DNA from: Armatimonadota bacterium
GTDB taxonomy: Bacteria; Sysuimicrobiota; Sysuimicrobiia; Sysuimicrobiales; Sysuimicrobiaceae
Assembly: GCA_025059775.1 (NCBI GenBank)
Contig: JANXCW010000005.1
Coordinates: 1 to 64,000 of the forward strand
DNA: 64,000 bases
Direction: 5' to 3'
This document shows, in pieces, positions 1 to 64,000 of the stretch. The position numbers and the translations under genes are program-made. How positions within the stretch are numbered: position 1 is the first letter of the stretch; every line of letters begins with the position of its first letter. The notes under the pieces are model-generated. The model was given only the letters and a program-made list of their open reading frames with translations. It was not told the origin of the DNA and made no database searches.

Positions 1-1095
1 GCGGAAGCTGTGGACGTCCAGCAACTTGTCCTGCACTACGCTGAGACCCTCCGACGCGTGCTCTTCAAGGGCCGCGGGTTCCGCCCCGAGGAGGTCTACG
101 TGGACTACACGCGCGGCACCAAGGCCATGTCGGCCGCCGTGGACTACGTGGCCTTCGACATGGAACTCGCAGGTGTCAGCTACATCCTCGGACAACTCGA
201 CGAGCAGGGGCGGGCGATCAGCGGCACCGAGCGGATCTTGAGCTTCCAACCGCTGGAGCTCCTCTTCCGCCGGTCCTGGAGGTCCCTGGTGGAGCTGTTC
301 AACACCGGGCACTTCGCCACCGTCCTCCAGCACGTTTCTCGCGTCCGGGAGCGGACCGTCCGGGACGAGCACCGGAGGCGGCTCGACTTCCTCACCGAGC
401 TGAGCCAGGCCTGCCAGGCATGGGAGCTCCTCGACTACCGGAGGGCGTGCGAGCACTTCCGGGCCTGCCTCAAGGAGTACCGGGACCTCACGGAGAGCCT
501 GGCACCGTCCGGTGAGGTGCCGCGCGCCAGCGAGGTCGTCCACAGACTCTGGAAAAGCCGTTGCACCGGTCCCGCGTGCGGGTGCGGGCTCCCGCTGGAC
601 GCGCTGACCTCCATCGACCTGCTAGCCCACGCAGAGCGTCGTGCAGCCGGCCAGCTCTACGACGTGGCCGTGCTCCTCCTGTACCGTCTGCTGGAGTACC
701 TCGCGCAGCACAGGCTCCACAATCGAGGCCTCCGTGCTGACCGAGTCGACCTGGACCGGTTACCCGATGCCGTCCGAGGCCAGTGGGTGAAGCGGACAGA
801 TCCGGACGGGTCACTCAAGCTCGGAATGGTGGAGGCGTTCCAGTTGCTGGCCGACCTCGGCGACCCGCTGGGTACCCGATTCATGGACCTCTACGGGGCG
901 ACCGACTCCAAGCTACGGGCCTACCTGCAGAGCCGCAACCTGTCGCCCCTGGCCCACGGCTTCCAGCCGGTCGGTCCGGAAGTGTACGAAAAGCTCCGAG
1001 CACTGGTCACCGAGCAATTCCTGGCAGAGTCCGTCCCCCAGTGGGAACACCATCTGGGTCAGTTCCGCCTCCCGCTTCTCGACCCACACCCATAG
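1..1095 (+). CDS. CARF-HEPN CRISPR-associated protein, TIGR02710/Cas02710-like (5' partial)
   Basis: The reading frame is open to the left edge, so the N-terminus is missing; GTG at 10 is only the first in-window start. Numbering from that GTG, residues 32-41 read DYTRGTKAMS, the ligand-binding signature of CARF domains in the Cas02710 family. The segment AHAERRAAGQLYDVAVLLLYR matches the conserved start of that family's C-terminal half. R309-NLSPLA-H316 is a HEPN R-X6-H ribonuclease motif in the usual context (RNxSxLAHG). Known CARF-HEPN proteins are RNases switched on by cyclic oligoadenylate from type III CRISPR complexes. No cas gene or CRISPR array lies downstream, so any partner must be to the left or elsewhere. 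The ligand and RNase activity here are inferred. Confidence 0.8.
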   Translation, partial: AEAVDVQQLVLHYAETLRRVLFKGRGFRPEEVYVDYTRGTKAMSAAVDYVAFDMELAGVSYILGQLDEQGRAISGTERILSFQPLELLFRRSWRSLVELFNTGHFATVLQHVSRVRERTVRDEHRRRLDFLTELSQACQAWELLDYRRACEHFRACLKEYRDLTESLAPSGEVPRASEVVHRLWKSRCTGPACGCGLPLDALTSIDLLAHAERRAAGQLYDVAVLLLYRLLEYLAQHRLHNRGLRADRVDLDRLPDAVRGQWVKRTDPDGSLKLGMVEAFQLLADLGDPLGTRFMDLYGATDSKLRAYLQSRNLSPLAHGFQPVGPEVYEKLRALVTEQFLAESVPQWEHHLGQFRLPLLDPHP

Positions 1096-1524
1096 TCCCG
1101 TCAAGAACCCGTGGAGAGGGGTGGAACACCTGGAAAGCCCGATCGAACTCAGCGTGACTTTGCTGGCGGATCTCGCGGAGTGCGTGTGCGACTACTAGGC
1201 AACCCGACCGCCCCACTCCGGGCCACCTCCGAAGCGGTACCGGGTCCAGCTGAACGCGTGTGCCCTGGTGGCGCAGGCCGTCGGTTTGCGGCCGGTCTCG
1301 GGTCTGTCCACGGTGGGCGCGACACCTCCTCTCCACACGGTAGTGCGTGCCCAGCCTCCCTGTCTCGGCTGTCGCCCGGCCCCCGGAGGTGACGCCGGAC
1401 GGTCCGACGGACACTCGCCAGACCTCGACCGGCCTTCTTCGTGGCGGCCAGCCCGAAACGTCCTCGAACTCCGGGGTACAGCCCGGACGGTGCCCCGGCT
1501 GTGCGCCGGCCTTAGAATCGGGAT
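1096..1524. other. 429-base gap with one short ORF
   Basis: No convincing gene is visible. A 26-codon ORF (1121-1198, GTG start, stop TAG) sits behind a purine-rich GAGAGGGG and begins VEHLESPIELSVTLLADLAE, which is protein-like but matches nothing I know. The same frame stays open after its stop to about 1552, so it could be the head of a gene cut by a nonsense mutation, or chance in GC-rich DNA. A candidate promoter lies at the right end. Confidence 0.4.
1490..1518 (+). promoter_or_regulatory. Candidate promoter of the RDD gene, possibly leaderless
   Basis: The -10-like TAGAAT lies at 1513-1518, with a weak -35-like GTGCCC at 1490-1495 after a 17-base spacer. Transcription would begin about 7 bases after the -10, at the GTG start (1525), leaving no room for a ribosome-binding site. 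The -35 matches consensus at only three positions. Confidence 0.4.
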
Positions 1525-2061
1525 GTGGACTCTGTGGTCCGCCTCCTGGTAGTGCTGCTGGTGGTGGAGCTGGCCGTGCTGGCCTGGGTCCTGACCGGTG
1601 CCCGTGCCCGGCTGGAGGCCCGGCGCAAGGCCTACCAAGACTGGTGGGTAGAGCTGCAGGCAGACCCCGTTCGGCGCAGGCTCTACGAGGCGCACCGACG
1701 GGCCTTCTGGCGTGCCGGCCTGGCGAGCCTGGTGGACGTATTCCTCTGTCTTGCCGGTACCGCCGCTCTTGTACTCTTGCTGGGACCGGCAGTCGGGTTT
1801 GACATCCGTGACGGAGTCTCCGACCCCGAGTCGTTCCTGATCGTGGTTGTGTGGCTGACCTGCTACTTGGTTATCGTGTTCGGCGGCTTCCGCGTATACG
1901 GTACCACCCCGGGTCTCCACCTACTCGGGATCGCCGTCATTTCACCGCAGACCGGCCGGCCTGCGGACCGCCGGCAGCTCCGGCCGCCGACCAGGTGGGA
2001 CTACGCGCGGGACCGGGTGCCCGAGTTCTTCTTCGTCCCGAAGGACGAGCTCCGCCTCTGA
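1525..2061 (+). CDS. RDD family integral membrane protein
   Basis: This 178-residue protein has a hydrophobic N-terminal helix (about residues 3-24), a charged segment, then two more hydrophobic stretches (about 67-90 and 103-122). RAGLASLVDVFL fits the R/D signature of the first RDD helix, and YGTTPGLHLLGIAV fits the G-T-P-G-K-x-L-L-G-I-x-V core of the family. RDD proteins are small membrane proteins mostly without proven function; some are tied to ion exchange. No Shine-Dalgarno sequence precedes the GTG start, while a -10-like TAGAAT lies just upstream, so the transcript may be leaderless. It converges with the minus-strand operon that ends at 2100. An overlapping ATG at 1523 is in another frame. 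Confidence 0.65.
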   Translation: MDSVVRLLVVLLVVELAVLAWVLTGARARLEARRKAYQDWWVELQADPVRRRLYEAHRRAFWRAGLASLVDVFLCLAGTAALVLLLGPAVGFDIRDGVSDPESFLIVVVWLTCYLVIVFGGFRVYGTTPGLHLLGIAVISPQTGRPADRRQLRPPTRWDYARDRVPEFFFVPKDELRL

Positions 2062-2099
2062 GACCAGCAGATCGCGATCACATGGCTCATGCCCTGGCA

Positions 2100-3039
2100 T
2101 CACCGTGAGGTAGTAATGAAGTTAGTAATGAAGTAGTGTATAGAAGACCTGATCCCTCCCCTTTCTTTTTCTTGCAGATCCGCAGCACCCAGCAGACCCG
2201 CGTCCGGACCCAAGGCAGAGGGGCGCAGACGGGGGCGGAAGGGGGTGTGAAGGTGGACCGTCAGGGCCTCCAGGCACTGCCGGTAGAAAGGATTGAGGCT
2301 TAGGCCACCCCCCAATACCACCACCTCAGGATCCACGAGGGCCTAGAGGTCTCCGAGGGAGTGCACGAGGGCTTTTGCGGCCCGGTCCACAAGCCGGATA
2401 GCCACCGGATCCCCCCGTGAGGCCAGGTCCAGAACGGAGCAAGTGTTCACGGAGGCCCCGAACACCTGGCGAGCCGCTTCTGTGAGGGCCATCCCCGAGG
2501 CCACGGTCTCCAGACACCCCCCTCCGGCCACACCCACACACCTCGCTTTCGGGACCGCAGACCGTGTGCCCCAGGTGGCCCGCGAGGCCCCTCTCCCCGG
2601 TGCGCAGCCGGCCCCCGAGCACCAGGCCTGCGCCGATTCCGGTGGAGACGGTCACGAAAGCCATGGAATCCAGACCTCGCCCCGCGCCGTACCGGTACTC
2701 TCCCCAGGCCGCGGCCTGGGCGTCGTTCAAGACCTTCACCGGGAGGCCCGTGTGGAGCCGGAACACCGCCCGCAGGTCCAGGCCCGCCCAGTCCGGCAGG
2801 ATGCGGGGGTTCGCGTGGATCACCCGCCCCCGGTGGATGACCCCGCCGCTCGCCACTCCAAGCCCCAAAGCTCCCCGCCTCCAGTCCTCGAGGAGGCTTA
2901 GGGCGGTGCGGATCACCGCCTGAGGCCCTTCCCGGACGGGTGTGGGGGCCTCCCGCCGTTCCACCACCACGCCTTCCACCACCCGGGCCGCCGCGATCTT
3001 CGTGCCGCCGATATCCACGGCCAGAACCACCGAGGGCAC
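2100..3039 (-). pseudogene. ROK-family sugar kinase (NanK/glucokinase-like), disrupted
   Basis: The N-terminal part reads AVDIGGTKIAAARV (phosphate-binding loop), followed by VLNDAQAAAWGEYRYGAG and STGIGAGLV, all typical of ROK kinases. The zinc motif begins CGCGRRG but the frame then breaks. One base fewer in the run of six C at about 2517-2522 restores CGCGRRGCLETVASG. The restored frame then meets a TAG near 2343, after ALVHSLGDL. Beyond it ALVDPEVVVLGGGLS continues the family C-terminus. Two separate lesions make a real pseudogene likelier than a single sequencing error. By context the ancestor probably phosphorylated N-acetylmannosamine or a related sugar upstream of NanE. It is the last gene of the minus-strand operon, 3 bases after the DUF4127 gene. 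Confidence 0.85.
2111..2134 (+). repeat. Tandem 12-bp direct repeat
   Basis: TAGTAATGAAGT occurs twice in direct succession (2111-2122, 2123-2134). The segment is much richer in A+T than its surroundings and lies where the RDD gene and the minus-strand operon converge, inside the extreme 3' end of the broken ROK frame. Its role is unknown. Confidence 0.85.
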
Positions 3040-3042
3040 GGC

Positions 3043-4554
3043 TCACCCTCCGGGCGTGATCCGGACCCGCACCCGGACCCCGTGCAGCCGGGGCCAGAAG
3101 AGCTCCGGGGGCTCCACGGCCAGCACCAGGGAGCCGAGCCGCGGAGCGAAGTGCTCCCGCCATAGGGCCTCGATGCGGGGCATCAGGCGCTCGCGCACCG
3201 CCTCCTGTGCCCGGGACCACAGGGGGCCGAGGTCGTAGGGATCGGGATCCCGCAGGATCCCCCGAACCTCCTGCCGGACCTGGGCCTGGTACAGCCAGTC
3301 CTCCGCGAGGCGCACCAGGAGCGCTTCCAGCCGATACTCGGGCTGGGTTTCGAAAAGGCTCGCCACGCCAAGCCCGAGCCCGCTGCCCAGGGTGTTGCCC
3401 GCGGTGTTCCACCCCGCGTAGGCCGCAAAGCGCGTGGGATCCACCCGCTCCAGGAGTAGCCGCACGAACCGGTCATCCGCACCGTTCGCGTAGGCCACGT
3501 CCAGGACCGACACCGGCAAGTTGGCGCGCATGGCTTGCCCGATGTGCTCCACGAACGCCTCCACGTCCCGCTCTGGGGTATCCACGTACTCCCTATCCGG
3601 TTGGTGTGCGGCCTCTCCCTGAGCCCGGCCCGGCGCGTTCAGGGCTACCACGAGGTCTGCCTCCTCCGGACGGGATTGCCGGAGTCCCACGGCTTCCAGG
3701 TGATGGCGCACCAGTCGCCCCAGGGGTTCGTCCTCGTACCGGGTGGGGATCCCCTCGAGATCCGCCACCGGAGAAATCACCCAGACCCGAGGGCTCCGTC
3801 CAGCGTGGTCCAGGAGAAGCCGTGCGAGAAGCGTGCAGGGAACCTCGTCCGCACCCGGGTAGATGTGAACCCGGTCCATCAGTCCGAGGGCTCGAACACG
3901 CGCCGAGAGGAACCGACGGTCCATCACGGAGAGACCCTCGGGCGCGGTGTCGTCCAGGGTAAGGTGCAGCCTGCCGATAACCCCTTGGACCACCAGCTCC
4001 AGGGCCGTACAGTGCACCGCCCGGCTGCGCTCCCGGATAAACAGGAAGTCTGTGAGGACCTCTGGAGGGATCGCACGCTTTGCCTCTTCCAGGCGCTCCG
4101 CCCCCCCCGCCTCTCCCCGCTCGGCCCGGTCGGCCCACACGCTGTACGCCCGCAGCGATGGGCCATACCGCGCGTAGTACGGCCTTTCCTCGAAGGGATC
4201 GTCGCCTGCGGCCACACGGGGGACGGTGCCGTGCGCGTAGATTCGCAGGCCTTGAGCCCGCAGAATCTCCAGGGTTCGCAGCCTCCGCATCGCCTCCTCC
4301 ACCGAAGCATCCCCGCGCCGGGCAGGGACGAGGCCCCCCAGGGCGAGGGTCTCGAGGCTCACCACGGCCGCGAGGGCGTGGGGAGCCTGGTCCACGAGCC
4401 ATCCGTGGAGAGCGGTCAGGTCTCCGGGCTCGTTGCGCCGGGGGAGGCACGCTTCCGGCGGCGTGCGGAGGTCCAACCCCGCCACGCGCCCAAGCTGCAG
4501 GGGGAGGTCTAGGGTATGGGGGCGGGTATCGGGCGGAACGAAGAGCACCGTCAC
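3043..4554 (-). CDS. DUF4127 family protein
   Basis: This 503-residue protein begins VTVLFVPPDTRPHTLDLPLQ, the P-x-D-x-R-P opening of the DUF4127 family. Other family-like parts are SLETLALGGLVPARRGD, VISPVADLEGIPTRYEDEPL and AYAGWNTAGNTLGSGLGLGV. The family has no established biochemical function; members often lie in sugar transport and catabolic clusters. The start is GTG at 4554, whose GTGA overlaps the TGA stop of the FAD oxidoreductase gene, so translation is probably coupled. A much longer open frame continues upstream, but it only shadows the oxidoreductase gene. Given its neighbours, a role in handling the imported carbohydrate is plausible but unproven. Confidence 0.8.
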   Translation of the reverse strand: MTVLFVPPDTRPHTLDLPLQLGRVAGLDLRTPPEACLPRRNEPGDLTALHGWLVDQAPHALAAVVSLETLALGGLVPARRGDASVEEAMRRLRTLEILRAQGLRIYAHGTVPRVAAGDDPFEERPYYARYGPSLRAYSVWADRAERGEAGGAERLEEAKRAIPPEVLTDFLFIRERSRAVHCTALELVVQGVIGRLHLTLDDTAPEGLSVMDRRFLSARVRALGLMDRVHIYPGADEVPCTLLARLLLDHAGRSPRVWVISPVADLEGIPTRYEDEPLGRLVRHHLEAVGLRQSRPEEADLVVALNAPGRAQGEAAHQPDREYVDTPERDVEAFVEHIGQAMRANLPVSVLDVAYANGADDRFVRLLLERVDPTRFAAYAGWNTAGNTLGSGLGLGVASLFETQPEYRLEALLVRLAEDWLYQAQVRQEVRGILRDPDPYDLGPLWSRAQEAVRERLMPRIEALWREHFAPRLGSLVLAVEPPELFWPRLHGVRVRVRITPGG

Positions 4555-5918
4555 AGGTACGCCCCCTGCTGCCGGAGGAGCTCCCGAAGCCCCTGGCCGT
4601 CCACCTCCCGTACGCCCACGCCCCGCAGGGCAGCCAGAGCCGCGGCCACGCCCGCAGCCTGGCCCATAGAGTGGGCGTTCTGCTGGATGCGGATGGAGGC
4701 CTGCGCTTCGAAGGTGGCCGAAATGCACCGCCCCGCCACCAGTACGTTCTCCAGGCCCCGGGGGATCAGGCACCGGTATGGGATCTCGTGGTAGGCCTCG
4801 GGCCGGAAGTACGGAGCCTCTCCGCGATCCTCGTACCGGAGCCGCTCCCCCCGCACGGAGTGGATGTCCACGGGGTAGTGGTTGCGGCAGATGGCATCCG
4901 GGAAGGTGCGGCAATGGAGGATGTCCTCCAGGGTGAGCACGTAGTCGCCCACGATCCTCCTGGTCTCCCGCACGCCCACCATAGGCGCCACCATCACCAG
5001 GTAACCGTGCTCGCAGCCGGGGAGGAAGCGACGGCAGAACGCGAGGAGGCGCTCGATGGCCCGACGCCCGTCCACCTGGGCGGCCGAGAGCTGCCAAGGA
5101 TCCGTGCCGTCGTGGAGGTCCGGCCGGATACGGGGGCAGTTGAAGGAGAGCTCTCCGGGCCGGCCCGGCACGGTGAAGGCCTGAAAGTAGTCGCCGTCCC
5201 GCTCCAGCAGCACCCCCTCCTCCACGGCCCGGCGGAAGAGGGGCTCTAGCGGTGAGCCTCGGTCCCACACCATCCACAGGTGCAGGAAATGGGGGCCCAG
5301 CTGCGGCATGCCGATTCCCACAAGGAAGTCGTGCAGACGAACGAGGTCCACGTTGCCCAGGTGCCACCGCAGGGTCAGGGCCTGGTGCGTTCCGGTCTCA
5401 TCCCCACTCCTGTACGGAGCGCCCGCCCGCACCGCGAGGTCCGCATCCCCCGTGGCGTCCACGAACACCCGGGCCCGCAGCCGCCAGAGTCCCCCTTTGT
5501 TGTGCACCACGACCCCGCGCACCCACCCCGCTTCCACCTCCGGGTACACGAAGTGGGTGTGGTAGAGGACCTCCCCACCGGCCTTCAGCAGCAGCTCCTC
5601 CAGCACGAACTTCAGTCCCTCCGGGTTGAACCAGTTGTCGTTGCCGTCGGGGCTCACATCCGCGTCCCCCCGGGCCCGCAGCCGGGCCTTCAGCTCCTCC
5701 GTGAGGCCTCGGTTGAGGTTCCTGCCCCCCGCGGTGTTGCGCATCATGGGGGTGACGAGCCCCCCCGTGGCGGTCCCACCCAGAAACCCCAGGGCCTCTA
5801 CCACCAGGGTGCGGGCCTGCATGCGCGCGGCCGCAATCCCCGCCACGGCCCCCGCGGTCCCTCCGCCTACCACGATCACGTCCCACGAGCGGCCCACCTC
5901 CCGGATGGAGTGCATCAT
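4551..5918 (-). CDS. FAD-dependent oxidoreductase (FAD_oxidored family)
   Basis: This 455-residue protein carries a Rossmann FAD-binding motif at residues 18-27 (GGGTAGAVAG), followed by EALGFLGGTATGGLVTPMM, characteristic of the FAD-dependent oxidoreductases often encoded beside sugar ABC transporters. Later VFVDATGDADLAVRAGAP is the second nucleotide-binding element, and LENVLVAGRCISATFEAQ closes the FAD site. The substrate is unknown; by context it would be the sugar or sugar acid imported by the ABC system, or a derivative. The ATG at 5918 overlaps the permease stop (ATGA), and its own stop overlaps the DUF4127 start. This tight coupling suggests one pathway. Confidence 0.8.
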   Translation of the reverse strand: MMHSIREVGRSWDVIVVGGGTAGAVAGIAAARMQARTLVVEALGFLGGTATGGLVTPMMRNTAGGRNLNRGLTEELKARLRARGDADVSPDGNDNWFNPEGLKFVLEELLLKAGGEVLYHTHFVYPEVEAGWVRGVVVHNKGGLWRLRARVFVDATGDADLAVRAGAPYRSGDETGTHQALTLRWHLGNVDLVRLHDFLVGIGMPQLGPHFLHLWMVWDRGSPLEPLFRRAVEEGVLLERDGDYFQAFTVPGRPGELSFNCPRIRPDLHDGTDPWQLSAAQVDGRRAIERLLAFCRRFLPGCEHGYLVMVAPMVGVRETRRIVGDYVLTLEDILHCRTFPDAICRNHYPVDIHSVRGERLRYEDRGEAPYFRPEAYHEIPYRCLIPRGLENVLVAGRCISATFEAQASIRIQQNAHSMGQAAGVAAALAALRGVGVREVDGQGLRELLRQQGAYL

Positions 5919-6745
5919 CCCCGGATCGCCCCCTCCAATCCCCGCATGAAGAACCGCTGCGCGAAGCAGAACACCACCAGGATGGGCAACATGGCCAGCA
6001 CCGCACCCGCGGCGATGAGCCGGGTGTTGTGGGCAAAGAGGCCCTGCAGGTACAGCAGCCCCACCGCGAGCGGATACCGATCCGGATCCTGCAGGACCAC
6101 GAGGGGCCAGATGAAGGAGTTCCAGTGGGCCACGAACGAGAGGACGCCCAGGGCCGCGAGGGCGGGCCCGCTGAGGGGGACCACGATCCGCGCCCAGATC
6201 CGGAACTCCGAAGCCCCGTCCACCCGGGCTGCATCCAAAAGCTCCTGAGGGATGGCGAGGTAAGCCTGGCGCAGAAGGAAGATGCCCACCACGGAGGCCA
6301 GAGAGGGCAGGACCACGCCTGTGTAGGTGTTCACAAGCCGCAGGTGGGTCAGGGTGAGGAAGTTCACCACGAACCCCGCCTCGTTCGGCAGGAGCAAGGT
6401 GCTCAGCAGGGCCAGGAGAAGGAAGTTACGGCCCGGGAAGTCCATGCGGGCGAGCGGGTACGCGGCCAGACTGCACACGAGCAGGGTTCCGGAAACCCCG
6501 TACGCGGTGAGGACCACGGAGTTCAGGAAGTAGCGGCCCACGGGCAGGGTCCGGACCACCTCCGTGAAGTTCCGGAGGCCCGCATTCTCCGGAAAAAAGC
6601 GGGGAGGGAAGACAAAGACGCTCCCCGCGGTGCTCAGGGCCGTGCTGAGGGTCCACAGGAAGGGAAACAGGGTAAAGAGGGCGATCCCGCAGAGCAGGGT
6701 GTACAGGAGCGCATGGCCCAGGGTGGAACGCAGTTTCCTCACCAC
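5915..6745 (-). CDS. Carbohydrate ABC transporter permease, MalG/UgpE type
   Basis: This protein of about 276 residues has six hydrophobic segments. ELLDAARVDGASEFRIWARIVVP is the cytoplasmic EAA loop that docks the ATPase in binding-protein-dependent sugar importers. It pairs with the MalF-type permease just upstream. GTG codons at 6745 and 6742 both fit. GGGAGGGAGGG lies 8 bases before the first, while the second makes a GTGA overlap with the upstream stop. I give 6745. No ATP-binding subunit is encoded in this operon, so a shared MsmK/UgpC-type ATPase from elsewhere is presumably used. Confidence 0.85.
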   Translation of the reverse strand: MVRKLRSTLGHALLYTLLCGIALFTLFPFLWTLSTALSTAGSVFVFPPRFFPENAGLRNFTEVVRTLPVGRYFLNSVVLTAYGVSGTLLVCSLAAYPLARMDFPGRNFLLLALLSTLLLPNEAGFVVNFLTLTHLRLVNTYTGVVLPSLASVVGIFLLRQAYLAIPQELLDAARVDGASEFRIWARIVVPLSGPALAALGVLSFVAHWNSFIWPLVVLQDPDRYPLAVGLLYLQGLFAHNTRLIAAGAVLAMLPILVVFCFAQRFFMRGLEGAIRG

Positions 6746-7662
6746 GGCCGCAGCCCTCCCTCCCGGAAGACCCAGACGTGCAGCGCGGAAAACAACAGAC
6801 CGATGACGGCCACCAAGAGCCCCGCGGCGGCCGCGAGCCCCCACCGGAACTCCTGGAAGGCCTTTTGGTATACGTACAGGAGGGCGGTGGCGGTCTGTCC
6901 GAAGGGCCCTCCTCCCGTCATCACGTACACCTCCTCGAAGACCTTGAGGGCGGCCAGGGTGGAGAGGAGGGTACATAGGAGGAGGGTAGGCCGCAACAGG
7001 GGGAGGGTGACGAAGAGGAACACCTGCAGCCGGCCCGCGCCGTCCACCCGGGCCGCCTCCTCGAGCTCCCGCGGGACCGCTTGCAGGCCCGCCAGGTACA
7101 ACACCATGTAGTACCCAATCCCCTTCCAGAAGGTCACGAGCATCACCGCGTACAGGGCAAGGGTGGGATGGTTGAGCCATTCGAAGGGCCGCGGGAGAAG
7201 ACCCAGCCGGAGCCCCACCCAGTTCACCACCCCGTGCTGCGCGTACATCCAGTTCCACATCAACCCGGCCACCGCGAAGGAGGTGATCACGGGGACGTAG
7301 TAGGCGGCCCGGAACAGCAGGATGCCCACAAGCCTCCGGTTCACCAGCAGGGCCAGCAGGAGAGCCGCCAGTTGGATGGCGGGCACCACCAGGAGGTAGC
7401 GGAGGGAGTTGCGGAGGGCCACCCCGAAGGCTGGATCCTCCACCAGAAAGCGGAAGTTCTCCAGCCCCACCCAGCGGGGCGGGCGGAGGACGTTGTAGTC
7501 CGCAAAGGCGAGGAGGGTGCCGAAGGCCAGGGGCGCGAAGGTGAAGGCGGAAAGCAGCACCAGGGCGGGTGCTAAGAACAGGTACGCCACCAGGGCAGCG
7601 CGCAGCCGCGGCCTCAGGAGGGGACGGGAGGGGGCGAGGGGAAGCGCCCTAGAGCCGCGCAT
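6739..7662 (-). CDS. Carbohydrate ABC transporter permease, MalF/UgpA type
   Basis: The 307-residue inner-membrane protein shows AYLFLAPALVLLSAFTFAP near the N-terminus, PRWVGLENFRFLVEDPAF (typical of UgpA/LacF permeases) and the EAA loop PRELEEAARVDGAGRLQVF. ATG 7662 is chosen because it gives the normal N-terminus (MRGSRALPLA). It overlaps the end of the solute-binding-protein gene by 14 bases; longer upstream frames only shadow that gene. With the MalG-type partner it forms the translocation pore of a sugar importer. Confidence 0.85.
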   Translation of the reverse strand: MRGSRALPLAPSRPLLRPRLRAALVAYLFLAPALVLLSAFTFAPLAFGTLLAFADYNVLRPPRWVGLENFRFLVEDPAFGVALRNSLRYLLVVPAIQLAALLLALLVNRRLVGILLFRAAYYVPVITSFAVAGLMWNWMYAQHGVVNWVGLRLGLLPRPFEWLNHPTLALYAVMLVTFWKGIGYYMVLYLAGLQAVPRELEEAARVDGAGRLQVFLFVTLPLLRPTLLLCTLLSTLAALKVFEEVYVMTGGGPFGQTATALLYVYQKAFQEFRWGLAAAAGLLVAVIGLLFSALHVWVFREGGLRPW

Positions 7663-8890
7663 TCCAGTAGCGTACCGCATCCTCCAGGGCCTGCTGGGGC
7701 GTCTTCCGCCCAAAGAAGGCGGCCTCGATGTTGTCCCGGAACGCCTTCATGAGCTCCCCCTGGTGCGGCACCACCACGGTGAGATCCCGGGCGAGGGGCA
7801 GCTGGCGCGCGTCGAGGATCCGCGCGCGGTCTTCGGGGGTGGGGTTCGGGGGGATCTGGGTGAAGAAGGGATCCCGGGCCGCGGCCCGGGCGGTGGGGAA
7901 GATGGTGACGATGCGGCAGAACGCCAGTTGGTTCCGGTCGTCCGTCACGTACAGGGCGAACCGCACCGCCTCCCGCGGGTGCCGGGTGGTACGGGGAACG
8001 CTGAGCCCCATGAGGGGTGCGTGGATCACCTGCCCCCGGTCCAGGGGGTACGGGCCCACCCGCGTGCGATGGTACACTGCAAGGTTGTCGTGCCGGACCC
8101 GGAGGAGGAACTGCGGGCCCGTGATGAGCATGCCGAGCTGCCCCGCGGTGTACCGCTCCGTGGCTCCCAGATACCCGCGGCGGAGGGTGTCCTCCGGAAA
8201 GTAGTCCTGCTGGAACAACTGCACCCATTTCTGGAGCTCCCGCACATGGTGAGGGGAGTGGAAGACCGCCCGCCCCTTCTCTAGTACGGGAAGTCCCGCC
8301 TCCTGGAACCGCTGCAGCAGGTTGGTGCCGTTCACGTTGGGCATGAAGCCATAGAGCCCCGTGCGATCCTTGATCCTTCTGGCGTACGCGATGAGCTCGT
8401 CCGTGGTGCGCGGCGGCCGGTCCGGGTCCAACCCCGCCCGCCTCCAGACCTCCACGTTGTAGGCCACCACGGGAGGCGCCACGTACCACGGGAGGCCGTA
8501 GATCTGCCCCCGGATCCGGAAGGATCGGAGCATCCCATCGAAGTACCGGGTGCGGTCCTCGGGCCGCAGGAGGCCGTCCAGGGCCCGTAGTCCCTCCTGC
8601 TGTGCCAGTTCCGCGGCCATGGGGACGTTGAGGTTCACCACGTCCGGGGGAGTTCCCGCCGCGAGGCTTGCCAGGAGCTTCTGCCCCACGGCGTCCACGG
8701 GCTGGTCCACCCACCGCACCCGCACACCGGGGTTCTGGCGTTCGTAGGTGCGGATGAGCTCCGTGATGTAGTCCGTGAAGAAGGGCCTGAGGGAGATGGT
8801 CCAGAACTCCAGGGTGATGTCCGAAGTTCCCGCGCGCACCCAGGGCGTCAGGAGGAAAAGGATCAGGGCAATTCCCACACCCCTACGCAT
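7649..8890 (-). CDS. Extracellular sugar-binding protein (solute-binding family 1)
   Basis: The 413-residue protein has a Sec signal peptide (MRRGVGIALILFLLTPWVRA), cleaved probably after residue 20. There is no lipobox cysteine, so it should be free or otherwise tethered. LEFWTISLRPFFTDYITELI, GTPPDVVNLNV and YGLPWYVAPPVVAYN are typical of carbohydrate-binding family 1. It would capture substrate for the two permeases encoded next. Its start overlaps the nanE stop by 8 bases. The neighbouring nanE and ROK remnant suggest an amino sugar (sialic acid, N-acetylmannosamine or a derivative) as substrate; this is inference. Confidence 0.85.
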   Translation of the reverse strand: MRRGVGIALILFLLTPWVRAGTSDITLEFWTISLRPFFTDYITELIRTYERQNPGVRVRWVDQPVDAVGQKLLASLAAGTPPDVVNLNVPMAAELAQQEGLRALDGLLRPEDRTRYFDGMLRSFRIRGQIYGLPWYVAPPVVAYNVEVWRRAGLDPDRPPRTTDELIAYARRIKDRTGLYGFMPNVNGTNLLQRFQEAGLPVLEKGRAVFHSPHHVRELQKWVQLFQQDYFPEDTLRRGYLGATERYTAGQLGMLITGPQFLLRVRHDNLAVYHRTRVGPYPLDRGQVIHAPLMGLSVPRTTRHPREAVRFALYVTDDRNQLAFCRIVTIFPTARAAARDPFFTQIPPNPTPEDRARILDARQLPLARDLTVVVPHQGELMKAFRDNIEAAFFGRKTPQQALEDAVRYWNARL

Positions 8891-9596
8891 GGTTCCCTCC
8901 CCGGAGCGCTTCCACGAACCGGCGGGTGATGCGCTGGGGACGGGTGATGGCGCTCCCCACCACCACCGCGAACGCTCCCAGTTCCAGACACCGCCGCGCC
9001 TGCGCGGGCTCCCAGATCCGGCCCTCCGCCACCACCGGGATCCCGAACCGCCCCGTTACCGCCTCCACCAGACGCTTGAGCAGTTCAAAGTCCGGAGCAT
9101 AGGGGTCAAGGGGTCCAGCGGCGTCCGTATATCCCGCGAGGGTGGTGGCTATGACGTCGAATCCCAATCGGGCTGCTTGGATCCCTTCCTCCAGGTTGCT
9201 CACGTCCGCCCACAGGGGCGCCTTCCACCGCTCCCGGATCTCCTCCACGAGGCGCGGGAGAGGGATACCGCCGGGCCGGGGTCTAGAGGTGGCATCGAGG
9301 GCAAGGACGTGAGCCCCCGCCTCGATGGCCTCCCCGGCCTCCCGGAGGGTAGGGGTGATGATGACGGGGGAATCCGGGTAGGTGCGCTTGATGAGCCCGA
9401 TCACCGCAAGCGGCACCGCCTCCCGCACGGCCCGGATATCGGGCCCAGAGTTCGCCCGGATCCCGACCGCACCCCCCTCATATGCCGCCACCGCCATCCG
9501 GGCCATGAGGTCAGGACCGAACAGGAGCTCCCCGGGAAGGGCCTGGCAGGAGACCACGAGTCCACCTCGCAGGCGCTCGATCGCCTCGTGCCCCAT
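8883..9596 (-). CDS. nanE: N-acetylmannosamine-6-phosphate 2-epimerase
   Basis: The enzyme converts N-acetylmannosamine-6-phosphate to N-acetylglucosamine-6-phosphate in sialic acid and ManNAc catabolism. The 237-residue sequence has the family marks: GLVVSCQALPGE near the N-terminus, GLIKRTYPDSPVIITPT with the active-site lysine, ALDATSRPRP, TTLAGYTDAAGP, PVVAEGRIWEPAQARRCLE and VVVGSAITRP. Length is normal for a cytoplasmic TIM barrel. It lies 16 bases after a reductase-like gene and overlaps the solute-binding-protein gene by 8. No nanA lyase is seen, and the ROK kinase that should feed it is broken, so the substrate may reach it by another route. Confidence 0.9.
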   Translation of the reverse strand: MGHEAIERLRGGLVVSCQALPGELLFGPDLMARMAVAAYEGGAVGIRANSGPDIRAVREAVPLAVIGLIKRTYPDSPVIITPTLREAGEAIEAGAHVLALDATSRPRPGGIPLPRLVEEIRERWKAPLWADVSNLEEGIQAARLGFDVIATTLAGYTDAAGPLDPYAPDFELLKRLVEAVTGRFGIPVVAEGRIWEPAQARRCLELGAFAVVVGSAITRPQRITRRFVEALRGGNHA

Positions 9597-9612
9597 GGCA
9601 AGACGGAGTTCG

Positions 9613-10371
9613 TTACCGCCCGGGCGGTTCCTCTTTCCCCAGCAAGGCGTACCGGAGCAAAAGATCCCCCTCGTGCTCGCGGGCCTCCACTAGGCGCAGC
9701 CGCCGGGGGGGATCCAGTACCCCCTCCACGAGCCGACGCTCTCCAGAGCCCACCATCCACGGCGCCACGGTCAGGAAGAGCTCGTCCACGAGGTCCAGGG
9801 CCAAAAGCCGGCCAGCCAGCACCGGTCCGCCCTCGCACACCGCCCACCGGATTCCCCGCGCGTGCAGGAGTTGAAGCATCCGCCCCAGGTCCACCTCTCT
9901 CCGCCCGCACCGCATCACCTCCGCCACCTGGGCGATTCCGTTCAGGACTTCTGCCTCCGCGTCCTCCGGAATCACCACCAGAGGTCGCCGGTCCGGATCC
10001 GAGAACACCCGGTGGGTGGGATCCAGGGCGGCCCGGGCGGTGACGATCACAAGGCGCGGGAGTGGCGCAAGGCCTCGGGCGGTGCGGCGGGCCTGCGCCT
10101 CCAGAGGGAGCCGGGGAGGGCCGTACGCTTCCTCCCGCACGGTGCCCGCGCCCACCAGGATGGCATCACACGCCTCCCGCAGCCGGCGGAAGGCCAGGCG
10201 GTCTGCGGTCCCCCCCATCCCTCCCGTCCTTCCCTGCAGCGTGGCCCCTCCATCCGCGCTCATCACCAGGTGCAGGGCCACATGGGGTCGATCTGGGCGG
10301 TCCGGAAACCGCAGGTCCGCGTACAGGTTCTCCATCGGCTCCTCCCAGTAATCGGGGATCAACCGGCGCAT
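9613..10371 (-). CDS. RibD C-terminal/dihydrofolate-reductase-like protein
   Basis: This protein of about 252 residues matches the reductase half of RibD. HVALHLVMSADGGATL is the opening strand, DAILVGAGTVREEAYGP the NADPH-contacting segment, WAVCEGGPVLAGRLLALDLV the conserved E-G-G-P/H-loop, and DELFLTVAPWMVGSG follows. Stand-alone members reduce the ribosylamino-pyrimidine intermediate of riboflavin synthesis or act on unknown substrates; there is no deaminase domain and no other rib gene here. ATG 10371 follows AAAGGGAG; a TTG at 10386 would add five residues. It seems to be the first gene of the minus-strand operon. Confidence 0.75.
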   Translation of the reverse strand: MRRLIPDYWEEPMENLYADLRFPDRPDRPHVALHLVMSADGGATLQGRTGGMGGTADRLAFRRLREACDAILVGAGTVREEAYGPPRLPLEAQARRTARGLAPLPRLVIVTARAALDPTHRVFSDPDRRPLVVIPEDAEAEVLNGIAQVAEVMRCGRREVDLGRMLQLLHARGIRWAVCEGGPVLAGRLLALDLVDELFLTVAPWMVGSGERRLVEGVLDPPRRLRLVEAREHEGDLLLRYALLGKEEPPGR

Positions 10372-10398
10372 TCGCTCCCTTTCCAACCGGACTCGATG

Positions 10399-10413
10399 CC
10401 ACTAGTCTAGTGG
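10399..10413. promoter_or_regulatory. 15-bp palindrome between divergent transcription units
   Basis: CCACTAG-T-CTAGTGG is a perfect 7-1-7 inverted repeat in the 89-base gap between the minus-strand nanE operon and the plus-strand mgtE pair. Its arms contain -10-like hexamers in both directions (TAGACT minus, TAGTCT plus). It is a good candidate operator for a dimeric regulator, but no regulator gene is nearby. Confidence 0.45.
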
Positions 10414-10460
10414 GGAGGCGGGTTGGCGCGCCATGGACCGATCATCGCGGTGGGGATCCC

Positions 10461-11801
10461 ATGTCCTCCCTGTTGGAGCGTACGCGGGAGTACCTGGCGG
10501 CCCGGCAGCCGGAGGCGCTGCGGGCTCTGACGGCCGAGCTGCACCCCGCTGACCTCGCGGACCTCCTCCTCCAGCTCGAGAGCTCGGAACGCCTGACCCT
10601 GCTCTTCCTCCTGGATCTGGACCGCGCGGCCCAGGTCCTGGAGGAGCTGCCGGACGAGGTACGCCTGCGACTTCTGGAGCACCTGGGCGACGAGGAGGCG
10701 AGCCGCCTGATCCTCCAGATGGACACGGACGAGGCCGCGGACGTGCTGGGGGAACTCTCCCGGGACCGCCTCCGGCGGCTCCTGGCCCGCATGGGAGGGG
10801 AGGCGGCGGCGGTTCAGGAGCTGCTACGGTACCCCGAGGACACCGCGGGCGGCCTCATGACCACGGAGTACGTGGCCGTACGCGACCACCTGCGGGTGCA
10901 GGATGCCATCGGGGAGCTGCGCCGGGTGGGGCAAGAGGTGGAGCTCCCTTACTACGTGTACGTGGTGGATCCGGAGGGCCGGCTGCGGGGCGTGGTGAGC
11001 CTGCGGGATCTCGTGGTGGCTTCCCCGGATGCCCTCGTACGGGAGATCATGCGCAAGGATCCCGTCACCGTCCGGCCCGAAGCGGATCGGGAAGAAGCGG
11101 CACGGCTGCTGGAGAAATACGACCTCCTGGCTCTGCCCGTTTGCGACGCGCAGGGGCGGCTGTTGGGCATCATCACCGCGGATGACCTCCTGCGGGTGAC
11201 CGCGGAGGAGGGAACCGAGGACGTGCTACGGCTGGCGGGGGCTCCGGCTCCGCTTGTGGGATTGGCGGGAGGGCTTCCCTGGAAGTGGGTGGCGAGACGG
11301 GCGGGGTTTTTGGTCTTCAACCTGCTCCTGAACGTGGTGGCCGCGGTGCTCATCAGCCGGTTCGAGTCCATCCTGGAGCGCGCGGTCGCCCTCGCCTTCT
11401 TCTTCCCCATGATCGCGGCCACCGCGGGCAACGTGGGCACCCAGTCCCTGGCGGTGGCGGTGCGGGGCATGGCCACGGGATCCCTCGCGGAGAACCGGTG
11501 GGAGGGAGCAGTCCGGGAGGTGCGCACGGGTGCGGTGGTGGGGGGAGTGTGTGGACTTCTGGCCTTCCTGTTTGTGGCGCTGTGGCAGGGGAGTCTGGTG
11601 CTCGGGCTCGTGGTGGGGAGCGCCATGAGCCTGAGCCTCACCCTCGCGGCGGCAGTCGGCATTCTGGTGCCCTTTGGCTTCGCCGCCCTCCGGGTGGATC
11701 CCGCGGTGGCAAGCGGTCCGCTCATCACCACCCTCACGGACAACCTCTCCCTGGGCCTGTACCTGCTTCTAGCTACCCTGGTCCTGGGGAGGATACCGTG
11801 A
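10461..11801 (+). CDS. mgtE: Magnesium transporter MgtE, first of a tandem pair
   Basis: The 446-residue protein has the full MgtE layout: an N-terminal alpha-superhelical domain (1 to about 130, with ELHPADLADLLLQLE and MDTDEAADVLGELS), two CBS domains (about 135-255) and a five-helix membrane domain from about 285. FFPMIAATAGNVGTQSLAV is the pore-lining helix, and the aspartate in GPLITTLTDNLSLGLYL matches the Mg2+-site residue of the last helix. MgtE is a Mg2+ channel gated by cytosolic Mg2+. ATG 10461 follows GTGGGGAT and precedes MSSLLERTREYLA. Its stop overlaps the start of a second mgtE. Confidence 0.9.
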   Translation: MSSLLERTREYLAARQPEALRALTAELHPADLADLLLQLESSERLTLLFLLDLDRAAQVLEELPDEVRLRLLEHLGDEEASRLILQMDTDEAADVLGELSRDRLRRLLARMGGEAAAVQELLRYPEDTAGGLMTTEYVAVRDHLRVQDAIGELRRVGQEVELPYYVYVVDPEGRLRGVVSLRDLVVASPDALVREIMRKDPVTVRPEADREEAARLLEKYDLLALPVCDAQGRLLGIITADDLLRVTAEEGTEDVLRLAGAPAPLVGLAGGLPWKWVARRAGFLVFNLLLNVVAAVLISRFESILERAVALAFFFPMIAATAGNVGTQSLAVAVRGMATGSLAENRWEGAVREVRTGAVVGGVCGLLAFLFVALWQGSLVLGLVVGSAMSLSLTLAAAVGILVPFGFAALRVDPAVASGPLITTLTDNLSLGLYLLLATLVLGRIP

Positions 11802-13129
11802 ACCCCCGGGTAGGTCGGCTGCGGGAGCTGCTGAGGGACCCGGTCCGCCTGCGGGAGGTCGCCCGTGAGATGCACCCCGCGGACGTGGCGGAGGCCCTGC
11901 AACACCTCCCGGACCCAGAGGCGCAGCAGGTGCTGGAAGCCCTAGGTTCCCGCGGCGCGGAGGCCATGGAGTACCTCCCGCCCGACCGCCAGCAGGCCCT
12001 CCTCCGGGGAATCCCTCTGGAGGTCCAGGCGGAGCTGCTGGAGGGGATGAGCACGGACGACGCCGCGGACCTCCTGGGGCGCCTGAGTCCGGAGGAGGCG
12101 CGCTCCCTCCTGGACCGCATGGCACCCGCGGAAGCCGAGGACGTCCGGAAACTCCTGCACTACGGGCCACAGACCGCGGGCGGCCGCATGACCCCGGAGT
12201 TCGTGGCGGTGCGCCAGGACTGGACGGTGGAAGAGGCCCTGGAGCACCTGCGGCGGATGGCTCCCCGCGCGGAGACCGTGTACTACGTGTACGTGGTGGA
12301 TCCGGAGGGCCGGCTGCGGGGCGTGGTGAGCCTGCGGGATCTCATCGTGGCCCATCCCGGAACCCGCATCGCCGCCGTGATGACCACCCGGGTGATCTCC
12401 GTGCAGGCGGAGGACGATCAGGAGACCGTAGCCCGTACCTTCAAGAAGTACGGGCTCCTGGCCCTTCCCGTGGTGGACCGGGAGGGGAGGCTGGTGGGCG
12501 TGGTGACCGTGGACGACATCCTGGACGTGGTGGAGGAGGAGGCCACGGAGGACGCGTACCGGCTTACGGGGCTTGTGGAGGTGGTGGAGGCGGAACGTTC
12601 CCCGTGGCGGCGGGCTCTGCGGCGGCTTCCGTGGCTGGTGGCCCTGATGGCCCTGGAGTCCGTGGCGGCCCAGGTGGTAGGGCAGTTCGAGCACATCCTA
12701 CAGGCCTTAGTGGCACTTGCCTTTTTCATCCCCATGTTGAACGACCAGGCGGGGAACATGGGGATTCAGTGCGCCGCCTTCGCGATACGGGCCCTCGCCA
12801 CGGGCGAGGTGGATCGCCGGACGTATCGAACCTTCCTCGCGCGGGAGGTGGTGGTGGGCCTCATCTCGGCACTATGGAGCGCGGGGGTGGCCGCGGCCAT
12901 CGGTTGGGTGTGGTGGCGGGATCCTCGCCTGAGCCTCGTTCTGGCCCTCACGATCTTCGTGGTGATGAACGTGGCGGCGCTTTTGGGCTCCGTGATCCCG
13001 CTGGGGCTTACCCTGCTGCGTCGGGATCCCGCGGTGGCCTCCGGGCCCTTCATCACCTCCTTGATGGACCTCTTGACCGTCACCGTGTACTTCACCGTGG
13101 CGGTGCGGCTGCTGCGACTGGGGGGCTAG
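11798..13129 (+). CDS. mgtE: Magnesium transporter MgtE, second of a tandem pair
   Basis: The 443-residue paralog begins at GTG 11798 in a GTGA overlap with the first mgtE. It keeps the same layout: superhelical N-domain (REMHPADVAEALQHLPD, MSTDDAADLLGRLS), two CBS domains, then five membrane helices with PMLNDQAGNMGIQCAAF and GPFITSLMDLLTVTVYF. The pore helix differs from its sister (NDQAGNMG against AATAGNVG), which may mean different selectivity or gating. A 63-bp stretch in the CBS region is identical to the first copy although the genes are otherwise clearly diverged. The two could form homo- or heterodimers. Confidence 0.9.
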   Translation: MNPRVGRLRELLRDPVRLREVAREMHPADVAEALQHLPDPEAQQVLEALGSRGAEAMEYLPPDRQQALLRGIPLEVQAELLEGMSTDDAADLLGRLSPEEARSLLDRMAPAEAEDVRKLLHYGPQTAGGRMTPEFVAVRQDWTVEEALEHLRRMAPRAETVYYVYVVDPEGRLRGVVSLRDLIVAHPGTRIAAVMTTRVISVQAEDDQETVARTFKKYGLLALPVVDREGRLVGVVTVDDILDVVEEEATEDAYRLTGLVEVVEAERSPWRRALRRLPWLVALMALESVAAQVVGQFEHILQALVALAFFIPMLNDQAGNMGIQCAAFAIRALATGEVDRRTYRTFLAREVVVGLISALWSAGVAAAIGWVWWRDPRLSLVLALTIFVVMNVAALLGSVIPLGLTLLRRDPAVASGPFITSLMDLLTVTVYFTVAVRLLRLGG

Positions 13130-13918
13130 GTGCCGGTCTACAAGGTGGAAGGGATCGTGCTGGGCCGCCGCAATCTGGGGGAGGCGGACCGGGTCCTCAC
13201 CCTCCTCACCCGGGAGTATGGGAAGCTGGCGGTGAAGGCCAAGGCGGTGCGACGGCCCAGCAGCCGCCTGGCAGGAAGGCTGGAACCCTTCACCCACGCG
13301 CGGTTCCTTCTCGCCCGCGGCCGCACCCTGGATGTGGTGGCCCAGGTGGAGGTGATCACCAGCTTCGCGTCCCTGCGGGCCGACCTCCTCCGCACCGCCT
13401 GGGCCGCGGTGTGCGCGGAGCTCACGGACCGGATGCTCCAGGGGCTGGACCCGCACCCCGAGGTGTTTGAGACGCTCCTGCAGGCCCAGGAGGCCCTGGC
13501 GGGCGGAGATCCGGAGATGGCGACGTTGTGGTATGCCCTGCGCCTGGTGCGCCACCTGGGCTACGGGCCCGTGCTCGATCGGTGCGCCCGCTGCGGGCGG
13601 TCGGTGCAGGGGAATGGAGCATGGCAGATCCTCGCCGGCGGTCTCCTGTGTGCGACCTGTGCCCTCCAGGATCCCCAGGCGCCCGGGATCCGGGGGGAGA
13701 CCGTGGGAGCCCTGCGGTTTCTGAGCCGGGCCCGCCCTCGCGAGCTCGCCCGATTGCGGCTTTCCGCTTCTGCCCGGGCGGAGGCTGTGGATGCCCTGGT
13801 GACGTACGCGGAAGCTCACTTCGAGGGACGCCTGCGCAGCCTGGGAGTTCTGCGGACCCTGCAGGTCCCCTCCGTAGCGCCGCGTGGAGAGGATATACTC
13901 GAGACGAGGACTCCGTGA
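13130..13918 (+). CDS. recO: DNA repair protein RecO
   Basis: RecO anneals complementary strands and helps RecR load RecA onto SSB-coated gaps. The 262-residue sequence begins VYKVEGIVLGRRNLGEADRV (the OB-fold start) and contains GKLAVKAKAVRRPSSRLAG. It has a zinc-finger pair of cysteine motifs, CARCGR and LLCATCAL. Length is normal. The GTG start abuts the mgtE stop. Its position before glyQ-glyS matches the recO-glyQ-glyS order of Firmicutes-like genomes. Confidence 0.92.
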   Translation: MPVYKVEGIVLGRRNLGEADRVLTLLTREYGKLAVKAKAVRRPSSRLAGRLEPFTHARFLLARGRTLDVVAQVEVITSFASLRADLLRTAWAAVCAELTDRMLQGLDPHPEVFETLLQAQEALAGGDPEMATLWYALRLVRHLGYGPVLDRCARCGRSVQGNGAWQILAGGLLCATCALQDPQAPGIRGETVGALRFLSRARPRELARLRLSASARAEAVDALVTYAEAHFEGRLRSLGVLRTLQVPSVAPRGEDILETRTP

Positions 13919-13928
13919 GGTGCGACCC

Positions 13929-14174
13929 ATGGAGATCGATCTGGATCGGGCGAAGCAGGTCCTGGTGAAGCTGTCCGAGGCCCTGCAGGAGGTACGGGAG
14001 GTGGTGCGGGTGGACCAGAGTGGACTGGTCCGGCTGCGGTCGGACGGCCGGACCATCGAGCTCCCGCTCGTCTGGGCCGCCGCGGGGCTTTTGGGGCTGC
14101 TGGTGGCCTCCGTGGTCTCGGGGATGCAGGGCCGGGAGCGGGTTCGAGAGGAGGAGCCCCTCGGCATCGGCTAG
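13929..14174 (+). CDS. Small single-pass membrane protein, unknown
   Basis: I do not recognise this 81-residue protein. ATG 13929 begins [20 protein letters not shown], an amphipathic helical segment. Residues about 43-65 ([20 protein letters not shown]) form one membrane helix, and a short charged tail follows. It lies 10 bases after recO and before the glyQ leader. A TATACT at 13894-13899 inside the recO tail could be a -10, but no good -35 is seen. The amphipathic-helix-plus-TM pattern and consistent codon use support a real gene. Confidence 0.55.
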
Positions 14175-14180
14175 AGGCGG

Positions 14181-14250
14181 GGTGGCGCCACCTCGGCGCC
14201 ACAGCACAGGAGGCCTCCGTCCCGGATCGGGCGGAGGTCCTCCGCGTTTT
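14181..14250 (+). promoter_or_regulatory. Structured leader before glyQ: two hairpins and a T run
   Basis: Hairpin 1 is GTGGCGCC (14182-14189) paired with GGCGCCAC (14195-14202), 8 perfect pairs with a 5-base loop. Hairpin 2 is CCTCCG-T-CCCG (14214-14224) paired with CGGGCGGAGG (14228-14237) with one bulge. A TTTT at 14247-14250 and the GGAGGG ribosome-binding site follow. The same order of elements precedes hisS, so this may be a shared leader acting by attenuation. It recalls the 3' half of a T-box, but there is no room for Stem I. Confidence 0.5.
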
Positions 14251-14262
14251 GGAGGGATGCGG

Positions 14263-15153
14263 ATGCGGTTTCAGGAACTCATCCTTGCCCTGGATCGGTA
14301 CTGGGCGGACTACGGCTGCGTGATCGCCCAGCCCTACGACGTGGAGGTAGGGGCGGGGACCATGCACCCAGCTACCTTCCTCCGGGCCCTCGGCCCGGAA
14401 CCTTGGAAGGTGGCGTATGTGCAGTTCAGCCGCCGCCCAGGGGACGCGCGGTACGGCGAGAACCCCAACCGCCTGGGTGCGTACTACCAGTACCAGGTCA
14501 TCCTCAAACCTTCCCCCGAGGACGTTCAGGAGGTGTACCTGCGCAGCCTGGAGGCGCTCGGGATCGATCTCCGCACGCACGACGTGCGGTTCGTGGAGGA
14601 TGACTGGGAATCCCCGACCCTGGGTGCCTGGGGCCTGGGGTGGGAGGTGTGGCTCAATGGGATGGAGATCACCCAGTTCACGTACTTCCAGCAGTGCGGG
14701 GGAATGGACTGCCGTCCCGTGTGCGCGGAGATCACGTACGGACTGGAGCGGCTGTGCATGTACCTGCAGCGGAAGAGCAGTGTGTTCGAGCTGGAGTGGG
14801 CCCCAGGGATCACCTACGGAGAGCTGCGGCACCGGGAGGAGGTGGAGTGGAGCCGGTATGGGTTCGAGCGAGCGGACGTCCAGCGGCTGCGGGCGTGGTT
14901 CGATGCCTACGAGCAGGAAGCGGGTGCGGCCCTGGAGGCGGGCCTCGTCCTCCCGGCCTACGACTACGTGCTGAAGTGCTCCCATGTCTTCAACCTCCTG
15001 GATGCCCGGGGAGCGATAGGGGTCCAGGAGCGGGCATCCCTCATGGCCCGGTGCCGTCGCCTGGCTCGGCAGGTGGCGGAGCGCTACCTCGCCCAGCGGG
15101 AGGCCATGGGGTGGCCCCTCCTGAGAGAGAGCGCGGAGGTGCGGGGTGCCTAG
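14263..15153 (+). CDS. glyQ: Glycyl-tRNA synthetase alpha subunit
   Basis: This is the catalytic class II subunit of the alpha2beta2 bacterial GlyRS. The 296 residues include [36 protein letters not shown] (motif 2 region), [19 protein letters not shown] and [19 protein letters not shown], all highly conserved. ATG 14263 is chosen over ATG 14257 because GGAGGG at 14251-14256 is then at 6-base spacing and the protein starts [10 protein letters not shown] as in the family. The end overlaps glyS by 8 bases. Confidence 0.95.
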
Positions 15154-17218
15154 GCTTCTCCTGGAGATCGGTGTGGAGGAGATGCCCGCCCGCTTCGTGC
15201 TTCCGGCCCTGGAACAGCTGGAGGTGGGACTCCGGGCGTTGCTGTCCGAGGAGGGGCTTCGGGCCGGCGAGATCCGGACCTTCGGAACCCCCCGGAGGCT
15301 GGTGCTCACCGCCCAGGAGGTGCCGGATCGGCAGGCCGACGCGGTACGCGAGGTACGGGGCCCAGCGGTGAAGGTGGCCTACGATGCGGAGGGAAAGCCC
15401 ACGCGGGCGGCGCTGGGCTTCGCGCGATCGCAGGGTGTGGCCGTGGACAGCCTGGAGCGGAGGAGCACGGAAGCGGGGGAGTACGTGTTCGCGCGGGTAC
15501 GGATCCCGGGCCGGCCCACTCGGGAGGTCCTGCGGGAGCGGTTGCCCCGTCTCATCACGGATCTCTCGTTCCCCAAGACCATGCGGTGGGGAACGCAGGA
15601 GTTGCGGTACGGCCGGCCCATCCGGTGGATCGTGGCCATGCTGGACCACGAGGTGATCCCGTTCGAGGTGGCGGGAGTACGGAGCGGCAGCACCACCCGC
15701 GGGCACCGGATCCTCAATCCCGGACCGCACGCCCTCCCGCATGCCGCGGAATACGAGCGGGTGATGGAGGAAGCCCGGGTGGTGGTGGATCACCGGCGAC
15801 GGGCAACGCAGATCCTGGAGGACGTGCGGCGCCTCGCCGCGGAGGTGGGCGGTCAGGCCCTCGTACCCACCTCACTCCTCGAGGAGGTCACCTTCCTTGT
15901 GGAGCATCCCACGCCCTTCCGGGGAGCCTTCGACCCGGACTTTCTTGGCCTTCCCCGGGAGATCCTTGTCACCGTGATGCAGCATCACCAGCGCTACTTC
16001 CCCGTGGAGCGGGAAGGGCAGCTGCTGCCCTACTTCCTCGCGGTGCGGGACGGGGACGAGGTGGGGTTGGAGCAGGTGCGGGAAGGGAACGAGTGGGTCC
16101 TGCGGGCGCGCCTGGAGGATGCCCGCTTCTTCTACGAGGAGGATCGGAAGGTTCCCCTCGCCGCTCGGTTGGAGCAGCTTCGGGAGATGGTGTTCGTGGA
16201 ACGGCTGGGCACCGTGTGGGACAAGGTGGAGCGGCTGCGGGGCCTCGCGGGGTGGCTGGCGGAACACCTCCGCCTGTCGGAGGAGGAGCGGACGCACCTC
16301 CTACGCGCCGCGGAGCTGTGCAAGGCGGATTTGGCCACCCATGTGGTAGGGGAGTTCCCGGAGCTTGCGGGCACCGTAGGGGGGCTGTACGCACGGCTGG
16401 ATGGCGAGCCGGAGGCTGTGGCGGAGGCCATCGCGGAGCACCTGCGGCCGCGCACCGCGGAGGACACCCCTCCCCGCAGCTGGCTGGGGGCCCTGCTGGG
16501 GATCGCGGATCGTGCGGACACGCTCGCGGGTTGCCTCGGGATCGGGCTTGCGCCGACGGGCTCCGCGGATCCGTACGGACTGCGTCGGGCCGCGGGCAGT
16601 CTGTTTGAGATCCTCTCCCTCCACCGGGTGCGGATCCCGCTGCTTGCCTTGGTCCGTCGGGCCCTGGGAGGGTACCCGGACCTGGAGGACCGCCTGGAGG
16701 AGATCTGGGCCTTCGTACTGGGGCGGCTGCGGGCGTGGCTGCTGGAGCGGGGATACCCGCACGACACGGTGGAGGCGGTGCTGGACGCTTCCTGGTCCGA
16801 CGTGGCGGATCTGGTGGATCGGGTGGAGGCCCTCGTCCGGTTTCGGGCTACTCCCGCCTTCGCGGCCCTGTACGAGGCCTTCGATCGGGCCCACCGCATC
16901 CTCGACCCCGCGCTCCTCTCCGGAGAAGAACCGGTGGCCGAAGACCAGGCGGAACAGGATTTGCTGGAGGCCATCCGGGCGGTACGCCCCCGGGTGGAAA
17001 CGTGCGTCTCCTCCTCGCGGTACGAGGCGGCCCTCGTGGAGCTGTCCAGACTGCGGGACCCTGTGGCGCGGTTCTTCGATGCCGTCTTCGTCAACGACCC
17101 GGATCCACAGGTCCGCCGCCGCCGCCACACCCTGCTGGGGGAGGTGGTGCGGCTGGTGCGGGAGATCGCGGACCTCTCGCGGCTCGCGGTGGCTCCCGGG
17201 GAACGGAAGGCGGAGTGA
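15146..17218 (+). CDS. glyS: Glycyl-tRNA synthetase beta subunit
   Basis: The 690-residue beta subunit binds tRNA-Gly and completes the alpha2beta2 enzyme. It begins [19 protein letters not shown], the family signature. [24 protein letters not shown] and a [20 protein letters not shown] segment follow. The C-terminal half holds an HD-like domain ([20 protein letters not shown]) and a [19 protein letters not shown] segment, with a DALR-like anticodon-binding tail. The GTG start lies inside the end of glyQ, so the two are translationally coupled. Confidence 0.95.
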
Positions 17219-18285
17219 TGGATTCCCTGCACCGTATCCGGGAGCGGATGGAGGCAGAGGAGGCGGAGCGGCTCTCGCCCTACGCCACGTTGAGCCGGAA
17301 TTCGCGGGGAAGACGCGTCCCGGAACCCGAGGATGACCTGCGCACCTGCTTTCAGCGGGATCGGGACCGGGTGATCCACAGCAAGGCGTTCCGCAGGCTT
17401 AAGCACAAAACCCAGGTGTTCCTCGCACCCGAGGGAGACCACTACCGGACCCGGCTCACCCACACCCTGGAGGTGGCCCAGATCGCCCGCACCATCGCCC
17501 GGGCCCTGCGGCTCAACGAGGACCTCACGGAGGCCATCGTCCTGGCCCACGACCTCGGGCATCCCCCCTTCGGACACGCGGGAGAAGCCGCCCTGGACGA
17601 GGCGATGCGGCCGTGGGGGGGATTCCGACACTCCGAGCAGAGCCTGCGGGTTGTGGACCTGCTGGAACAGCGCCGCCGGTCCGACGGCACCGTGGAGTGG
17701 GGGCTCAACCTCACGTGGGAGGTGCGGGACGGAATCCTGGGGCACAGCAAGGGAGCCTCAGACATGCAGTTCGAAGCCGGACTCCCCACCACCCTGGAAG
17801 GGCAGGTGGTCCGGGTGGCGGATCGGATCGCCTACGTGCACCACGACGTGGACGACGCGGTCCGGGCTGGTCTCCTGCGGGAGGAGGAGATCCCCGCGGA
17901 GGTCCGGGAGGTGCTGGGCCCCACCCGGGGCCGGTGGGTGGACGTCTTGGTACGGGACGTGGTCACGAGCAGCGAGGACCAGCCCCGGATCGTCATGAGT
18001 GAACCCGTACGCCAGGCGTTGGACCTCCTCAAGGACTTCCTGTTCGAGCGGGTCTATCTCAACCCCGTGGCGAAGGCGGAGGAACCGCGGGCCCAGCGCC
18101 TGCTGCGGATGCTCTTCGAGCACTTCCTGGAACATCCGGAGCAGATCTCCCCAGAGTACCAGCGGCTGGTTGCCCTCGGGGAGCCCCTCCCCCGGGTGGT
18201 GTGCGACTTCCTCGCGGGGATGACGGATCGTTACGCGGTACGGATCGCGGAGTCCCTCTTCCTCCCCAGGAGCTGGCCCCGCTAG
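17218..18285 (+). CDS. dgt: dGTPase-family HD phosphohydrolase
   Basis: The 355-residue protein has the HD-domain metal ligands in THTLEVAQIARTIAR and AHDLGHPPFGHAGE, and the N-terminal RDRDRVIHSKAFRRLKHKTQ typical of deoxyguanosinetriphosphate triphosphohydrolase-like proteins. Such enzymes cleave dNTPs to deoxynucleoside and triphosphate and can restrain phage or balance pools. It starts one base into the glyS stop (TGATG). The same gene order (glyS, dgt-like, dnaG) occurs in several Firmicutes-like genomes. Nucleotide preference cannot be read from sequence. Confidence 0.88.
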   Translation: MDSLHRIRERMEAEEAERLSPYATLSRNSRGRRVPEPEDDLRTCFQRDRDRVIHSKAFRRLKHKTQVFLAPEGDHYRTRLTHTLEVAQIARTIARALRLNEDLTEAIVLAHDLGHPPFGHAGEAALDEAMRPWGGFRHSEQSLRVVDLLEQRRRSDGTVEWGLNLTWEVRDGILGHSKGASDMQFEAGLPTTLEGQVVRVADRIAYVHHDVDDAVRAGLLREEEIPAEVREVLGPTRGRWVDVLVRDVVTSSEDQPRIVMSEPVRQALDLLKDFLFERVYLNPVAKAEEPRAQRLLRMLFEHFLEHPEQISPEYQRLVALGEPLPRVVCDFLAGMTDRYAVRIAESLFLPRSWPR

Positions 18286-18371
18286 CGGGAAATCTTTCCG
18301 GTCCGGGAGAGGAGGAGTTTCAGGATCGTTCGCGAAAGAACGGACATTAGAGGGGCAGAGGGGGAGCGCGA

Positions 18372-18410
18372 GCGGGACCCGAGGCGGGCGCTGCGGGTCC
18401 CGCCGTTTTT
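18372..18410 (+). terminator. Rho-independent terminator before dnaG
   Basis: GCGGGACCCG (18372-18381) pairs perfectly with CGGGTCCCGC (18394-18403) around a 12-base loop and is followed by CGTTTTT. It lies in the 227-base gap between dgt and dnaG and should end or attenuate transcription from the gly operon. A second smaller hairpin, CGTTC-GCGAAA-GAACG, lies upstream at about 18328-18343. No strong promoter for dnaG is visible in the rest of the gap. Confidence 0.85.
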
Positions 18411-18512
18411 GTCCGGCCGGGGATGGATTCCGAATCGCTTGAGGCCTCAGGGAGGCGGATACCCAGGGATTCTGAACGTTCCGGGAAGGCGAAGGAGGGT
18501 GGGCAGTCGGGG

Positions 18513-20258
18513 ATGGTGACGGAGGAGGTCCGGGAGCAGATCCGCTCGCGCATCGACCTGGTGGAGCTCGCCTCCGCGTACGTCTCCTTGCGGAGGAGCG
18601 GACGGCGGTACGTGGGCCTGTGCCCGTTCCACACGGAGAAGACCCCCTCCTTTACCGTGGACCGGGAGCGGGGACTGTTTTACTGCTTCGGGTGCGGAGC
18701 CGGAGGAGACGTCTTCGACTTCTTCATGCGGGTGGAGGGCGTCTCGTTCCCAGAGGCCCTGCGGGAGCTGGCCCGGCGGGCGGGCGTCCCCCTGGAGGAG
18801 CGCCTGCCCGTCCGGGGGGAGGTGGAGGCCCTTCTCCGCGCTCTCGACGCCGCGGCGCGGTTCTACCGGGAAACCTTGCTCCACCCCTCCTCCGGACGGG
18901 TGGCCCGGGAGTACCTCGGGCAGCGGGAGATCACGCCACAGGCCGCGGACCGCTTCCGGCTGGGCTACGCTCCCGAGGCCTGGGACCTCCTCCTCCAGCA
19001 CCTCCGGCGAAGCGGGCATGCGGCGGAGGTACTGGAAAAGGCAGGTCTCGTAGCACCCCGCGGCGGCGGCGGGCACTACGACGTCTTCCGGCACCGGCTC
19101 ATGTTCCCCATCCTGGACCTTCAGGACCGGCCCGTGGCCTTCGGCGGCCGCGCCCTCCGGGAGGAGGACCAGCCGAAGTATCTCAATTCCCGGGAGAGTC
19201 CGGTTTTTCACAAAGGGCGGACCCTGTACGCCCTAAACTTCGCGCGGGAGGCCATCCGGCAGGCCGGCTACGCGGTGGTGGTGGAGGGATACCTGGACGC
19301 CGTCACCTGCCATCAGCATGGCATCCAGCACACGGTGGCCTCCCTGGGTACGGCCCTGACCCCGGACCAGGTGGCCTTGCTGCGCCGGTTCACCGCATCG
19401 GTGGTGCTGGTCTACGACTCCGACGAGGCGGGGCAGCGGGCCGCGGTTCGGGCCTTGCCCCTCTTCGAGGAAGCGGGCCTGAGCGTGCGGGCTGTCACCC
19501 TCCCGGAGGGGATGGATCCGGACCTCTTCCTGCGCCGCCACGGCCGGGATGCCTTCCTGCGGGTGGTGGAAGGGGCCCGACCCGTGTTCCACTTCCGGCT
19601 GGACTACCTCCTGCGCACACATTCCCCCCAGACGGTGGAAGGGAAAATCCGGATCGTTGACGAACTGATCCCCCTGCTAGCGAGCTACCGGCACGAACTG
19701 GCCCGCGACGAGTATCTGACGCAGCTCGTCAAGCGACTCGGCGTTCCGGAGGAAGTGGTTCGCCACCGCGCCGGTGCCCTGCGGCCCGGGAAGGGAGGGC
19801 GCAGGGGGGATGGTGTGTTCGACCCCGCCCGAATCGCGTTGGAGCGGGCCAGCGAACGGCCGGTGGTGGAGCGGTACCTGCTCATGCTGATGTTGGACGA
19901 TGCGGTAGCCCGGGAACGCCTTCTCCGAGAGCTGAGGGAGGAGGACTTCGCGGGCGAGGTGCACCGGGAGATCTTCCGGGCCCTCGCCCAGGCTGTGGGG
20001 GACGTCCATGCGGCCCGGAAGGCCCTGGGGGAGGAAGCCCGGGCGGCCCTCGACCGTTTGATTTTCGGTGAGCGGCCGCCCATTCCCGACCTGGAGGGGG
20101 GGCTCCTGCGCCTCCGGGAGGTTCAACGGAAGGAACGGATCGCCGCACTCGTTCGTGAGCTAGAGGAGGCGCAGCGATCCGGGGACCTGGGAGCGGTACG
20201 TCGGATCCAGGAGGAACTCCAGCGTCTTCGACAAGACCAGCCTGGGAAGGGGATCTGA
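18513..20258 (+). CDS. dnaG: DNA primase
   Basis: The 581-residue primase starts MVTEEVREQIRSRIDLVELA. A CHC2 zinc finger follows: GLCPFHTEKTPSF and FYCFGCGAGGDVFDFF. The TOPRIM catalytic domain has VVVEGYLDAVTCHQHGI, ASLGTALTPDQV and LVYDSDEAGQRAA, and a C-terminal helical helicase-binding region ends the protein. ATG 18513 gives the normal family N-terminus; an in-frame ATG at 18423 just after the terminator would add 30 low-complexity residues. It forms the macromolecular-synthesis pair with rpoD 6 bases downstream. Confidence 0.95.
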   Translation: MVTEEVREQIRSRIDLVELASAYVSLRRSGRRYVGLCPFHTEKTPSFTVDRERGLFYCFGCGAGGDVFDFFMRVEGVSFPEALRELARRAGVPLEERLPVRGEVEALLRALDAAARFYRETLLHPSSGRVAREYLGQREITPQAADRFRLGYAPEAWDLLLQHLRRSGHAAEVLEKAGLVAPRGGGGHYDVFRHRLMFPILDLQDRPVAFGGRALREEDQPKYLNSRESPVFHKGRTLYALNFAREAIRQAGYAVVVEGYLDAVTCHQHGIQHTVASLGTALTPDQVALLRRFTASVVLVYDSDEAGQRAAVRALPLFEEAGLSVRAVTLPEGMDPDLFLRRHGRDAFLRVVEGARPVFHFRLDYLLRTHSPQTVEGKIRIVDELIPLLASYRHELARDEYLTQLVKRLGVPEEVVRHRAGALRPGKGGRRGDGVFDPARIALERASERPVVERYLLMLMLDDAVARERLLRELREEDFAGEVHREIFRALAQAVGDVHAARKALGEEARAALDRLIFGERPPIPDLEGGLLRLREVQRKERIAALVRELEEAQRSGDLGAVRRIQEELQRLRQDQPGKGI

Positions 20259-20264
20259 GGGACG

Positions 20265-21376
<1,112 letters not shown>

Positions 21377-21377
<1 letters not shown>

Positions 21378-22630
21378 TGCGGTTCGAGGTCAAAGATCCC
21401 ACTCTCGCGTCCCATGGGCGCGACCGCATCGCGTGGGCGGAGCGGGAGATGCCCGTGGTGCGGCTTATCCGGGACCGGTTCGCCCGGGAGAAACCCCTCG
21501 CGGGGCATCGCATCGCCGCATGTCTGCACGTCACCAGCGAAACCGCGGTCCTGGTGCAGACCCTGGTGGCGGGGGGAGCGGAGGTGGCCCTGTGTGCCAG
21601 CAACCCCCTCTCCACCCAGGATGAGGTGGCCGCGGCCCTGGCGGAGGAAGGGGTGCCGGTCTTCGCCATCCGCGGGGAGGACCGCGAGACTTACTACCGC
21701 CACATCCAGCAGGCCCTGGAGCTCCAGCCGCACCTCACCCTGGACGACGGTGCGGATCTCGTGACCACCCTCCATACCCGGCGCACGGACCTCCTGGAAG
21801 GCGTGGTGGGCGGAACCGAAGAGACCACCACGGGCGTCCTCCGGCTCCGGGCCATGGCCCGGGAGGGGGCCCTGCGGTATCCCATCGTGGCGGTGAACGA
21901 CGCGAAGACCAAGCACTGGTTCGACAACCGGTATGGAACCGGCCAGTCAGCCCTGGACGGGATCCTGCGGGCCACGAACCTCCTGCTGGCGGGCCGGAGG
22001 GTGGTGGTGTGTGGGTACGGGGCCTGTGGCCGAGGGGTAGCGGCTCGGGCACGAGGGCTGGGCGCGCACGTCATCGTCACGGAGGTGGACCCGCTCCCGG
22101 CCCTGGAGGCGGTGATGGATGGGTTTGTGGTGATGCCCTCCCTGGAGGCCGCCCGGGTTGGGGAGGTGTTCGTGACGGTGACCGGGAACCGCGGGGTCCT
22201 GCGGCGGGAGCACTTCGATCGGATGCGGGACGGGGCGGTGCTGGCGAACGCGGGCCACTTCGATGTGGAGATCGACCTCAGGGCTCTGGAAGCTATGAGC
22301 GTGGGGCGGCGACGGGTGCGGGAGCACGTGGACGAGTACATCCTTCCGGACGGCCGACGGCTGTACGTGCTGGCGGAGGGGCGGCTCGTGAACCTCGCGG
22401 CCGCGGAGGGACATCCCGCCGCGGTCATGGACATGTCGTTCGCGAACCAGGCCCTGTGCGTGGAGTGGCTCGTGCACGCAGGGCGTGGGCTCGCGCCCCA
22501 GGTGTACCCGGTGCCGGAGGCCATCGACCGGCAGGTGGCGGCCCTGAAGCTTCAGAGCATGGGCGTTCGGATCGACGAGCTCACCCCGGAGCAGCGGGCG
22601 TATCTGGAGTCCTGGCGGGAGGGGACATAG
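21377..22630 (+). CDS. ahcY: Adenosylhomocysteinase
   Basis: The enzyme reversibly splits S-adenosylhomocysteine to adenosine and homocysteine with bound NAD+. The 417-residue protein has [20 protein letters not shown] and [15 protein letters not shown] (substrate binding), [33 protein letters not shown] and the NAD site [14 protein letters not shown] (about residues 207-220). [12 protein letters not shown] and [14 protein letters not shown] follow. It lacks the roughly 40-residue insert and lysine-tyrosine tail of the long eukaryote/proteobacteria form, so it is the short archaeal/thermophile-like type. GTG 21377 is the start. Confidence 0.95.
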
Positions 22631-22655
22631 ATCGGTATCCGCGAGGAGGTGGGGC

Positions 22656-23536
22656 GTGCGCATCGGCGTGGTGTTCCCCCAGACGGAGATCGGGAACGAT
22701 CCGGGCGCGATCCGGGAGTTCGCGCAGGCGGTGGAGGAGATGGGCTACCACCACCTGCTGGCCTACGAACACGTGGTGGGTGCCCCTCCGGACCGGCTCC
22801 GGGAGCTGGGAATCCTCAGACCTCCCTACACCCACGAATCGCCCTTCCACGAACCCTTCGTGCTCTTCGGCTACCTGAGGCGGTAACCTCGAGGCTGGAG
22901 CTCACCACGGGCATCCTCATCCTTCCCCAGCGGCAGACGGTGTTGGTCGCCAAACAGGCGGCGGAGGTGGACGTGCTGAGCCGTGGCCGCCTGCGCCTGG
23001 GCGTGGGATTGGGCTGGAACCCCGTGGAGTACGAGGCCCTGGGAGAGAATTTCCGGAACCGCGGACGGCGGGTGGAGGAGCAGATCACCCTGTTGCGCTT
23101 GCTGTGGACGCGGGAACTGGTGGACTTCGAGGGCCGCTACCACAGGATCCGCCGTGCGGGCATCCTTCCCCTGCCCGTACAGCGTCCCATTCCCGTCTGG
23201 ATGGGCGGGAGCGCAGATCGGGCCCTGCGCCGCTTGAGCCGGATTGCGGACGGGTGGATCTCGCAGCTGACGCCCAGCCCTCAGGCCGCGGAGCTCATAG
23301 ATAGGGTGCGCGGGTATGTTCGGGAGGCGGGCCGTGACCCGGACCGGTTCGGGATCGAGGGCCGGATGCACCTTGGGGAGATCCCGCCCGAACGGTGGCC
23401 CGAGGCGGTCCGCGGGTGGCAGGCGTGCGGAGGCACGCACCTCAGCGTGAACACCATGCGCAGCGGGTTCCGGACCGTCGAGGAGCACCTCGCTTCCCTC
23501 CGACGGTTCCGGGAGGCCCTTGCTGGGCTCCTCTAG
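22656..23536 (+). pseudogene. Luciferase-like (F420-dependent type) monooxygenase, frameshifted
   Basis: A GTG at 22656 behind GAGGAGGTGGGG begins RIGVVFPQTEIGND, typical of LLM-class flavin/F420-dependent oxidoreductases, and runs to SPFHEPFVLFGYL before stopping at 22886. The other frame picks up EAVTSRLELTTGILILPQRQ and continues with RLRLGVGLGWNPVEYEALG to a normal end at 23536. Restoring one G at about 22876 (CTGAGG to CTGGAGG) joins the two into one normal protein of about 290 residues. It is either a recent pseudogene or a single-base sequence error. The protein is otherwise intact and follows ahcY directly. Confidence 0.8.
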
Positions 23537-23581
23537 TCCTCAACACCCCAAGCGCCCTCCGGGATTCGTTTGTCTCCAGGG

Positions 23582-24325
23582 ATGGGATTCCGGGGGGACG
23601 GCCGGCTTTCAGGACTCCTCCGGCCTTGGCTAAGGGTCGTTCTGGATCTCCTGTTTCCTCCCCGCTGCCAGGTGTGCGGAGCGGGAGGGAGTTTCCCCTT
23701 GTGTGAGGACTGCCTGGGGCGGTTCTCCCGCATCGGACCGCCCCTTTGCCAGGTGTGCGGCCGACCCCTTCGGGGTCCCCAGGACCTCGCCTTCACGTGT
23801 ATCCCGTGCCGGGCCTGCAAGGATCCTCTGCGGATGCGGGCCTTCGGGCTCTACGAGGGCCGATTGCGGGACGCCCTGCACGCTTTCAAGTACCGCCGCC
23901 GGATCGCGCTCGCAGACCCCCTGGGGCAGGTGCTGGCGGCGGTGGTCCGGGGGGATCCGGTTCTCTCCGCTGCGGACGCCCTCGTCCCAGTACCCCTGCA
24001 TCCAAGCCGGGAGCGGGAGCGGGGCTTCAACCAGGCCGAGGAACTGGCGAAGGTCCTCGCGAGGCAGACCGGGATTCCTCTCCTCCGGGCCCTCGTGCGG
24101 GTCCGGCCCACGGTGCCCCAGGTGGACCTTTCGGAGGCGGAGCGTCGGAGCAACGTCCGGGGTGCCTTCTCCGTACGCGCACCCGTGAGGGGGCTTCGGG
24201 CGGTGCTCGTAGACGACGTGCGCACCACGGGCAGCACCCTGGCGGAGTGCGCCCGAACGCTCCGGAAGGGGGGCGGGAAGGTGGTGGGGGCGGTGACGGT
24301 GGCCATGGCGCTTCGGGACCCGTAG
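23582..24325 (+). CDS. comF: ComF family phosphoribosyltransferase-like protein
   Basis: This protein of about 247 residues starts with a zinc-ribbon region carrying paired cysteines (CQVCG, CEDC, CQVCGRPL, CIPCRAC). A phosphoribosyltransferase fold follows, with VPVPLHPSRERERGFNQAEELAK and the PRPP-binding loop AVLVDDVRTTGSTLAECAR. ComF/GntX proteins support DNA uptake in naturally competent bacteria, with a cytoplasmic role in handling incoming single strands. No other competence genes lie nearby. ATG 23582 is used; a TTG at 23570 would add four residues. It converges on the next gene. Confidence 0.88.
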   Translation: MGFRGDGRLSGLLRPWLRVVLDLLFPPRCQVCGAGGSFPLCEDCLGRFSRIGPPLCQVCGRPLRGPQDLAFTCIPCRACKDPLRMRAFGLYEGRLRDALHAFKYRRRIALADPLGQVLAAVVRGDPVLSAADALVPVPLHPSRERERGFNQAEELAKVLARQTGIPLLRALVRVRPTVPQVDLSEAERRSNVRGAFSVRAPVRGLRAVLVDDVRTTGSTLAECARTLRKGGGKVVGAVTVAMALRDP

Positions 24326-24344
24326 CCCTCGCGTGGCGGGCTTC

Positions 24345-25046
24345 TCACCCCAGAAACGCGGAGAGCAGCCGATCCTCCAGGTCCTTGCTGACCTCGGAGA
24401 GGTCCTTCATGGTGTCCACCCCCTTCCAGTATGCCCGGGACCGAAACCCGCCCAACCGGCCCTCCGCGGCGAGACGGGGGAAGGTGGTGGTCTCGTGATC
24501 CCCCACCTCCGGGAGCAGCGCCTCGACCTCTCGGTTCAGCACGTAGATCCCCGCGTTGATCCAGTACGGCAGCTCCGGCTTCTCCCGGAAGGCCACGATC
24601 CGACCGTCCCCTGCCACCTCCACGATGCCGTAGGGGCTGACGAAGGGGGTGAGGACCACGGTCACGAGCCACCCGTTCGCCCGGTGCTGGGCCAGCACCT
24701 CCTGGATCCGCACGTTGGTGATGACGTCCCCGTTGGTGGCGATGCACACATCCTCCTCCACAAGACCCATGGCCTGCCGGAGGGCTCCGCCCCGGCCCAA
24801 GGGCTCCTCCTCCACGGAGTACCGGATCCGCACTCCCCACTTGCGACCGTCCCCGAAGTAGTCCCGAATCACCTCGTGCCGGTACCCGCAGGCGATCACG
24901 ATGTCCGTGATCCCCTGCACCCGGAGCCACTGGATCTGGTAGCCCAGGATGGGAATCCCCAGCACCTCCACCATGGGTTTGGGGCGGTCCTGGGTGTAGG
25001 GGCGCAGCCGTTCCCCCTTTCCTCCGGCGAGGATGATGGCCTGCAT
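24345..25046 (-). CDS. Sugar-phosphate nucleotidyltransferase
   Basis: The 233-residue protein begins MQAIILAGGKGERLRPYTQD, the nucleotide-binding G-G-x-G-x-R-L motif, with DRPKPMVEVLGIPILGYQI next (catalytic lysine). CIATNGDVITNV carries the metal-binding aspartate, and PYWINAGIYVLNREV closes the sugar site. It transfers a nucleotidyl group to a hexose- or heptose-1-phosphate to make an activated sugar for glycans; the sugar cannot be assigned. There is no C-terminal beta-helix, so it is the short form. GCAGGAGG precedes ATG 25046. It is divergent from hisS. Confidence 0.8.
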   Translation of the reverse strand: MQAIILAGGKGERLRPYTQDRPKPMVEVLGIPILGYQIQWLRVQGITDIVIACGYRHEVIRDYFGDGRKWGVRIRYSVEEEPLGRGGALRQAMGLVEEDVCIATNGDVITNVRIQEVLAQHRANGWLVTVVLTPFVSPYGIVEVAGDGRIVAFREKPELPYWINAGIYVLNREVEALLPEVGDHETTTFPRLAAEGRLGGFRSRAYWKGVDTMKDLSEVSKDLEDRLLSAFLG

Positions 25047-25097
25047 GTCCACCTCCTGCTCTGGAAACGGAACCTTCGCACCGCCATTTTGCCACGC

Positions 25098-25127
25098 GTG
25101 GCACGGGACCCACCACTCTGGTACAAT
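25098..25127 (+). promoter_or_regulatory. Promoter of hisS-aspS
   Basis: GTGGCA (25098-25103) lies 18 bases before TACAAT (25122-25127), and the -10 is extended by TGG just upstream (TGn-TACAAT). Transcription should start near 25134, giving a leader of about 87 bases before hisS that contains two hairpins. Confidence 0.7.
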
Positions 25128-25148
25128 CCCAGAAAGGCGAGCGGGATC

Positions 25149-25207
25149 GGTGGCCGGAGGCCACACAGCGTCGCTCCGTTCCTCCCACCGGGCGGAGCGC
25201 TTTGATT
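25149..25207 (+). promoter_or_regulatory. Structured leader before hisS, like the glyQ leader
   Basis: Hairpin 1 is GTGGCC (25150-25155) with GGCCAC (25159-25164), loop GGA. Hairpin 2 is CGCTCCG (25172-25178) with CGGAGCG (25193-25199), followed by TTTGATTT and GGAGGGG. The order and several short strings (GGTGGC, GCCACA, CTCCGT, CGGGCGGAG) match the glyQ leader, which suggests a common attenuation-like control of these tRNA synthetase genes. Confidence 0.5.
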
Positions 25208-25220
25208 TGGAGGGGTCCCC

Positions 25221-26482
25221 GTGGTGAAGTACCAGGCACCCCGCGGGATGCGGGACGTGCTCCCCCCGGAGTCCGAGCGGTGGCAACGCGTGCTCGCCCG
25301 GTGTCGGGAGTTCGCGCACCGGTACGGGTACCGGGAGATCCGGACCCCCGTGGTGGAGCACACGGAGGTGTTCCTGCGAGGTGTAGGGGAAGGGACGGAC
25401 ATCGTGGAGAAGGAGATGTACACCTTCACGGACCGGGGAGGGCGCAGCCTCACCCTCCGGCCCGAGGGAACAGCCGCGGTGATGCGGGCGTACCTCGAGC
25501 ACGGCCTCCACACCTGGCCGCAGCCCGTGAAGCTGTACTACGTCGCGGAGATGTTCCGGTACGATCGCCCGCAGGCGGGGCGGTACCGACAGCACACCCA
25601 GTTCGGTGCGGAGATCCTGGGCACCTCCTCTCCCGCCGCGGACGTGGAGGTGCTCGCGCTTCCCATCCGAATCCTGCAGAGCCTGGGGTTACGGGAGATC
25701 CGGGTGCACCTCAACAGCGTGGGGGATGCGGCCTGTCGGCCGCCCTACCTTCGGCGGCTCCGGGAGTACTTCGAGCGGTTCGTGGACCAGTTGGACGAGG
25801 ACAGCCGTCGGAGGCTGCAGACGAACCCGCTGCGCATCTTCGATTCCAAGGTGGAGCGCACCCGGGAGATCGCCCGAGATGCGCCCAAGATGCTGGACTA
25901 CCTCTGTGACGCGTGCCGGATGCACTTCGAGGAGGTGGTGCGGCGGTTCGCGTGGCTCGGGATCCTCACGGAGGTGGACCCCTTCATCGTGCGGGGACTC
26001 GACTACTACACCCGGACGGCCGCAGAGGTCTTCAGCGGGAGGCTTGGCGCTCAGAACGCGGTCTTCGGCGGCGGGCGGTACGATGGGCTCGCGGAGGCCC
26101 TGGGAGGACCTCCGACGCCCGGCGTGGGCTTCGGCCTGGGGATCGAGCGGTTGCTGCTGGTCCTGGAGCAGGAGGGGGTGGTGCCGGAGGACACCTGGCG
26201 GGTGGAGGTGTACGTCGCGAGCCGCGGCCCGCGGGCAGAACAGGAGGCCTTCGGGCTCCTGGATCGGCTGCGGGAAACTGGGTTTCGGGCCGAGGGAGAC
26301 CTCATGGGCCGGAGCCTCAGCGCCCAGCTGCGGCATGCGGCGCGCCTCGGGGCGCAGTTCGCGGTGATCCTGGAGGACGCGGGTCTGGCGCGAGAAGAGG
26401 CGGTGGTCCGGGACCTCCGGGTGGGCACGCAACGGGTGGTCCCCCTGAGCCGGGTGGTAGGGGTTCTGCAGGAGGGGTCGGG

Positions 26483-26486
<4 letters not shown>
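25221..26486 (+). CDS. hisS: Histidyl-tRNA synthetase
   Basis: The 421-residue class II enzyme charges tRNA-His. It begins VKYQAPRGMRDVLPPE. Motif 2 is FRYDRPQAGRYRQHTQFGAE, the histidine-binding loop FIVRGLDYYTRTAAEVF, and motif 3 GVGFGLGIERLLLVLE. The C-terminal anticodon-binding domain starts near residue 330. GTG 25221 follows GGAGGGGTCCCC. It has its own promoter and a structured leader, and overlaps aspS by four bases (ATGA). Confidence 0.95.
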
Positions 26487-28255
<1,769 letters not shown>

Positions 28256-28297
28256 ACGGCTTGCCCATCCTCCCGGGAGGTGCCATCCTGAGCCTGG

Positions 28298-29647
28298 ATG
28301 GCACTGTTCGAGCCAGACCAGGCCTCGCTTCCCCTCGCGGCACGGATGCGGCCGCGCACCCTGGAGGAGTTCGTGGGGCAACAGCACCTGGTGGGGCCCG
28401 GCAGGTTCCTCCACCGGCTTCTGACCTCCGGGGAGCTCGCTTCCCTGATCCTGTACGGCCCTCCGGGAACCGGCAAGACCTCCCTGGCCAGGGTTTTGAG
28501 CAACGTCCTCCGAGCCCACTTCGTCTCCCTCAACGCGGTGACGAGCGGCGTGGCGGATGTGCGGCGGGTGATCCAGGAGGCCAGGGATCGGCTCCGGTAC
28601 CGGGGGGAGCGGACCGTGCTTTTCATCGACGAGATCCACCGGTTCAACCGAGCTCAGCAGGATCTCCTGCTCCCCGCGGTGGAGGAGGGCACCGTGGTGC
28701 TCATCGGCGCCACCACCCAGAATCCCTTCTTCGACGTGAACCCCACCCTGCTCTCCCGCTGTCGCCTCCTGCGCCTGGAGCCCCTGCGGCCGGAGGAGAT
28801 CCAGGAGATCGTGGAGCGGGCCCTGCGGGATCCCGAGCGAGGGTTGGGCAGGGAACGGGTGGAGCTCAGCCCGGAGGCCCTGGCGCACCTGGTGGATGCC
28901 GCGAACGGGGATGCCCGGGTGGCCCTCAACGCCCTGGAGATGGCGGTCCGGACCACGCCGCCGGATGCGGACGGTGTACGACGGGTGGGGCTCGGGGCGG
29001 TGGAGGAGGCGTTGCAGCGGCGGGTGATCCGGTACGACAGATCCGGAGACGAGCACTACGACGTGGCGAGCGCCTTCATCAAGAGCCTGCGGGGCTCGGA
29101 TCCGGACGCCGCGGTGTACTGGCTCGTCCGGATGCTGGAGGCCGGAGAGGATCCCAGGTTCATCGCCCGTCGCCTGGTGGTGCACGCGGCGGAGGACGTG
29201 GGGCTCGCGGATCCCCTGGCACTCATCGTGGCCGTTGCGGCCGCGCACGCGGTGGAATTCGTAGGCCTACCCGAGGCCCGGATCCCCCTCGCGGAAGCCG
29301 CCCTCTACATCGCGTGCGCGCCGAAGAGCAACGCGGTGGTGCGGGCCTTAGCTCAGGCCCGTTCGGATCTGGAGCGGCTTCCTGCTCTTCCGGTTCCCCC
29401 GCACCTGCGGGACGCTTCCTACCCGGGGAGTGCGCAGCTTGGCCACGGCCGGGGCTACCGCTATCCGCACGACTTCCCCGACGGGTTCGTGGAGCAGGAC
29501 TACCTCCCGGAGAATCTCCAGGGACGCGTGTACTACGAGCCCACGGATCGGGGGCATGAGGCGAAGATCCGCGAGCGCCTGCAGCGCCTCTGGAAGGACC
29601 GCCGGCGGCCGCCCAAGGGTGCTTCCCGGAAATCCCCCTCCGGGTGA
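28298..29647 (+). CDS. rarA: Replication-associated recombination protein A (AAA+ ATPase)
   Basis: RarA/MgsA is a clamp-loader-like ATPase acting at stalled forks and single-strand/double-strand junctions. The 449-residue protein has MRPRTLEEFVGQQHLVGPG, Walker A ILYGPPGTGKTSLARVL, Walker B TVLFIDEIHRFNRAQQD, sensor 1 LIGATTQNPFFDVN with the arginine-finger region LLSRCRLL, and a C-terminal tetramerisation domain with ASAFIKSLRGSDPDAAVYW and YPHDFPDGFVEQDYLPENLQ. It follows aspS by 42 bases. The tail after the family end is short and basic. Confidence 0.93.
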   Translation: MALFEPDQASLPLAARMRPRTLEEFVGQQHLVGPGRFLHRLLTSGELASLILYGPPGTGKTSLARVLSNVLRAHFVSLNAVTSGVADVRRVIQEARDRLRYRGERTVLFIDEIHRFNRAQQDLLLPAVEEGTVVLIGATTQNPFFDVNPTLLSRCRLLRLEPLRPEEIQEIVERALRDPERGLGRERVELSPEALAHLVDAANGDARVALNALEMAVRTTPPDADGVRRVGLGAVEEALQRRVIRYDRSGDEHYDVASAFIKSLRGSDPDAAVYWLVRMLEAGEDPRFIARRLVVHAAEDVGLADPLALIVAVAAAHAVEFVGLPEARIPLAEAALYIACAPKSNAVVRALAQARSDLERLPALPVPPHLRDASYPGSAQLGHGRGYRYPHDFPDGFVEQDYLPENLQGRVYYEPTDRGHEAKIRERLQRLWKDRRRPPKGASRKSPSG

Positions 29648-29740
29648 CGCGGCCGCGGTCCTGCTCCCCCGTACGCCGCGAGCCCCTCGCCTGCTCCCGG
29701 CCACCAGGCGGTGGGCCGAAAGCCCTCGCGTGCCCTTCCC

Positions 29741-30535
29741 TCAGCTCCGCCCCGCCAGTTCCTCCAGCCACGCCGCGCACGCCCGGGCAACCCGGCCAGG
29801 GATCCCCAGCTCGTCCAGCAGCTCGCAGGCGGCCCGCATCTCGTCCATCCGCCGCGCCGCGTGCCGGTACGTTCCCTCCACGAGGCGGTGCAGCAACGAC
29901 GCGTCGGCTTCCTCCAGGGTCCTCGAGATGTCCTCGTAGACTTCCGACTCACAGCCCAGCGCCCGACCTGCTGCGAGGGCTTCCAGGACGGAGACCGCAA
30001 GGCCCTTCATGAATACGCTGCGCACCAGCTTGCGACCGGCGGCTAGGCCCACCTCCGGCCCCAGAACCCGTACCGGCATCCCCAACGGCGCCAGGCGATC
30101 CGCTAGCGCCCCCGCGCCCGGGCCGCTGGCCAGGGCAGGGGTGCGGATGCCCCGTCCGGGTACGGGCGCCATCAGGGCCACGTCCGCGAACAGGGCCCCA
30201 GAAGGCTCCACCAGGGCCGCGGCCCGTCGCTTTACAGCTGGAGAGGTGCTGTTGCAGTCCGCATATACCTGGCCAGGCCTTAGCTGCCCGCCCACGGCCG
30301 AGGCCACCTCCAGGGCGGCCGCGGGCGGGGTGAGCACCAGGACCACCTCGGCGCCCGCTATCGCGGTGAGGGGATCCCGCGCGAGGATCACCCCTTGGGG
30401 AACGCGCTTGGGCTGCGGATCCCAGCTCACCACCCGGGCCCCTGCCCGGGCCAGGTCCTCCGCCATCGCGCTGCCGGCCTCACCCAGGCCGAACACGGCC
30501 ACTCCCAGGGAAGTCGCGGAGACCCGGGACCGCAC
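29741..30535 (-). CDS. NAD(P)-dependent beta-hydroxyacid dehydrogenase-like protein
   Basis: This 264-residue protein has an N-terminal dinucleotide fold (VAVFGLGEAGSAMAEDLARA) and the substrate strand VLVLTPPAAALEVA. YADCNSTSPAVKRRAA matches the D-x-S/N-T-S-P segment of 6-phosphogluconate/3-hydroxyisobutyrate dehydrogenases. The helical C-terminal half includes GRKLVRSVFMKGLAVSVLEA, with the active-site-type lysine, and belongs to the DUF1932-like branch. The substrate is unknown. GTG 30535 lies about 7 bases after a near-consensus promoter, so translation probably starts at the 5' end of the mRNA. It converges with rarA. Confidence 0.78.
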   Translation of the reverse strand: MRSRVSATSLGVAVFGLGEAGSAMAEDLARAGARVVSWDPQPKRVPQGVILARDPLTAIAGAEVVLVLTPPAAALEVASAVGGQLRPGQVYADCNSTSPAVKRRAAALVEPSGALFADVALMAPVPGRGIRTPALASGPGAGALADRLAPLGMPVRVLGPEVGLAAGRKLVRSVFMKGLAVSVLEALAAGRALGCESEVYEDISRTLEEADASLLHRLVEGTYRHAARRMDEMRAACELLDELGIPGRVARACAAWLEELAGRS

Positions 30536-30541
30536 GGCCGC

Positions 30542-30570
30542 ATTGTATTTCCCCCGCCGTCCGGCGTCAA
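30542..30570 (-). promoter_or_regulatory. Near-consensus promoter, apparently leaderless
   Basis: On the minus strand TTGACG (30570-30565) is followed after exactly 17 bases by TACAAT (30547-30542). Transcription should begin at about 30535, which is the first base of the GTG start codon of the dehydrogenase-like gene; no Shine-Dalgarno sequence intervenes. Confidence 0.75.
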
Positions 30571-30696
30571 TTTGCTGGGCTTGCCTCACAGGAGGCGTGG
30601 ATCACGTCCGGGGCATGCTTGGCGGGCACGCCTTCAGGCCGGGTCATCGGGTGGAGGAGGCAACCGCGGAGGACCTCCAGGCGATGCCCTCCTCCG

Positions 30697-30725
30697 TTGA
30701 CAGGTCCAGGTGGATTGTCTATCCT
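30697..30725 (+). promoter_or_regulatory. Promoter of the ribosomal superoperon
   Basis: A perfect -35 TTGACA (30697-30702) is followed after 17 bases by TATCCT (30720-30725). It lies in the 252-base gap that also holds the divergent dehydrogenase promoter and should produce a leader of about 56 bases before the L7Ae-like gene. It is the best promoter seen upstream of the ribosomal protein genes. Confidence 0.75.
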
Positions 30726-30787
30726 CTGAGAGGCCCGCAGGTCCCTGAGGACAGGAGGCCACGGGCTTCCTGGAGGAGGCTGGGGCC

Positions 30788-31054
30788 GTGACGCTTGAGG
30801 CGCTGCGCCAGGCCGCGTACCGTGCGGTGGGAACGAACCAGACGACCAAGGCCATCCAGAGGGGAAAGGCCTTGGTGGTGTTCGTGGCGAAGGACGCGGA
30901 CCCGCGGGTCACGGAGTCGGTGGTGCGGGCGGCGCAGCAGCAGGGGCTCCCGCTGGTGCAGGAACATACCAAGCGGGAGCTGGGACGTGCGTGTGGGATC
31001 GCGGTGGACGCGGCCGCGGCCGCGATCCTGAAGGGACCCGCTTCGGAGGCGTAA
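30788..31054 (+). CDS. rplGB: L7Ae/L30e family RNA-binding protein (YbxF-like)
   Basis: The 88-residue protein belongs to the L7Ae/L30e/S12e family: TNQTTKAIQRGKALVVFVAKDADP is the RNA-contacting segment, and LPLVQEHTKRELGRACGIAV carries the conserved G-x-A-C-G-I-x-V turn. Family members bind kink-turn RNA. In Firmicutes a gene of this kind lies between rpoC and rpsL, as here, where rpsL follows. GTG 30788 is preceded by GGAGGAGG at 8 bases. The ribosome association is by analogy with B. subtilis YbxF. Confidence 0.82.
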   Translation: MTLEALRQAAYRAVGTNQTTKAIQRGKALVVFVAKDADPRVTESVVRAAQQQGLPLVQEHTKRELGRACGIAVDAAAAAILKGPASEA

Positions 31055-31311
31055 CCCCGGGTCCGGCGGATCGCTACTGAACTGCGTCGTCGAGGCAGCC
31101 ACCGCGCCGCAGGACGTTCGGTGCCATGATCTCCGAGGTCTCCCCCGGGGATCCGCTGGCGGGTAGGCCGGCTGTCCATCGGGCGCGGGATTCGGAATAC
31201 CCCGTTCCGAGCGCGTGCAGGGGATCTGACGGGATCGCCTGGTGCCCGGCGGGAGCCGGGAGAGGTGGGCTGTGAGACAAATTTGAGGACTCTTGTGGGA
31301 GGGGATGTCGG
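31055..31311 (+). other. 257-base leader before rpsL
   Basis: No ORF of note is present. A hairpin TCGGAA (31192-31197) with TTCCGA (31205-31210) is flanked by further GCGC pairing. Just before rpsL the sequence becomes less GC-rich (GACAAATTTGAGGACTCTTG), followed by GGGAGGGG. It may be a 5' regulatory leader or an intergenic spacer of the str operon; no clear promoter was found. Confidence 0.4.
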
Positions 31312-31686
31312 ATGCCGACCATCAATCAACTGGTGCGCTACGGGCGGGAGCCCTTGCGGCACAAGAGTAAGTCGCCGGCGCTCCAGGGGAACCCCTTCAA
31401 GCGCGGGGTGTGCATCCAGGTCAAGACCATGACCCCGAAGAAGCCGAACTCCGCTTTGCGGAAGATCGCGCGGGTCCGGCTTACGAACGGGGTGGAGGTC
31501 ACGGCCTACATCCCGGGCATCGGGCACAACCTCCAGGAGCACTCCGTGGTCCTGGTCCGGGGAGGCCGGGTAAAGGACCTGCCCGGCATCCGGTACCACA
31601 TCGTGCGGGGGGCTCTGGACGCGGCAGGGGTGGTGGGCCGACGGCAGGGACGCAGCAAGTACGGGGCCAAGCGGCCCAAGCAGTAG
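31312..31686 (+). CDS. rpsL: 30S ribosomal protein S12
   Basis: S12 lies at the decoding centre. The 124-residue sequence is complete, with [11 protein letters not shown] (residues 41-51) and [12 protein letters not shown] (about 85-96). Lysines at the positions where streptomycin-resistance mutations occur (43/44 and 88) are present, so the wild-type sensitive form is expected. ATG 31312 is preceded by GGGAGGGG. It starts the str cluster rpsL-rpsG-fusA. Confidence 0.98.
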
Positions 31687-31696
31687 GGGGAGGAGG

Positions 31697-32167
31697 ATGC
31701 CGCGCAAAGGACCGGTCCCGCCCCGGGTGATTCCGCCGGACGTGGTGTACGGGAGTCCCCTCGTCCAGCGGCTCATCAACAAGGTTATGAAGAAGGGGAA
31801 GAAGACCGTGGCGGAGTGGATCGTCTACGGCGCCCTCCGCCGGGTGGAGGAGAGAACCGGCCAGCCTGCGGTTCAGGTCCTGGAGAAGGCCATGGGGAAC
31901 GTGATGCCGATCCTGGAGGTCCGCCCCCGCCGGGTGGGCGGCGCCACGTATCAGGTGCCCATCGAGGTGCGGCCCGAGCGACGGGTATCCCTCGGCATCC
32001 GGTGGCTGGTGGAATACGCCCGGCAGCGGTCCGGCCGGAGCATGATCGAGAAGCTGGCCGCGGAGATCCTGGATGCGGCCCAGGGTCAGGGCGGGGCCGT
32101 GAAGCGGCGGGACGAGGTGCATCGCATGGCGGAGGCCAACAAGGCCTTTGCCCACTATCGGTGGTGA
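31697..32167 (+). CDS. rpsG: 30S ribosomal protein S7
   Basis: S7 nucleates assembly of the 30S head. The 156 residues show [37 protein letters not shown] and [12 protein letters not shown] at the C-terminus, the short form without the enterobacterial tail. It follows rpsL by 10 bases with a GGGGGAGG site and precedes fusA by 10. In E. coli S7 represses its own operon; no such site was identified here. Confidence 0.98.
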
Positions 32168-32177
32168 TGAGGACGTG

Positions 32178-34262
32178 ATGACGAAGGTACCGATCGGACG
32201 CATCCGCAACATCGGAATCATCGCCCACATCGACGCGGGGAAGACCACGACCACGGAACGCATCCTGTTCTACACGGGTCGGGTTCACCGCCTGGGCGAG
32301 GTCGATGAGGGGTCCGCCACCATGGACTGGATGGTCCAGGAGCGGGAACGCGGGATCACCATCACCTCCGCGGCCACCACCTGCTTCTGGCGGGACCATC
32401 GCATCAACATCATCGATACCCCGGGGCACGTGGACTTCACCGTGGAGGTAGAGCGTAGCCTGCGGGTCCTGGACGGGGCCATTGTCATCCTGAGTGCGGT
32501 GGAAGGCGTTCAACCCCAGTCGGAGACCGTCTGGCGGCAGGCGGACCGCTACCGGGTGCCCCGCATCGTGTACGTGAACAAGATGGATCGCACGGGCGCG
32601 GACTTCCTCCGGGTCGTTCAGATGGTTCGGGAGCGGCTCGGGGCGAATGCGGTTCCCGTGCAGCTCCCCATCGGCGCGGAGGATGGCTTTCGGGGTGTGG
32701 TGGACCTGGTGCGCATGAAGTCCATCATCTACCTGGACGACCTCGGAACCCGATCCGATGAGACCGCCATCCCGGGGGATCTGCTGGACCGGGCCCGGGA
32801 ATACCGGGAGAAGCTGGTGGAGGCTGCCGCGGAGGTCTCGGACGAGGTCATGGTGGCCTACCTGGAGGGGCAGCCCATTCCGGAGCCTCTTCTCAAGCGG
32901 GCCCTCCGTCAGGGGACGATTTCCGGGGAGCTCGTCCCCGTGCTGGCGGGCTCCTCCTTCCGAAACAAGGGGGTGCAGCCCCTGTTGGATGCCGTGGTGG
33001 ACTACCTCCCTTCCCCCCTCGACATCGGCCCCGTGCGGGGCTCCAATCCTCTGACGGGGGAAGTGGAGGAGCGTCCTCCGCACGAGCAGGCTCCCTTTGC
33101 GGCCCTCGCCTTCAAGATCATGACGGATCCCTACGTGGGGAAGCTCACATATTTCCGGGTCTACTCTGGGACCCTGAAGGCCGGCAGCTACGTCTTCAAT
33201 GCCACCAAGGGGATTCGGGAGCGGGTGAGCCGCATCCTCCAGATGCACGCCAACCACCGGGAGGACATCCCGGAGGCCACCGCGGGGAACGTGGTGGCCG
33301 CGGTGGGGCTGCGGGTCACCACCACGGGAGACACCCTGTGCGATGAGGCGGCCCCTATTCTGCTCGAGGCCATGCAGTTCCCGGAGCCCGTGATCTCCGT
33401 GGCCATCGAGCCGAAGACCAAGGCGGACGCAGACAAGCTTGCCGTCTCCCTCGCCAAACTGGCGGAGGAGGATCCTACCTTCAAGGTGCGGTACGACCCG
33501 GAAACCGGACAGACCATCGTCTCGGGCATGGGCGAGCTGCACCTGGAGATCATCACGGACCGCCTGCTGCGGGAGTTCAAGGTGGAAGCCCGGGTGGGCC
33601 GGCCCCAGGTGGCCTACAAGGAGACCGTCCGGGTTTCCGCCCGGGGGGAGGGGAAGTTCATCCGGCAGACCGGCGGTCGTGGGCAGTATGGACACGTGAT
33701 CCTGGACATCGAACCGCTACCGCGCGGAGGGGGGTTCGAGTTCGTGGACCGTACCACGGGCGGGGTGGTGCCCAAGGAGTTCCACAAGGCCATCGAGCAG
33801 GGGATCCGGGAGGCCATGGAAACGGGGGTGCTGGCGGGATACCCCGTGGTGGACGTGCGGGCCATCCTCGTGGACGGGTCGTACCATGAGGTGGACTCCT
33901 CGGAGCTGGCCTTCAAGATCGCGGGTTCCCTGGCCTTCAAGGACGCCGCCACCAAGGCGGGGTTGGTGCTGCTGGAGCCCATCATGAAGGTGGAGGTGAC
34001 AACCCCAGAGGCCTACCTGGGGGACGTCCTCAGCGATCTCAACGCCCGCCGCGGCCGCATCCAGTCCATGGAAGAGCGGGCGGGAATGCGGGTCATCACG
34101 GCCCTGGTGCCCCTGGCGGAGATGTTCGGATATGCCACGGACCTTCGGTCCATGACCCAGGGGAGGGGCTCGTACACCATGGAGTTCTCCCACTATGAGG
34201 AGGTGCCGCCGAACGTGGCGGAGGGCATCGTCCGGGGACGGCCCGTGACCGCGAGAGCCTAG
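32178..34262 (+). CDS. fusA: Elongation factor G
   Basis: The 694-residue GTPase drives ribosomal translocation. G1 is [19 protein letters not shown], switch [18 protein letters not shown]4 [12 protein letters not shown]. Domain III-V marks include [18 protein letters not shown] and [23 protein letters not shown] 32178 is preceded by an in-frame GTG at 32175, and the sequence starts [15 protein letters not shown] tuf gene, which usually follows fusA, is missing; rpsJ comes next after 11 bases. Confidence 0.98.
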
Positions 34263-34273
34263 GGAGGAGTCCC

Positions 34274-34579
34274 ATGGCACAGCGCATTCGCATCAAGCTG
34301 CGCGCTTTCGATCACCGGTTGCTGGATCAGTCCGCGGCCATGATCGTGGAGACGGTGCGACGGACCGGGGCCCGGGTGAGCGGCCCGGTGCCGCTTCCCA
34401 CGGACCGGAACGTGTACTGCGTGATCCGATCCCCCCATACGGACAAGGAGTCTATGGAGCACTTCCAGATCCTCACACACAAGCGGCTCATCGACATTCT
34501 GGAGCCCACCCAGAAGACCGTGGACGCCCTGATGACGCTGGACCTCCCCGCGGGCGTGGACATCGAGATCAAGCTGTAG
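34274..34579 (+). CDS. rpsJ: 30S ribosomal protein S10
   Basis: The 101-residue protein begins [20 protein letters not shown], contains [19 protein letters not shown] and ends with [11 protein letters not shown], all typical. S10 is part of the 30S head and also acts as NusE in transcription antitermination. It starts the S10 cluster, directly behind fusA with a GGAGGAG site, so the str and S10 operons are fused here. Confidence 0.98.
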
Positions 34580-34600
34580 GAGGTGGGAGGGGGTGGTCCC

Positions 34601-35233
34601 ATGGTGGCGATCTTAGGACGAAAGCTCGGGATGACACAGATCTTTGACGAGCGCACGGGCGCGGTGGTGCCCGTGACCGTGGTGGGGGCCACTCCGAACG
34701 TGGTCGTGGGGCTGCGCACCCTGGAGCGGGATGGCTACCGCGCGGTGCAGCTGGGGTTCGAGCCAGTACCGGAGCACCGGGTGAACAAACCCATGCGGGG
34801 CGTGTTCCGCAAGGCCGGGGTGCGGCCCCATCGGGTCCTCCGGGAATTTCGGATGGAGGATGGAGAGGAGTACCGGGTGGGGCAGGAGATCACGGTGGCG
34901 GTGTTCTCCGAAGGGGACAAGGTGGATGTGACGGGCACCAGTAAGGGCAAGGGGTTTGCGGGAGCCATCAAGCGGCACGGGTTCGGGGGACAACGGGACT
35001 CCCACGGGGTCTCCCTCATGCATCGGGCCGTAGGATCCATCGGCACGAGCGGCGTGGGCAGGGTGTGGAAGGGCAAGCGTATGCCGGGCCGGATGGGGGG
35101 CGAGCGCGTCACCGTCCGAGGGCTTTCGGTGGTGAAGGTGGATCCCGAACATCACCTCCTCCTCCTCAAGGGCGCGGTGCCGGGGCCTCGAGGGGGGCTT
35201 GTGATGGTTCGGAAGGCGAAGGCGCGGGGGTGA
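34601..35233 (+). CDS. rplC: 50S ribosomal protein L3
   Basis: The 210-residue protein starts [17 protein letters not shown] and contains [20 protein letters not shown] and the [20 protein letters not shown] loop that reaches the peptidyl transferase centre. ATG 34601 is the true start; a GTG at 34583 in frame would add MGGGGP, which is the ribosome-binding-site region read as protein. It follows rpsJ closely. Confidence 0.97.
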
Positions 35234-35237
35234 TGGG

Positions 35238-35861
35238 ATGCCGGTGGTCACCAGGTACGATGCGCAGGGCAGTGCGGTGGGTCAGATGGAGCTTCCTGCG
35301 AGGATCTTCGGCATCAAGCCCCACAAGGCCGTGGTCCACCAAGCCCTGGTGGCCCAGTGGGCGGCGGCCCGGGCCGGTACCGCCTCCACGAAGACCCGGG
35401 GGGAGGTAGCGGGGAGCACCCGGAAGATCTGGCGCCAGAAGGGCACGGGCCGCGCCCGCCATGGGGACGTCCGGGCTCCCATCTTCGTGGGCGGAGGGGT
35501 GGTGTTCGGGCCCAAACCCCGGGACTACACCCAGCGGCTCCCGAAGGCCATGCGGCGACTCGCGGTGCGCTCCGTGCTTTCGGACGCGGTGGCCACCTCC
35601 CGGCTCCGGGTAGTGGAGGGGTTCGGGGTCGCGGAGGGACGGACCCGGGAGGTAGTGGCCTTTCTCGAACGCATGGGGCTAGAGGGCCGGATTCTCCTCA
35701 TCGCCCGGGACGAGGACAAACTCGTGCGCCGGGCCGCCCGCAACCTGCCCCAGGTCCGGGTCCTGGGCCCAGGAACCCTGAACGTGGCGGACCTCCTGTG
35801 GGCGGACCACATCCTGCTGGAGCAGGCCGTGATTCCCCGGATCGAAGAGGTGCTTGCGTGA
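35238..35861 (+). CDS. rplD: 50S ribosomal protein L4
   Basis: The 207-residue protein contains [20 protein letters not shown], the loop that lines the peptide exit tunnel and where macrolide resistance arises, and [18 protein letters not shown]. In some bacteria L4 also regulates its operon through the leader. ATG 35238 follows rplC by 4 bases, and the end overlaps rplW through GTGA. Confidence 0.97.
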
Positions 35862-36145
35862 GGGACTTCCGGGAGATCCTGCGCCGTCCCATCCTTACGG
35901 AGAAGAGCATGCGGGGCATCGAGTCGGGGAAGTACACGTTCGAGGTGGCCCGGGACGCCACCAAGCCCGAAATCCGGGAGGCGGTGGAGCGGATCTTTGG
36001 GGTGAAGGTGGCCAAGGTGAACACCGTCCGGATTCCCGGGAAGGTCCGGCGGAGGGGAGTGCACACGTACCGGACACCGGATCGGAAGAAGGCCATCGTG
36101 ACCCTCCGACCCGGTTACAAGATCGATCTGGAGCAGTTCGCGTAG
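35858..36145 (+). CDS. rplW: 50S ribosomal protein L23
   Basis: The 95-residue protein begins [20 protein letters not shown] and contains KYTFEVARDATKPEIREAVE and FGVKVAKVNTVRIPGK. L23 sits at the tunnel exit, where it docks trigger factor and SRP. GTG 35858 overlaps the rplD stop by four bases. A long upstream extension of the frame only shadows rplD. Confidence 0.96.
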   Translation: MRDFREILRRPILTEKSMRGIESGKYTFEVARDATKPEIREAVERIFGVKVAKVNTVRIPGKVRRRGVHTYRTPDRKKAIVTLRPGYKIDLEQFA

Positions 36146-36186
36146 GAGGGGAAATGGGCATTAATAGGAGGGGAAATGGGCATTAA
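36143..36186 (+). repeat. Tandem duplication of the rplB ribosome-binding site and start
   Basis: The 22-bp unit TAGGAGGGGAAATGGGCATTAA (positions 36143-36164) is repeated exactly at 36165-36186. Each copy carries the ribosome-binding site AGGAGGGG and an ATG. The first copy overlaps the rplW stop codon. Its ATG (36154) opens an 11-codon frame, [10 protein letters not shown]-stop, which ends at 36186, 10 bases past the rplB ATG at 36176. Confidence 0.95.
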
Positions 36187-37003
36187 GAAGTACGGACCGA
36201 CCACCCCAGGCCGACGGATCGCCACGGGCTACACCTTCGAGGAGATCACCAAGGACTCCCCGGAGCGCTCCCTGGTGGTCTCCCTCCACCGGCACGCGGG
36301 CCGGAACAACCAGGGCCGCATCACGGTGCGGCATCGGGGTGGGGGGCACAAGCGCCGGTACCGCCTCGTGGACTTCCGGAGGGACAAGGACGGCGTCCCG
36401 GCCCGGGTGGCCGCCATCGAGTACGATCCGAACCGCTCCGCCCGGATCGCCCTCCTGCAGTACGCGGACGGCGAGAAGCGCTACATCCTGGCGCCCGTGG
36501 GGCTGCAGGTGGGGGATGTGGTGATGAGCGGGGAGAACGTGGAGATCAAGCCCGGAAACACGCTCCCTCTCGCGAACATCCCCACGGGTACCCTCGTGCA
36601 CAACGTGGAGCTGGTGCCTGGGAGAGGGGGACAGCTGGTGCGGGCCGCGGGGGCCGCGGCCCAGGTTATGGCCAAGGAAGGAGAATACGCCCTGCTGCGC
36701 CTGCCGAGCGGCGAGCTCCGGAAGATCCACATCCGTTGCCGGGCCACCGTGGGGCAGGTGGGCAACGTGGAGCACGAGGCCATCAAGTACGGCAAGGCGG
36801 GACGTCGGCGGTGGCTGGGGTGGCGGCCCGCGGTGCGCGGGGTGGCCATGGACCCCCGCAGCCACCCGCACGGGGGCGGTGAGGGACGCTCCCCCATCGG
36901 CATGCCGAGCCCCGTTTCCCCCTGGGGAAAGCCCACCCTGGGGAAGAAGACGCGCAAGCCCCGCAAGCCCAGCACCCGCTTCATCGTGAAGCGCCGGAAG
37001 TGA
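36176..37003 (+). CDS. rplB: 50S ribosomal protein L2
   Basis: L2 is a core protein needed for subunit association and peptidyl transfer. The 275 residues include [39 protein letters not shown] and the conserved histidine region [20 protein letters not shown], ending FIVKRRK. The start is the second ATG (36176) of the tandem duplication; [14 protein letters not shown] is the normal N-terminus. Reinitiation or competition at the first ATG may modulate it. Confidence 0.97.
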
Positions 37004-37013
37004 GGGGAGGAGC

Positions 37014-37316
37014 ATGGGGCGATCCAAGAAGAAAGGACCGTTCGTGGACGCGCACCTGCTGGAGAAGATCCGCGCCCTCAACGAGCGGCGGGAGAAGCGG
37101 GTGATCCGTACCTGGTCGCGCCGCTCCACCATCACTCCGGAGTTCGTGGGGCACACCATCGCGGTGTACGATGGTCGCAAGCACGTGCCCATCTACATTA
37201 CGGAACAGATGGTGGGCCACAAGCTGGGAGAGTTCGCGCCGACCCGCACCTTCCGGGGACATGGAGGGGGAGGTGGGGAGCGCACCACCACCGTGCGGCG
37301 GAGGGAGGAGAAGTAG
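37014..37316 (+). CDS. rpsS: 30S ribosomal protein S19
   Basis: The 100-residue protein begins [18 protein letters not shown] and contains [20 protein letters not shown] and [16 protein letters not shown]19 binds 16S rRNA in the head with S13. A glycine-rich basic tail follows the family end. It lies 10 bases after rplB and 3 bases before rplV. Confidence 0.97.
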
Positions 37317-37319
37317 CCT

Positions 37320-37664
37320 ATGGAGGCCCAGGCCGTCGCCAAGTACATCCGGATGTCGCCGAAGAAGGTCCGCCGGGTTGCGGACTTGGTGCGGGGACGC
37401 TCCGTGCAGGAGGCCCTGGCCCTCCTCCGGGTCCTCCCGCAGCGGGGCGCCCGGGTGATCGAGAAGGCCATCCGATCCGCGGTGGCCAACGCGGAGCACA
37501 ACCTGGAGCTGGATCGGGATGCCCTCGTGGTGGCCCGGATCTCCGTGGACCGGGGACCCGGGGGCAGCGTGTGGAAGCGGCTGTGGCCGCGGGCACGGGG
37601 AAGGGCGGACATCATCCGCCGCCACACCTGCCATGTGACCGTGGTGGTGGCGGAGCGGGAGTGA
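37320..37664 (+). CDS. rplV: 50S ribosomal protein L22
   Basis: The 114-residue protein contains [20 protein letters not shown], a conserved helix, and [20 protein letters not shown], the beta-hairpin that narrows the exit tunnel (erythromycin site). ATG 37320 follows the rpsS stop by 3 bases. Length is normal. Confidence 0.97.
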
Positions 37665-37677
37665 GGAGGGAGCAACG

Positions 37678-38346
37678 GTGGGCCAGAAGGTACACCCCGT
37701 GGGGCTGCGGATCGGGATCATCCGAGATTGGGAGTCCCGATGGTTCGGTACCAACAGGAACTTTGCGCTTCAGCTCCACGAGGATCTCCGGATCAGGAGG
37801 TACATCAAGGAGAAGATGTTCCGGGCGGGGATCTCCCGCATCGAGATCGAGCGCCAGGGGAACCGCATCCGGATAACGGTACACACCGCCCGCCCGGGCA
37901 TCCTCATCGGGCGTGGTGGGGTGGGGATCGACGCCCTTCGCCAGGAGCTGAGTGCCCTCACGGGCAAGGATGTTCAGGTGAGCGTCCAGGAGATCCGCCG
38001 GCCGGAGCTGGAGGCGCAGCTGGTGGCGGAGACGGTGGCCCAGCAGCTGGAGCGTCGGGTGGCCCACCGGCGGGCTATGAAGCAGGCGGTGCAACGGGCC
38101 CTGCGGGCGGGTGCTAAGGGCATTAAAATTGAGGTCTCGGGACGCATCGCGGGCGCGGAGATCGCCCGGTCCGAGTGGTACCGGGAGGGCCGAGTGCCGC
38201 TTCACACGCTTCGGGCGGACATCGACTTCGGGGTGGCGGAGGCCCTCACCAAGTATGGCCGGATCGGGGTCAAGGTGTGGGTGTACCGGGGAGACGTGTT
38301 CCCGGAGTCCCGCCGGGAAGCAGGCGCCCTGCGGGCCCGGGCCTAG
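37678..38346 (+). CDS. rpsC: 30S ribosomal protein S3
   Basis: The 222-residue protein begins [26 protein letters not shown]-binding domain follows, with [19 protein letters not shown], and the C-terminal domain has [21 protein letters not shown]3 forms part of the mRNA entry channel and helicase. GTG 37678 lies behind GAGGAGGGAGC. It is followed by rplP at 16 bases. Confidence 0.97.
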
Positions 38347-38362
38347 GGGAGGGAGACGCGGC

Positions 38363-38794
38363 ATGTTGATGCCCAGACGGGTGAAGTTCCGCAAGCAGCA
38401 CCGGGGCCGGCGCACCGGCATGGCCTACAGCGGGAACACTGTGGTCTTCGGGGAGTACGGCCTGCAGTGTATGGAGCCGGGGTGGATCACCGCCCAGCAG
38501 CTGGAGGCCGCCCGCCGCACCATCACCCGCCACATCAAGCGGGGCGGGAAGCTGTGGATCCGGATCTTCCCGGACAAGCCTGTGACCCGGAAGCCCGCGG
38601 AGACCCGCATGGGCGGGGGCAAGGGCAACCCGGAGTACTGGGTAGCGGTGGTGCGCCCGGGGCGCATCCTCTTTGAGCTCGGTGGGGTGGGGGAAGAGGT
38701 GGCTCGGGAGGCGCTGGAGCTCGCGGGGTACAAGCTCCCCGTTCGGGTACGGTTCGTCCGACGGGAGGAGCGCGCGGGAGGGATGGTCCATTGA
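38363..38794 (+). CDS. rplP: 50S ribosomal protein L16
   Basis: The 143-residue protein begins [19 protein letters not shown], the usual start, and contains [20 protein letters not shown] and [21 protein letters not shown]16 contacts the A-site tRNA elbow. ATG 38363 behind GGGAGGGAGACG is preferred over ATG 38369. Its end overlaps rpmC by four bases (TTGA). Confidence 0.97.
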
Positions 38795-38985
38795 AGGCGC
38801 AGCAGATGCGGGAGCTCAGCATGGAGGAGCTGCAGCGGCGGCTGGACGAGGCCCTGCAGGAGGCCTTCCGCCTGCGGGTCCAGATCCGCGCGGGGAAGGC
38901 TCAGAATCCCTCGCGGCTGCGGGAGGTCCGCCGGGACATCGCCCGGCTGAAGACCGTGCTCGCGGAGCGGGGGGTCCGGGTGTAG
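38791..38985 (+). CDS. rpmC: 50S ribosomal protein L29
   Basis: The 64-residue protein has the two-helix L29 pattern: [19 protein letters not shown] and [21 protein letters not shown]. It starts with a rare TTG codon that overlaps the rplP stop, so it depends on coupled translation. L29 lies near the tunnel exit beside L23. Confidence 0.95.
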
Positions 38986-38992
38986 GGGAGGG

Positions 38993-39331
38993 ATGGCGGT
39001 GGGCGCGACACTCCAGCGGGGCAAGCGGAAGGTGCTGGTCGGGGAAGTGGTGAGCGACAGGATGGACAAGACGGTGGTGGTGCGGGTGGAGACGGTGACC
39101 CGCCATCCCCTCTACCAGAAGCCCGTGCGCCGGCACAAGAAGGTGAAGGCGCATGACGAGCACAACGCCTGCCGGGTCGGAGACGTGGTGCGCATCATGG
39201 AGACCCGCCCCCTCTCCAAGGAGAAGCGGTGGTGGGTGGTGGAGATCCTGCAGCGGGCCCACCCCGCCGCGGTGGAGGCCGGGGAGGAGGCAGGCGAAAG
39301 CCCGGAAGGTGTGGAGGTCGGGGAGGGATAG
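38993..39331 (+). CDS. rpsQ: 30S ribosomal protein S17 with acidic tail
   Basis: The core reads [39 protein letters not shown] and [18 protein letters not shown], a standard OB-fold S17. At 112 residues it is longer than the usual 80-90, with a C-terminal extension rich in Glu, Ala and Gly from about residue 88. The extension is not in the family core, and its role is unknown. Confidence 0.96.
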
Positions 39332-39334
39332 GCC

Positions 39335-39703
39335 ATGCTGCAGAACCTGTCGCGGGTGAAGGTAACGGACAACACGGGGGTCCGGGAGATCGGCATCATC
39401 CGGGTCCTGGGTGGAAGCAACCGTCGGTACGCCCGGGTGGGGGACATCGTGGTGGCCTCCGTGAAGGAGGCGGTGCCCAACAGCCCCATCAAGAAAGGGG
39501 AGGTGGTCCGGGCGGTCATCGTGCGCACCCGTAAGGAGATCCGGCGCCCAGACGGGTCGTACATCCGCTTCGACGACAACGCCGCGGTGCTCATCAACGA
39601 ACAGCTCAACCCCCGGGGCACCCGGATCTTCGGACCCGTGGCCCGGGAGCTGCGGGACAGGCAGTTCCTGAAGATCATTTCCCTGGCGCCGGAGGTGCTC
39701 TGA
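39335..39703 (+). CDS. rplN: 50S ribosomal protein L14
   Basis: The 122-residue protein begins [19 protein letters not shown] and contains [20 protein letters not shown] and [20 protein letters not shown], ending [13 protein letters not shown]14 forms bridge contacts with 16S rRNA and is the binding site of the silencing factor RsfS. Only one base separates it from rplX. Confidence 0.98.
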
Positions 39704-39704
39704 G

Positions 39705-40052
39705 ATGCCCGTCATCGGGGCCGGCCGTACGAAGATGCACGTGAAGAAAGGGGACCTGGTGGTGGTCATTTCGGGGAAGTACAAGGGCAAGCGGGGCAAG
39801 GTCCTGCGGGTGTTCCCCGAGAGGGGACGGATCGTGGTAGAAGGCGTGAACCTGGTGAAGCGCCACCTGAAGCCCTCCCCCGCCAACCCGCAGGGCGGCA
39901 TCGTGGAAAAGGAAGCCCCCATCCCGGCCTCCAAGGTGATGCTGGTGGATCCCGAGACCAAGGGCCGCACCCGGGTGGGCGTGCGGGTGCTGCCCGACGG
40001 GCGGCGCGTCCGGTACGCGAAGAAATCCGGGGAGCTGATCGACAAGGTGTGA
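39705..40052 (+). CDS. rplX: 50S ribosomal protein L24
   Basis: The 115-residue protein contains the KOW motif [20 protein letters not shown], then [20 protein letters not shown] and the C-terminal [11 protein letters not shown]24 starts 50S assembly. It begins one base after rplN. Confidence 0.97.
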
Positions 40053-40059
40053 GGGAGCC

Positions 40060-40626
40060 ATGGTTCCGAGGTTGAAGGAGAAGTATCTGCGGGAGGTCCG
40101 GCCAGCCCTGCAGCAGCGGTTCGGGTACCGCAACCCCATGGAGATCCCGCGCCTGGAGAAGATCGTGTTGAACATGCGGGTGGGGGAAGGAGCACAGGAT
40201 CCCCGTCAGGCGGACCGGGCGGCGGAGCAGCTGGCCATCATCGCGGGCCAGAAGCCCGTGATCACCCGGGCTCGGAAGTCCATCGCGGCCTTCAAGCTGC
40301 GCAAGGGGGCCCCCATTGGGGTCATGGTCACCCTGCGGGGCAACCGCATGTGGGAGTTTTTGGACAAGTTCCTCCACGTGGCCCTGCCCCGCATCAAGGA
40401 CTTCCGGGGGCTGAGCGAGCGGCAGCTGGATGGCCGGGGGAATCTGAACCTGGGGATCCGGGAGCAGCTGATCTTTCCGGAGCTGGACTACGACAAGATC
40501 GACAAGATCCGCGGGATGGACATCGCCATCGTCACCACGGCCTGCACGGACGAGGAGGCCCGGGAGCTGCTGCGGCTGTTGGGCCTCCCGTTCCGTGAAC
40601 GGGAGCCGGCATCCGCGGCGTCCTAG
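40060..40626 (+). CDS. rplE: 50S ribosomal protein L5
   Basis: The 188-residue protein begins [20 protein letters not shown] and contains [40 protein letters not shown] and a [20 protein letters not shown] end. L5 binds 5S rRNA and contacts the P-site tRNA. The ATG lies 7 bases after rplX behind GAGGGAGCC. Confidence 0.97.
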
Positions 40627-40635
40627 GGAGGAGCC

Positions 40636-40821
40636 ATGGCGCGCAAGGCCTTGATCGAAAAGTGGAAGCGACCGCCCAAGTTCCGGGTGCGGGCCTACAG
40701 CCGCTGTGAGCGATGCGGGCGACCCCGGGCGGTGTTCCGGAAGTTCCGACTGTGCCGGATCTGCCTGCGGGAGCTCGCTTACCGGGGCGAGATCCCCGGG
40801 ATGACCAAGGCCAGCTGGTAG
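40636..40821 (+). CDS. rpsZ: 30S ribosomal protein S14, zinc-binding type Z
   Basis: The 61-residue protein has four zinc ligands, CERCGR and CRICLREL, and ends [11 protein letters not shown], the short zinc-containing S14 of Firmicutes and Thermus. This form is needed at normal zinc; no zinc-free paralog is in the window. It lies 9 bases after rplE. Confidence 0.97.
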
Positions 40822-40830
40822 GAAAGGACC

Positions 40831-41232
40831 ATGGGCAAGGTCACGGATCCCATCGCGGACATGCTTACTCGGATCCGCAACGCGAACGCCGCGGGCCATG
40901 AAGAGGTCGAGATATCCGCGAGCAAGATGAAGGCGGAGATCGCCCGCATCCTCCGGGAGGAGGGATTCATCGCGGACTACCGGGTGGAGCCGGATGGCAA
41001 GCAGGGGGTCCTGCGGATTCGGCTCCGGTACGGCCCCAAGAAGCAGCGGATCCTCCTGGGGCTTAGACGGGTGAGCAAGCCTGGCCGCCGGATCTACGTA
41101 CGCCGGGACCGGATCCCCCGGGTACAGGGAGGACTCGGCATTGCCATCCTCTCTACCTCCAAGGGGGTGATGACGGACAAGCAGGCCCGGGCGGCGGGGG
41201 TGGGCGGCGAGGTGATCTGCTTTGTGTGGTGA
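40831..41232 (+). CDS. rpsH: 30S ribosomal protein S8
   Basis: The 133-residue protein begins [20 protein letters not shown] and ends [20 protein letters not shown], then VICFVW. S8 binds the central domain of 16S rRNA, and in E. coli represses the spc operon at rplE. It lies 9 bases after rpsZ. Confidence 0.98.
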
Positions 41233-41241
41233 GGGAGAAGC

Positions 41242-41793
41242 ATGAGTCGCATCGGACGGATGCCGGTTTCCATCCCTCCGGGTGTGGAGGTTCGGGTGGA
41301 GGGTTCCCAAGTATGGGTGCGGGGACCGAAGGGGGAGCTGGAGCGGACCTTCCATCCGGACATACGCATCCGGGTGGAGGACGGGAAGGTCCTGGTGCAC
41401 CGCCCCACGGATCTCCGACACCACCGGGCCCTGCACGGCCTCACCCGAGCCCTGTTGGCGAACATGGTGCGGGGCGTGGTGGAGGGGTATACCCGGGAGC
41501 TGGAGCTGGTGGGCACCGGCTACCGGGCCGCCCTGCAGGGAGGAAAACTCGTGCTCCAGCTGGGGTTTTCCCACCCGGTGGAGTTCACGCCTCCTCCGGG
41601 TATCACCCTGGAGGTGCCGGTGCCAACCCGCATCGTGGTCCGAGGGATCGACAAGGAGTTGGTGGGGCAGGTGGCCGCCCAGTTGCGGGCCCTCCGACCG
41701 CCGGATCCCTATAAGGGGAAGGGGATCCGGTATGCGGGGGAGGTCTTAAAGCTCAAGCCCGGGAAGGCGGGCCGTGCGGGTGGGAGGAAGTAG
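41242..41793 (+). CDS. rplF: 50S ribosomal protein L6
   Basis: The 183-residue protein begins SRIGRMPVSIPPGVEVRVEG and has the two repeated L6 domains, the second with RAALQGGKLVLQLGFSHPVE and the conserved DPYKGKGIRYAGEVLKLKPG end. L6 lies at the factor-binding site near the sarcin-ricin loop. Its stop directly abuts the rplR start. Confidence 0.97.
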   Translation: MSRIGRMPVSIPPGVEVRVEGSQVWVRGPKGELERTFHPDIRIRVEDGKVLVHRPTDLRHHRALHGLTRALLANMVRGVVEGYTRELELVGTGYRAALQGGKLVLQLGFSHPVEFTPPPGITLEVPVPTRIVVRGIDKELVGQVAAQLRALRPPDPYKGKGIRYAGEVLKLKPGKAGRAGGRK

Positions 41794-42171
41794 GTGAGGG
41801 GCATGATCTTGAAGGAGGACCGGAACCAGCGGCGGAAGATCCGGCATGCCCGCATCCGGAAAAAAGTGTTTGGGACCGCGGAGCGTCCCCGCCTCAGCGT
41901 GTTCCGCAGCCTCAAGCACATCTACGCTCAGGTGATCGACGACGAGCGGGGGTGTACCCTCGTCGCGGCCAGTACCCTGGATCCGGAGATCCGGGACCAA
42001 CTGCAAGGCCTTACGAAGACCGAGCAGAGCAGGATCGTGGGGCAGCTGGTGGCCCGACGGGCGAAGGCGAGAGGGATCGAGCGGGTGGTCTTCGACCGGG
42101 GGGGCTACAAGTACCACGGCCGGGTGCGGGCCTTGGCGGAAGGGGCCCGCAGCGAGGGGCTAGAGTTCTAG
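41794..42171 (+). CDS. rplR: 50S ribosomal protein L18
   Basis: The 125-residue protein contains [40 protein letters not shown] and [21 protein letters not shown]18 binds 5S rRNA with L5. GTG 41794 has GGAGG at 6-base spacing inside the rplF tail; ATG 41803 is an alternative that would drop three residues but lacks good spacing. Confidence 0.96.
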
Positions 42172-42180
42172 GAGGCGCAG

Positions 42181-42705
42181 ATGGCGGAGCCCGTAAGCCC
42201 CAACGAGGTCACCCTGACCTTTGAGAAGACGGTGTCCATCACCCGGGTGGCGAAAGTCACCCAGGGGGCCAAGCGGTTCAACTTCCGGGTGATGGTGGTG
42301 GTGGGAAACCAGGACGGCGTGGTGGGCGTGGGCGTAGGGAAGGCCGCGGAGGTCCCCGACGCCATCCGCAAAGCCGTGGAGGACGCCAAGAAGAACCTCG
42401 TGCGGATTCCCCGACGGGGTACCACCATTCCCCATGAGGTCATCTCGAAGTTCGGAGCCTCCCGGGTTCTGCTCAAGCCCGCGAGCGAGGGAACCGGGGT
42501 CATCGCGGCCGGCGCGGTCCGGGCAGTGATGGACGCGGCAGGAATCCGGGATGTGCTCACCAAGGCCCTGGGCAGCACCAACCCCATCAACCTCACTCGG
42601 GCGGCATTTCGGGGACTGCTGATGCTCCGTACCCCGGAGGAGGTGGCCGCCGCCCGGGGCAAGCGGGTGGAGGAAGTGTTGGGACGGGCCGCGGCGGGAG
42701 GGTAA
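42181..42705 (+). CDS. rpsE: 30S ribosomal protein S5
   Basis: The 174-residue protein has the N-terminal double-stranded-RNA-binding fold with [20 protein letters not shown] and [20 protein letters not shown], and the C-terminal domain with [20 protein letters not shown] and the [13 protein letters not shown] segment. S5 affects decoding accuracy and is the spectinomycin-resistance site. ATG 42181 lies behind AGGAGGCGC. Confidence 0.97.
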
Positions 42706-42707
42706 GA

Positions 42708-42920
42708 ATGGGAGAACGGGTGCGCATCGTCCTCCAGCGGTCCCTCATCGGTACCACGGAGGACCAGCGGGCCACAGTGCGGACCCTGGGGCTACGCCGA
42801 AGGGGGCAGTCCGTGGTGCGGGAGTGGTCCCCGGAACTCGAGGGCGTGATCCGGAAGGTGCGTCACTTGGTGGCGGTGGAACCCGTGGAGGAGGGAGAAC
42901 ATGCCTCTCAGGCTCGATAA
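42708..42920 (+). CDS. rpmD: 50S ribosomal protein L30
   Basis: The 70-residue protein begins GERVRIVLQRSLIGTTEDQR and contains TVRTLGLRRRGQSVVREWSP and GVIRKVRHLVAVEPVEE. It is slightly longer than the usual 58-62. The last 20 bases overlap rplO in another frame, which suggests the end has been extended by loss of an earlier stop. Confidence 0.95.
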   Translation: MGERVRIVLQRSLIGTTEDQRATVRTLGLRRRGQSVVREWSPELEGVIRKVRHLVAVEPVEEGEHASQAR

Positions 42921-43374
42921 CCTGGCACCCCCGCCCGGTGCCAAACGCCGGCGTAAACGGGTGGGGCGGGGCTTGGGCAGCGGGCATGGGACGTACTCGG
43001 GCCGGGGGATCAAGGGGCAGAAGGCCCGCAGCGGCAAGGGTCCCCGTCCCGGGTTCGAGGGCGGACAGACGCCCCTCTCCAAACGGCTGCCGTTCCAGCG
43101 GGGCGTGCGGGCATATGGGGCCTCCCACACGGGCGGAGTGCCTCGCCCCCCGTATGTAGAGGTGACCCTCCGGCAGCTGGAGCGGTTTGAGCCGGGCAGT
43201 GAGGTCACCCCGGAGCGGCTACGGGAGATGGGGTTGGTTTCCCGAAAGGGCCGCATCAAGATCCTGGGAACCGGGACCCTCACCCGTCCCCTCCTCGTCC
43301 GGGCGCACGCCTTCACCGCCTCCGCCCGGGCGGCCATTGAGGCCGCAGGGGGGCGTGCGGAGGTCCTCCCGTGA
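42901..43374 (+). CDS. rplO: 50S ribosomal protein L15
   Basis: The 157-residue protein begins MPLRLDNLAPPPGAKRRRKR and contains GRGLGSGHGTYSGRGIKGQK (the glycine-rich N-terminal arm) and FEGGQTPLSKRLPFQRG. L15 is a late 50S assembly protein. The ATG at 42901 follows GGAGGGAGA and overlaps rpmD by 20 bases; the stop overlaps secY (GTGA). Confidence 0.97.
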   Translation: MPLRLDNLAPPPGAKRRRKRVGRGLGSGHGTYSGRGIKGQKARSGKGPRPGFEGGQTPLSKRLPFQRGVRAYGASHTGGVPRPPYVEVTLRQLERFEPGSEVTPERLREMGLVSRKGRIKILGTGTLTRPLLVRAHAFTASARAAIEAAGGRAEVLP

Positions 43375-44654
43375 TCAGCGGGCTTGCCAATCCCCTCCGG
43401 ATCCCGGACCTCCGGCGCCGGCTCCTCTTCACCGCCCTCATGCTGGCCCTGTTCCGGCTGGGGGCTCACATCCCCGTACCGGGCGTGAATGTGGAGGCCG
43501 TGCGGCAGCAGTTCCAGCAGGCGGCGCAGGGCACGGCCTTCGGCTTTCTCAACCTGCTGGTAGGCGGGGCACTGGAGAACTTCAGCATCTTTGCTTTAGG
43601 CGTCATCCCCTACATCACCGCCTCCATCATCATGAGCCTGCTGCAGGTGGCCTTTCCTCGCCTCAAGGAGATGGCCCGGGAGGAGGGGGAGGCAGGCCGC
43701 CGCCGCATCGGGTGGTACACCCTCTACCTTACCATCCCGCTCGCGGCCTTGCAGGCATGGGGACAGACAGGACTCATCCAGGCCTTCAGCCAGGGTCGGG
43801 CCATCACGGATTTCAGCCCCCTCAACTGGGCCCTCATCCTCTCCACCCTGGTGGCGGGCACCATGGTCCTCACCTGGATGGGGGAGGTGATGACGGAGCA
43901 CGGAGTCGGCAACGGCGTGTCGCTGCTGATCTTCGGCGGAATCGTGGCCCGCATTCCCCAGCAGATCGCGGCCACCCTGGCCACCATCCAGGTGGGATCC
44001 GCCTCCTTTCTCCTGTTCCTTCTGGACGTGGTGCTGGTGCTCGCCAGCATCGTGGCCGTGATCTTCATCACCCAGGCCACCCGGCGCATCCCGGTCCAGT
44101 ACGCCCGTCGGGTGGTGGGCCGTCGGGTGCTGGGCGGGCAGACCACGCACCTGCCCATGAAGATCGTGCAGGCGGGCGTGATCCCCATCATCTTCGCCAT
44201 CTCCGTGCTGCAGTTCCCCAGCACCGTGGCCAGTTTCGTGCGCTGGCAGCCGCTGGTGGACTGGGGGCAGCGGCTGCAGCCTGGACAGCACTGGCTCGGG
44301 ACCGTGCTCTACGCGGTGCTCATCATCGTCTTTACGTACTTCTACACCGCGGTGCAGTTCGATCCCGACGACATCGCAGAGAACATCAAGAAGTACGGAG
44401 GATTCATCCCTGGCATCCGGCCGGGTCGGCCCACCAGCGAGTTCCTCATGCGGGTCACGGAGCGCCTCACCTTCGTGGGGGCGCTTTTCCTGAGCGCCAT
44501 CGCGGTCCTGCCGCTCCTCTTCCGGGCTGCCAGCAGCCTCACCCTCTACCTGGCGGGCACCTCCGTGCTCATCGTGGTGGGGGTGGCCCTGGAGACCATG
44601 CGGCAGCTGGAAGCGTACGTCCTCATGCGGCACTACGAAGGTTTTCTGCGATGA
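43371..44654 (+). CDS. secY: Preprotein translocase subunit SecY
   Basis: The 427-residue membrane protein has ten hydrophobic segments. LFRLGAHIPVPGVN, FALGVIPYITASIIMSLLQV, GEVMTEHGVGNGVSLLIFGG and DPDDIAENIKKYGGFIPGIRPG are SecY signatures. It forms the membrane channel for protein export with SecE and SecG, which are not in this window. GTG 43371 overlaps rplO, and the stop overlaps adk (ATGA). Confidence 0.97.
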   Translation: MISGLANPLRIPDLRRRLLFTALMLALFRLGAHIPVPGVNVEAVRQQFQQAAQGTAFGFLNLLVGGALENFSIFALGVIPYITASIIMSLLQVAFPRLKEMAREEGEAGRRRIGWYTLYLTIPLAALQAWGQTGLIQAFSQGRAITDFSPLNWALILSTLVAGTMVLTWMGEVMTEHGVGNGVSLLIFGGIVARIPQQIAATLATIQVGSASFLLFLLDVVLVLASIVAVIFITQATRRIPVQYARRVVGRRVLGGQTTHLPMKIVQAGVIPIIFAISVLQFPSTVASFVRWQPLVDWGQRLQPGQHWLGTVLYAVLIIVFTYFYTAVQFDPDDIAENIKKYGGFIPGIRPGRPTSEFLMRVTERLTFVGALFLSAIAVLPLLFRAASSLTLYLAGTSVLIVVGVALETMRQLEAYVLMRHYEGFLR

Positions 44655-45313
44655 ACGTGGTGTTCCTGGGGCCTCCGGGGGCGGGCAAGGGGACCCAGGC
44701 CGTTCGCATCTCCACCTGTTACCGGATTCCCCACATCGCCACGGGCGACATGCTGCGGGAGGCCATCGCACGGGGTACGGAGCTGGGCCTGCTCGCGAGG
44801 TCCTATGTGGACCGGGGAGAGCTCGTGCCGGATGAGGTGATGCTGCGCCTGGTGGAGGGGCGGCTCCAGGAGCCCGATGCGCAGGAGGGGTTTCTGCTGG
44901 ACGGATTCCCCCGAACCCTCCCTCAGGCGGAGGGCCTCGATGCCCTCCTGGACCGGATGCACCGGCGGCTGGAAGTGGTGGTGTTCTTCCGGGTCCCCCC
45001 CGAAACCCTCCTGCGCCGTCTGAGCGGACGGTGGGTCTGCCGGGCCGCGGGGCACGTGTACCACGAGGCCCACCACCCACCCCGCGTCCCGGGCCGGTGT
45101 GACCTGGACGGGAGCGAGCTCTACCAACGGCCGGACGACCGACCGGAGGCCGTGGCGCGGCGCCTGGAGGTCTACGAGCGGCAAACGGCCCCTCTCGTGG
45201 AATATTACCGGGCGCGGGGTGTGTTCCGGGAGGTGGACGGTGTCGGGGGGCTAGAGGAGGTCACCCGCCGGCTGTGCGCGATCCTGGGCGAAGCAGGAAC
45301 GGGACGAACGTGA
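44651..45313 (+). CDS. adk: Adenylate kinase
   Basis: The 220-residue enzyme balances ATP, ADP and AMP. It has MNVVFLGPPGAGKGTQAVRI (P-loop), HIATGDMLREAI, FLLDGFPRTLPQAEGLD and the LID with RLSGRWVCRAAGHVYH and CDLDGSELYQRPDDRPE. The long LID normally holds zinc with four ligands; here they read Cys, Ala, Cys, Asp, so one ligand is lost and zinc binding is doubtful. It is coupled to both secY and map by 4-base overlaps. Confidence 0.95.
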   Translation: MNVVFLGPPGAGKGTQAVRISTCYRIPHIATGDMLREAIARGTELGLLARSYVDRGELVPDEVMLRLVEGRLQEPDAQEGFLLDGFPRTLPQAEGLDALLDRMHRRLEVVVFFRVPPETLLRRLSGRWVCRAAGHVYHEAHHPPRVPGRCDLDGSELYQRPDDRPEAVARRLEVYERQTAPLVEYYRARGVFREVDGVGGLEEVTRRLCAILGEAGTGRT

Positions 45314-46098
45314 GCGGCGTGCGAACCCGAGGGATTTACATCAAGACGCGGGAGGAGATCGATCGGATGCGCCGGGCAGGCCGGGCTGCGGCCCGGGCCC
45401 TGCGGGCAGTGGCCGCGGCGGTACGGCCGGGGATTCCCACCGCGTACCTGGACCGGGTGGCGGAGGAGGCCATCCGGCAGGAGGGGGGAATCCCCTCCTT
45501 CAAGGGCTACCGGGGCTTTCCCGCCAACATCTGTGTCTCCGTCAACGACCAGATCGTGCATGGAATCCCCGGCCGCCGTATCCTGCGGGAGGGGGATCTC
45601 GTGAAGATCGACCTGGGAGCGTATGTGGACGGGTTCCATGGGGACGTGGCCACCACGGTTCCCGTGGGCCGCATTCCACCGAAATTGGCGCGACTCGTGT
45701 GGGTGACGGAGGAGGCCCTGTACCGGGCCATCGCCCTGGTACGCCCCGGGGCGCACCTGGGGGATATCGGCCACGCCATCCAGTCCTTCGCGGAGGCCCA
45801 CGGGTTCTCCGTGGTCCGACAGTTCGGAGGCCACGGGGTGGGCCGGGAACTCCACGAGGATCCCCAGGTGCCGAACTTCGGCAACCCCGGGAAGGGGCTT
45901 TTGCTGCGGCCCGGCATGACCCTCGCCATCGAGCCCATGGTGAACCTCGGGACGTGGCGGGTGGTGGTGGATGGGGACGGATGGACGGTGCGCACCGCGG
46001 ACGGAAAGCCCTCCGCCCACTTCGAGCATACGGTGGCGGTGACGGAGCAGGGGTGCGAGATCCTCACCCTGCTGGACGAGGACGGGCAGAACCGGTAA
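45310..46098 (+). CDS. map: Methionine aminopeptidase, type I
   Basis: The 262-residue metalloenzyme removes the initiator methionine. The metal ligands are in VKIDLGAYVDGFHGDVATT (two aspartates), FGGHGVGRELHEDPQVPNFG (histidine), LAIEPMVNLGTW and AHFEHTVAVTE (two glutamates). GTG 45310 overlaps the adk stop. The order secY-adk-map-infA is the common spc-end arrangement of Gram-positive bacteria. Confidence 0.96.
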   Translation: MSGVRTRGIYIKTREEIDRMRRAGRAAARALRAVAAAVRPGIPTAYLDRVAEEAIRQEGGIPSFKGYRGFPANICVSVNDQIVHGIPGRRILREGDLVKIDLGAYVDGFHGDVATTVPVGRIPPKLARLVWVTEEALYRAIALVRPGAHLGDIGHAIQSFAEAHGFSVVRQFGGHGVGRELHEDPQVPNFGNPGKGLLLRPGMTLAIEPMVNLGTWRVVVDGDGWTVRTADGKPSAHFEHTVAVTEQGCEILTLLDEDGQNR

Positions 46099-46122
46099 GA
46101 TTAACCTTTGCGCGGAAGGGGG

Positions 46123-46344
46123 ATGTCCGCGAAGAAGGACGTCATCGAGGTTGAGGGAACCGTGGTGGAAGTCCTCCCGAACGCCATGTTTCGGGTGGAG
46201 CTGGACACGGGCCACCGGGTCCTCGCCCACATCTCCGGGAAGATGCGGATCCACTTTATCCGCATCTCGCCCGGGGATCGGGTGAAGGTGGAGCTGAGCC
46301 CCTACGACCCCACCCGGGGCCGGATCACGTACCGGTACCGGTAA
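46123..46344 (+). CDS. infA: Translation initiation factor IF-1
   Basis: The 73-residue OB-fold protein begins [20 protein letters not shown] and contains [20 protein letters not shown] and [17 protein letters not shown]-1 occupies the A site during initiation. ATG 46123 follows GGAAGGGGG; a TTG at 46108 would add five residues. A 36-base gap with GGGAGGAGG then leads to rpmJ. Confidence 0.97.
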
Positions 46345-46380
46345 GCGGCCTTTCCGCGGAGGTTCCCGGAGGGAGGAGGT

Positions 46381-46494
46381 ATGAAGGTTCGGAGCTCGGT
46401 GCGCCGGATGTGTGAGAAGTGCAAGATCATCCGCCGCCACGGACGGGTCCGGGTGATCTGCGAGAACCCTAAGCACCGGCAGAAGCAGAGCTAG
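46381..46494 (+). CDS. rpmJ: 50S ribosomal protein L36, zinc-binding form
   Basis: The 37-residue protein reads [20 protein letters not shown] through to KHRQKQS. Its zinc ligands are C11, C14, C27 and H32 ([13 protein letters not shown]). It is the zinc-containing type with no inserted residues. ATG 46381 follows GGAGGGAGGAGGT. It is too small for ordinary gene finders with length cut-offs but is unambiguous. Confidence 0.97.
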
Positions 46495-46506
46495 GGAGGG
46501 GAGGAG

Positions 46507-46890
46507 ATGGCACGGATCGCGGGGGTGGATCTTCCGCGGGAGAAGCCCGTGGAGATCGCCCTGACCCATATCTACGGCATCGGTCGGTCGCGGGCCTACG
46601 AGGTCCTGGTGCACACGGGGATCCGTCCGGGCGTGCGGGTGCGGGATCTCACGGAGGAGGAGATCTCCCGGATCCGGGACTTCATCGAGCGCAGCTACCG
46701 GGTGGAGGGGGACCTCCGCCGGGAGGTGGCCATGAGCATCCGGCGCCTCATCGAGATCGGGTCCTATCGCGGCCTGCGCCACAAGCTGGGGCTTCCCGTG
46801 CGGGGCCAGCGCACCCGCACCAACGCCCGCACCCGCAAGGGCCCCCGAAAGACGGTAGGGACCGGGCGGCGGGCAAAGGCCAAGAAGTGA
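46507..46890 (+). CDS. rpsM: 30S ribosomal protein S13
   Basis: The 127-residue protein begins [20 protein letters not shown] and contains the helix-two-turn-helix [20 protein letters not shown], then [19 protein letters not shown] and a basic tail that reaches the P-site tRNA. It lies 12 bases after rpmJ and opens the alpha cluster. Confidence 0.98.
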
Positions 46891-46903
46891 GGGAGGAGGC
46901 GGT

Positions 46904-47290
46904 ATGGCGCGGAAGGGAACCCGACGGCGGCGGGAGCGGAAGAACGTACCCCTTGCGCATGCCCACATCCAGTCCACCTTCAACAACACCATCGTGACCA
47001 TTACGGATCCCCACGGCAACGTGCTGGCGTGGGCGAGTGCAGGTACCCAGGGGTTCAAAGGATCCCGAAAGGGAACCCCGTATGCCGCAGGGCTTGCCGC
47101 GGAGGCTGCGGCCCGGAAGGCCATGGAGCACGGAGTGCGGACCGTGGAGGTGTACGTGAAGGGACCCGGACCTGGACGGGAGGCGGCCATCCGGTCGCTG
47201 CAGAGCGCGGGATTGGACATCAGCCTCATCAAGGACGTGACCCCGGTCCCCCACAACGGGTGCCGGCCCCCCAAGCGCCGGCGGGTCTAG
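46904..47290 (+). CDS. rpsK: 30S ribosomal protein S11
   Basis: The 128-residue protein contains [60 protein letters not shown] and ends [15 protein letters not shown]11 lies on the platform near the mRNA exit. ATG 46904 follows GAGGGAGGAGG. Confidence 0.98.
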
Positions 47291-47314
47291 GGTCCGGAAA
47301 GGAGGAGTGCCCGG

Positions 47315-47941
47315 ATGGGACGCTATACGGGTTCGGTATGTCGGCTGTGCCGCCGGGAGGGCGTGAAACTCTACCTCAAGGGTGAGAAGTGCTACACGGA
47401 TAAGTGCCCTCTGGTCAAGCGGCCGTACCCGCCCGGGATGCACGCGGGGAGCGTGCGGCGGAAGGCCTCGGAGTACGGGCTGCGGCTGCGCGAGAAGCAG
47501 AAGCTGCGCCGCATCTACGGGGTATACGAACGGCAGTTCCGACGGTACTTCGAGGAGGCCGCGAAGGCGAAGGGCGTCACCGGTACCCGGCTGCTGCAGC
47601 TGCTGGAGACACGTCTCGACAACGTGGTCTACCGCCTGGGACTGGCGGGCTCCCGGAAGGAGGCCCGGCAGACGATCGCCCACGGCCACATCGCGGTGGA
47701 CGGCCGCAAGGTCACCATTCCCTCCTACCAGGTGAGGCCGGGACAGACCATCAGCCTTACGGAACGGGGCAGGCGCAACGAGCGCATCCAGGTGCTCCTG
47801 GAATCCCGATCCGCCCGTCCCCCCTCCTGGCTGGAGTTCGATCCGGAGGCGGCCACGGGCCGGGTCCTAGCTCTGCCCAGCCGGGAGGAGATCGATGTCC
47901 CGGTCCAGGAGCAGCTGGTGGTGGAGTTCTACTCGCGATAG
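47315..47941 (+). CDS. rpsD: 30S ribosomal protein S4, zinc-binding form
   Basis: The 208-residue protein begins [20 protein letters not shown] and has four cysteines (C9, C12, C26, C31) in the N-terminal zinc site, as in Thermus and some Gram-positives. The S4 RNA-binding domain follows, with [20 protein letters not shown] and [21 protein letters not shown]4 starts 30S assembly and in some bacteria represses the alpha operon. Confidence 0.97.
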
Positions 47942-47954
47942 GGGAGGTGGTGGT

Positions 47955-48920
47955 GTGAGCGTGTTCGGTCTGTGGGAACTCACAAAGCCGCGGGTGGAGT
48001 ACGTGGAGCTCTCCGACACGTACGCCCGGCTGGTGGTGGAGCCCCTCGAGCGGGGGTTCGGCACCACCCTGGGCAACGCCCTCCGCCGGGTTCTCTTGAG
48101 CTCCATCCCGGGAGCCGCGGTCACCTCCGTGAAGATCGAGGGCGTGCTGCACGAGTTCAGCACCATTCCCGGCGTGGTGGAGGATGTTACCCAGATCATC
48201 CTGAACCTCAAGGAGCTGGCCGTGCGGCTGCACACGGACAAGCCGAAGCTCCTGCGTCTGGAAGTCCGTGGCAAGCGCGAGGTGACGGCCCGGGACTTCC
48301 AACCGGACGCGGAGGTGGAGATCCTGAACCCGGACCTCCTCATCGCCACCATCGACCGGAAGGACGCCCGGCTCGCCATGGAGGTGGTGGTGGAGCGGGG
48401 CAAGGGCTATGCACCTGCGGAGAAGCACCGTCGGAGCGAGCATGTGATCGGCGTCATTCCCGTGGACTCCGTCTTCTCTCCCGTGCAGAAGGCGAACTTC
48501 GTGGTGGAGGATGCGCGGGTGTCCCACGGCGGGGAGATGGAACGGCTGGTGCTGGAGGTGTGGACCAACGGGGCCGTGCGCCCGGACGAGGCCATCACGG
48601 AGGCCACCCGCATCCTCATCGACCACTTCCGCCTCATCGGCGGTATGACGGAGCAGGGGGCGGTGCAGGAGGGTGCGGTGCGGGATCCTGAACTCCAGAA
48701 GCTCCTCAACACGCCCATCGAGGAGCTGGACCTCTCTGTCCGGCCCTACAACTGCCTCAAGCGGGCCAACATCCATACCATCGGGGATCTCATCCAGCGT
48801 ACGGAAGAGGAGATCATGAGCGTGAAGAACTTCGGAAAGAAGTCCCTGGACGAGGTGGTGGAGAAGCTGGCGAGGCTGGGCCTGTCCCTGCGCAGGAAGG
48901 GCGAGGAGGCCCGGGCGTAG
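47955..48920 (+). CDS. rpoA: RNA polymerase alpha subunit
   Basis: The 321-residue protein has the N-terminal dimerisation domain with RLVVEPLERGFGTTLGNALR and RRVLLSSIPGAAVTSVKIEG. A linker leads to the C-terminal domain LDLSVRPYNCLKRANIHTIG with the DNA-contact arginine, and NFGKKSLDEVVEKLARLGLS follows. GTG 47955 lies behind GGGGAGGTGGTG; a second GTG at 47961 is an alternative. The C-terminal domain can contact upstream promoter elements and regulators. Confidence 0.97.
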   Translation: MSVFGLWELTKPRVEYVELSDTYARLVVEPLERGFGTTLGNALRRVLLSSIPGAAVTSVKIEGVLHEFSTIPGVVEDVTQIILNLKELAVRLHTDKPKLLRLEVRGKREVTARDFQPDAEVEILNPDLLIATIDRKDARLAMEVVVERGKGYAPAEKHRRSEHVIGVIPVDSVFSPVQKANFVVEDARVSHGGEMERLVLEVWTNGAVRPDEAITEATRILIDHFRLIGGMTEQGAVQEGAVRDPELQKLLNTPIEELDLSVRPYNCLKRANIHTIGDLIQRTEEEIMSVKNFGKKSLDEVVEKLARLGLSLRRKGEEARA

Positions 48921-48929
48921 GAGGAAGCC

Positions 48930-49286
48930 GTGGGCACGGGCGTGAAGGGACGCAAACTGGGACGGGACACGGGGGAACGGCGGGCGCTGTTCCGGGATCT
49001 CGTGACCGCCCTGTTCAAGCACGGACGCATCCATACCACGGAGGCGAAGGCGAAGGAGGCGAAGAAGATCGCGGACAAGCTCATCGCCCTCGCCCAGGAG
49101 GGCACCCTCCACAGCCGGCGACAGGTGGCTCGTCTCATCCTGGACAAAGAGGCCTTGCGCAAGCTCTTCCGGGAGATCGCTCCCCGGTACGAGCGAGGGC
49201 GAGGGGGGTATACCCGCATCATCAAGGATCTGCCCCGCCGGGGGGACGCTGCTCCCATGGCGTATCTGGAGCTCCTGGAGAAGTAG
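48930..49286 (+). CDS. rplQ: 50S ribosomal protein L17
   Basis: The 118-residue protein begins [20 protein letters not shown] and contains [20 protein letters not shown] and [20 protein letters not shown], ending YLELLEK. L17 lies near the tunnel exit. GTG 48930 is behind GGAGGAAGCC. It is the last ribosomal gene before the transporter module. Confidence 0.97.
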
Positions 49287-49292
49287 CTTGCG

Positions 49293-50153
49293 GTGGGGAA
49301 TTCCGGGGACGTCCTCATCCAGCTGCGCGACGTCTCCTACGTCTACCGAAAGGGAACACCCGAGGAAGTCCGCGCCCTCGACCGCGTCAACCTCACCATC
49401 CGGGCCGGGGAGTTCGTGGCCCTGGTGGGTGCGAACGGCTCCGGGAAGTCCACCCTAGCGCGACTGCTCAACGCACTCCAGCTGCCCACGGAGGGAGAGG
49501 TGTGGGTGGCGGGGATGGATACCCGGGACCCCCGCCATCTCTGGGAGATCCGGCGGCGGGTGGGTATGGTTTTCCAGAACCCCGACAACCAGATCGTGGC
49601 CACGGCGGTGGAGGAAGATGTGGCCTTCGGCCCTGAGAACCTGGGGCTTCCCCCCGAGGAGATCGCCCGTCGGGTGGAGTGGGCGCTGCAGGTGGTGGGC
49701 ATGGTGGAGCACCGCCACCGGGAGCCGCATCTCCTCTCCGGAGGCCAGAAGCAGCGGGTGGCCATCGCGGGGGTGCTGGCCATGCGGCCCGAGGTCCTGG
49801 TCCTCGACGAGGCCACCACCATGCTGGATCCTCAGGGCCGCCGGGAGGTGCTGGAGACCGTGCAGCGGCTGCGGGGAGAGCGCATCACCGTCCTTCTCAT
49901 CACCCACGACATGGACGAGGCCGCCTTGGCCGAGCGGGTGGTGGTGCTCTCCCGGGGGAGGGTCGCACTGGACGGGCCTCCGACGGAGGTGTTCCGTAGG
50001 CCCGATCAACTGCGGGCCCTGAGCCTGGACCTCCCGGAGGTCGCCTCCCTCGCCTACTGCCTGCAACGCCGGGGGGTGCGGTTTCCCTCCCTGCCCCTCA
50101 CCCCCGAAGCCCTGAGTCAGGAGATCCTCCGGGTCCGGGAGGGGGTGCGGTGA
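49293..50153 (+). CDS. ecfA1: Energy-coupling factor transporter ATPase EcfA1
   Basis: The 286-residue ATPase powers vitamin or metal uptake by ECF transporters. Walker A is LVGANGSGKSTLARLLNAL, the Q-loop MVFQNPDNQIVATAVEEDVA (the FQNPDNQ form is typical of EcfA), signature LLSGGQKQRVAIAGVL and Walker B VLVLDEATTMLDPQGR. It begins 7 bases after rplQ, the usual location. The substrate-specific S components are not in this window. Confidence 0.94.
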   Translation: MGNSGDVLIQLRDVSYVYRKGTPEEVRALDRVNLTIRAGEFVALVGANGSGKSTLARLLNALQLPTEGEVWVAGMDTRDPRHLWEIRRRVGMVFQNPDNQIVATAVEEDVAFGPENLGLPPEEIARRVEWALQVVGMVEHRHREPHLLSGGQKQRVAIAGVLAMRPEVLVLDEATTMLDPQGRREVLETVQRLRGERITVLLITHDMDEAALAERVVVLSRGRVALDGPPTEVFRRPDQLRALSLDLPEVASLAYCLQRRGVRFPSLPLTPEALSQEILRVREGVR

Positions 50154-51016
50154 ACGAGGGAGCCCTCCTCGCGTGCCAGGAGCTCACCCACGTCTACCTT
50201 GCGGGTACGCCGCTTGCCTCCGTGGCTCTGCGAGGCATCAGCCTCGCCATTCACCGGGGGGAATCCGTAGGAATCCTGGGACCTACAGGTTCAGGCAAAT
50301 CCACCCTGGTGCAGATCTTCGCGGGCCTGGTGCGACCCACAGGCGGACGGGTGTGGGTGGGGGGGGTGGAGCTCTGGACCCGGGGGGTGAACCTGAAACA
50401 GGTCCGACGGCGCATCGGACTCGTCTTCCAGTACCCCGAGCACCAGCTCTTCGAGGAAACCGTGTTCGAGGACGTGGCCTTCGGCCCCCGCAACCTGGGT
50501 CTGGGACCCGAGGAGGTGGCGGAGCGGGTGGAGGAGGCCCTGGCGTTGGTGGGTCTCCCGCCGGAGGATTTCCGAAACCGGTCGCCCTTCTCCCTCTCCG
50601 GGGGCGAGATGCGAAGGGTGGCCATCGCGGGGGTGCTGGCCATGCGGCCCGAGGTCCTGATCCTCGACGAGCCCACCGCGGGCCTGGATCCGCAGGGGCG
50701 GCGGACGCTGTTGGAGCTCATCCGGAAGCTGCGCGCGGATCGCCCGGACCTCACCGTGGTGCTCGTCTCCCACCGCATGGACGACGTGGCCCGGGTGTGT
50801 GAGCGGGGGGTGGTACTCCACCAGGGCCGGGTCTACCTGGACGCGCCCGTGCGGGACGCCTTTCGCGAAGCCGCGCGCCTGCGGGAGATCGGCCTGGATG
50901 TGCCCCGGGTCACGGATGTGCTCCTGCGCTTGCGGGCCGCGGGCTTGCCCGTGCGCACAGACCGCCTCACCGTGGAGGAGGCCTGCGCGGAAATCGTGCG
51001 GGCCCTGCGGAGCTAA
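50150..51016 (+). CDS. ecfA2: Energy-coupling factor transporter ATPase EcfA2
   Basis: The 288-residue partner ATPase has Walker A ILGPTGSGKSTLVQIFAGL, Q-loop LVFQYPEHQLFEETVFEDVA (the FQYPEHQLF form typical of EcfA2), signature SLSGGEMRRVAIAGVLAM and Walker B VLILDEPTAGLDPQGR. GTG 50150 overlaps the ecfA1 stop (GTGA). A 44-bp stretch over the signature region (50616-50659) is identical to ecfA1 at 49756-49799. Confidence 0.94.
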   Translation: MNEGALLACQELTHVYLAGTPLASVALRGISLAIHRGESVGILGPTGSGKSTLVQIFAGLVRPTGGRVWVGGVELWTRGVNLKQVRRRIGLVFQYPEHQLFEETVFEDVAFGPRNLGLGPEEVAERVEEALALVGLPPEDFRNRSPFSLSGGEMRRVAIAGVLAMRPEVLILDEPTAGLDPQGRRTLLELIRKLRADRPDLTVVLVSHRMDDVARVCERGVVLHQGRVYLDAPVRDAFREAARLREIGLDVPRVTDVLLRLRAAGLPVRTDRLTVEEACAEIVRALRS

Positions 51017-51018
51017 TC

Positions 51019-51831
51019 GTGGAGCTCCTGCGCTCCCTCTCCATCGGTCAGTACATCCCCCGGGACTCCCCCGTGCACCGGCTCGATCCCCGCACCAAGC
51101 TCCTGGCCACCACCGTCTTCATGGTGGCGCTCTTCCTCGTCCGGGGCTTCTGGGGGTTCGCGGTGTTCGCGGCCTTTCTCGGTGCCACGCTCGCCCTCGC
51201 CCAGATCCCGATCGGGTTCGCGCTCCGGAGCCTGCGCCCGGTCCTCCTCCTGCTCCTCCTCGCCCTCGTGCTCCAGCTGTTCTTCGGAACCCCCGAGGGC
51301 GGAACGGTGTTGGTGCGGCTGGGACCGCTGGTGGCCACCCGCGAGGGCTTGGTCCAGGGACTGTTTGTGACCGCGCGCCTGGTCCTCCTCATCGTGGGTA
51401 CCTCCCTGCTCACCTACACCACCTCCCCGGTCGCCATCGCGGACGGATTGGAGCGCCTGCTGAACCCCTTCCGGCGGGTCGGGGTTCCCGCACACGAACT
51501 CGCCATGATGATGACCATCGCCCTCCGGTTCATCCCCACCCTGGTGGAGGAGACGGAGAAGATCATCAAGGCCCAGACAAGCCGGGGTGCGGACTTCGAA
51601 TCCGGAGGGCCCCTCCGGCGGGCCCGCGCCCTCCTGCCGGTGCTGATTCCGCTTTTCGTGAGTGCCTTCCGACGGGCGGAGGAGCTGGCACTCGCCATGG
51701 AGGCCCGGTGCTACCGGGGTGGGGAAGGCCGCACCCGCATGAAGCAGCTGCGCTACACCTCCCGCGATGCCGTGGCCGCCGCCGCGGTGGCCGCGGTGAG
51801 TACCCTGGGTTTCGTGTTCGGCCGCCTCTAG
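51019..51831 (+). CDS. ecfT: Energy-coupling factor transporter transmembrane protein EcfT
   Basis: The 270-residue membrane scaffold joins the two ATPases to substrate-binding S subunits. It begins QYIPRDSPVHRLDPRTKLLA, the usual start, and has several hydrophobic helices. The two coupling-helix motifs are IIKAQTSRGADFESGGPLRR and ALAMEARCYRGGEGRTRMKQ. GTG 51019 is 2 bases after ecfA2. The genes that often follow (truA, rplM, rpsI) are absent; the repair operon comes next. Confidence 0.93.
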   Translation: MELLRSLSIGQYIPRDSPVHRLDPRTKLLATTVFMVALFLVRGFWGFAVFAAFLGATLALAQIPIGFALRSLRPVLLLLLLALVLQLFFGTPEGGTVLVRLGPLVATREGLVQGLFVTARLVLLIVGTSLLTYTTSPVAIADGLERLLNPFRRVGVPAHELAMMMTIALRFIPTLVEETEKIIKAQTSRGADFESGGPLRRARALLPVLIPLFVSAFRRAEELALAMEARCYRGGEGRTRMKQLRYTSRDAVAAAAVAAVSTLGFVFGRL

Positions 51832-51896
51832 GATCTTCCGGCAGGAGAGCGCCTCTCCGGACCGAACACCGATGAGAGGAGGCCCACGGAAAAATC

Positions 51897-51925
51897 TTGC
51901 GATTCGAACACGGGTTCGATATGAT
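51897..51925 (+). promoter_or_regulatory. Promoter of the nurA-herA-sbcDC operon
   Basis: TTGCGA (51897-51902) and TATGAT (51920-51925) are separated by exactly 17 bases. The whole spacer is occupied by a LexA-type palindrome. Transcription should start near 51932, 13 bases before the nurA ATG at 51945. Confidence 0.8.
51905..51918 (+). promoter_or_regulatory. LexA (SOS/DinR) box in the promoter spacer
   Basis: CGAACACGGGTTCG is a perfect match to the Gram-positive LexA core CGAAC-N4-GTTCG, and the symmetry extends by one pair to TCGAAC-ACGG-GTTCGA (51904-51919). Lying between the -35 and -10 hexamers, a bound LexA dimer would block RNA polymerase. This predicts induction of the downstream repair genes after DNA damage. 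Confidence 0.8.
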
Positions 51926-51944
51926 CTCGTCTACGGGGGGCCGG

Positions 51945-52955
51945 ATGTTCGGGGAACTGAGGATTCGCCTAGATCCGTGGGATGTGGACTACGGTCCGGA
52001 ACTTTCCGCGGAGGAGGAGCCGGAGGGGCAGAAATCCGATGTGTTCCCGGACGTAGAGCTGCCGGAGCACGCGTGGCAGCCTGTCTACCCCGCGGAGCCC
52101 TTTCTCCTGGATCGCATCTACTTCGTGGACGGGGTGCGGCGCATTGACGCCCGGGTGGTGGTGGAAGGGGAGCCGATCGCGTACGGAGCTTTCGGGAGCT
52201 TCGCGGCGGGAAGCGTGTGCGTGCAGGACGGCGTCGCCCAGTTCGGCCCCTGCATCCTGGATCGGCTCCTCGTGATAGGGGGAGGCAGGTCCTTGGATCA
52301 TCCGATCCCCGTGATGCCCAGGGCCGCCTACCGTCCCGTGAGCACGGAGGGACGGGATTCGGAAGCACCCCTGCAGAAACTGCAGGAGGAGATGCGGCTG
52401 GCGGAGGAGCGTCTCGCCCGTGAACTCGCGGACGCCGACCGCACCCTGGTGGTGGTGGACGGTCCCCTCACCTTCGCGGATCCCGTGCGGGGGGCTGCGG
52501 TGGGCTTCATCAAGCACATCTCCCGCTTCTACCTCTCCTCCCCGAAAAGCCTGGAGGTCCTGCGTGGGCTTCCCACGGGCGCCCGCACACCCCTGTTTGG
52601 CCTCCACGGCGCCCGCCGGTTTGCCCGCTATTCTTGGTTTCTGCGGCTGATCCCTCCGGCAGCGGGCGATCCCCCGTTCTCCGGCATCGTGCGGCTGGAG
52701 GTCTCGGAGACCGTGGGCCGGGAAGCTGCACGGCGGCTTGCGGACGCCACGGCCTGGGCTCTGCCGCGGTTCGTACGGCCCCGGGGTATGGATCCGCGGG
52801 CACCACAGAACCTGGCCCCCATCGGTGCCCTGGAGGCGCACCTGCGCCGGCGGCTTGGGGATCGCCTCCTGCTCCGGCGGCACATCCAAACCCTCATCGT
52901 CCGGGAGGTGCGTTCCCGTGGAGATTCGGATTCAGCCGGAAGCTCGATCCCCTGA
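51945..52955 (+). CDS. nurA: NurA-domain 5'-3' nuclease
   Basis: The 336-residue protein fits the NurA fold. YFVDGVRRIDARV carries the first metal-binding aspartate (D62), and TLVVVDGPLTFADP the second (D172). VGFIKHISRFYL, ARYSWFLRL and a PQNLAPIGALEAHLRRR C-terminal motif are at the expected places. NurA digests 5' strands at double-strand breaks, together with the HerA pump. ATG 51945 is chosen because an earlier in-frame TTG (51897) lies in the promoter itself. The 3' end overlaps herA by 38 bases. NurA is best known from archaea and Deinococcus-Thermus. Confidence 0.82.
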   Translation: MFGELRIRLDPWDVDYGPELSAEEEPEGQKSDVFPDVELPEHAWQPVYPAEPFLLDRIYFVDGVRRIDARVVVEGEPIAYGAFGSFAAGSVCVQDGVAQFGPCILDRLLVIGGGRSLDHPIPVMPRAAYRPVSTEGRDSEAPLQKLQEEMRLAEERLARELADADRTLVVVDGPLTFADPVRGAAVGFIKHISRFYLSSPKSLEVLRGLPTGARTPLFGLHGARRFARYSWFLRLIPPAAGDPPFSGIVRLEVSETVGREAARRLADATAWALPRFVRPRGMDPRAPQNLAPIGALEAHLRRRLGDRLLLRRHIQTLIVREVRSRGDSDSAGSSIP

Positions 52956-54606
52956 GGTGGGTATCCCGGACGGCGGCGTGGTCCTGGGGACCCTGGATGC
53001 CACCCCGTTAGAGTTCTGGATCGGCGTGCAGGAAGGGGGGGTGGTGCAGCTGGACGACCTGGTGGTGGCGGAGACCCGGCTCCCCGACGGGCAACGGGTT
53101 CGGTTCTATGGGGTGGTGGACCAGGTCCGCAAGCGCTACGAGGGCACTTACTACGACAACGACGCCTTCCGGGTTACGGACGGGATGTTGCCCGCAGACG
53201 TCTCCTATGCGGCCCACGTGCAGGTCACCCGCATCGATCCCGAGGTGTTCATTCCGCCCTCCCCCGGAGATCGGGCTCGGGTGGTGCGGGGGGAGGAGTT
53301 CCAGCGGGCCCTGTACTTCGACACCTTCTCCCGCAGGATTCCCATCGGCCTCACCCGCACGGGGGAACCCGTCTATGCAAACCTGGAGTTCCTGGACGGC
53401 ACTCGGGGGGCTCACGTCTCCATCAGCGGGGTCTCGGGCGTGGCCACGAAGACCAGTTATGCCACCTTCCTCCTCTATGCCCTCTTCCACTCCGGTGCTC
53501 TCGGGATGGACGCCACCAATGCGAAGGCCCTGGTCTTCAACGTCAAAGGCGAGGACCTCCTGTGGTTGGACCACCCCAACGCCCGGATGGACGAGGCGGC
53601 CCGCGCGGAATACGCCCGTCTGGACCTCCCCGTGGGCCCCTTCCGCAGCGTGGCCTTCTACGCTCCTGCCAGACGCCACTCCCACATCCCCATCCCGGAC
53701 GTGGGAAGCCGCAGCACCGGTGTGCGGCCGTATCTCTGGACCCTCCGGGAGTTCTGCCGGGAGGGACTGCTGCGGTTCTGCTTCGCGGAGGCGGAAGATG
53801 CCCGGGCCCAGGTGTCCTTCGTGGTGGCCCGGGTGGAGAATCATTTGCGCCGTCTGGCGGAGCAGGGCGATCCCGACGATCCCGGCCTCTCGGTGGAGGA
53901 GCGACGGCTCCGCACCTTTCGGGACCTCGTGGACTACCTGGATACCCCAGTTCTGGACAGCTGGGTTTCTGTGGCACCCGGAACTCTGGATGCCTTTCGC
54001 CGGCGCCTCCATGCCGCCGCGGACCGCATGGGACACCTCGTGCGGGGAGACCGGGAGGCAATGGGGTGGCGCATCGACTGGCAGGCGCAGCAGGTCACCG
54101 TGGTGGATCTGCACACCCTTCCCGCCCAGGCCCAGATGTTCGTGGTGGGGGTGCTCCTCAAGCGCATGATGGAGGAAAAGGAACGGCAGGGGACGGCGCG
54201 GCCCCTCGTGTTCGTGGTCCTGGATGAGCTCAACAAGTACGCGCCCCGGGAGGGCACCAGCCCCATCCGGGATGTGCTGCTGGACATCGCGGAGCGGGGC
54301 CGGTCGTTGGGGGTTTCCCTATTCGGCTGCCAGCAGACCGCGAGCGAGGTGGAGCGACGTGTCCTCGCGAACGCGGCCCTCAAGGTGGTGGGCCGCCTGG
54401 ATCCCGCGGAGGCGGAGCGGGGCGAGTACGGTTGGCTCACCCGCACCGCCCGGCTGCGGGCGCAGCTGCTACAGCCCGGAACCATGATCGTCTCTCAGCC
54501 CGACATCCCCACCCCGTTGCTGGTGCGCTTCCCCTTCCCCGCCTGGGCCACCCGGCAGAGCGAGGCGGCGCTGCCGGAGGACGAGGATCCCTTCGCGCGC
54601 CTGTAG
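52918..54606 (+). CDS. herA: HerA-type hexameric DNA-translocating ATPase
   Basis: The 562-residue protein starts VEIRIQPEARSPEVGIPDGG (HAS-barrel-like N-domain). The P-loop is unusual: SISGVSGVATKTSYATFLLY with K178, lacking the usual Gly-Lys pair. FNVKGEDLLWLDHPN follows. Walker B is LVFVVLDELNKYAPREGTSP, then AERGRSLGVSLFGCQQTASE, a sensor-like stretch of the FtsK/HerA superfamily, and a PGTMIVSQPDIPTPLLVRFP C-terminus. HerA forms a ring that drives DNA into NurA for end resection. GTG 52918 lies inside nurA, behind GGGAGG. Confidence 0.85.
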   Translation: MEIRIQPEARSPEVGIPDGGVVLGTLDATPLEFWIGVQEGGVVQLDDLVVAETRLPDGQRVRFYGVVDQVRKRYEGTYYDNDAFRVTDGMLPADVSYAAHVQVTRIDPEVFIPPSPGDRARVVRGEEFQRALYFDTFSRRIPIGLTRTGEPVYANLEFLDGTRGAHVSISGVSGVATKTSYATFLLYALFHSGALGMDATNAKALVFNVKGEDLLWLDHPNARMDEAARAEYARLDLPVGPFRSVAFYAPARRHSHIPIPDVGSRSTGVRPYLWTLREFCREGLLRFCFAEAEDARAQVSFVVARVENHLRRLAEQGDPDDPGLSVEERRLRTFRDLVDYLDTPVLDSWVSVAPGTLDAFRRRLHAAADRMGHLVRGDREAMGWRIDWQAQQVTVVDLHTLPAQAQMFVVGVLLKRMMEEKERQGTARPLVFVVLDELNKYAPREGTSPIRDVLLDIAERGRSLGVSLFGCQQTASEVERRVLANAALKVVGRLDPAEAERGEYGWLTRTARLRAQLLQPGTMIVSQPDIPTPLLVRFPFPAWATRQSEAALPEDEDPFARL

Positions 54607-54608
54607 CG

Positions 54609-55781
54609 ATGCGCATCGTCCACACCAGCGACTGGCACGCGGGCCGGCTGTGGCGACAGGTGAACCGGCTCCCGGAGCTCGCCACCGCCCTGGAGGATCT
54701 CGCGGACTTCCTCGAGCGGGAGCAGGTGGATGTCCTCCTCATGTCCGGGGACGTTTTCGATTCTCCCCTTCCACCCGCGGAGGCGGAGAAGGTGGTCTTC
54801 GAGTTCTTCAAGCGCATCGGGATCGCTGGGGTGCAGAGCGTGGTGGTGGCAGGGAACCACGACAGCCCCGTGCGGCTTCAGGCGTGGGGGACCCTCGCGG
54901 AACTCGTCCACGTGCGGGCCGTGGGCCGGCCCCTGCGGGCGGAGGAGGGCGGGGTGTTGGAGCTCGTGACCCGATCCGGGGAGCGGGCGGTGGTGGCCGC
55001 GGTGCCCTTTGCCCCCCCGGGGGCCTTCGTGCGGGCCCTGGATCTCGCGGGGACCGACACCCAGGTCCACCAGCGGTACGCACACCACCTCCAACGCATC
55101 GTGGAACACCTCTGCGGGCGCTTCCGGCCGGACGCGGTGAACCTCCTCGTGGCCCACGCCTTCGTGGAGGGCGCGGTGCTCTCGGGGTCCGAGCGGGAGG
55201 TGCACGTGGGCGAGGCATGGGCTGCCACGCCCCAGACCCTCCCTCCCCAGGCCCACTACGTGGCCCTGGGCCATGTGCACCGCCCCCAGCGGATCCCCGC
55301 CTCCCCTGCGCCTGCGGAGTACGCGGGAAGTGTGCTGCAGCTGGACTTCAACGAGAGGGGGGAGGAGAAGTCCTTCGTCTTCCTCCCGGAGGTGGTTCCG
55401 GGTCGGCCCGTGCGTCCTGAACGCATCCCCTACCGGGGAGGAAAACCTCTCCTGGAGGTGCGGGGCAGCTTGGAGGAACTGGAGCGCCGGGCCTCAGACC
55501 TCCGGGGGAGGGGGTGGATCCGGGTGACCGTGCCCCTTCGCGCTCCGGATCCCGACATCGGGGCCAAGGTGCGCCGGATCCTTCCGGAGGCCGTGGTGGT
55601 GCGGGTGGAGCTCCCGGAGACAGGGCACACGCCCTCAGCTCCGGAGCGCCGCCACCTGAGCCCGCTGGAGCTCTACCGGTGGTTCCATCGCGCCCGGTAC
55701 GGCACGGAACCCTCGGAGGCCCTGATGGCTGCCTTCGAGCGGTTTCGGGAGCGGGCGGAGGAGGCCACGTGCGGCCGCTGA
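54609..55781 (+). CDS. sbcD: DNA double-strand break repair nuclease SbcD/Mre11
   Basis: The 390-residue phosphoesterase has the metal-site motifs in order: IVHTSDWHAGRLW (D8, H10), VLLMSGDVFDSPLPP, VVVAGNHDSPVRLQA, VAHAFVEGAVL and YVALGHVHRPQRI. It forms the nuclease half of the Mre11-Rad50 complex that opens blocked or hairpin ends. It begins 2 bases after herA and overlaps sbcC by 13 bases, so all four proteins should be made together. Confidence 0.93.
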   Translation: MRIVHTSDWHAGRLWRQVNRLPELATALEDLADFLEREQVDVLLMSGDVFDSPLPPAEAEKVVFEFFKRIGIAGVQSVVVAGNHDSPVRLQAWGTLAELVHVRAVGRPLRAEEGGVLELVTRSGERAVVAAVPFAPPGAFVRALDLAGTDTQVHQRYAHHLQRIVEHLCGRFRPDAVNLLVAHAFVEGAVLSGSEREVHVGEAWAATPQTLPPQAHYVALGHVHRPQRIPASPAPAEYAGSVLQLDFNERGEEKSFVFLPEVVPGRPVRPERIPYRGGKPLLEVRGSLEELERRASDLRGRGWIRVTVPLRAPDPDIGAKVRRILPEAVVVRVELPETGHTPSAPERRHLSPLELYRWFHRARYGTEPSEALMAAFERFRERAEEATCGR

Positions 55782-58700
55782 GGCTGCTGCTGGAGGGCTT
55801 TACCTGCTTTAAGGAGGGGCAATCCCTGGACTTCGCCCATCTGGATCTCTTCGCCATCACGGGGCCCACCGGCGCGGGCAAGACCAGCTTGCTGGACGCC
55901 ATGATCTTCGCCCTCTACGGACGGATCCCACGGGTGGGCCGCCGGTATGCGGAACTCATCTCCCTGGGCCGGGACCGGATGTCCGTGGTCCTGGAGTTTC
56001 AGCTGTTAGATCGCCGCTTCCGGGTAGGGCGGACGGGCCGCCGGAGCGGACCTGCCCAAGCCGTCCTGGAGGAGATCCTGGACGGCGGTACCAAAGCGCT
56101 GGCGAGCGGGGTGCGGGAGGTGGATCGGGCCGTTCAGGACCTCCTGGGCCTCCCGTATGAGGCCTTCACCCAGGCCGTGGTGCTGCCCCAGGGGGAGTTC
56201 GCGACGTTCCTCAAAAGTCCCCCGGGAGAGCGCCGGGAGATCCTCCGCGACCTCCTGCGTCTGCAGATCTACGAGCGGATGCGGCAGCTGGCCCAGGAGG
56301 AACGTCAGGCTCTGGAGGCAAGCCGCAGTGGACTGGAGCGCCTGTGCGAGGAGTACGCGGACGCCACCCCGCAGGCCCTGCGGGCCGCGGAGGAGGAGGT
56401 GGAGGGACTCAGGAGGGCACGGGAGGAGCTGGACCAGCGCCTGCGCGAGCTGCGGCAGCGGCTGGAGATCCTGACAGAACTCCGCCGGAAGACCGCGGAA
56501 CTCGAGGCCCTCCAGGAGCGGGAACGGGCCCTGATCACCCAAGAGAAGGACGTGCGGGCCGCTGCCGAGCGCCTGAAGCAGGCCGAGCGGGCGCGGGAGA
56601 TCCTGCCACGGCTCAGAGGCGCACAGTGGGCGGGGGAGCAGGCCCTTCTGGCCGCGAAGCGCGTGGAGACGATCCGGGAGGAACTGGAGCGGGCGCGCCA
56701 GCGGCACAACCTGGCCCAGACGGACCTGGAGCGGGCGGAGGAGGAGGCCCGGCGCATCCCGGCGCTGCGGGAGCGGATCCGTGCCCTCGACGAACTCCGG
56801 GGGATCGTGGAGGCGCTCGAGGCCGCCCGCGGTCGGGTCGAGGCATTCCGCCGACGGGTGGATGGTCTGGAGACCGAGGTGGCGCAGGCGCGATCCGAGC
56901 GGGAGCGCCTGGAGGCGGCGGTTACTGGGCTTCGGGCGGAGGTGGAAGCGGCGGAGCGAGAGTTGGCGGCCATCGGGTACGAGGAGGCGGTGGACCGGCT
57001 GCTGGAGGAGGTGGCCGAGCGAGCCGCGGAGCTGGGTCAGGCCCGCTCGGAGCTGGAGCGCCTGAACCAGGAGGTAGAGACCCTGGAGCACGAAGTCCGG
57101 CGGGCCCGGAAGGCGAGCGCCAGGGCGGAGCAGGCGCTCGCACGTGCCCAGGAGGCGCTCGCCCAAGCCACGGAGCAGGCGGAGGCCGCATCCCAGGCCC
57201 TCCAGCAGGCCCGCTTGCACAACGCGGCCCACGTGCTGCGGACGCAGCTCCGCCCCGGTGATCTGTGCCCCGTGTGCGCTCAGCCCGTGGCCCGCCCTCC
57301 CGCAGGCGTTTCGCCTCCGGAGCTGGCCGGATTGGAGGCACAGTTCCAGAAGGCCCAGGAGGTGCTGAGGCAGGCGCGGCAGGCCGCGGATCAGGCCGCG
57401 GCGGATCACGCGAAAGCCCAGGCCACCGCCCAGCAGACGGAGCTACGAGCCCGGGACGCGCGGGCGCGCCAAACCCTCCTGAGCGAGCAGGTCCGTGCGT
57501 GGACGGAGGAGCTGGAAGGACGGGTGGGAGCGCACGTGGCCGTCGAGCCCGGGCAGGCCATCGAGGAGCGGATCCGCACCACCCTGAGGCACATGCGGAA
57601 CAGGCGGCAGCGGCACGCGCGGGTGGCGGAGCACCTGGAGGCGAAGCGAAGGGAACTGGTGGTCGCTCAGGAGCGAGAGCGCCACATGGAGGAGCGGCTG
57701 AGCCGGCTACAGGAGGAACGTGAGGAGGTGCAGGCTCAGCTCGCCGCGGAGGAGGAGGTGGTGCACGGGTACGAGTGCCGTATCCGGGAGGTGACGGACG
57801 CGGAGGATCCGGTGGCGGAACGGGACGCCCTGGAACAGGAGCTCAGGGGGCTAGAGGATGCGCTCACACGGGCCCGCGAGGCGGCGGCCCGCACCGAGGC
57901 GGAGGTGGCCCAACTGGCCCTGCGGCTCCAGGAGGCGGAGGAGACCGCGCAGCGGGCCCAACGGGAGGCGGCAGAGCAGAGGGTACAGGCAGAGGATGCG
58001 GCCCGGAAGGCGGGCTTTGGGGATCTTCGGGCGGTGGAGGAGGCGGCGCTTGCGGAGGCGGAGGAAGATCGGCTGCGCCAGCTGGTGGAGCGCTACGAGC
58101 TGGAGCGCTGCCACGTGCGCCAGCAGCTCCAGCGGTTGGAACGGGAGTTAAAGGGGGAGAGGGTGACGGAGGAGGCCCTGCAACGGGCCCGCCAGGAGCG
58201 GGACTCCCTGGAGGCCACTTACCGGCAGGCGGTGGAGCGCGTGGCCGCGGCGGAGCAGAAAGTCGCCCAGCTGCGGGAACGGGTGGACCGGGCGGAGCGG
58301 TGGCGCGTGGAGCGGGCCCGGCTGGAGGCCGAGTACGCCCTCATCCGGCAGCTGGCGGATGACCTGCGCAGCGAGCACTTCCAGGAGTTCGTCCTGGAGG
58401 AGACCTTCCGGGAGCTGGTGGCGGGGGCCTCCGTGCGTCTTCTGCGGTTCAGCCATCGCTACACCCTCGAATACGACGAGGACGGGTCGTTCGCGGTGGT
58501 GGACCACGACAACGCGGGAGAGCGGCGCAGCGCGGACACCCTGAGCGGCGGGGAGACCTTCCTGGCCTCCCTGAGCCTCGCCCTGGAGCTCAGCGAGCAG
58601 GTGCAGCGCAGCAGCGGGGCCGTGGCCCTCCACAGCCTCTTCATCGACGAGGGATTCGGAACGCTGGATCCCGAGACCCTGGATCACGTGGCCTGCGCCA

Positions 58701-58834
58701 TCGAGGCCCTCCAGACCGGCGGCCGCATGGTGGGCATCATCACCCACCTCCAGGAGCTCTCCGCGCGACTTCCCACCCGGGTGGTGGTGGAGAAGCGGCC
58801 CGAAGGTTCCCGCATCCGGGTGGTCACGGACTAG
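55769..58834 (+). CDS. sbcC: DNA repair ATPase SbcC/Rad50
   Basis: The 1021-residue ABC-type ATPase begins RPLRLLLEGFTCFKEGQSLD with Walker A GPTGAGKT (residues 32-39). Long coiled coils, rich in Glu, Arg, Ala and Gln, flank the zinc hook C500-PVC503 (GDLCPVCAQPVARPP). The C-terminal half has the signature DTLSGGETFLASLSLALE (near residue 925) and Walker B LHSLFIDEGFGTLDPETL. It partners SbcD to recognise and process DNA ends. GTG 55769 overlaps the end of sbcD. Confidence 0.95.
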   Translation: MRPLRLLLEGFTCFKEGQSLDFAHLDLFAITGPTGAGKTSLLDAMIFALYGRIPRVGRRYAELISLGRDRMSVVLEFQLLDRRFRVGRTGRRSGPAQAVLEEILDGGTKALASGVREVDRAVQDLLGLPYEAFTQAVVLPQGEFATFLKSPPGERREILRDLLRLQIYERMRQLAQEERQALEASRSGLERLCEEYADATPQALRAAEEEVEGLRRAREELDQRLRELRQRLEILTELRRKTAELEALQERERALITQEKDVRAAAERLKQAERAREILPRLRGAQWAGEQALLAAKRVETIREELERARQRHNLAQTDLERAEEEARRIPALRERIRALDELRGIVEALEAARGRVEAFRRRVDGLETEVAQARSERERLEAAVTGLRAEVEAAERELAAIGYEEAVDRLLEEVAERAAELGQARSELERLNQEVETLEHEVRRARKASARAEQALARAQEALAQATEQAEAASQALQQARLHNAAHVLRTQLRPGDLCPVCAQPVARPPAGVSPPELAGLEAQFQKAQEVLRQARQAADQAAADHAKAQATAQQTELRARDARARQTLLSEQVRAWTEELEGRVGAHVAVEPGQAIEERIRTTLRHMRNRRQRHARVAEHLEAKRRELVVAQERERHMEERLSRLQEEREEVQAQLAAEEEVVHGYECRIREVTDAEDPVAERDALEQELRGLEDALTRAREAAARTEAEVAQLALRLQEAEETAQRAQREAAEQRVQAEDAARKAGFGDLRAVEEAALAEAEEDRLRQLVERYELERCHVRQQLQRLERELKGERVTEEALQRARQERDSLEATYRQAVERVAAAEQKVAQLRERVDRAERWRVERARLEAEYALIRQLADDLRSEHFQEFVLEETFRELVAGASVRLLRFSHRYTLEYDEDGSFAVVDHDNAGERRSADTLSGGETFLASLSLALELSEQVQRSSGAVALHSLFIDEGFGTLDPETLDHVACAIEALQTGGRMVGIITHLQELSARLPTRVVVEKRPEGSRIRVVTD

Positions 58835-58892
58835 GGGCGTGGTGGATCCTTGGCCCGCGGCTGTGTAATGGAACTGAGGGAGGAGAGGGGAT

Positions 58893-60026
58893 ATGCTGGC
58901 GACCCAGATCCGTCAGAAGGACGGGGTCTTCTACTTCGTGGCGTACCCCGCGGAGGACCTGCTGAGCAGGGTTCGGTTCATGAGCCGGTACTACGGGGAA
59001 GGGGAGCAGATCGCGCCGGAGCCCCCGGGGGAGGAGGACGAGATCGCCCAGTTCATCGCCCGCATCGAGCGCAGCGACCGTGCCTTCCAGCGGGAGCTGT
59101 CGCGCCGCAAGGTCCGGGACATCAAGAACTTCTACGAGACCGCGGGCGAGCAACCGCCCATTCCAGGGACCATCCTCCTGTTCACCCCGGAGCACCTGCG
59201 CTTTGAGCCCCTGGACCGCTACGAGACCGTGGGGGACCTGCAGGAGCCGCTCGGAAAGTATCTCATCATCGACGGCCAGCACCGGCTCGCGGCCCTGGAG
59301 TTCTACCGACGGGAGCGGCCGGAGGAGGCCAAGACCATCTACGTGCCCTGCGTCATCTTCGACGGCCGCAGCGAGGACTTCGCCGCGGAGATGTTCGTCA
59401 TCATCAACGCCACCCCCACCCGCATCAACAAGAGCCACCTGGTGGAGCTGTACGAGCGGGTGCACTGGTGGCAGGCCACCCCGGAGAAGAAGTTCGCGGC
59501 CCGCATCGTCCGTATGCTGTACGAGGAGCCCTCGAGCCCCCTCCGCTACCGGATCAACCGCCCGGGCGGCCGGAGCCGGCAGGAGAAGTGGATCCTGCAG
59601 GCGGAGCTGTTCAACGAGCTGCACCGGTGGGTCCGGCGCATCTGGTCGCAGATCCAGGCGCGCGGCCTCCGGGCGGAGGACTACTACGGGATCCTGCGGG
59701 ACTTCCTGAAGGCGGCGGAGCGGGTGTGGGGAGAGGCGTGGGGCAACCCCAACTACATGGTGACCCGTCCCGTAACCCTCAAGGCCATGATCCGGGCCTG
59801 CGCGGATCTGGCCGCACAGGATGCGGAGCCGGAGGAAGGACGGGTGGATCGGTGGGAGGAGCGCCTGGCCCCCTGGGCCGATCTGCGGCGGATGTTCCGG
59901 GCGGACGGCTTCTACGAGCGCTTCCCCGCCAAGGGGCAGGTGGAGCGCACCGGCCGCATCCACCGGGAGCTGTGTCGGGTGGCGGAAATTGCTCTCACCA
60001 TCCACGACCGCCGGGGACGGGGATAG
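58893..60026 (+). CDS. DGQHR-domain protein (DndB-like)
   Basis: The 377-residue protein carries YLIIDGQHRLAALEFYRRE with D127-GQHR131, the defining motif of the DGQHR family that includes DndB, the regulator of phosphorothioate DNA modification. VFVIINATPTRINKSHLVEL is a second conserved stretch. Before it lies a helical N-terminal part (SDRAFQRELSRRKVRDIKNF). No dndACDE or sspBCD genes are near, so its function is uncertain. ATG 58893 follows GGGAGGAGAGGGG. It lies 58 bases after sbcC on the same strand, with no clear promoter or terminator between, and may be read from the LexA-controlled promoter. Confidence 0.8.
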   Translation: MLATQIRQKDGVFYFVAYPAEDLLSRVRFMSRYYGEGEQIAPEPPGEEDEIAQFIARIERSDRAFQRELSRRKVRDIKNFYETAGEQPPIPGTILLFTPEHLRFEPLDRYETVGDLQEPLGKYLIIDGQHRLAALEFYRRERPEEAKTIYVPCVIFDGRSEDFAAEMFVIINATPTRINKSHLVELYERVHWWQATPEKKFAARIVRMLYEEPSSPLRYRINRPGGRSRQEKWILQAELFNELHRWVRRIWSQIQARGLRAEDYYGILRDFLKAAERVWGEAWGNPNYMVTRPVTLKAMIRACADLAAQDAEPEEGRVDRWEERLAPWADLRRMFRADGFYERFPAKGQVERTGRIHRELCRVAEIALTIHDRRGRG

Positions 60027-60036
60027 GGCCCTCCAC

Positions 60037-60066
60037 TTCCCCGCGGGCGGACCTCCGCGTTAGAAT
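60037..60066 (+). promoter_or_regulatory. Candidate promoter of the LigM-like gene
   Basis: TTCCCC (60037-60042) is followed after 18 bases by TAGAAT (60061-60066). The -10 matches at five of six positions, the -35 weakly. Transcription would begin near 60073, giving a 30-base leader with GGGAGGG. Confidence 0.4.
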
Positions 60067-60102
60067 TTTGCAGATTCATCCGGTCCGGTTGGGAGGGAAC
60101 CA

Positions 60103-61536
60103 ATGGCAGAACCACGGAAACCGCGGAACCTGCAGGAACTCATCGACTCGGCGCCGAACCTCGTGGACTACCTCTTCCGCAACCCCAAGGGGGCTCTCTT
60201 CCGGTTCATCTCCTACGCGATGCCGTCCCCCTATGTTTCTCCGGAGTTCACGAACTGGCGGGACGAACAACGGTCCTGGTGGGAGTCCGTGGGGCTCTCG
60301 GACCAATCCTTCCACATGACGAACCTCTGGGTGCGGGGCCCGGACGCCTTCCGGTTTCTCGAGCATCTGGCGGTGAACAGCTTCCAAGGATATGCGCCCG
60401 GGCGGGCCAAGCAGTTCATCGCGTGCTCTCCGGATGGGTACTTCGTGGGCGATGCCGTGCTGTACTACCTGGCACCGGAGACCTTCGTACTGGTGGGGGT
60501 GGACACCACCATGAACTGGGTCCAGTATCACGCGGAGGTAGGGGGATATGAGGTACGGATCGAACGGGATCCGCTGTTCTCGGATAACCCCACGGGGCGC
60601 CGCACGCTGTACCGCTTCGAGCTGGAGGGGCCCAAGGCCACGCCGCTGATGGAGAAGCTGGTGGGCGGACCGCTGCCAGAGATCCGGTTCTTCCACTTCA
60701 CGGACCTCTCCATTGCGGGATGTCGGGTGTGGGTGCTGCGGCACAGCATGACAGGCTCCCCGGGGTTTGAACTCAGTGGCCCGTGGGAGGACCGGGAGCG
60801 GGTGCTGCAGGCCATCCTCGAGGCGGGAAAGGAATTCGGGCTCCGGCGGGTGGGATCCCTGGCGTATTTCACCAACGCCCTGGAATCCGGATGGATCGCG
60901 GGACCCCTTCCGGCCATCTACACGGGGGATGCGCTGCGTCCGTACCGGGAGTGGCTTCCGGTGACCGCTCCGGAGGCCACGGGGGCCATCGGCGGGAGTT
61001 TCTACTCGCCCAACATCGAGGACTATTACCTCACGCCGTACGATCTCGGCTACGGGCACATTGTAAAGTTCGACCACGACTTCGTCGGTCGCAAGAGCCT
61101 GGAGCGCCTGGCGGAGCGTCCGCACCTACAGAAGGTGACCCTGGTGTGGGAGGCGGAGGACGTCCTGGAGCTGGTGCGGCGGAGTCTGTTGTTGGAGGAG
61201 GGAACACCGGCGAAGCACTTGGATCTGCCGGTGGGCATGTATGCCCGGTGGAAGTACGACCGGGTGGAGAACGGTCGAGGGGAACGCATCGGGATCTCGC
61301 AGTGGACGGGGTACGTAGCGAACGAGCGGGCAGTGCTCTCGCTGGCCATGGTGGACCCGGCCTATGCGGAGCCGGGCACGGAGGTGGTGGTGGTGTGGGG
61401 GGAGGATGGAGGGGGTGCCCGGAGCGGGCCATGGATCGAACGGCACGAGCCCATGCCTGTACGGGCCACGGTGGCCCCGGTGCCCATCAGCCGGGTGGCC
61501 CGGGAGTACTGGGCGGTGGTGAAAGCAAGGCGCTGA
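60103..61536 (+). CDS. LigM/DesA-like tetrahydrofolate-dependent O-demethylase (GcvT family)
   Basis: The 477-residue protein follows LigM along its length as I recall that sequence: VSPEFTNWRDEQRSWWESVG, MTNLWVRGPDAFRFLEHLAV, VNSFQGYAPGRAKQFIACSP, LESGWIAGPLPAIYTGD, PYREWLPVTAPEATGAIGGS and NIEDYYLTPYDLGYGHIVKF. LigM and DesA move a methyl group from vanillate, 3-O-methylgallate or syringate to tetrahydrofolate. The substrate here is unknown. It is a cytosolic enzyme of normal LigM length with its own candidate promoter and ribosome-binding site. It may help the cell use methoxylated aromatics and feed one-carbon metabolism. Confidence 0.8.
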   Translation: MAEPRKPRNLQELIDSAPNLVDYLFRNPKGALFRFISYAMPSPYVSPEFTNWRDEQRSWWESVGLSDQSFHMTNLWVRGPDAFRFLEHLAVNSFQGYAPGRAKQFIACSPDGYFVGDAVLYYLAPETFVLVGVDTTMNWVQYHAEVGGYEVRIERDPLFSDNPTGRRTLYRFELEGPKATPLMEKLVGGPLPEIRFFHFTDLSIAGCRVWVLRHSMTGSPGFELSGPWEDRERVLQAILEAGKEFGLRRVGSLAYFTNALESGWIAGPLPAIYTGDALRPYREWLPVTAPEATGAIGGSFYSPNIEDYYLTPYDLGYGHIVKFDHDFVGRKSLERLAERPHLQKVTLVWEAEDVLELVRRSLLLEEGTPAKHLDLPVGMYARWKYDRVENGRGERIGISQWTGYVANERAVLSLAMVDPAYAEPGTEVVVVWGEDGGGARSGPWIERHEPMPVRATVAPVPISRVAREYWAVVKARR

Positions 61537-61583
61537 AGGGGATCGCACCGTGAGCCCTGCGGGCCGGGCGGTCGAGAATCTGC

Positions 61584-61605
61584 GAATACACGGTGAATAC
61601 ACGGT
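61584..61605 (+). repeat. Tandem 11-bp direct repeat
   Basis: GAATACACGGT occurs twice in direct succession (61584-61594, 61595-61605), just before the GTG start (61610) of the broken solute-binding-protein gene. The period is about one helical turn, so it could have been an operator for a regulator of the lost transporter. Confidence 0.8.
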
Positions 61606-61609
61606 GGGG

Positions 61610-62100
61610 GTGAGAACCGTGCAAAGGGGGTTGGGGCCGATCCTCGCCGTCGCGCTGGTGGGCGCTCTCCTGAGCGGGGGATACCCGTGGCCCTCGCGGG
61701 TCCCGCGACGCAGCCGCAGCGAGGTGGCTCCGGATCGGAAGGCTTTGATCTTCTGGCTGGAGATGCGGTTCATCCGGGACGTGCAGACGTTAAAGGCAGC
61801 CTTGCTCGCGGGACAGCTGGATGTGGCTGGATTCGGAGATCCACAGGTGATCGCGGAGCTGCGGGGTACAGGGAGGTTCCGGACCATCACGGGGCCTCCG
61901 GGAAGCGGCATCCTCATGATCGTTCCAGGGGACCAGATCGCGCATCCGGCAAGCCCCGCGGCCCTTCAGGACCACCGGGCTACGGGGTACGACTCTGGCC
62001 GGGCGAAGGAGCTGCTGGCGCAGGCGGGTATCCCGGTGGGTTCGACACGCGTCTGATACCCGACCCGGGGCCTCCGCATGAGATGGGCGTTGCGATTCAA
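61610..62100 (+). pseudogene. Remnant of a family 5 extracellular solute-binding protein
   Basis: A GTG at 61610 starts a signal peptide (RGLGPILAVALVGALLSGGY). The sequence then jumps to RFIRDVQTLKAALLAGQLDV and FGDPQVIAELRGTG, which match the middle of peptide/nickel-type binding proteins (family 5). A second jump leads to ATGYDSGRAKELLAQAG, the conserved D-x-x-x-A-K-x-L-L-x-x-A-G element. The frame stops at 62056, but a shifted frame continues with GGFDTRLIPDPGPPHEMGVA. So the gene has at least two internal deletions and a frameshift. No permease or ATPase genes follow, so the whole transporter seems lost. Confidence 0.75.
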
Positions 62101-62250
62101 CCCTGGCATGGCCGGAGGTACGGGACACGGGCCACCTCACCAAAGCGGCCTGGCCGTGCTGGGAACCTGCAAACGCCTGGAAGGCACGGCGGTAGGCTGG
62201 CCTCATCAAAGGGGAACCGGGTTTGCATGGTGCTGTCGTTACCCTCTGGC

Positions 62251-63342
62251 CTATCTGCTCGGGTCAATGCTTACGTGCACCGCCTGCTCTCTAGGAACAT
62301 CGCCTGCAAGGACGTCGATCGCCCGCCTGGCTTCCTCTAACCCGAAGGTGTGCGTGTGCAATCTCTCTAGCGGGAATCGACGTGACTCGATGATCTTAAT
62401 GGCCTCTATGTACGCGCGGGCATCCACCCCGTAAGCGCCGATCACGGTCGCCCCTTTCCCGATGATCGCGTCTGTGACGATAGAGAGGGGCTTGCGTCCT
62501 TTCAGTCCGGCCAGTACCACACGTCCCCCATGGCGCACACACTCGATGGCGTCCTGCACGGGCTGGTGCGCCATAGGGGTCACGTCCAGGACGACGTCCG
62601 CGCCCATACCGTTCGTGATCTCGCGCACACGCTCGACGGTATCCTCTGTCTCCACATTGATCACGTAATCAGCGCCCAGCTCCTTTGCGAGTTCCAGCTT
62701 ATGGGCGTCCCGCGCCAGCCCCGTCACGATGATGGTGCCGGCACCAGCCATCTTCGCCGCGATGACGGACATCAACCCTCTCTGTCCCGGACCCAGGATC
62801 AATACCGTATCGCCCGCCGTGACGCCACCTAAGTGGAGCACCCAGCGTACTCCCGCGCCCAATGGGTTGAACATGACCGCAACGTCCGCGGGCAGGGTCC
62901 GATCAACTTTGTGGAGGATTGCGTTTGGGTGCAGGTACAGGTACTCCGCGTACCCTCCCCACAGCGGCGGCTCCCGTGTGATCGGGGTGTTGCCTCCGTA
63001 GCTGCCCGGCCGGTTCCGGCAGAACATATAGCGTCCCGTGAGGCACAGCTCGCAGAAACGGCAGGGGACGATGATCTCCACCGCGACCCGGTCACCGACC
63101 TGCACCCCCCAGCGCTGGGCCGCGCGCTCGCCCACCTCCTCGACGATACCGAGCACCTCATGCCCGGGGATGCAGGGGGGGCGTTGGTGTTCCCCACGGA
63201 TCATCTCCACGTCGCTGCCGCAGATGCCACAGCGCTCGATTCGCAGAAGCCCCTCGTCCGGCCCGATCTTCGGACGGGGAAATCTGCGGATCTCAAGCGC
63301 CCCAGGGCTTACCAGTACCGCCGCGCGCACGAGATCTGCCAT
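62251..63342 (-). CDS. Zinc-dependent alcohol dehydrogenase (MDR family)
   Basis: The 363-residue protein has the catalytic zinc cysteine in RCGICGSDVEMIRGEH and the histidine in PGHEVLGIVEEVGE. The structural-zinc cysteines are in CRFCELCLTGRYMFCRNRPG, and the nucleotide-binding loop in VLILGPGQRGLMSVIAAKMA. GMGADVVLDVTPMAHQPVQD and GRVVLAGLKGRKPLSIV follow. The substrate is probably an alcohol, polyol or threonine-like compound but cannot be fixed. ATG 63342 follows GGGAGGGAGG. Its G+C content is visibly lower than in flanking genes, which hints at acquisition. Confidence 0.85.
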   Translation of the reverse strand: MADLVRAAVLVSPGALEIRRFPRPKIGPDEGLLRIERCGICGSDVEMIRGEHQRPPCIPGHEVLGIVEEVGERAAQRWGVQVGDRVAVEIIVPCRFCELCLTGRYMFCRNRPGSYGGNTPITREPPLWGGYAEYLYLHPNAILHKVDRTLPADVAVMFNPLGAGVRWVLHLGGVTAGDTVLILGPGQRGLMSVIAAKMAGAGTIIVTGLARDAHKLELAKELGADYVINVETEDTVERVREITNGMGADVVLDVTPMAHQPVQDAIECVRHGGRVVLAGLKGRKPLSIVTDAIIGKGATVIGAYGVDARAYIEAIKIIESRRFPLERLHTHTFGLEEARRAIDVLAGDVPREQAVHVSIDPSR

Positions 63343-63650
63343 CTAACCTCCCTCCCGAGCTGGCCTCATGACAGGTCAACGGGTTCGCCTCGGTCCATCT
63401 CCCTCGCCTTCCAACCCGGTTCTCCGATTCCGTGCCCTTGCCCTTTTTCAGCCCTCTAAAGCGCCTCCGTCCGTAATCCCATACTAACGCTTCCACCAGA
63501 TTCGTGTAACCTCCAGCCAGAGCGGGCAGCCGGTCCGGGCGATCGGATCGAGACCCCTTCTAGCGGGCGGCCACGTCTCTGTGCAGGCCGCTGCGAAGAG
63601 CCGGTCAGGGAGTTTTGGCAACCGCTGGGAGCCTTGTGCAATGGAGGCGT
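63343..63650. other. 308-base gap between the dehydrogenase gene and tRNA-Ile
   Basis: No gene is supported; the short frames here have no protein-like features. The promoter of the minus-strand dehydrogenase gene should lie here, but no pair of good hexamers was found; a TTACAC-N17-TAGTAT on the minus strand is weak. The region is less GC-rich than average. Confidence 0.4.
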
Positions 63651-63727
63651 TGGTGGGCCGTGGTGGACTCGAACCACCGACCTCAGTCTTATCAGGACTG
63701 CGCTCTGACCACCTGAGCTAACGGCCC
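63651..63727 (-). tRNA. tRNA-Ile (anticodon GAT)
   Basis: The minus-strand sequence folds as a full cloverleaf: acceptor GGGCCGT with ACGGCCC, D arm GCTC...GAGC, anticodon stem CAGTC-CTGATAA-GACTG giving anticodon GAT, T arm GGTGG-TTCGAGT-CCACC. The CCA end is encoded (63653-63651), and the discriminator is A. It is 77 bases long and stands alone, not inside an rRNA operon in this window. The next gene on the same strand lies upstream of it. Confidence 0.97.
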
Positions 63728-63740
63728 CCGCACTCCGATT

Positions 63741-64000
63741 CTAGGAAGGGGTATCCGGGGTGTCAACGCATTCGCGGTTAGGGAGGTGAGGGCGCCCCTC
63801 CGGGGCGTCCTCCGGCACCAGGGGCAACGAGAAGCAAAAGGCACTCCCCTGTTCGGGCTGGCTGGTGGCCCAGATGCGGCCGCCCTGCATTTCCACCAGG
63901 TGCTTGGCGATGGCAAGCCCGAGCCCCGACCCTCCTTCCCGCCGGGTGCGGGAGCGCTCCGCCCGGTAAAACCGCTCGAAGATGTGCGGGAGGTCGTCTG
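63741..64000 (-). CDS. Sensor histidine kinase, C-terminal part (5' end outside window)
   Basis: Only the last 85 codons are in the window. They read DDLPHIFERFYRAERSRTRR (F box of the ATP-binding domain), GGSGLGLAIAKHLVEMQGGR (G2 box and following helix), then IWATSQPEQGSAFCFSLPLV, the end of a HATPase_c domain. A short non-conserved tail follows to the TAG at 63743-63741. It is the kinase of a two-component system; the sensor domain and partner regulator lie beyond the right edge. Confidence 0.9.
   Translation of the reverse strand, partial: DDLPHIFERFYRAERSRTRREGGSGLGLAIAKHLVEMQGGRIWATSQPEQGSAFCFSLPLVPEDAPEGRPHLPNRECVDTPDTPS

Follow-up and report, generated by a model that had tools for sequence, protein, structure and literature searches.

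A Cas02710-type CARF-HEPN ribonuclease gene truncated by a contig start probably belongs to a type III-A-like CRISPR-Cas island

The window, that is, the whole stretch of 64,000 nucleotides analysed here, corresponds to C5:1-64000 of the genome G000, which is 99.2% complete in 59 contigs (G and C numbers denote genomes and contigs, and L numbers denote loci). The first gene is an open frame of 364 amino acids whose 5′ end is also open (Table 1). The position of this cas02710 gene should be noted, since the first base of the window is the first base of contig C5 and the gene is thus cut by the assembly. The sequence-only reading had placed the gene at the window edge, which is right as to position, but the edge is a true contig start at which the assembly has truncated the gene. 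Alignment to the full-length protein from G007 indicates that about 70 N-terminal residues (codons) are missing.

Table 1. Features at the left end of the window (nt, window nucleotides; aa, residues of the truncated protein)
Feature	Position	Strand	Evidence
cas02710/TIGR02710 CARF-HEPN ribonuclease gene	1..1095	+	profile matches and alignment; 5′ end beyond contig start
CARF core motif DYTRGTKAMS	nt 103..132, aa 35-44	+	sequence; conserved in the 4 of 5 aligned proteins covering the region
Csm6 6H domain	274..492, aa 92-164	+	PF22205
Csm6-type HEPN domain	613..1014, aa 205-338	+	PF09670
HEPN catalytic motif R-x6-H, RNLSPLAH (R312...H319)	nt 934..957, aa 312-319	+	invariant in 5 of 5 aligned proteins
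Wrecked PD-(D/E)XK nuclease gene	1121..1500	+	blastn, tblastn and codon check; intact L014 homologue PF12705 51.1 bits
RDD-type membrane protein, last gene of the island	1525..2061	+	PF06271 29.5 bits (cut-off 24.1)
Right border of the island	2062..2187	.	blastn; alignment to the island-free site G001:C4 starts at 2188

The window protein matches TIGR02710 over model positions 47-378 of 384 with 158.1 bits (E = 2.9e-46), and the score exceeds the curated cut-off of 83.9 bits although the protein is truncated. The Csm6 HEPN (PF09670, E = 3.1e-30) and Csm6 6H (PF22205, E = 7.7e-9) families of Pfam are also matched. The PADLOC models for Csx1 and CARF-HEPN proteins match with E values down to 9e-60, the best model being Csx1 (200.6 bits). 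These TIGR02710, Pfam and PADLOC scores place the match far above chance. In an alignment of five TIGR02710-type proteins (A1), four of which reach the CARF core, Arg312, Ser315, His319, and Gly320 are invariant in all five, and the core pattern D/N-x-T-x-G-x-K-x-M/L is kept in all four that cover it. The window protein is 22-26% identical to the three full-length relatives in the alignment. The second half of the CARF domain, with DYTRGTKAM, is readable, and the first part, including the ligand pocket, lies beyond the contig start. The coexistence of the CARF motif and the HEPN motif R-NLSPLA-H in one protein of the Cas02710 type, read earlier from the sequence, is thus borne out, and the window gene is an added member of the already known TIGR02710 CARF-HEPN kind. 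A sequence search of solved structures gave two weak matches to TPR-like proteins and none to a Csm6 or Csx1 structure. With the five-protein alignment as query, 14 pattern matches were found among viral contigs, none of which was confirmed as a relative.

The searches made revealed no other CRISPR component in the window. Neither an array-like repeat nor the CRISPR repeat of G000 itself was found within the 64 kb, and searches with Csm1, TIGR02710, RAMP, G007-like Cas10, and Cas1 matched the window gene alone, in agreement with the earlier statement that cas genes and arrays are absent to the right. The cas02710 gene is followed by a PD-(D/E)XK nuclease gene and an RDD-type membrane protein gene, and the island ends there. 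Relative to an intact copy (described below), an in-frame stretch of 288 bp is missing from the window PD-(D/E)XK gene, an in-frame stop comes directly behind this loss, and about 200 bp more are missing thereafter, which makes the gene a pseudogene. Beside the island, a gene at 2100-3039, which we take by eye to be a ROK-type sugar kinase gene, is apparently split by a frameshift; its orthologue in G001, a genome of the same genus, is a single frame over the portion compared.

The intact copy comes from JANXBY010000068.1 (Armatimonadetes bacterium isolate SKYB51; L014), the one confirmed close relative among 118 pattern matches in the named genome collection. It carries the same cas02710 gene (94-95% identical), likewise truncated where its contig begins, at the equivalent of window position 298. 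Downstream lie an intact PD-(D/E)XK gene, encoding a protein of 236 residues (PF12705, 51.1 bits), and then an RDD gene. The Cas4 model gives this nuclease only 20.6 bits, against a cut-off of 65. Over the 795 nt compared, the two cas02710 genes differ at 11, 7, and 24 sites in codon positions 1, 2, and 3, respectively (NG86: dN 0.035, dS 0.117). This excess at third positions, in a single sequence pair, suggests that cas02710 may still be under selection. The RDD genes of the same two loci give a similar ratio (dN 0.046, dS 0.155).

That the start of C5 is a foreign fragment joined to G000 by misassembly or contamination is favoured by the position of the gene at a contig end, where wrong joins are common. 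This is almost certainly not the case: cas02710 is succeeded by the nuclease (here a remnant) and RDD genes in the same way as in JANXBY010000068.1, a paralogous island exists on C1, and, from base 2188 on, G001 and the right flank are collinear.

What lies to the left can be sought at the other contig ends of G000. The first 150 bases of C5 overlap none of them and have eight short, chance-like matches inside other contigs. Contig C9 carries in its first 1,861 bases (C9:1-1861), on the minus strand, a CARF-HTH pseudogene, a small gene, and a cas6 gene open to the contig end. The CARF-HTH gene, found with a CARF-HTH query as the second copy in the genome (C9:1132-1861, minus strand), contains one stop, spans two frames, and lacks the N-terminal part. 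The readable part of cas6 is open throughout. To the left of the island, conservation begins with a tRNA-Thr gene at C9:2009-2083, whose 3′ end points towards the island. The longest word common to C9 1851-2090 and window 2041-2400 on either strand has 8 bases; the tRNA end is not repeated at the right border, and we make no claim of integration at tRNA-Thr.

The relation between C9 and C5 is given by G001. A protein encoded at window 15146-17215, which we name GlyS-like by eye, was used as anchor, and the contig G001:C4 was then compared with C5 and C9. By filtered tblastx, window 2.7-15 kb corresponds in order to G001:C4 from 65,965 down to 53 kb, and C9 2.2-19.7 kb corresponds in order to 68,119 up to 85.5 kb, leaving 2.1 kb between the flanks, as against 1.4 kb by DNA alignment, in which the flanks reach about 66,493 and start again from about 67,919. 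The genes flanking the island on C5 and C9 are thus collinear on one contig of a same-genus genome that is devoid of the island; the G001 segment at 65.0-69.5 kb has no significant match to the RDD, CARF-HTH, PD-(D/E)XK, or cas02710 proteins (best E = 0.26). Since the C1 island has its left and right ends on that contig, the ends that remain to be paired in G000 are C9 on the left and C5 on the right. C9 and C5 most likely adjoin each other on either side of the island, judging from flanks that lie 1.4 kb apart on a single G001 contig. Genomes G002-G005 are collinear with C5 over part of 9.6-17 kb and have no C9 match in the stretches compared, so that G001 is the sole genome behind the adjacency. 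No read or contig bridging C9 and C5 was seen and the two contig ends have no overlap, which counts against the interpretation presented below. In G002, a CARF-HTH fragment (G002:C51:30534-30662) is found on a contig with genes like those right of the island in the window, presumably glyS, recO, mgtE, and ribD, as named by eye. This case illustrates that synteny with an island-free relative can show which contig ends belong together.

The content expected between the two ends can be estimated from the complete locus on G007:C12, where the order is CARF-HTH, small gene, cas6, Cas10/Csm1, a 156-residue frame, Csm3, a 332-residue frame, Csm5, cas02710, Cas1, and a cas2-like frame. The G007 Cas10/Csm1 scores 598.8 bits, with SGGDD and HD motifs recognised by eye, and Csm3, Csm5, cas02710, and Cas1 score 193, 94.8, 128.3, and 333 bits, respectively; the 156- and 332-residue frames occupy the places of csm2 and csm4 and are assigned by position. 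From the coordinates, the segment of G007 equivalent to that from the C9 end to the C5 start comprises 6,350 bases. If the assembly gap in G000 matches it, the gap would span about 6.4 kb, and the G007 arrangement predicts that cas10/csm1 and the csm genes, RAMP genes among them, lie there. The sequence-only reading had suggested, as one of two options, a type III locus just to the left of the window. This is well supported by the cas6 gene at the C9 end, by the C9-C5 synteny through G001, and by same-family genes beside RAMP genes on one contig in G007 and G055 (in G055:C36, an array, cas02710, and RAMP genes form one run), but an intact cas10 was not found.

The search of the assembled genome for cas10 or another cyclic-oligonucleotide synthase, which had been proposed as a check on that reading, came out against it, with a Cas10 HD fragment as the one hit and neither RAMP nor SMODS; the sequence that would decide the matter, however, falls in the gap of the assembly. 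The RAMP family PF03787 and SMODS (PF18144) each gave no match in G000 at E up to 1, so a SMODS-type CD-NTase, as in CBASS, was not found in the genome. Csm1 (TIGR02578) gave six sub-threshold matches, the best of which (C1:198739) is the cas10 fragment; the other five were taken for other HD proteins, since they match only model positions 3-85. The full G007 Cas10 as query gave four matches, two being pieces of the N-terminal fragment (C1:198664-199142, 57-59% identity) and two being weak ones elsewhere (15-21 bits). Other cas genes are present on C10, where a single Cas1 (C10:110411-111253, 333 bits) and, by eye, a cas2-like frame follow eight genes named by PADLOC as Cas3, Cas11a, Cas7, Cas5a, Cas7b, Cas5, Cas3b, and Cas4 (L097); Cas6 is absent among these eight. 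Eleven copies of a 30-base repeat come next (0 expected by chance), the last of which stops 19 bases short of the contig end. From the PADLOC-named genes and the 11 repeats, this is a type I-A/I-B locus with an array.

The island on C1 (L055) is of the same kind as the C9-C5 island and is mostly destroyed. Its CARF-HTH gene is open (PF09623, 155.9 bits, with a LuxR-type HTH; Csx14, 96.2 bits) and is accompanied by a small gene, a cas6 gene with a frameshift and a stop, helicase pieces, and an RDD paralogue. Likeness of its cas10 to Cas10 ends after about 160 residues, the HD region, with a frame change inside, and of its PD-(D/E)XK gene the last approximately 31 residues are left (58% over 31 residues, E = 3e-5). 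Decay has struck different genes in the two islands: CARF-HTH is kept on C1, where cas6 and cas10 are broken, while C9/C5 keeps cas02710 and the readable part of cas6 and has broken CARF-HTH and PD-(D/E)XK. This single genome thus shows a pair of related type III islands whose decay has taken different courses.

These remnants bear on a second explanation, that the C9-C5 island is a relic in which the gap codes for no active Csm complex and cas02710 is an orphan, perhaps served in trans or being lost. The gene loss in C1, namely the frameshifted and stopped cas6, the cas10 cut after the HD region, and the PD-(D/E)XK gene worn down to its end, together with the two broken accessory genes of the C9-C5 island, means that the missing middle may have decayed too, and the assembled genome has neither a RAMP match nor an intact Cas10. 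However, the C9 cas6 is open as far as it can be read, cas02710 is intact over 364 codons with a third-position bias relative to L014, and assembly alone could hide the middle genes. Four genomes of the family have contig ends in the island, five ends in all (two in G000 and one each in G002, G004, and G005, those of G004 and G005 lying inside CARF-HTH), and with ends so often repeated there, missing middle genes are to be expected. We consider a relic unlikely, though it is the most serious of the alternatives.

The distribution of the family was surveyed in 61 genomes. TIGR02710 is matched in six at E up to 0.001, above the cut-off in five (G000, G002, G007, G054, and G055) and weakly in G057, and RAMPs are matched in ten. 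Both occur together in G007 and G055 (two of the six carriers), with the genes close on one contig. RAMPs occur without TIGR02710 in eight genomes, including G001, and TIGR02710 without RAMPs in G000, G002, G054, and G057. The cas02710 gene touches a contig end in both G000 and G002, and the G057 match is a 92-residue frame 424 bases from a contig end. The closest carrier, G002, has no RAMP, Cas10, or Cas1 match. G001, in which TIGR02710 has no match, carries a different type III locus near a contig end, with Csx14-like and TIGR02221 proteins of its own (G001:C5:188-202.4 kb, L057).

G054 is the carrier most relevant to a third explanation, an effector that truly stands alone and receives its signal from a cyclic nucleotide synthase outside CRISPR. 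This single-contig genome has a TIGR02710 gene on C1 (L060:9358-10686; 157.9 bits) with both motifs, and cas1 is present, but no RAMP, SMODS, or G007-Cas10 match was obtained in it. From our own reading of translations, we take its CRISPR systems to be of types I-C and II and the neighbours of the TIGR02710 gene to be murC-like and deacetylase-like, with no adjoining cas genes. Orphan members of TIGR02710 thus seem to exist. The window gene, however, is at the end of a cas island, which by synteny has cas6 and CARF-HTH across the gap, and the related remnant on C1 still includes cas6 and part of cas10; SMODS matches were found in none of the seven genomes searched. A stand-alone effector in this sense is very improbable, and the corresponding alternative in the sequence-only reading is not needed, as the gene most likely closes the island through the C9-C5 synteny. 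What the window shows is probably a common type III effector, interrupted where the assembly breaks off; in draft genomes, a CRISPR effector may look stand-alone for just this reason.

The best explanation, which we consider probable, is that the window opens within the effector gene of a CRISPR-Cas island resembling type III-A, and that the gene product is activated in the established way. The island would consist of a left part on C9 (tRNA-Thr, broken CARF-HTH, small gene, and cas6), a middle in the gap of about 6.4 kb with cas10/csm1 and csm genes, and a right part on C5 (cas02710, the wrecked PD-(D/E)XK gene, and the RDD gene). A crRNA-guided Csm complex would meet a matching transcript, the Cas10 palm would make cyclic oligoadenylate, this would bind the CARF dimer, and the HEPN domains would cut RNA, stalling the infected cell. 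These steps, from synthesis of cyclic oligoadenylate by Cas10 through its binding by CARF to RNA cleavage by HEPN, are established for Csx1/Csm6 (PMC10702470, PMC9704534, and PMC11229360). We infer that an intact Cas10 is encoded in the gap and that its product activates the cas02710 protein. The activating ligand may be cA4, given that Csx1 is the best-scoring PADLOC model and that PMC11229360 groups cA4-activated CARF-HEPN proteins as Csx1. NE0113-type CARF proteins are predicted transcription regulators according to PMC4012209, and the CARF-HTH gene at the island start fits this prediction. Counting against the probable explanation are a 99.2% complete assembly without RAMP and without Cas10 beyond the C1 HD fragment, the similar lack of RAMP, Cas10, and Cas1 matches in the closest carrier, and the co-occurrence with RAMPs in only two of six TIGR02710 carriers. 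In PMC9676260, a Csm6-like CARF protein is reported to lack RNase activity in vitro; family likeness is thus no guarantee of activity. Both the island and its C1 twin carry broken genes, so the C9-C5 system may be active or defunct at present.

The RDD gene, which with the PD-(D/E)XK nuclease gene makes up the two accessories of this part of the island, should also be noted. Copies are found at window 1525-2061, G000:C1:202185-202703, G001:C3:92053-92571, and G002:C47:1716-2243, that is, four copies in three of eight genomes, each beside a type III island or remnant and with differing outer flanks. To judge from these surroundings, the gene accompanies the island to different sites on the chromosome (all 4 copies, 8 genomes). 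No description of RDD as a companion of type III CRISPR was found in the open-licence papers searched, and the word RDD is absent from PMC11229360. The protein is possibly an overlooked companion of type III systems. More speculatively, and we hold this to be doubtful, it could act at the membrane as a partner or effector in cyclic-nucleotide signalling, with Cas02710 as the RNase arm.

Among known systems, the window protein resembles the TIGR02710/Cas02710 CARF-HEPN ribonucleases, grouped with Csx1/Csm6, in the CARF core, the 6H linker, and the HEPN R-x6-H motif, and its relatives in G007 and G055 are encoded beside RAMP genes. The orphan gene of G054 is of the same family and has the same motifs, and differs in its setting, a one-contig genome without RAMP or G007-Cas10 matches where, by reading, no cas genes adjoin. 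The type III-A locus on G007:C12 is alike in its succession of CARF-HTH, small gene, and cas6, then cas10, csm genes, and cas02710, and its cas6 (77-78%) and CARF-HTH (77%) resemble the G000 copies, whereas the cas02710 proteins of G007 and the window are only about 26% identical. After cas02710, G007 has cas1 and a cas2-like frame, in contrast to G000, which has the PD-(D/E)XK remnant and the RDD gene in that place.

What the first reader, a model, noticed from the sequence alone, without database searches (positions are those of the whole stretch)
51897..51945. LexA box embedded between -35 and -10 of a DNA-end-resection operon
Seen: TTGCGA-N17-TATGAT with the perfect palindrome CGAAC-ACGG-GTTCG filling the spacer. 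Known: CGAAC-N4-GTTCG is the LexA/DinR operator core in Gram-positive and related bacteria. Inference: NurA, HerA, SbcD and SbcC are SOS-regulated here. HerA-NurA is usually discussed as an archaeal-type system, so direct LexA control would tie an archaeal-style resection machine to the bacterial SOS response.
Basis: partly seen in the sequence, partly recalled or inferred. Interest (0 to 1): 0.85.

Follow-up and report, generated by a model that had tools for sequence, protein, structure and literature searches.

The report
DNA-break repair operon under LexA switch
In one bacterial genus, an operon for trimming broken DNA ends (NurA, HerA, SbcD, SbcC) sits behind a promoter that carries the binding site of the SOS damage repressor LexA; sequence comparison supports this strongly, but nothing has been measured.

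Summary
TTGCGA-N17-TATGAT with CGAAC-ACGG-GTTCG in the spacer lies at 51897-51925, 19 bp before the nurA ATG (51945). It is the only perfect copy in the window (0.06 expected). The genome encodes two LexA proteins. recA, one lexA and other repair genes carry the same kind of box, set into the promoter in the same way. Across the order (43 genomes), a promoter-embedded perfect box occurs 44 times and the reversed control pattern never; the genes identified behind it include dnaB, an SPL-like radical SAM gene, lexA2 and RecA-like genes. The sister species keeps the nurA promoter unchanged over 27 consecutive bases. So LexA-type control of nurA-herA-sbcD-sbcC is well supported within this genus. 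Limits: (1) it is genus-specific: a relative in the same order keeps the operon without the box, and 76 more distant operon starts have no convincing box. (2) The box has an atypical centre (ACGG) and matches the organism's own recA/lexA operator only moderately. (3) With two LexA paralogues, it is unresolved which one binds; LexA2 is slightly favoured. (4) No binding or induction data exist. LexA control of sbcDC is already known in Staphylococcus; I found no report for NurA-HerA.

The parts
51897..51902 (+). -35 element TTGCGA
   Evidence: identical in sister species
51905..51918 (+). LexA-type operator CGAACACGGGTTCG filling the promoter spacer
   Evidence: identical in G001; same layout at recA order-wide
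51920..51925 (+). -10 element TATGAT (CATAAT in sister species)
51945..52955 (+). nurA, Deinococcus-type NurA nuclease, ATG start
   Evidence: Pfam NurA above cut-off; PDB 7f6d NurA E 9e-28
52918..54606 (+). herA, hexameric ATPase/translocase; start codon (GTG 52918) inferred
   Evidence: PDB 7f6d HerA E 8e-157, nearly full length
54609..55781 (+). sbcD nuclease subunit (Mre11 homologue)
   Evidence: TIGR00619 above cut-off
55769..58834 (+). sbcC ATPase subunit (Rad50 homologue); start codon inferred
   Evidence: TIGR00618 and sbcc_Bac matches, below the curated cut-offs; Pfam AAA_23 and SbcC_Walker_B
58893..60026 (+). DGQHR-domain protein (DpdB/DndB-like), 58 bp after sbcC, possibly the last gene of the operon; conserved in G001
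   Evidence: TIGR03187 above cut-off; 92.5% identical in G001

Best explanation
The site is a functional SOS operator. A LexA-family repressor dimer binds CGAACACGGGTTCG between the -35 and -10 of the nurA promoter and blocks RNA polymerase. After DNA damage, RecA filaments on single-stranded DNA trigger LexA self-cleavage, and nurA-herA-sbcD-sbcC (perhaps with the DGQHR gene) is derepressed. This raises the supply of the nucleases and translocase that open and resect broken ends, which in turn makes more substrate for RecA. Shown by sequence: the site, its placement, its conservation in the sister species, two LexA proteins that match solved LexA repressors, and a matching regulon. Inferred: binding, repression, induction, co-transcription. 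The repressor is LexA1, LexA2 or both; LexA2 is slightly favoured because perfect CG(A/T)AC..GTTCG boxes go with LexA2-bearing genomes, while CRAAC..GTTTG boxes mark recA and lexA1.
For: Only one exact match in 64 kb, 0.06 expected; 6 in the genome vs 2 for the reversed control. The recA promoter has a CRAACN4GTTTG box in the spacer in 28 of the 30 genomes examined, usually 2 nt after TTGACA as at nurA. Promoter-embedded CGAACN4GTTCG: 44 sites in 29 of 43 genomes, zero for the reversed pattern; genes identified behind it include dnaB, SPL-like radical SAM, lexA2 and RecA-like genes. dnaB has such a box in nearly all relatives examined. In the sister species, 27 consecutive bases through -35 and operator are identical, while the upstream intergenic part is about 66% identical. 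The same A-M-R-G centre occurs at SPL and dnaB in this genus and at ruvC in G036 (CGAACAAAGGTTCG). Both LexA proteins align along nearly their full length with solved LexA repressors. LexA2 link: symmetric dnaB boxes in 15 of 20 LexA2-bearing and 0 of 7 LexA2-less genomes, Fisher p 0.0009, relatedness not corrected.
Against: A matrix trained on recA and lexA1 boxes scores nurA 12.2 bits (symmetric form) against 26.4 for recA of the same genome; in the directional form it ranks only fifth in the window. The fourth centre base is G, where recA and lexA1 boxes of the order have T or C. Conservation rests on only two genomes of one genus. The box is missing from the homologous operon in G036. No expression or binding data.
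Confidence: 0.82

Rival explanations
1. The palindrome is the operator of a different dimeric repressor (for example GntR-type) that happens to share CGAAC..GTTCG arms, so the operon is regulated but not by SOS.
For: nurA, SPL and dnaB boxes share an atypical AMRG centre absent from recA and lexA1 boxes. In G001 an exact site lies about 60 bp ahead of a GntR-family regulator gene, and both species have exact sites near TRAP or substrate-binding transporter genes.
Against: SPL and dnaB carry ordinary LexA-type boxes in relatives (CGAACATATGTTCG, CGTACATTTGTTCG), so the atypical-centre boxes sit where LexA boxes sit elsewhere. ruvC in G036 also has the AAAG centre.
Confidence: 0.1
2. The palindrome is a chance feature of the promoter spacer with no bound regulator.
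For: Matches with one mismatch are near chance in the window (3 seen, 1.8 expected); a few exact genome copies lie inside coding sequence.
Against: An exact copy in the promoter spacer of a repair operon, unchanged in a sister species whose flanking DNA has diverged; 44 to 0 order-wide contrast for the promoter-embedded pattern.
Confidence: 0.06
3. The inverted repeat acts in RNA or DNA form: a terminator of the upstream ecfT operon, a tRNA-like element or a leader hairpin.
For: The five-base arms could pair across a four-base loop.
Against: No terminator, no tRNA, no Rfam match. It lies upstream of the predicted transcription start, so it would not be in the nurA leader.
Confidence: 0.02

Closest known systems
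LexA-regulated sbcDC operon of Staphylococcus aureus (SOS box CGAACAAATGTTCT; review PMC11442139)
   Same: SbcD and SbcC under a LexA box of the Gram-positive type.
   Different: No NurA-HerA there (same review); here nurA and herA are the first genes of the operon.
NurA-HerA of Deinococcus radiodurans (PDB 7f6d; PMC9960219)
   Same: Same NurA and HerA families, including the HerA segment SGVATKTSY around the ATP-binding loop.
   Different: In D. radiodurans the LexA proteins do not control recA and other repair genes (PMC8072749), and damage control runs through PprI-DdrO (PMC10904395); here the promoter carries a LexA-type box.
nurA-hepA-sbcD-sbcC cluster of Oceanithermus profundus (PMC5448004)
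   Same: Same four genes in the same order.
   Different: Regulation not described in the passages read; no SOS or LexA mention in that paper.
Archaeal herA-nurA-mre11-rad50 operon (UV-induced according to PMC5448004)
   Same: Homologous functions, co-transcribed and damage-linked.
   Different: Archaeal HerA models match this HerA only weakly, and no LexA is involved (own knowledge).
Genomes with two LexA paralogues, e.g. Leptospira interrogans (PMC3789691); operator divergence after duplication (PMC8565304)
   Same: Two LexA proteins with diverged operators.
   Different: Here both operators are variants of one CGAAC..GTTCG scheme, and such boxes are found at dnaB.

Membership tests
LexA (SOS) regulon | lexA and recA present in the genome | tested here: met
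   two lexA over cut-off; recA over cut-off
LexA (SOS) regulon | The same kind of box at lexA and recA of the same genome | tested here: met
   recA CAAACAAATGTTTG, lexA2 CGAATATATGTTCG, lexA1 GGAACAGATGTTTG; same scheme, one or two arm bases differ from the nurA box
LexA (SOS) regulon | Box overlaps the promoter | tested here: met
   51905-51918 inside the -35/-10 spacer
LexA (SOS) regulon | Box conserved in relatives that keep the gene | tested here: inconclusive
   Identical in the sister species; absent in G036 of the same order and in distant operons
LexA (SOS) regulon | Quantitative match to the organism's own operator matrix | tested here: inconclusive
   12.2 bits vs 26.4 for recA; best in the window only in the symmetric models
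LexA (SOS) regulon | LexA binding and induction by DNA damage | not testable with these tools
   needs EMSA and expression data
NurA-HerA end-resection pair (Deinococcus type) | Adjacent NurA nuclease and HerA ATPase matching the solved complex | tested here: met
   7f6d chains, E 9e-28 and 8e-157
SbcCD | SbcD and SbcC family matches | tested here: met
   TIGR00619 over cut-off; TIGR00618 288.8 bits, below its 478.5 cut-off but full length, E 9e-86

The most novel reading that the evidence does not exclude
The order runs two partly separate LexA circuits. LexA1 (CRAAC..GTTTG boxes) controls recA and lexA1. LexA2 (CGTAC or CGAAC..GTTCG boxes) controls its own gene, the replicative helicase dnaB, an SPL-like repair gene and RecA-like genes. 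In one genus, a horizontally acquired NurA-HerA-SbcDC resection operon was wired into the LexA2 circuit.
Probability: 0.35. Interest if true: 0.65.

Novelty: new variant of a known kind. Interest (0 to 1): 0.5.

Why it matters
If LexA controls this operon, a bacterial NurA-HerA resection machine is switched on by the very signal (RecA on single-stranded DNA) that its own activity generates, a potential positive feedback not described for NurA-HerA in the papers searched. It would also show how a sporadically distributed repair operon gets connected to the host's damage response, and that the connection is recent and lineage-specific.

Tried and rejected
tRNA, Rfam and terminator readings of the palindrome: nothing found. 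TTG 51897 as nurA start: rejected by the one-base indel between species. LexA boxes ahead of homologous operons in 80 named loci (mostly Acidimicrobiia, plus Acidobacteria, Pseudanabaena and others): 76 had enough upstream sequence; two relaxed-motif hits (L084, L086) look like chance. The exact site in L036 lies between herA and a later gene and was not pursued. The dnaB search was given a query one base out of frame; the loci it returned still contained dnaB, recognised by the DnaB N-terminal motif. A single PDDEXK_1 search found only short frames (263 and 215 aa), no AddB- or RecB-sized protein; this hints at, but does not prove, absence of AddAB/RecBCD.

Full report
Observation. It is the only exact CGAACN4GTTCG in 64 kb, with 0.06 expected from dinucleotide shuffles, and the promoter is the only sigma-70-like hit in the surrounding 400 bp. 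At one mismatch the motif is near chance, so the exactness and the position carry the weight.

The operon. ecfT ends at 51831. nurA starts at ATG 51945: a run of six G just before it is five G in the sister species, so the region upstream cannot be coding in both. NurA matches the D. radiodurans NurA of PDB 7f6d at E 9e-28, HerA matches HerA of the same entry over nearly its full length at E 8e-157, and SbcD and SbcC are clear. A DGQHR (DpdB/DndB-like) gene follows 58 bp later and is also present in the sister species.

SOS machinery in this genome. Two LexA genes exceed the family cut-off, and there is one true recA. Both LexA proteins align along nearly their full length with solved LexA repressors. 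The recA promoter is TTGACA-TGCAAACAAATGTTTGC-TATAGC and the lexA2 promoter TTGACA-TGCGAATATATGTTCGC-CATACT, both with the box in the spacer as at nurA. radA, an SPL-like radical SAM gene and dnaB carry boxes too; lexA1 has GGAACAGATGTTTG and CGAATTCCTGTTTG.

Order-wide test. In 28 of 30 genomes examined the recA promoter has a CRAACN4GTTTG box, mostly 2 nt after TTGACA. lexA1 promoters have CGAACANNTGTTTG; lexA2 promoters mostly have two copies of CGTACN4GTTCG. A search for CGAACN4GTTCG embedded between TTG and a -10-like element found 44 sites in 29 of 43 genomes and none for the reversed pattern. Genes identified behind these sites include dnaB, SPL-like radical SAM, lexA2 and RecA-like genes. 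dnaB carries a LexA-type box in most relatives. The nurA site is therefore one member of a recognisable promoter class.

Conservation. This NurA was found in only 3 of the 43 genomes of the order that were searched. In the sister species (same genus, NurA 87% identical) the promoter is TTGCGATTCGAACACGGGTTCGGCATAAT: 27 consecutive bases through the operator are identical, while the upstream intergenic part is about 66% identical. In the third genome, G036 of another family, the best site in about 700 bp upstream has 3 mismatches. In 76 distant operons there is no convincing box. The SbcD of this type is likewise restricted to these three genomes within the order, which fits horizontal acquisition (inference). 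The link to SOS is therefore genus-level on present data.

Which LexA. The nurA box scores 12.2 bits with a symmetric recA+lexA1 matrix against 26.4 for recA, and 11.2 with the symmetric LexA2 matrix; the directional LexA1 model ranks it only fifth in the window. Its centre ACGG resembles those of SPL (AAAG) and dnaB (ACAG) in the same genus and of ruvC in G036 (AAAG). At dnaB, symmetric boxes occur in 15 of 20 LexA2-bearing genomes and 0 of 7 LexA2-less ones (Fisher p 0.0009; relatedness not corrected, groups assigned by hand). This mildly favours LexA2, but both could bind.

Literature. LexA control of sbcDC is established in S. aureus (PMC11442139). The four-gene order nurA-herA-sbcD-sbcC exists in Oceanithermus (PMC5448004). 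A full-text search for HerA, NurA and LexA together returned ten papers; I read passages in two of them, and none of the titles and abstracts listed reports LexA control of NurA-HerA. Only open-licence PMC papers are held, so this is not proof of absence.

Verdict. LexA-type control of the operon is the best explanation (0.82). It is a new wiring of known parts rather than a new kind of system, and it remains a sequence-based prediction.

Noticed in passing
L008/L214 (G000:C17:11839-11852) and relatives L277-L306: A LexA-type box in the promoter spacer of the replicative helicase gene dnaB in nearly all genomes of the order examined.
   Followed up: partly
L288, L290, L293-L296, about 41-46 nt before the DnaB motif: A second repeat C(G/A)AACGGAGGTTCG close to the dnaB start, with a Shine-Dalgarno-like GGAGG inside the palindrome.
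   Followed up: no
L277 vs L278 (dnaB promoter, G000 vs G001): The box centre is ACAG in one species and CTGT, its reverse complement, in the other, as if the palindrome centre had been inverted.
   Followed up: no
L008 (G000:C17), dnaB: dnaB appears to contain an intein in the Walker A region (after ...SMGK); judged by eye from the translation.
   Followed up: no
L002 (G000:C10:96368 onward): lexA2 lies near a gene that looks like cas6; judged by eye from the translation.
   Followed up: no
window 58893-60026: DGQHR/DpdB-like gene directly after sbcC; no other Dnd or Dpd genes were looked for.
   Followed up: no
window 60103-61536: Syringate or vanillate O-demethylase-like gene downstream; matches are below the curated cut-offs.
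   Followed up: no
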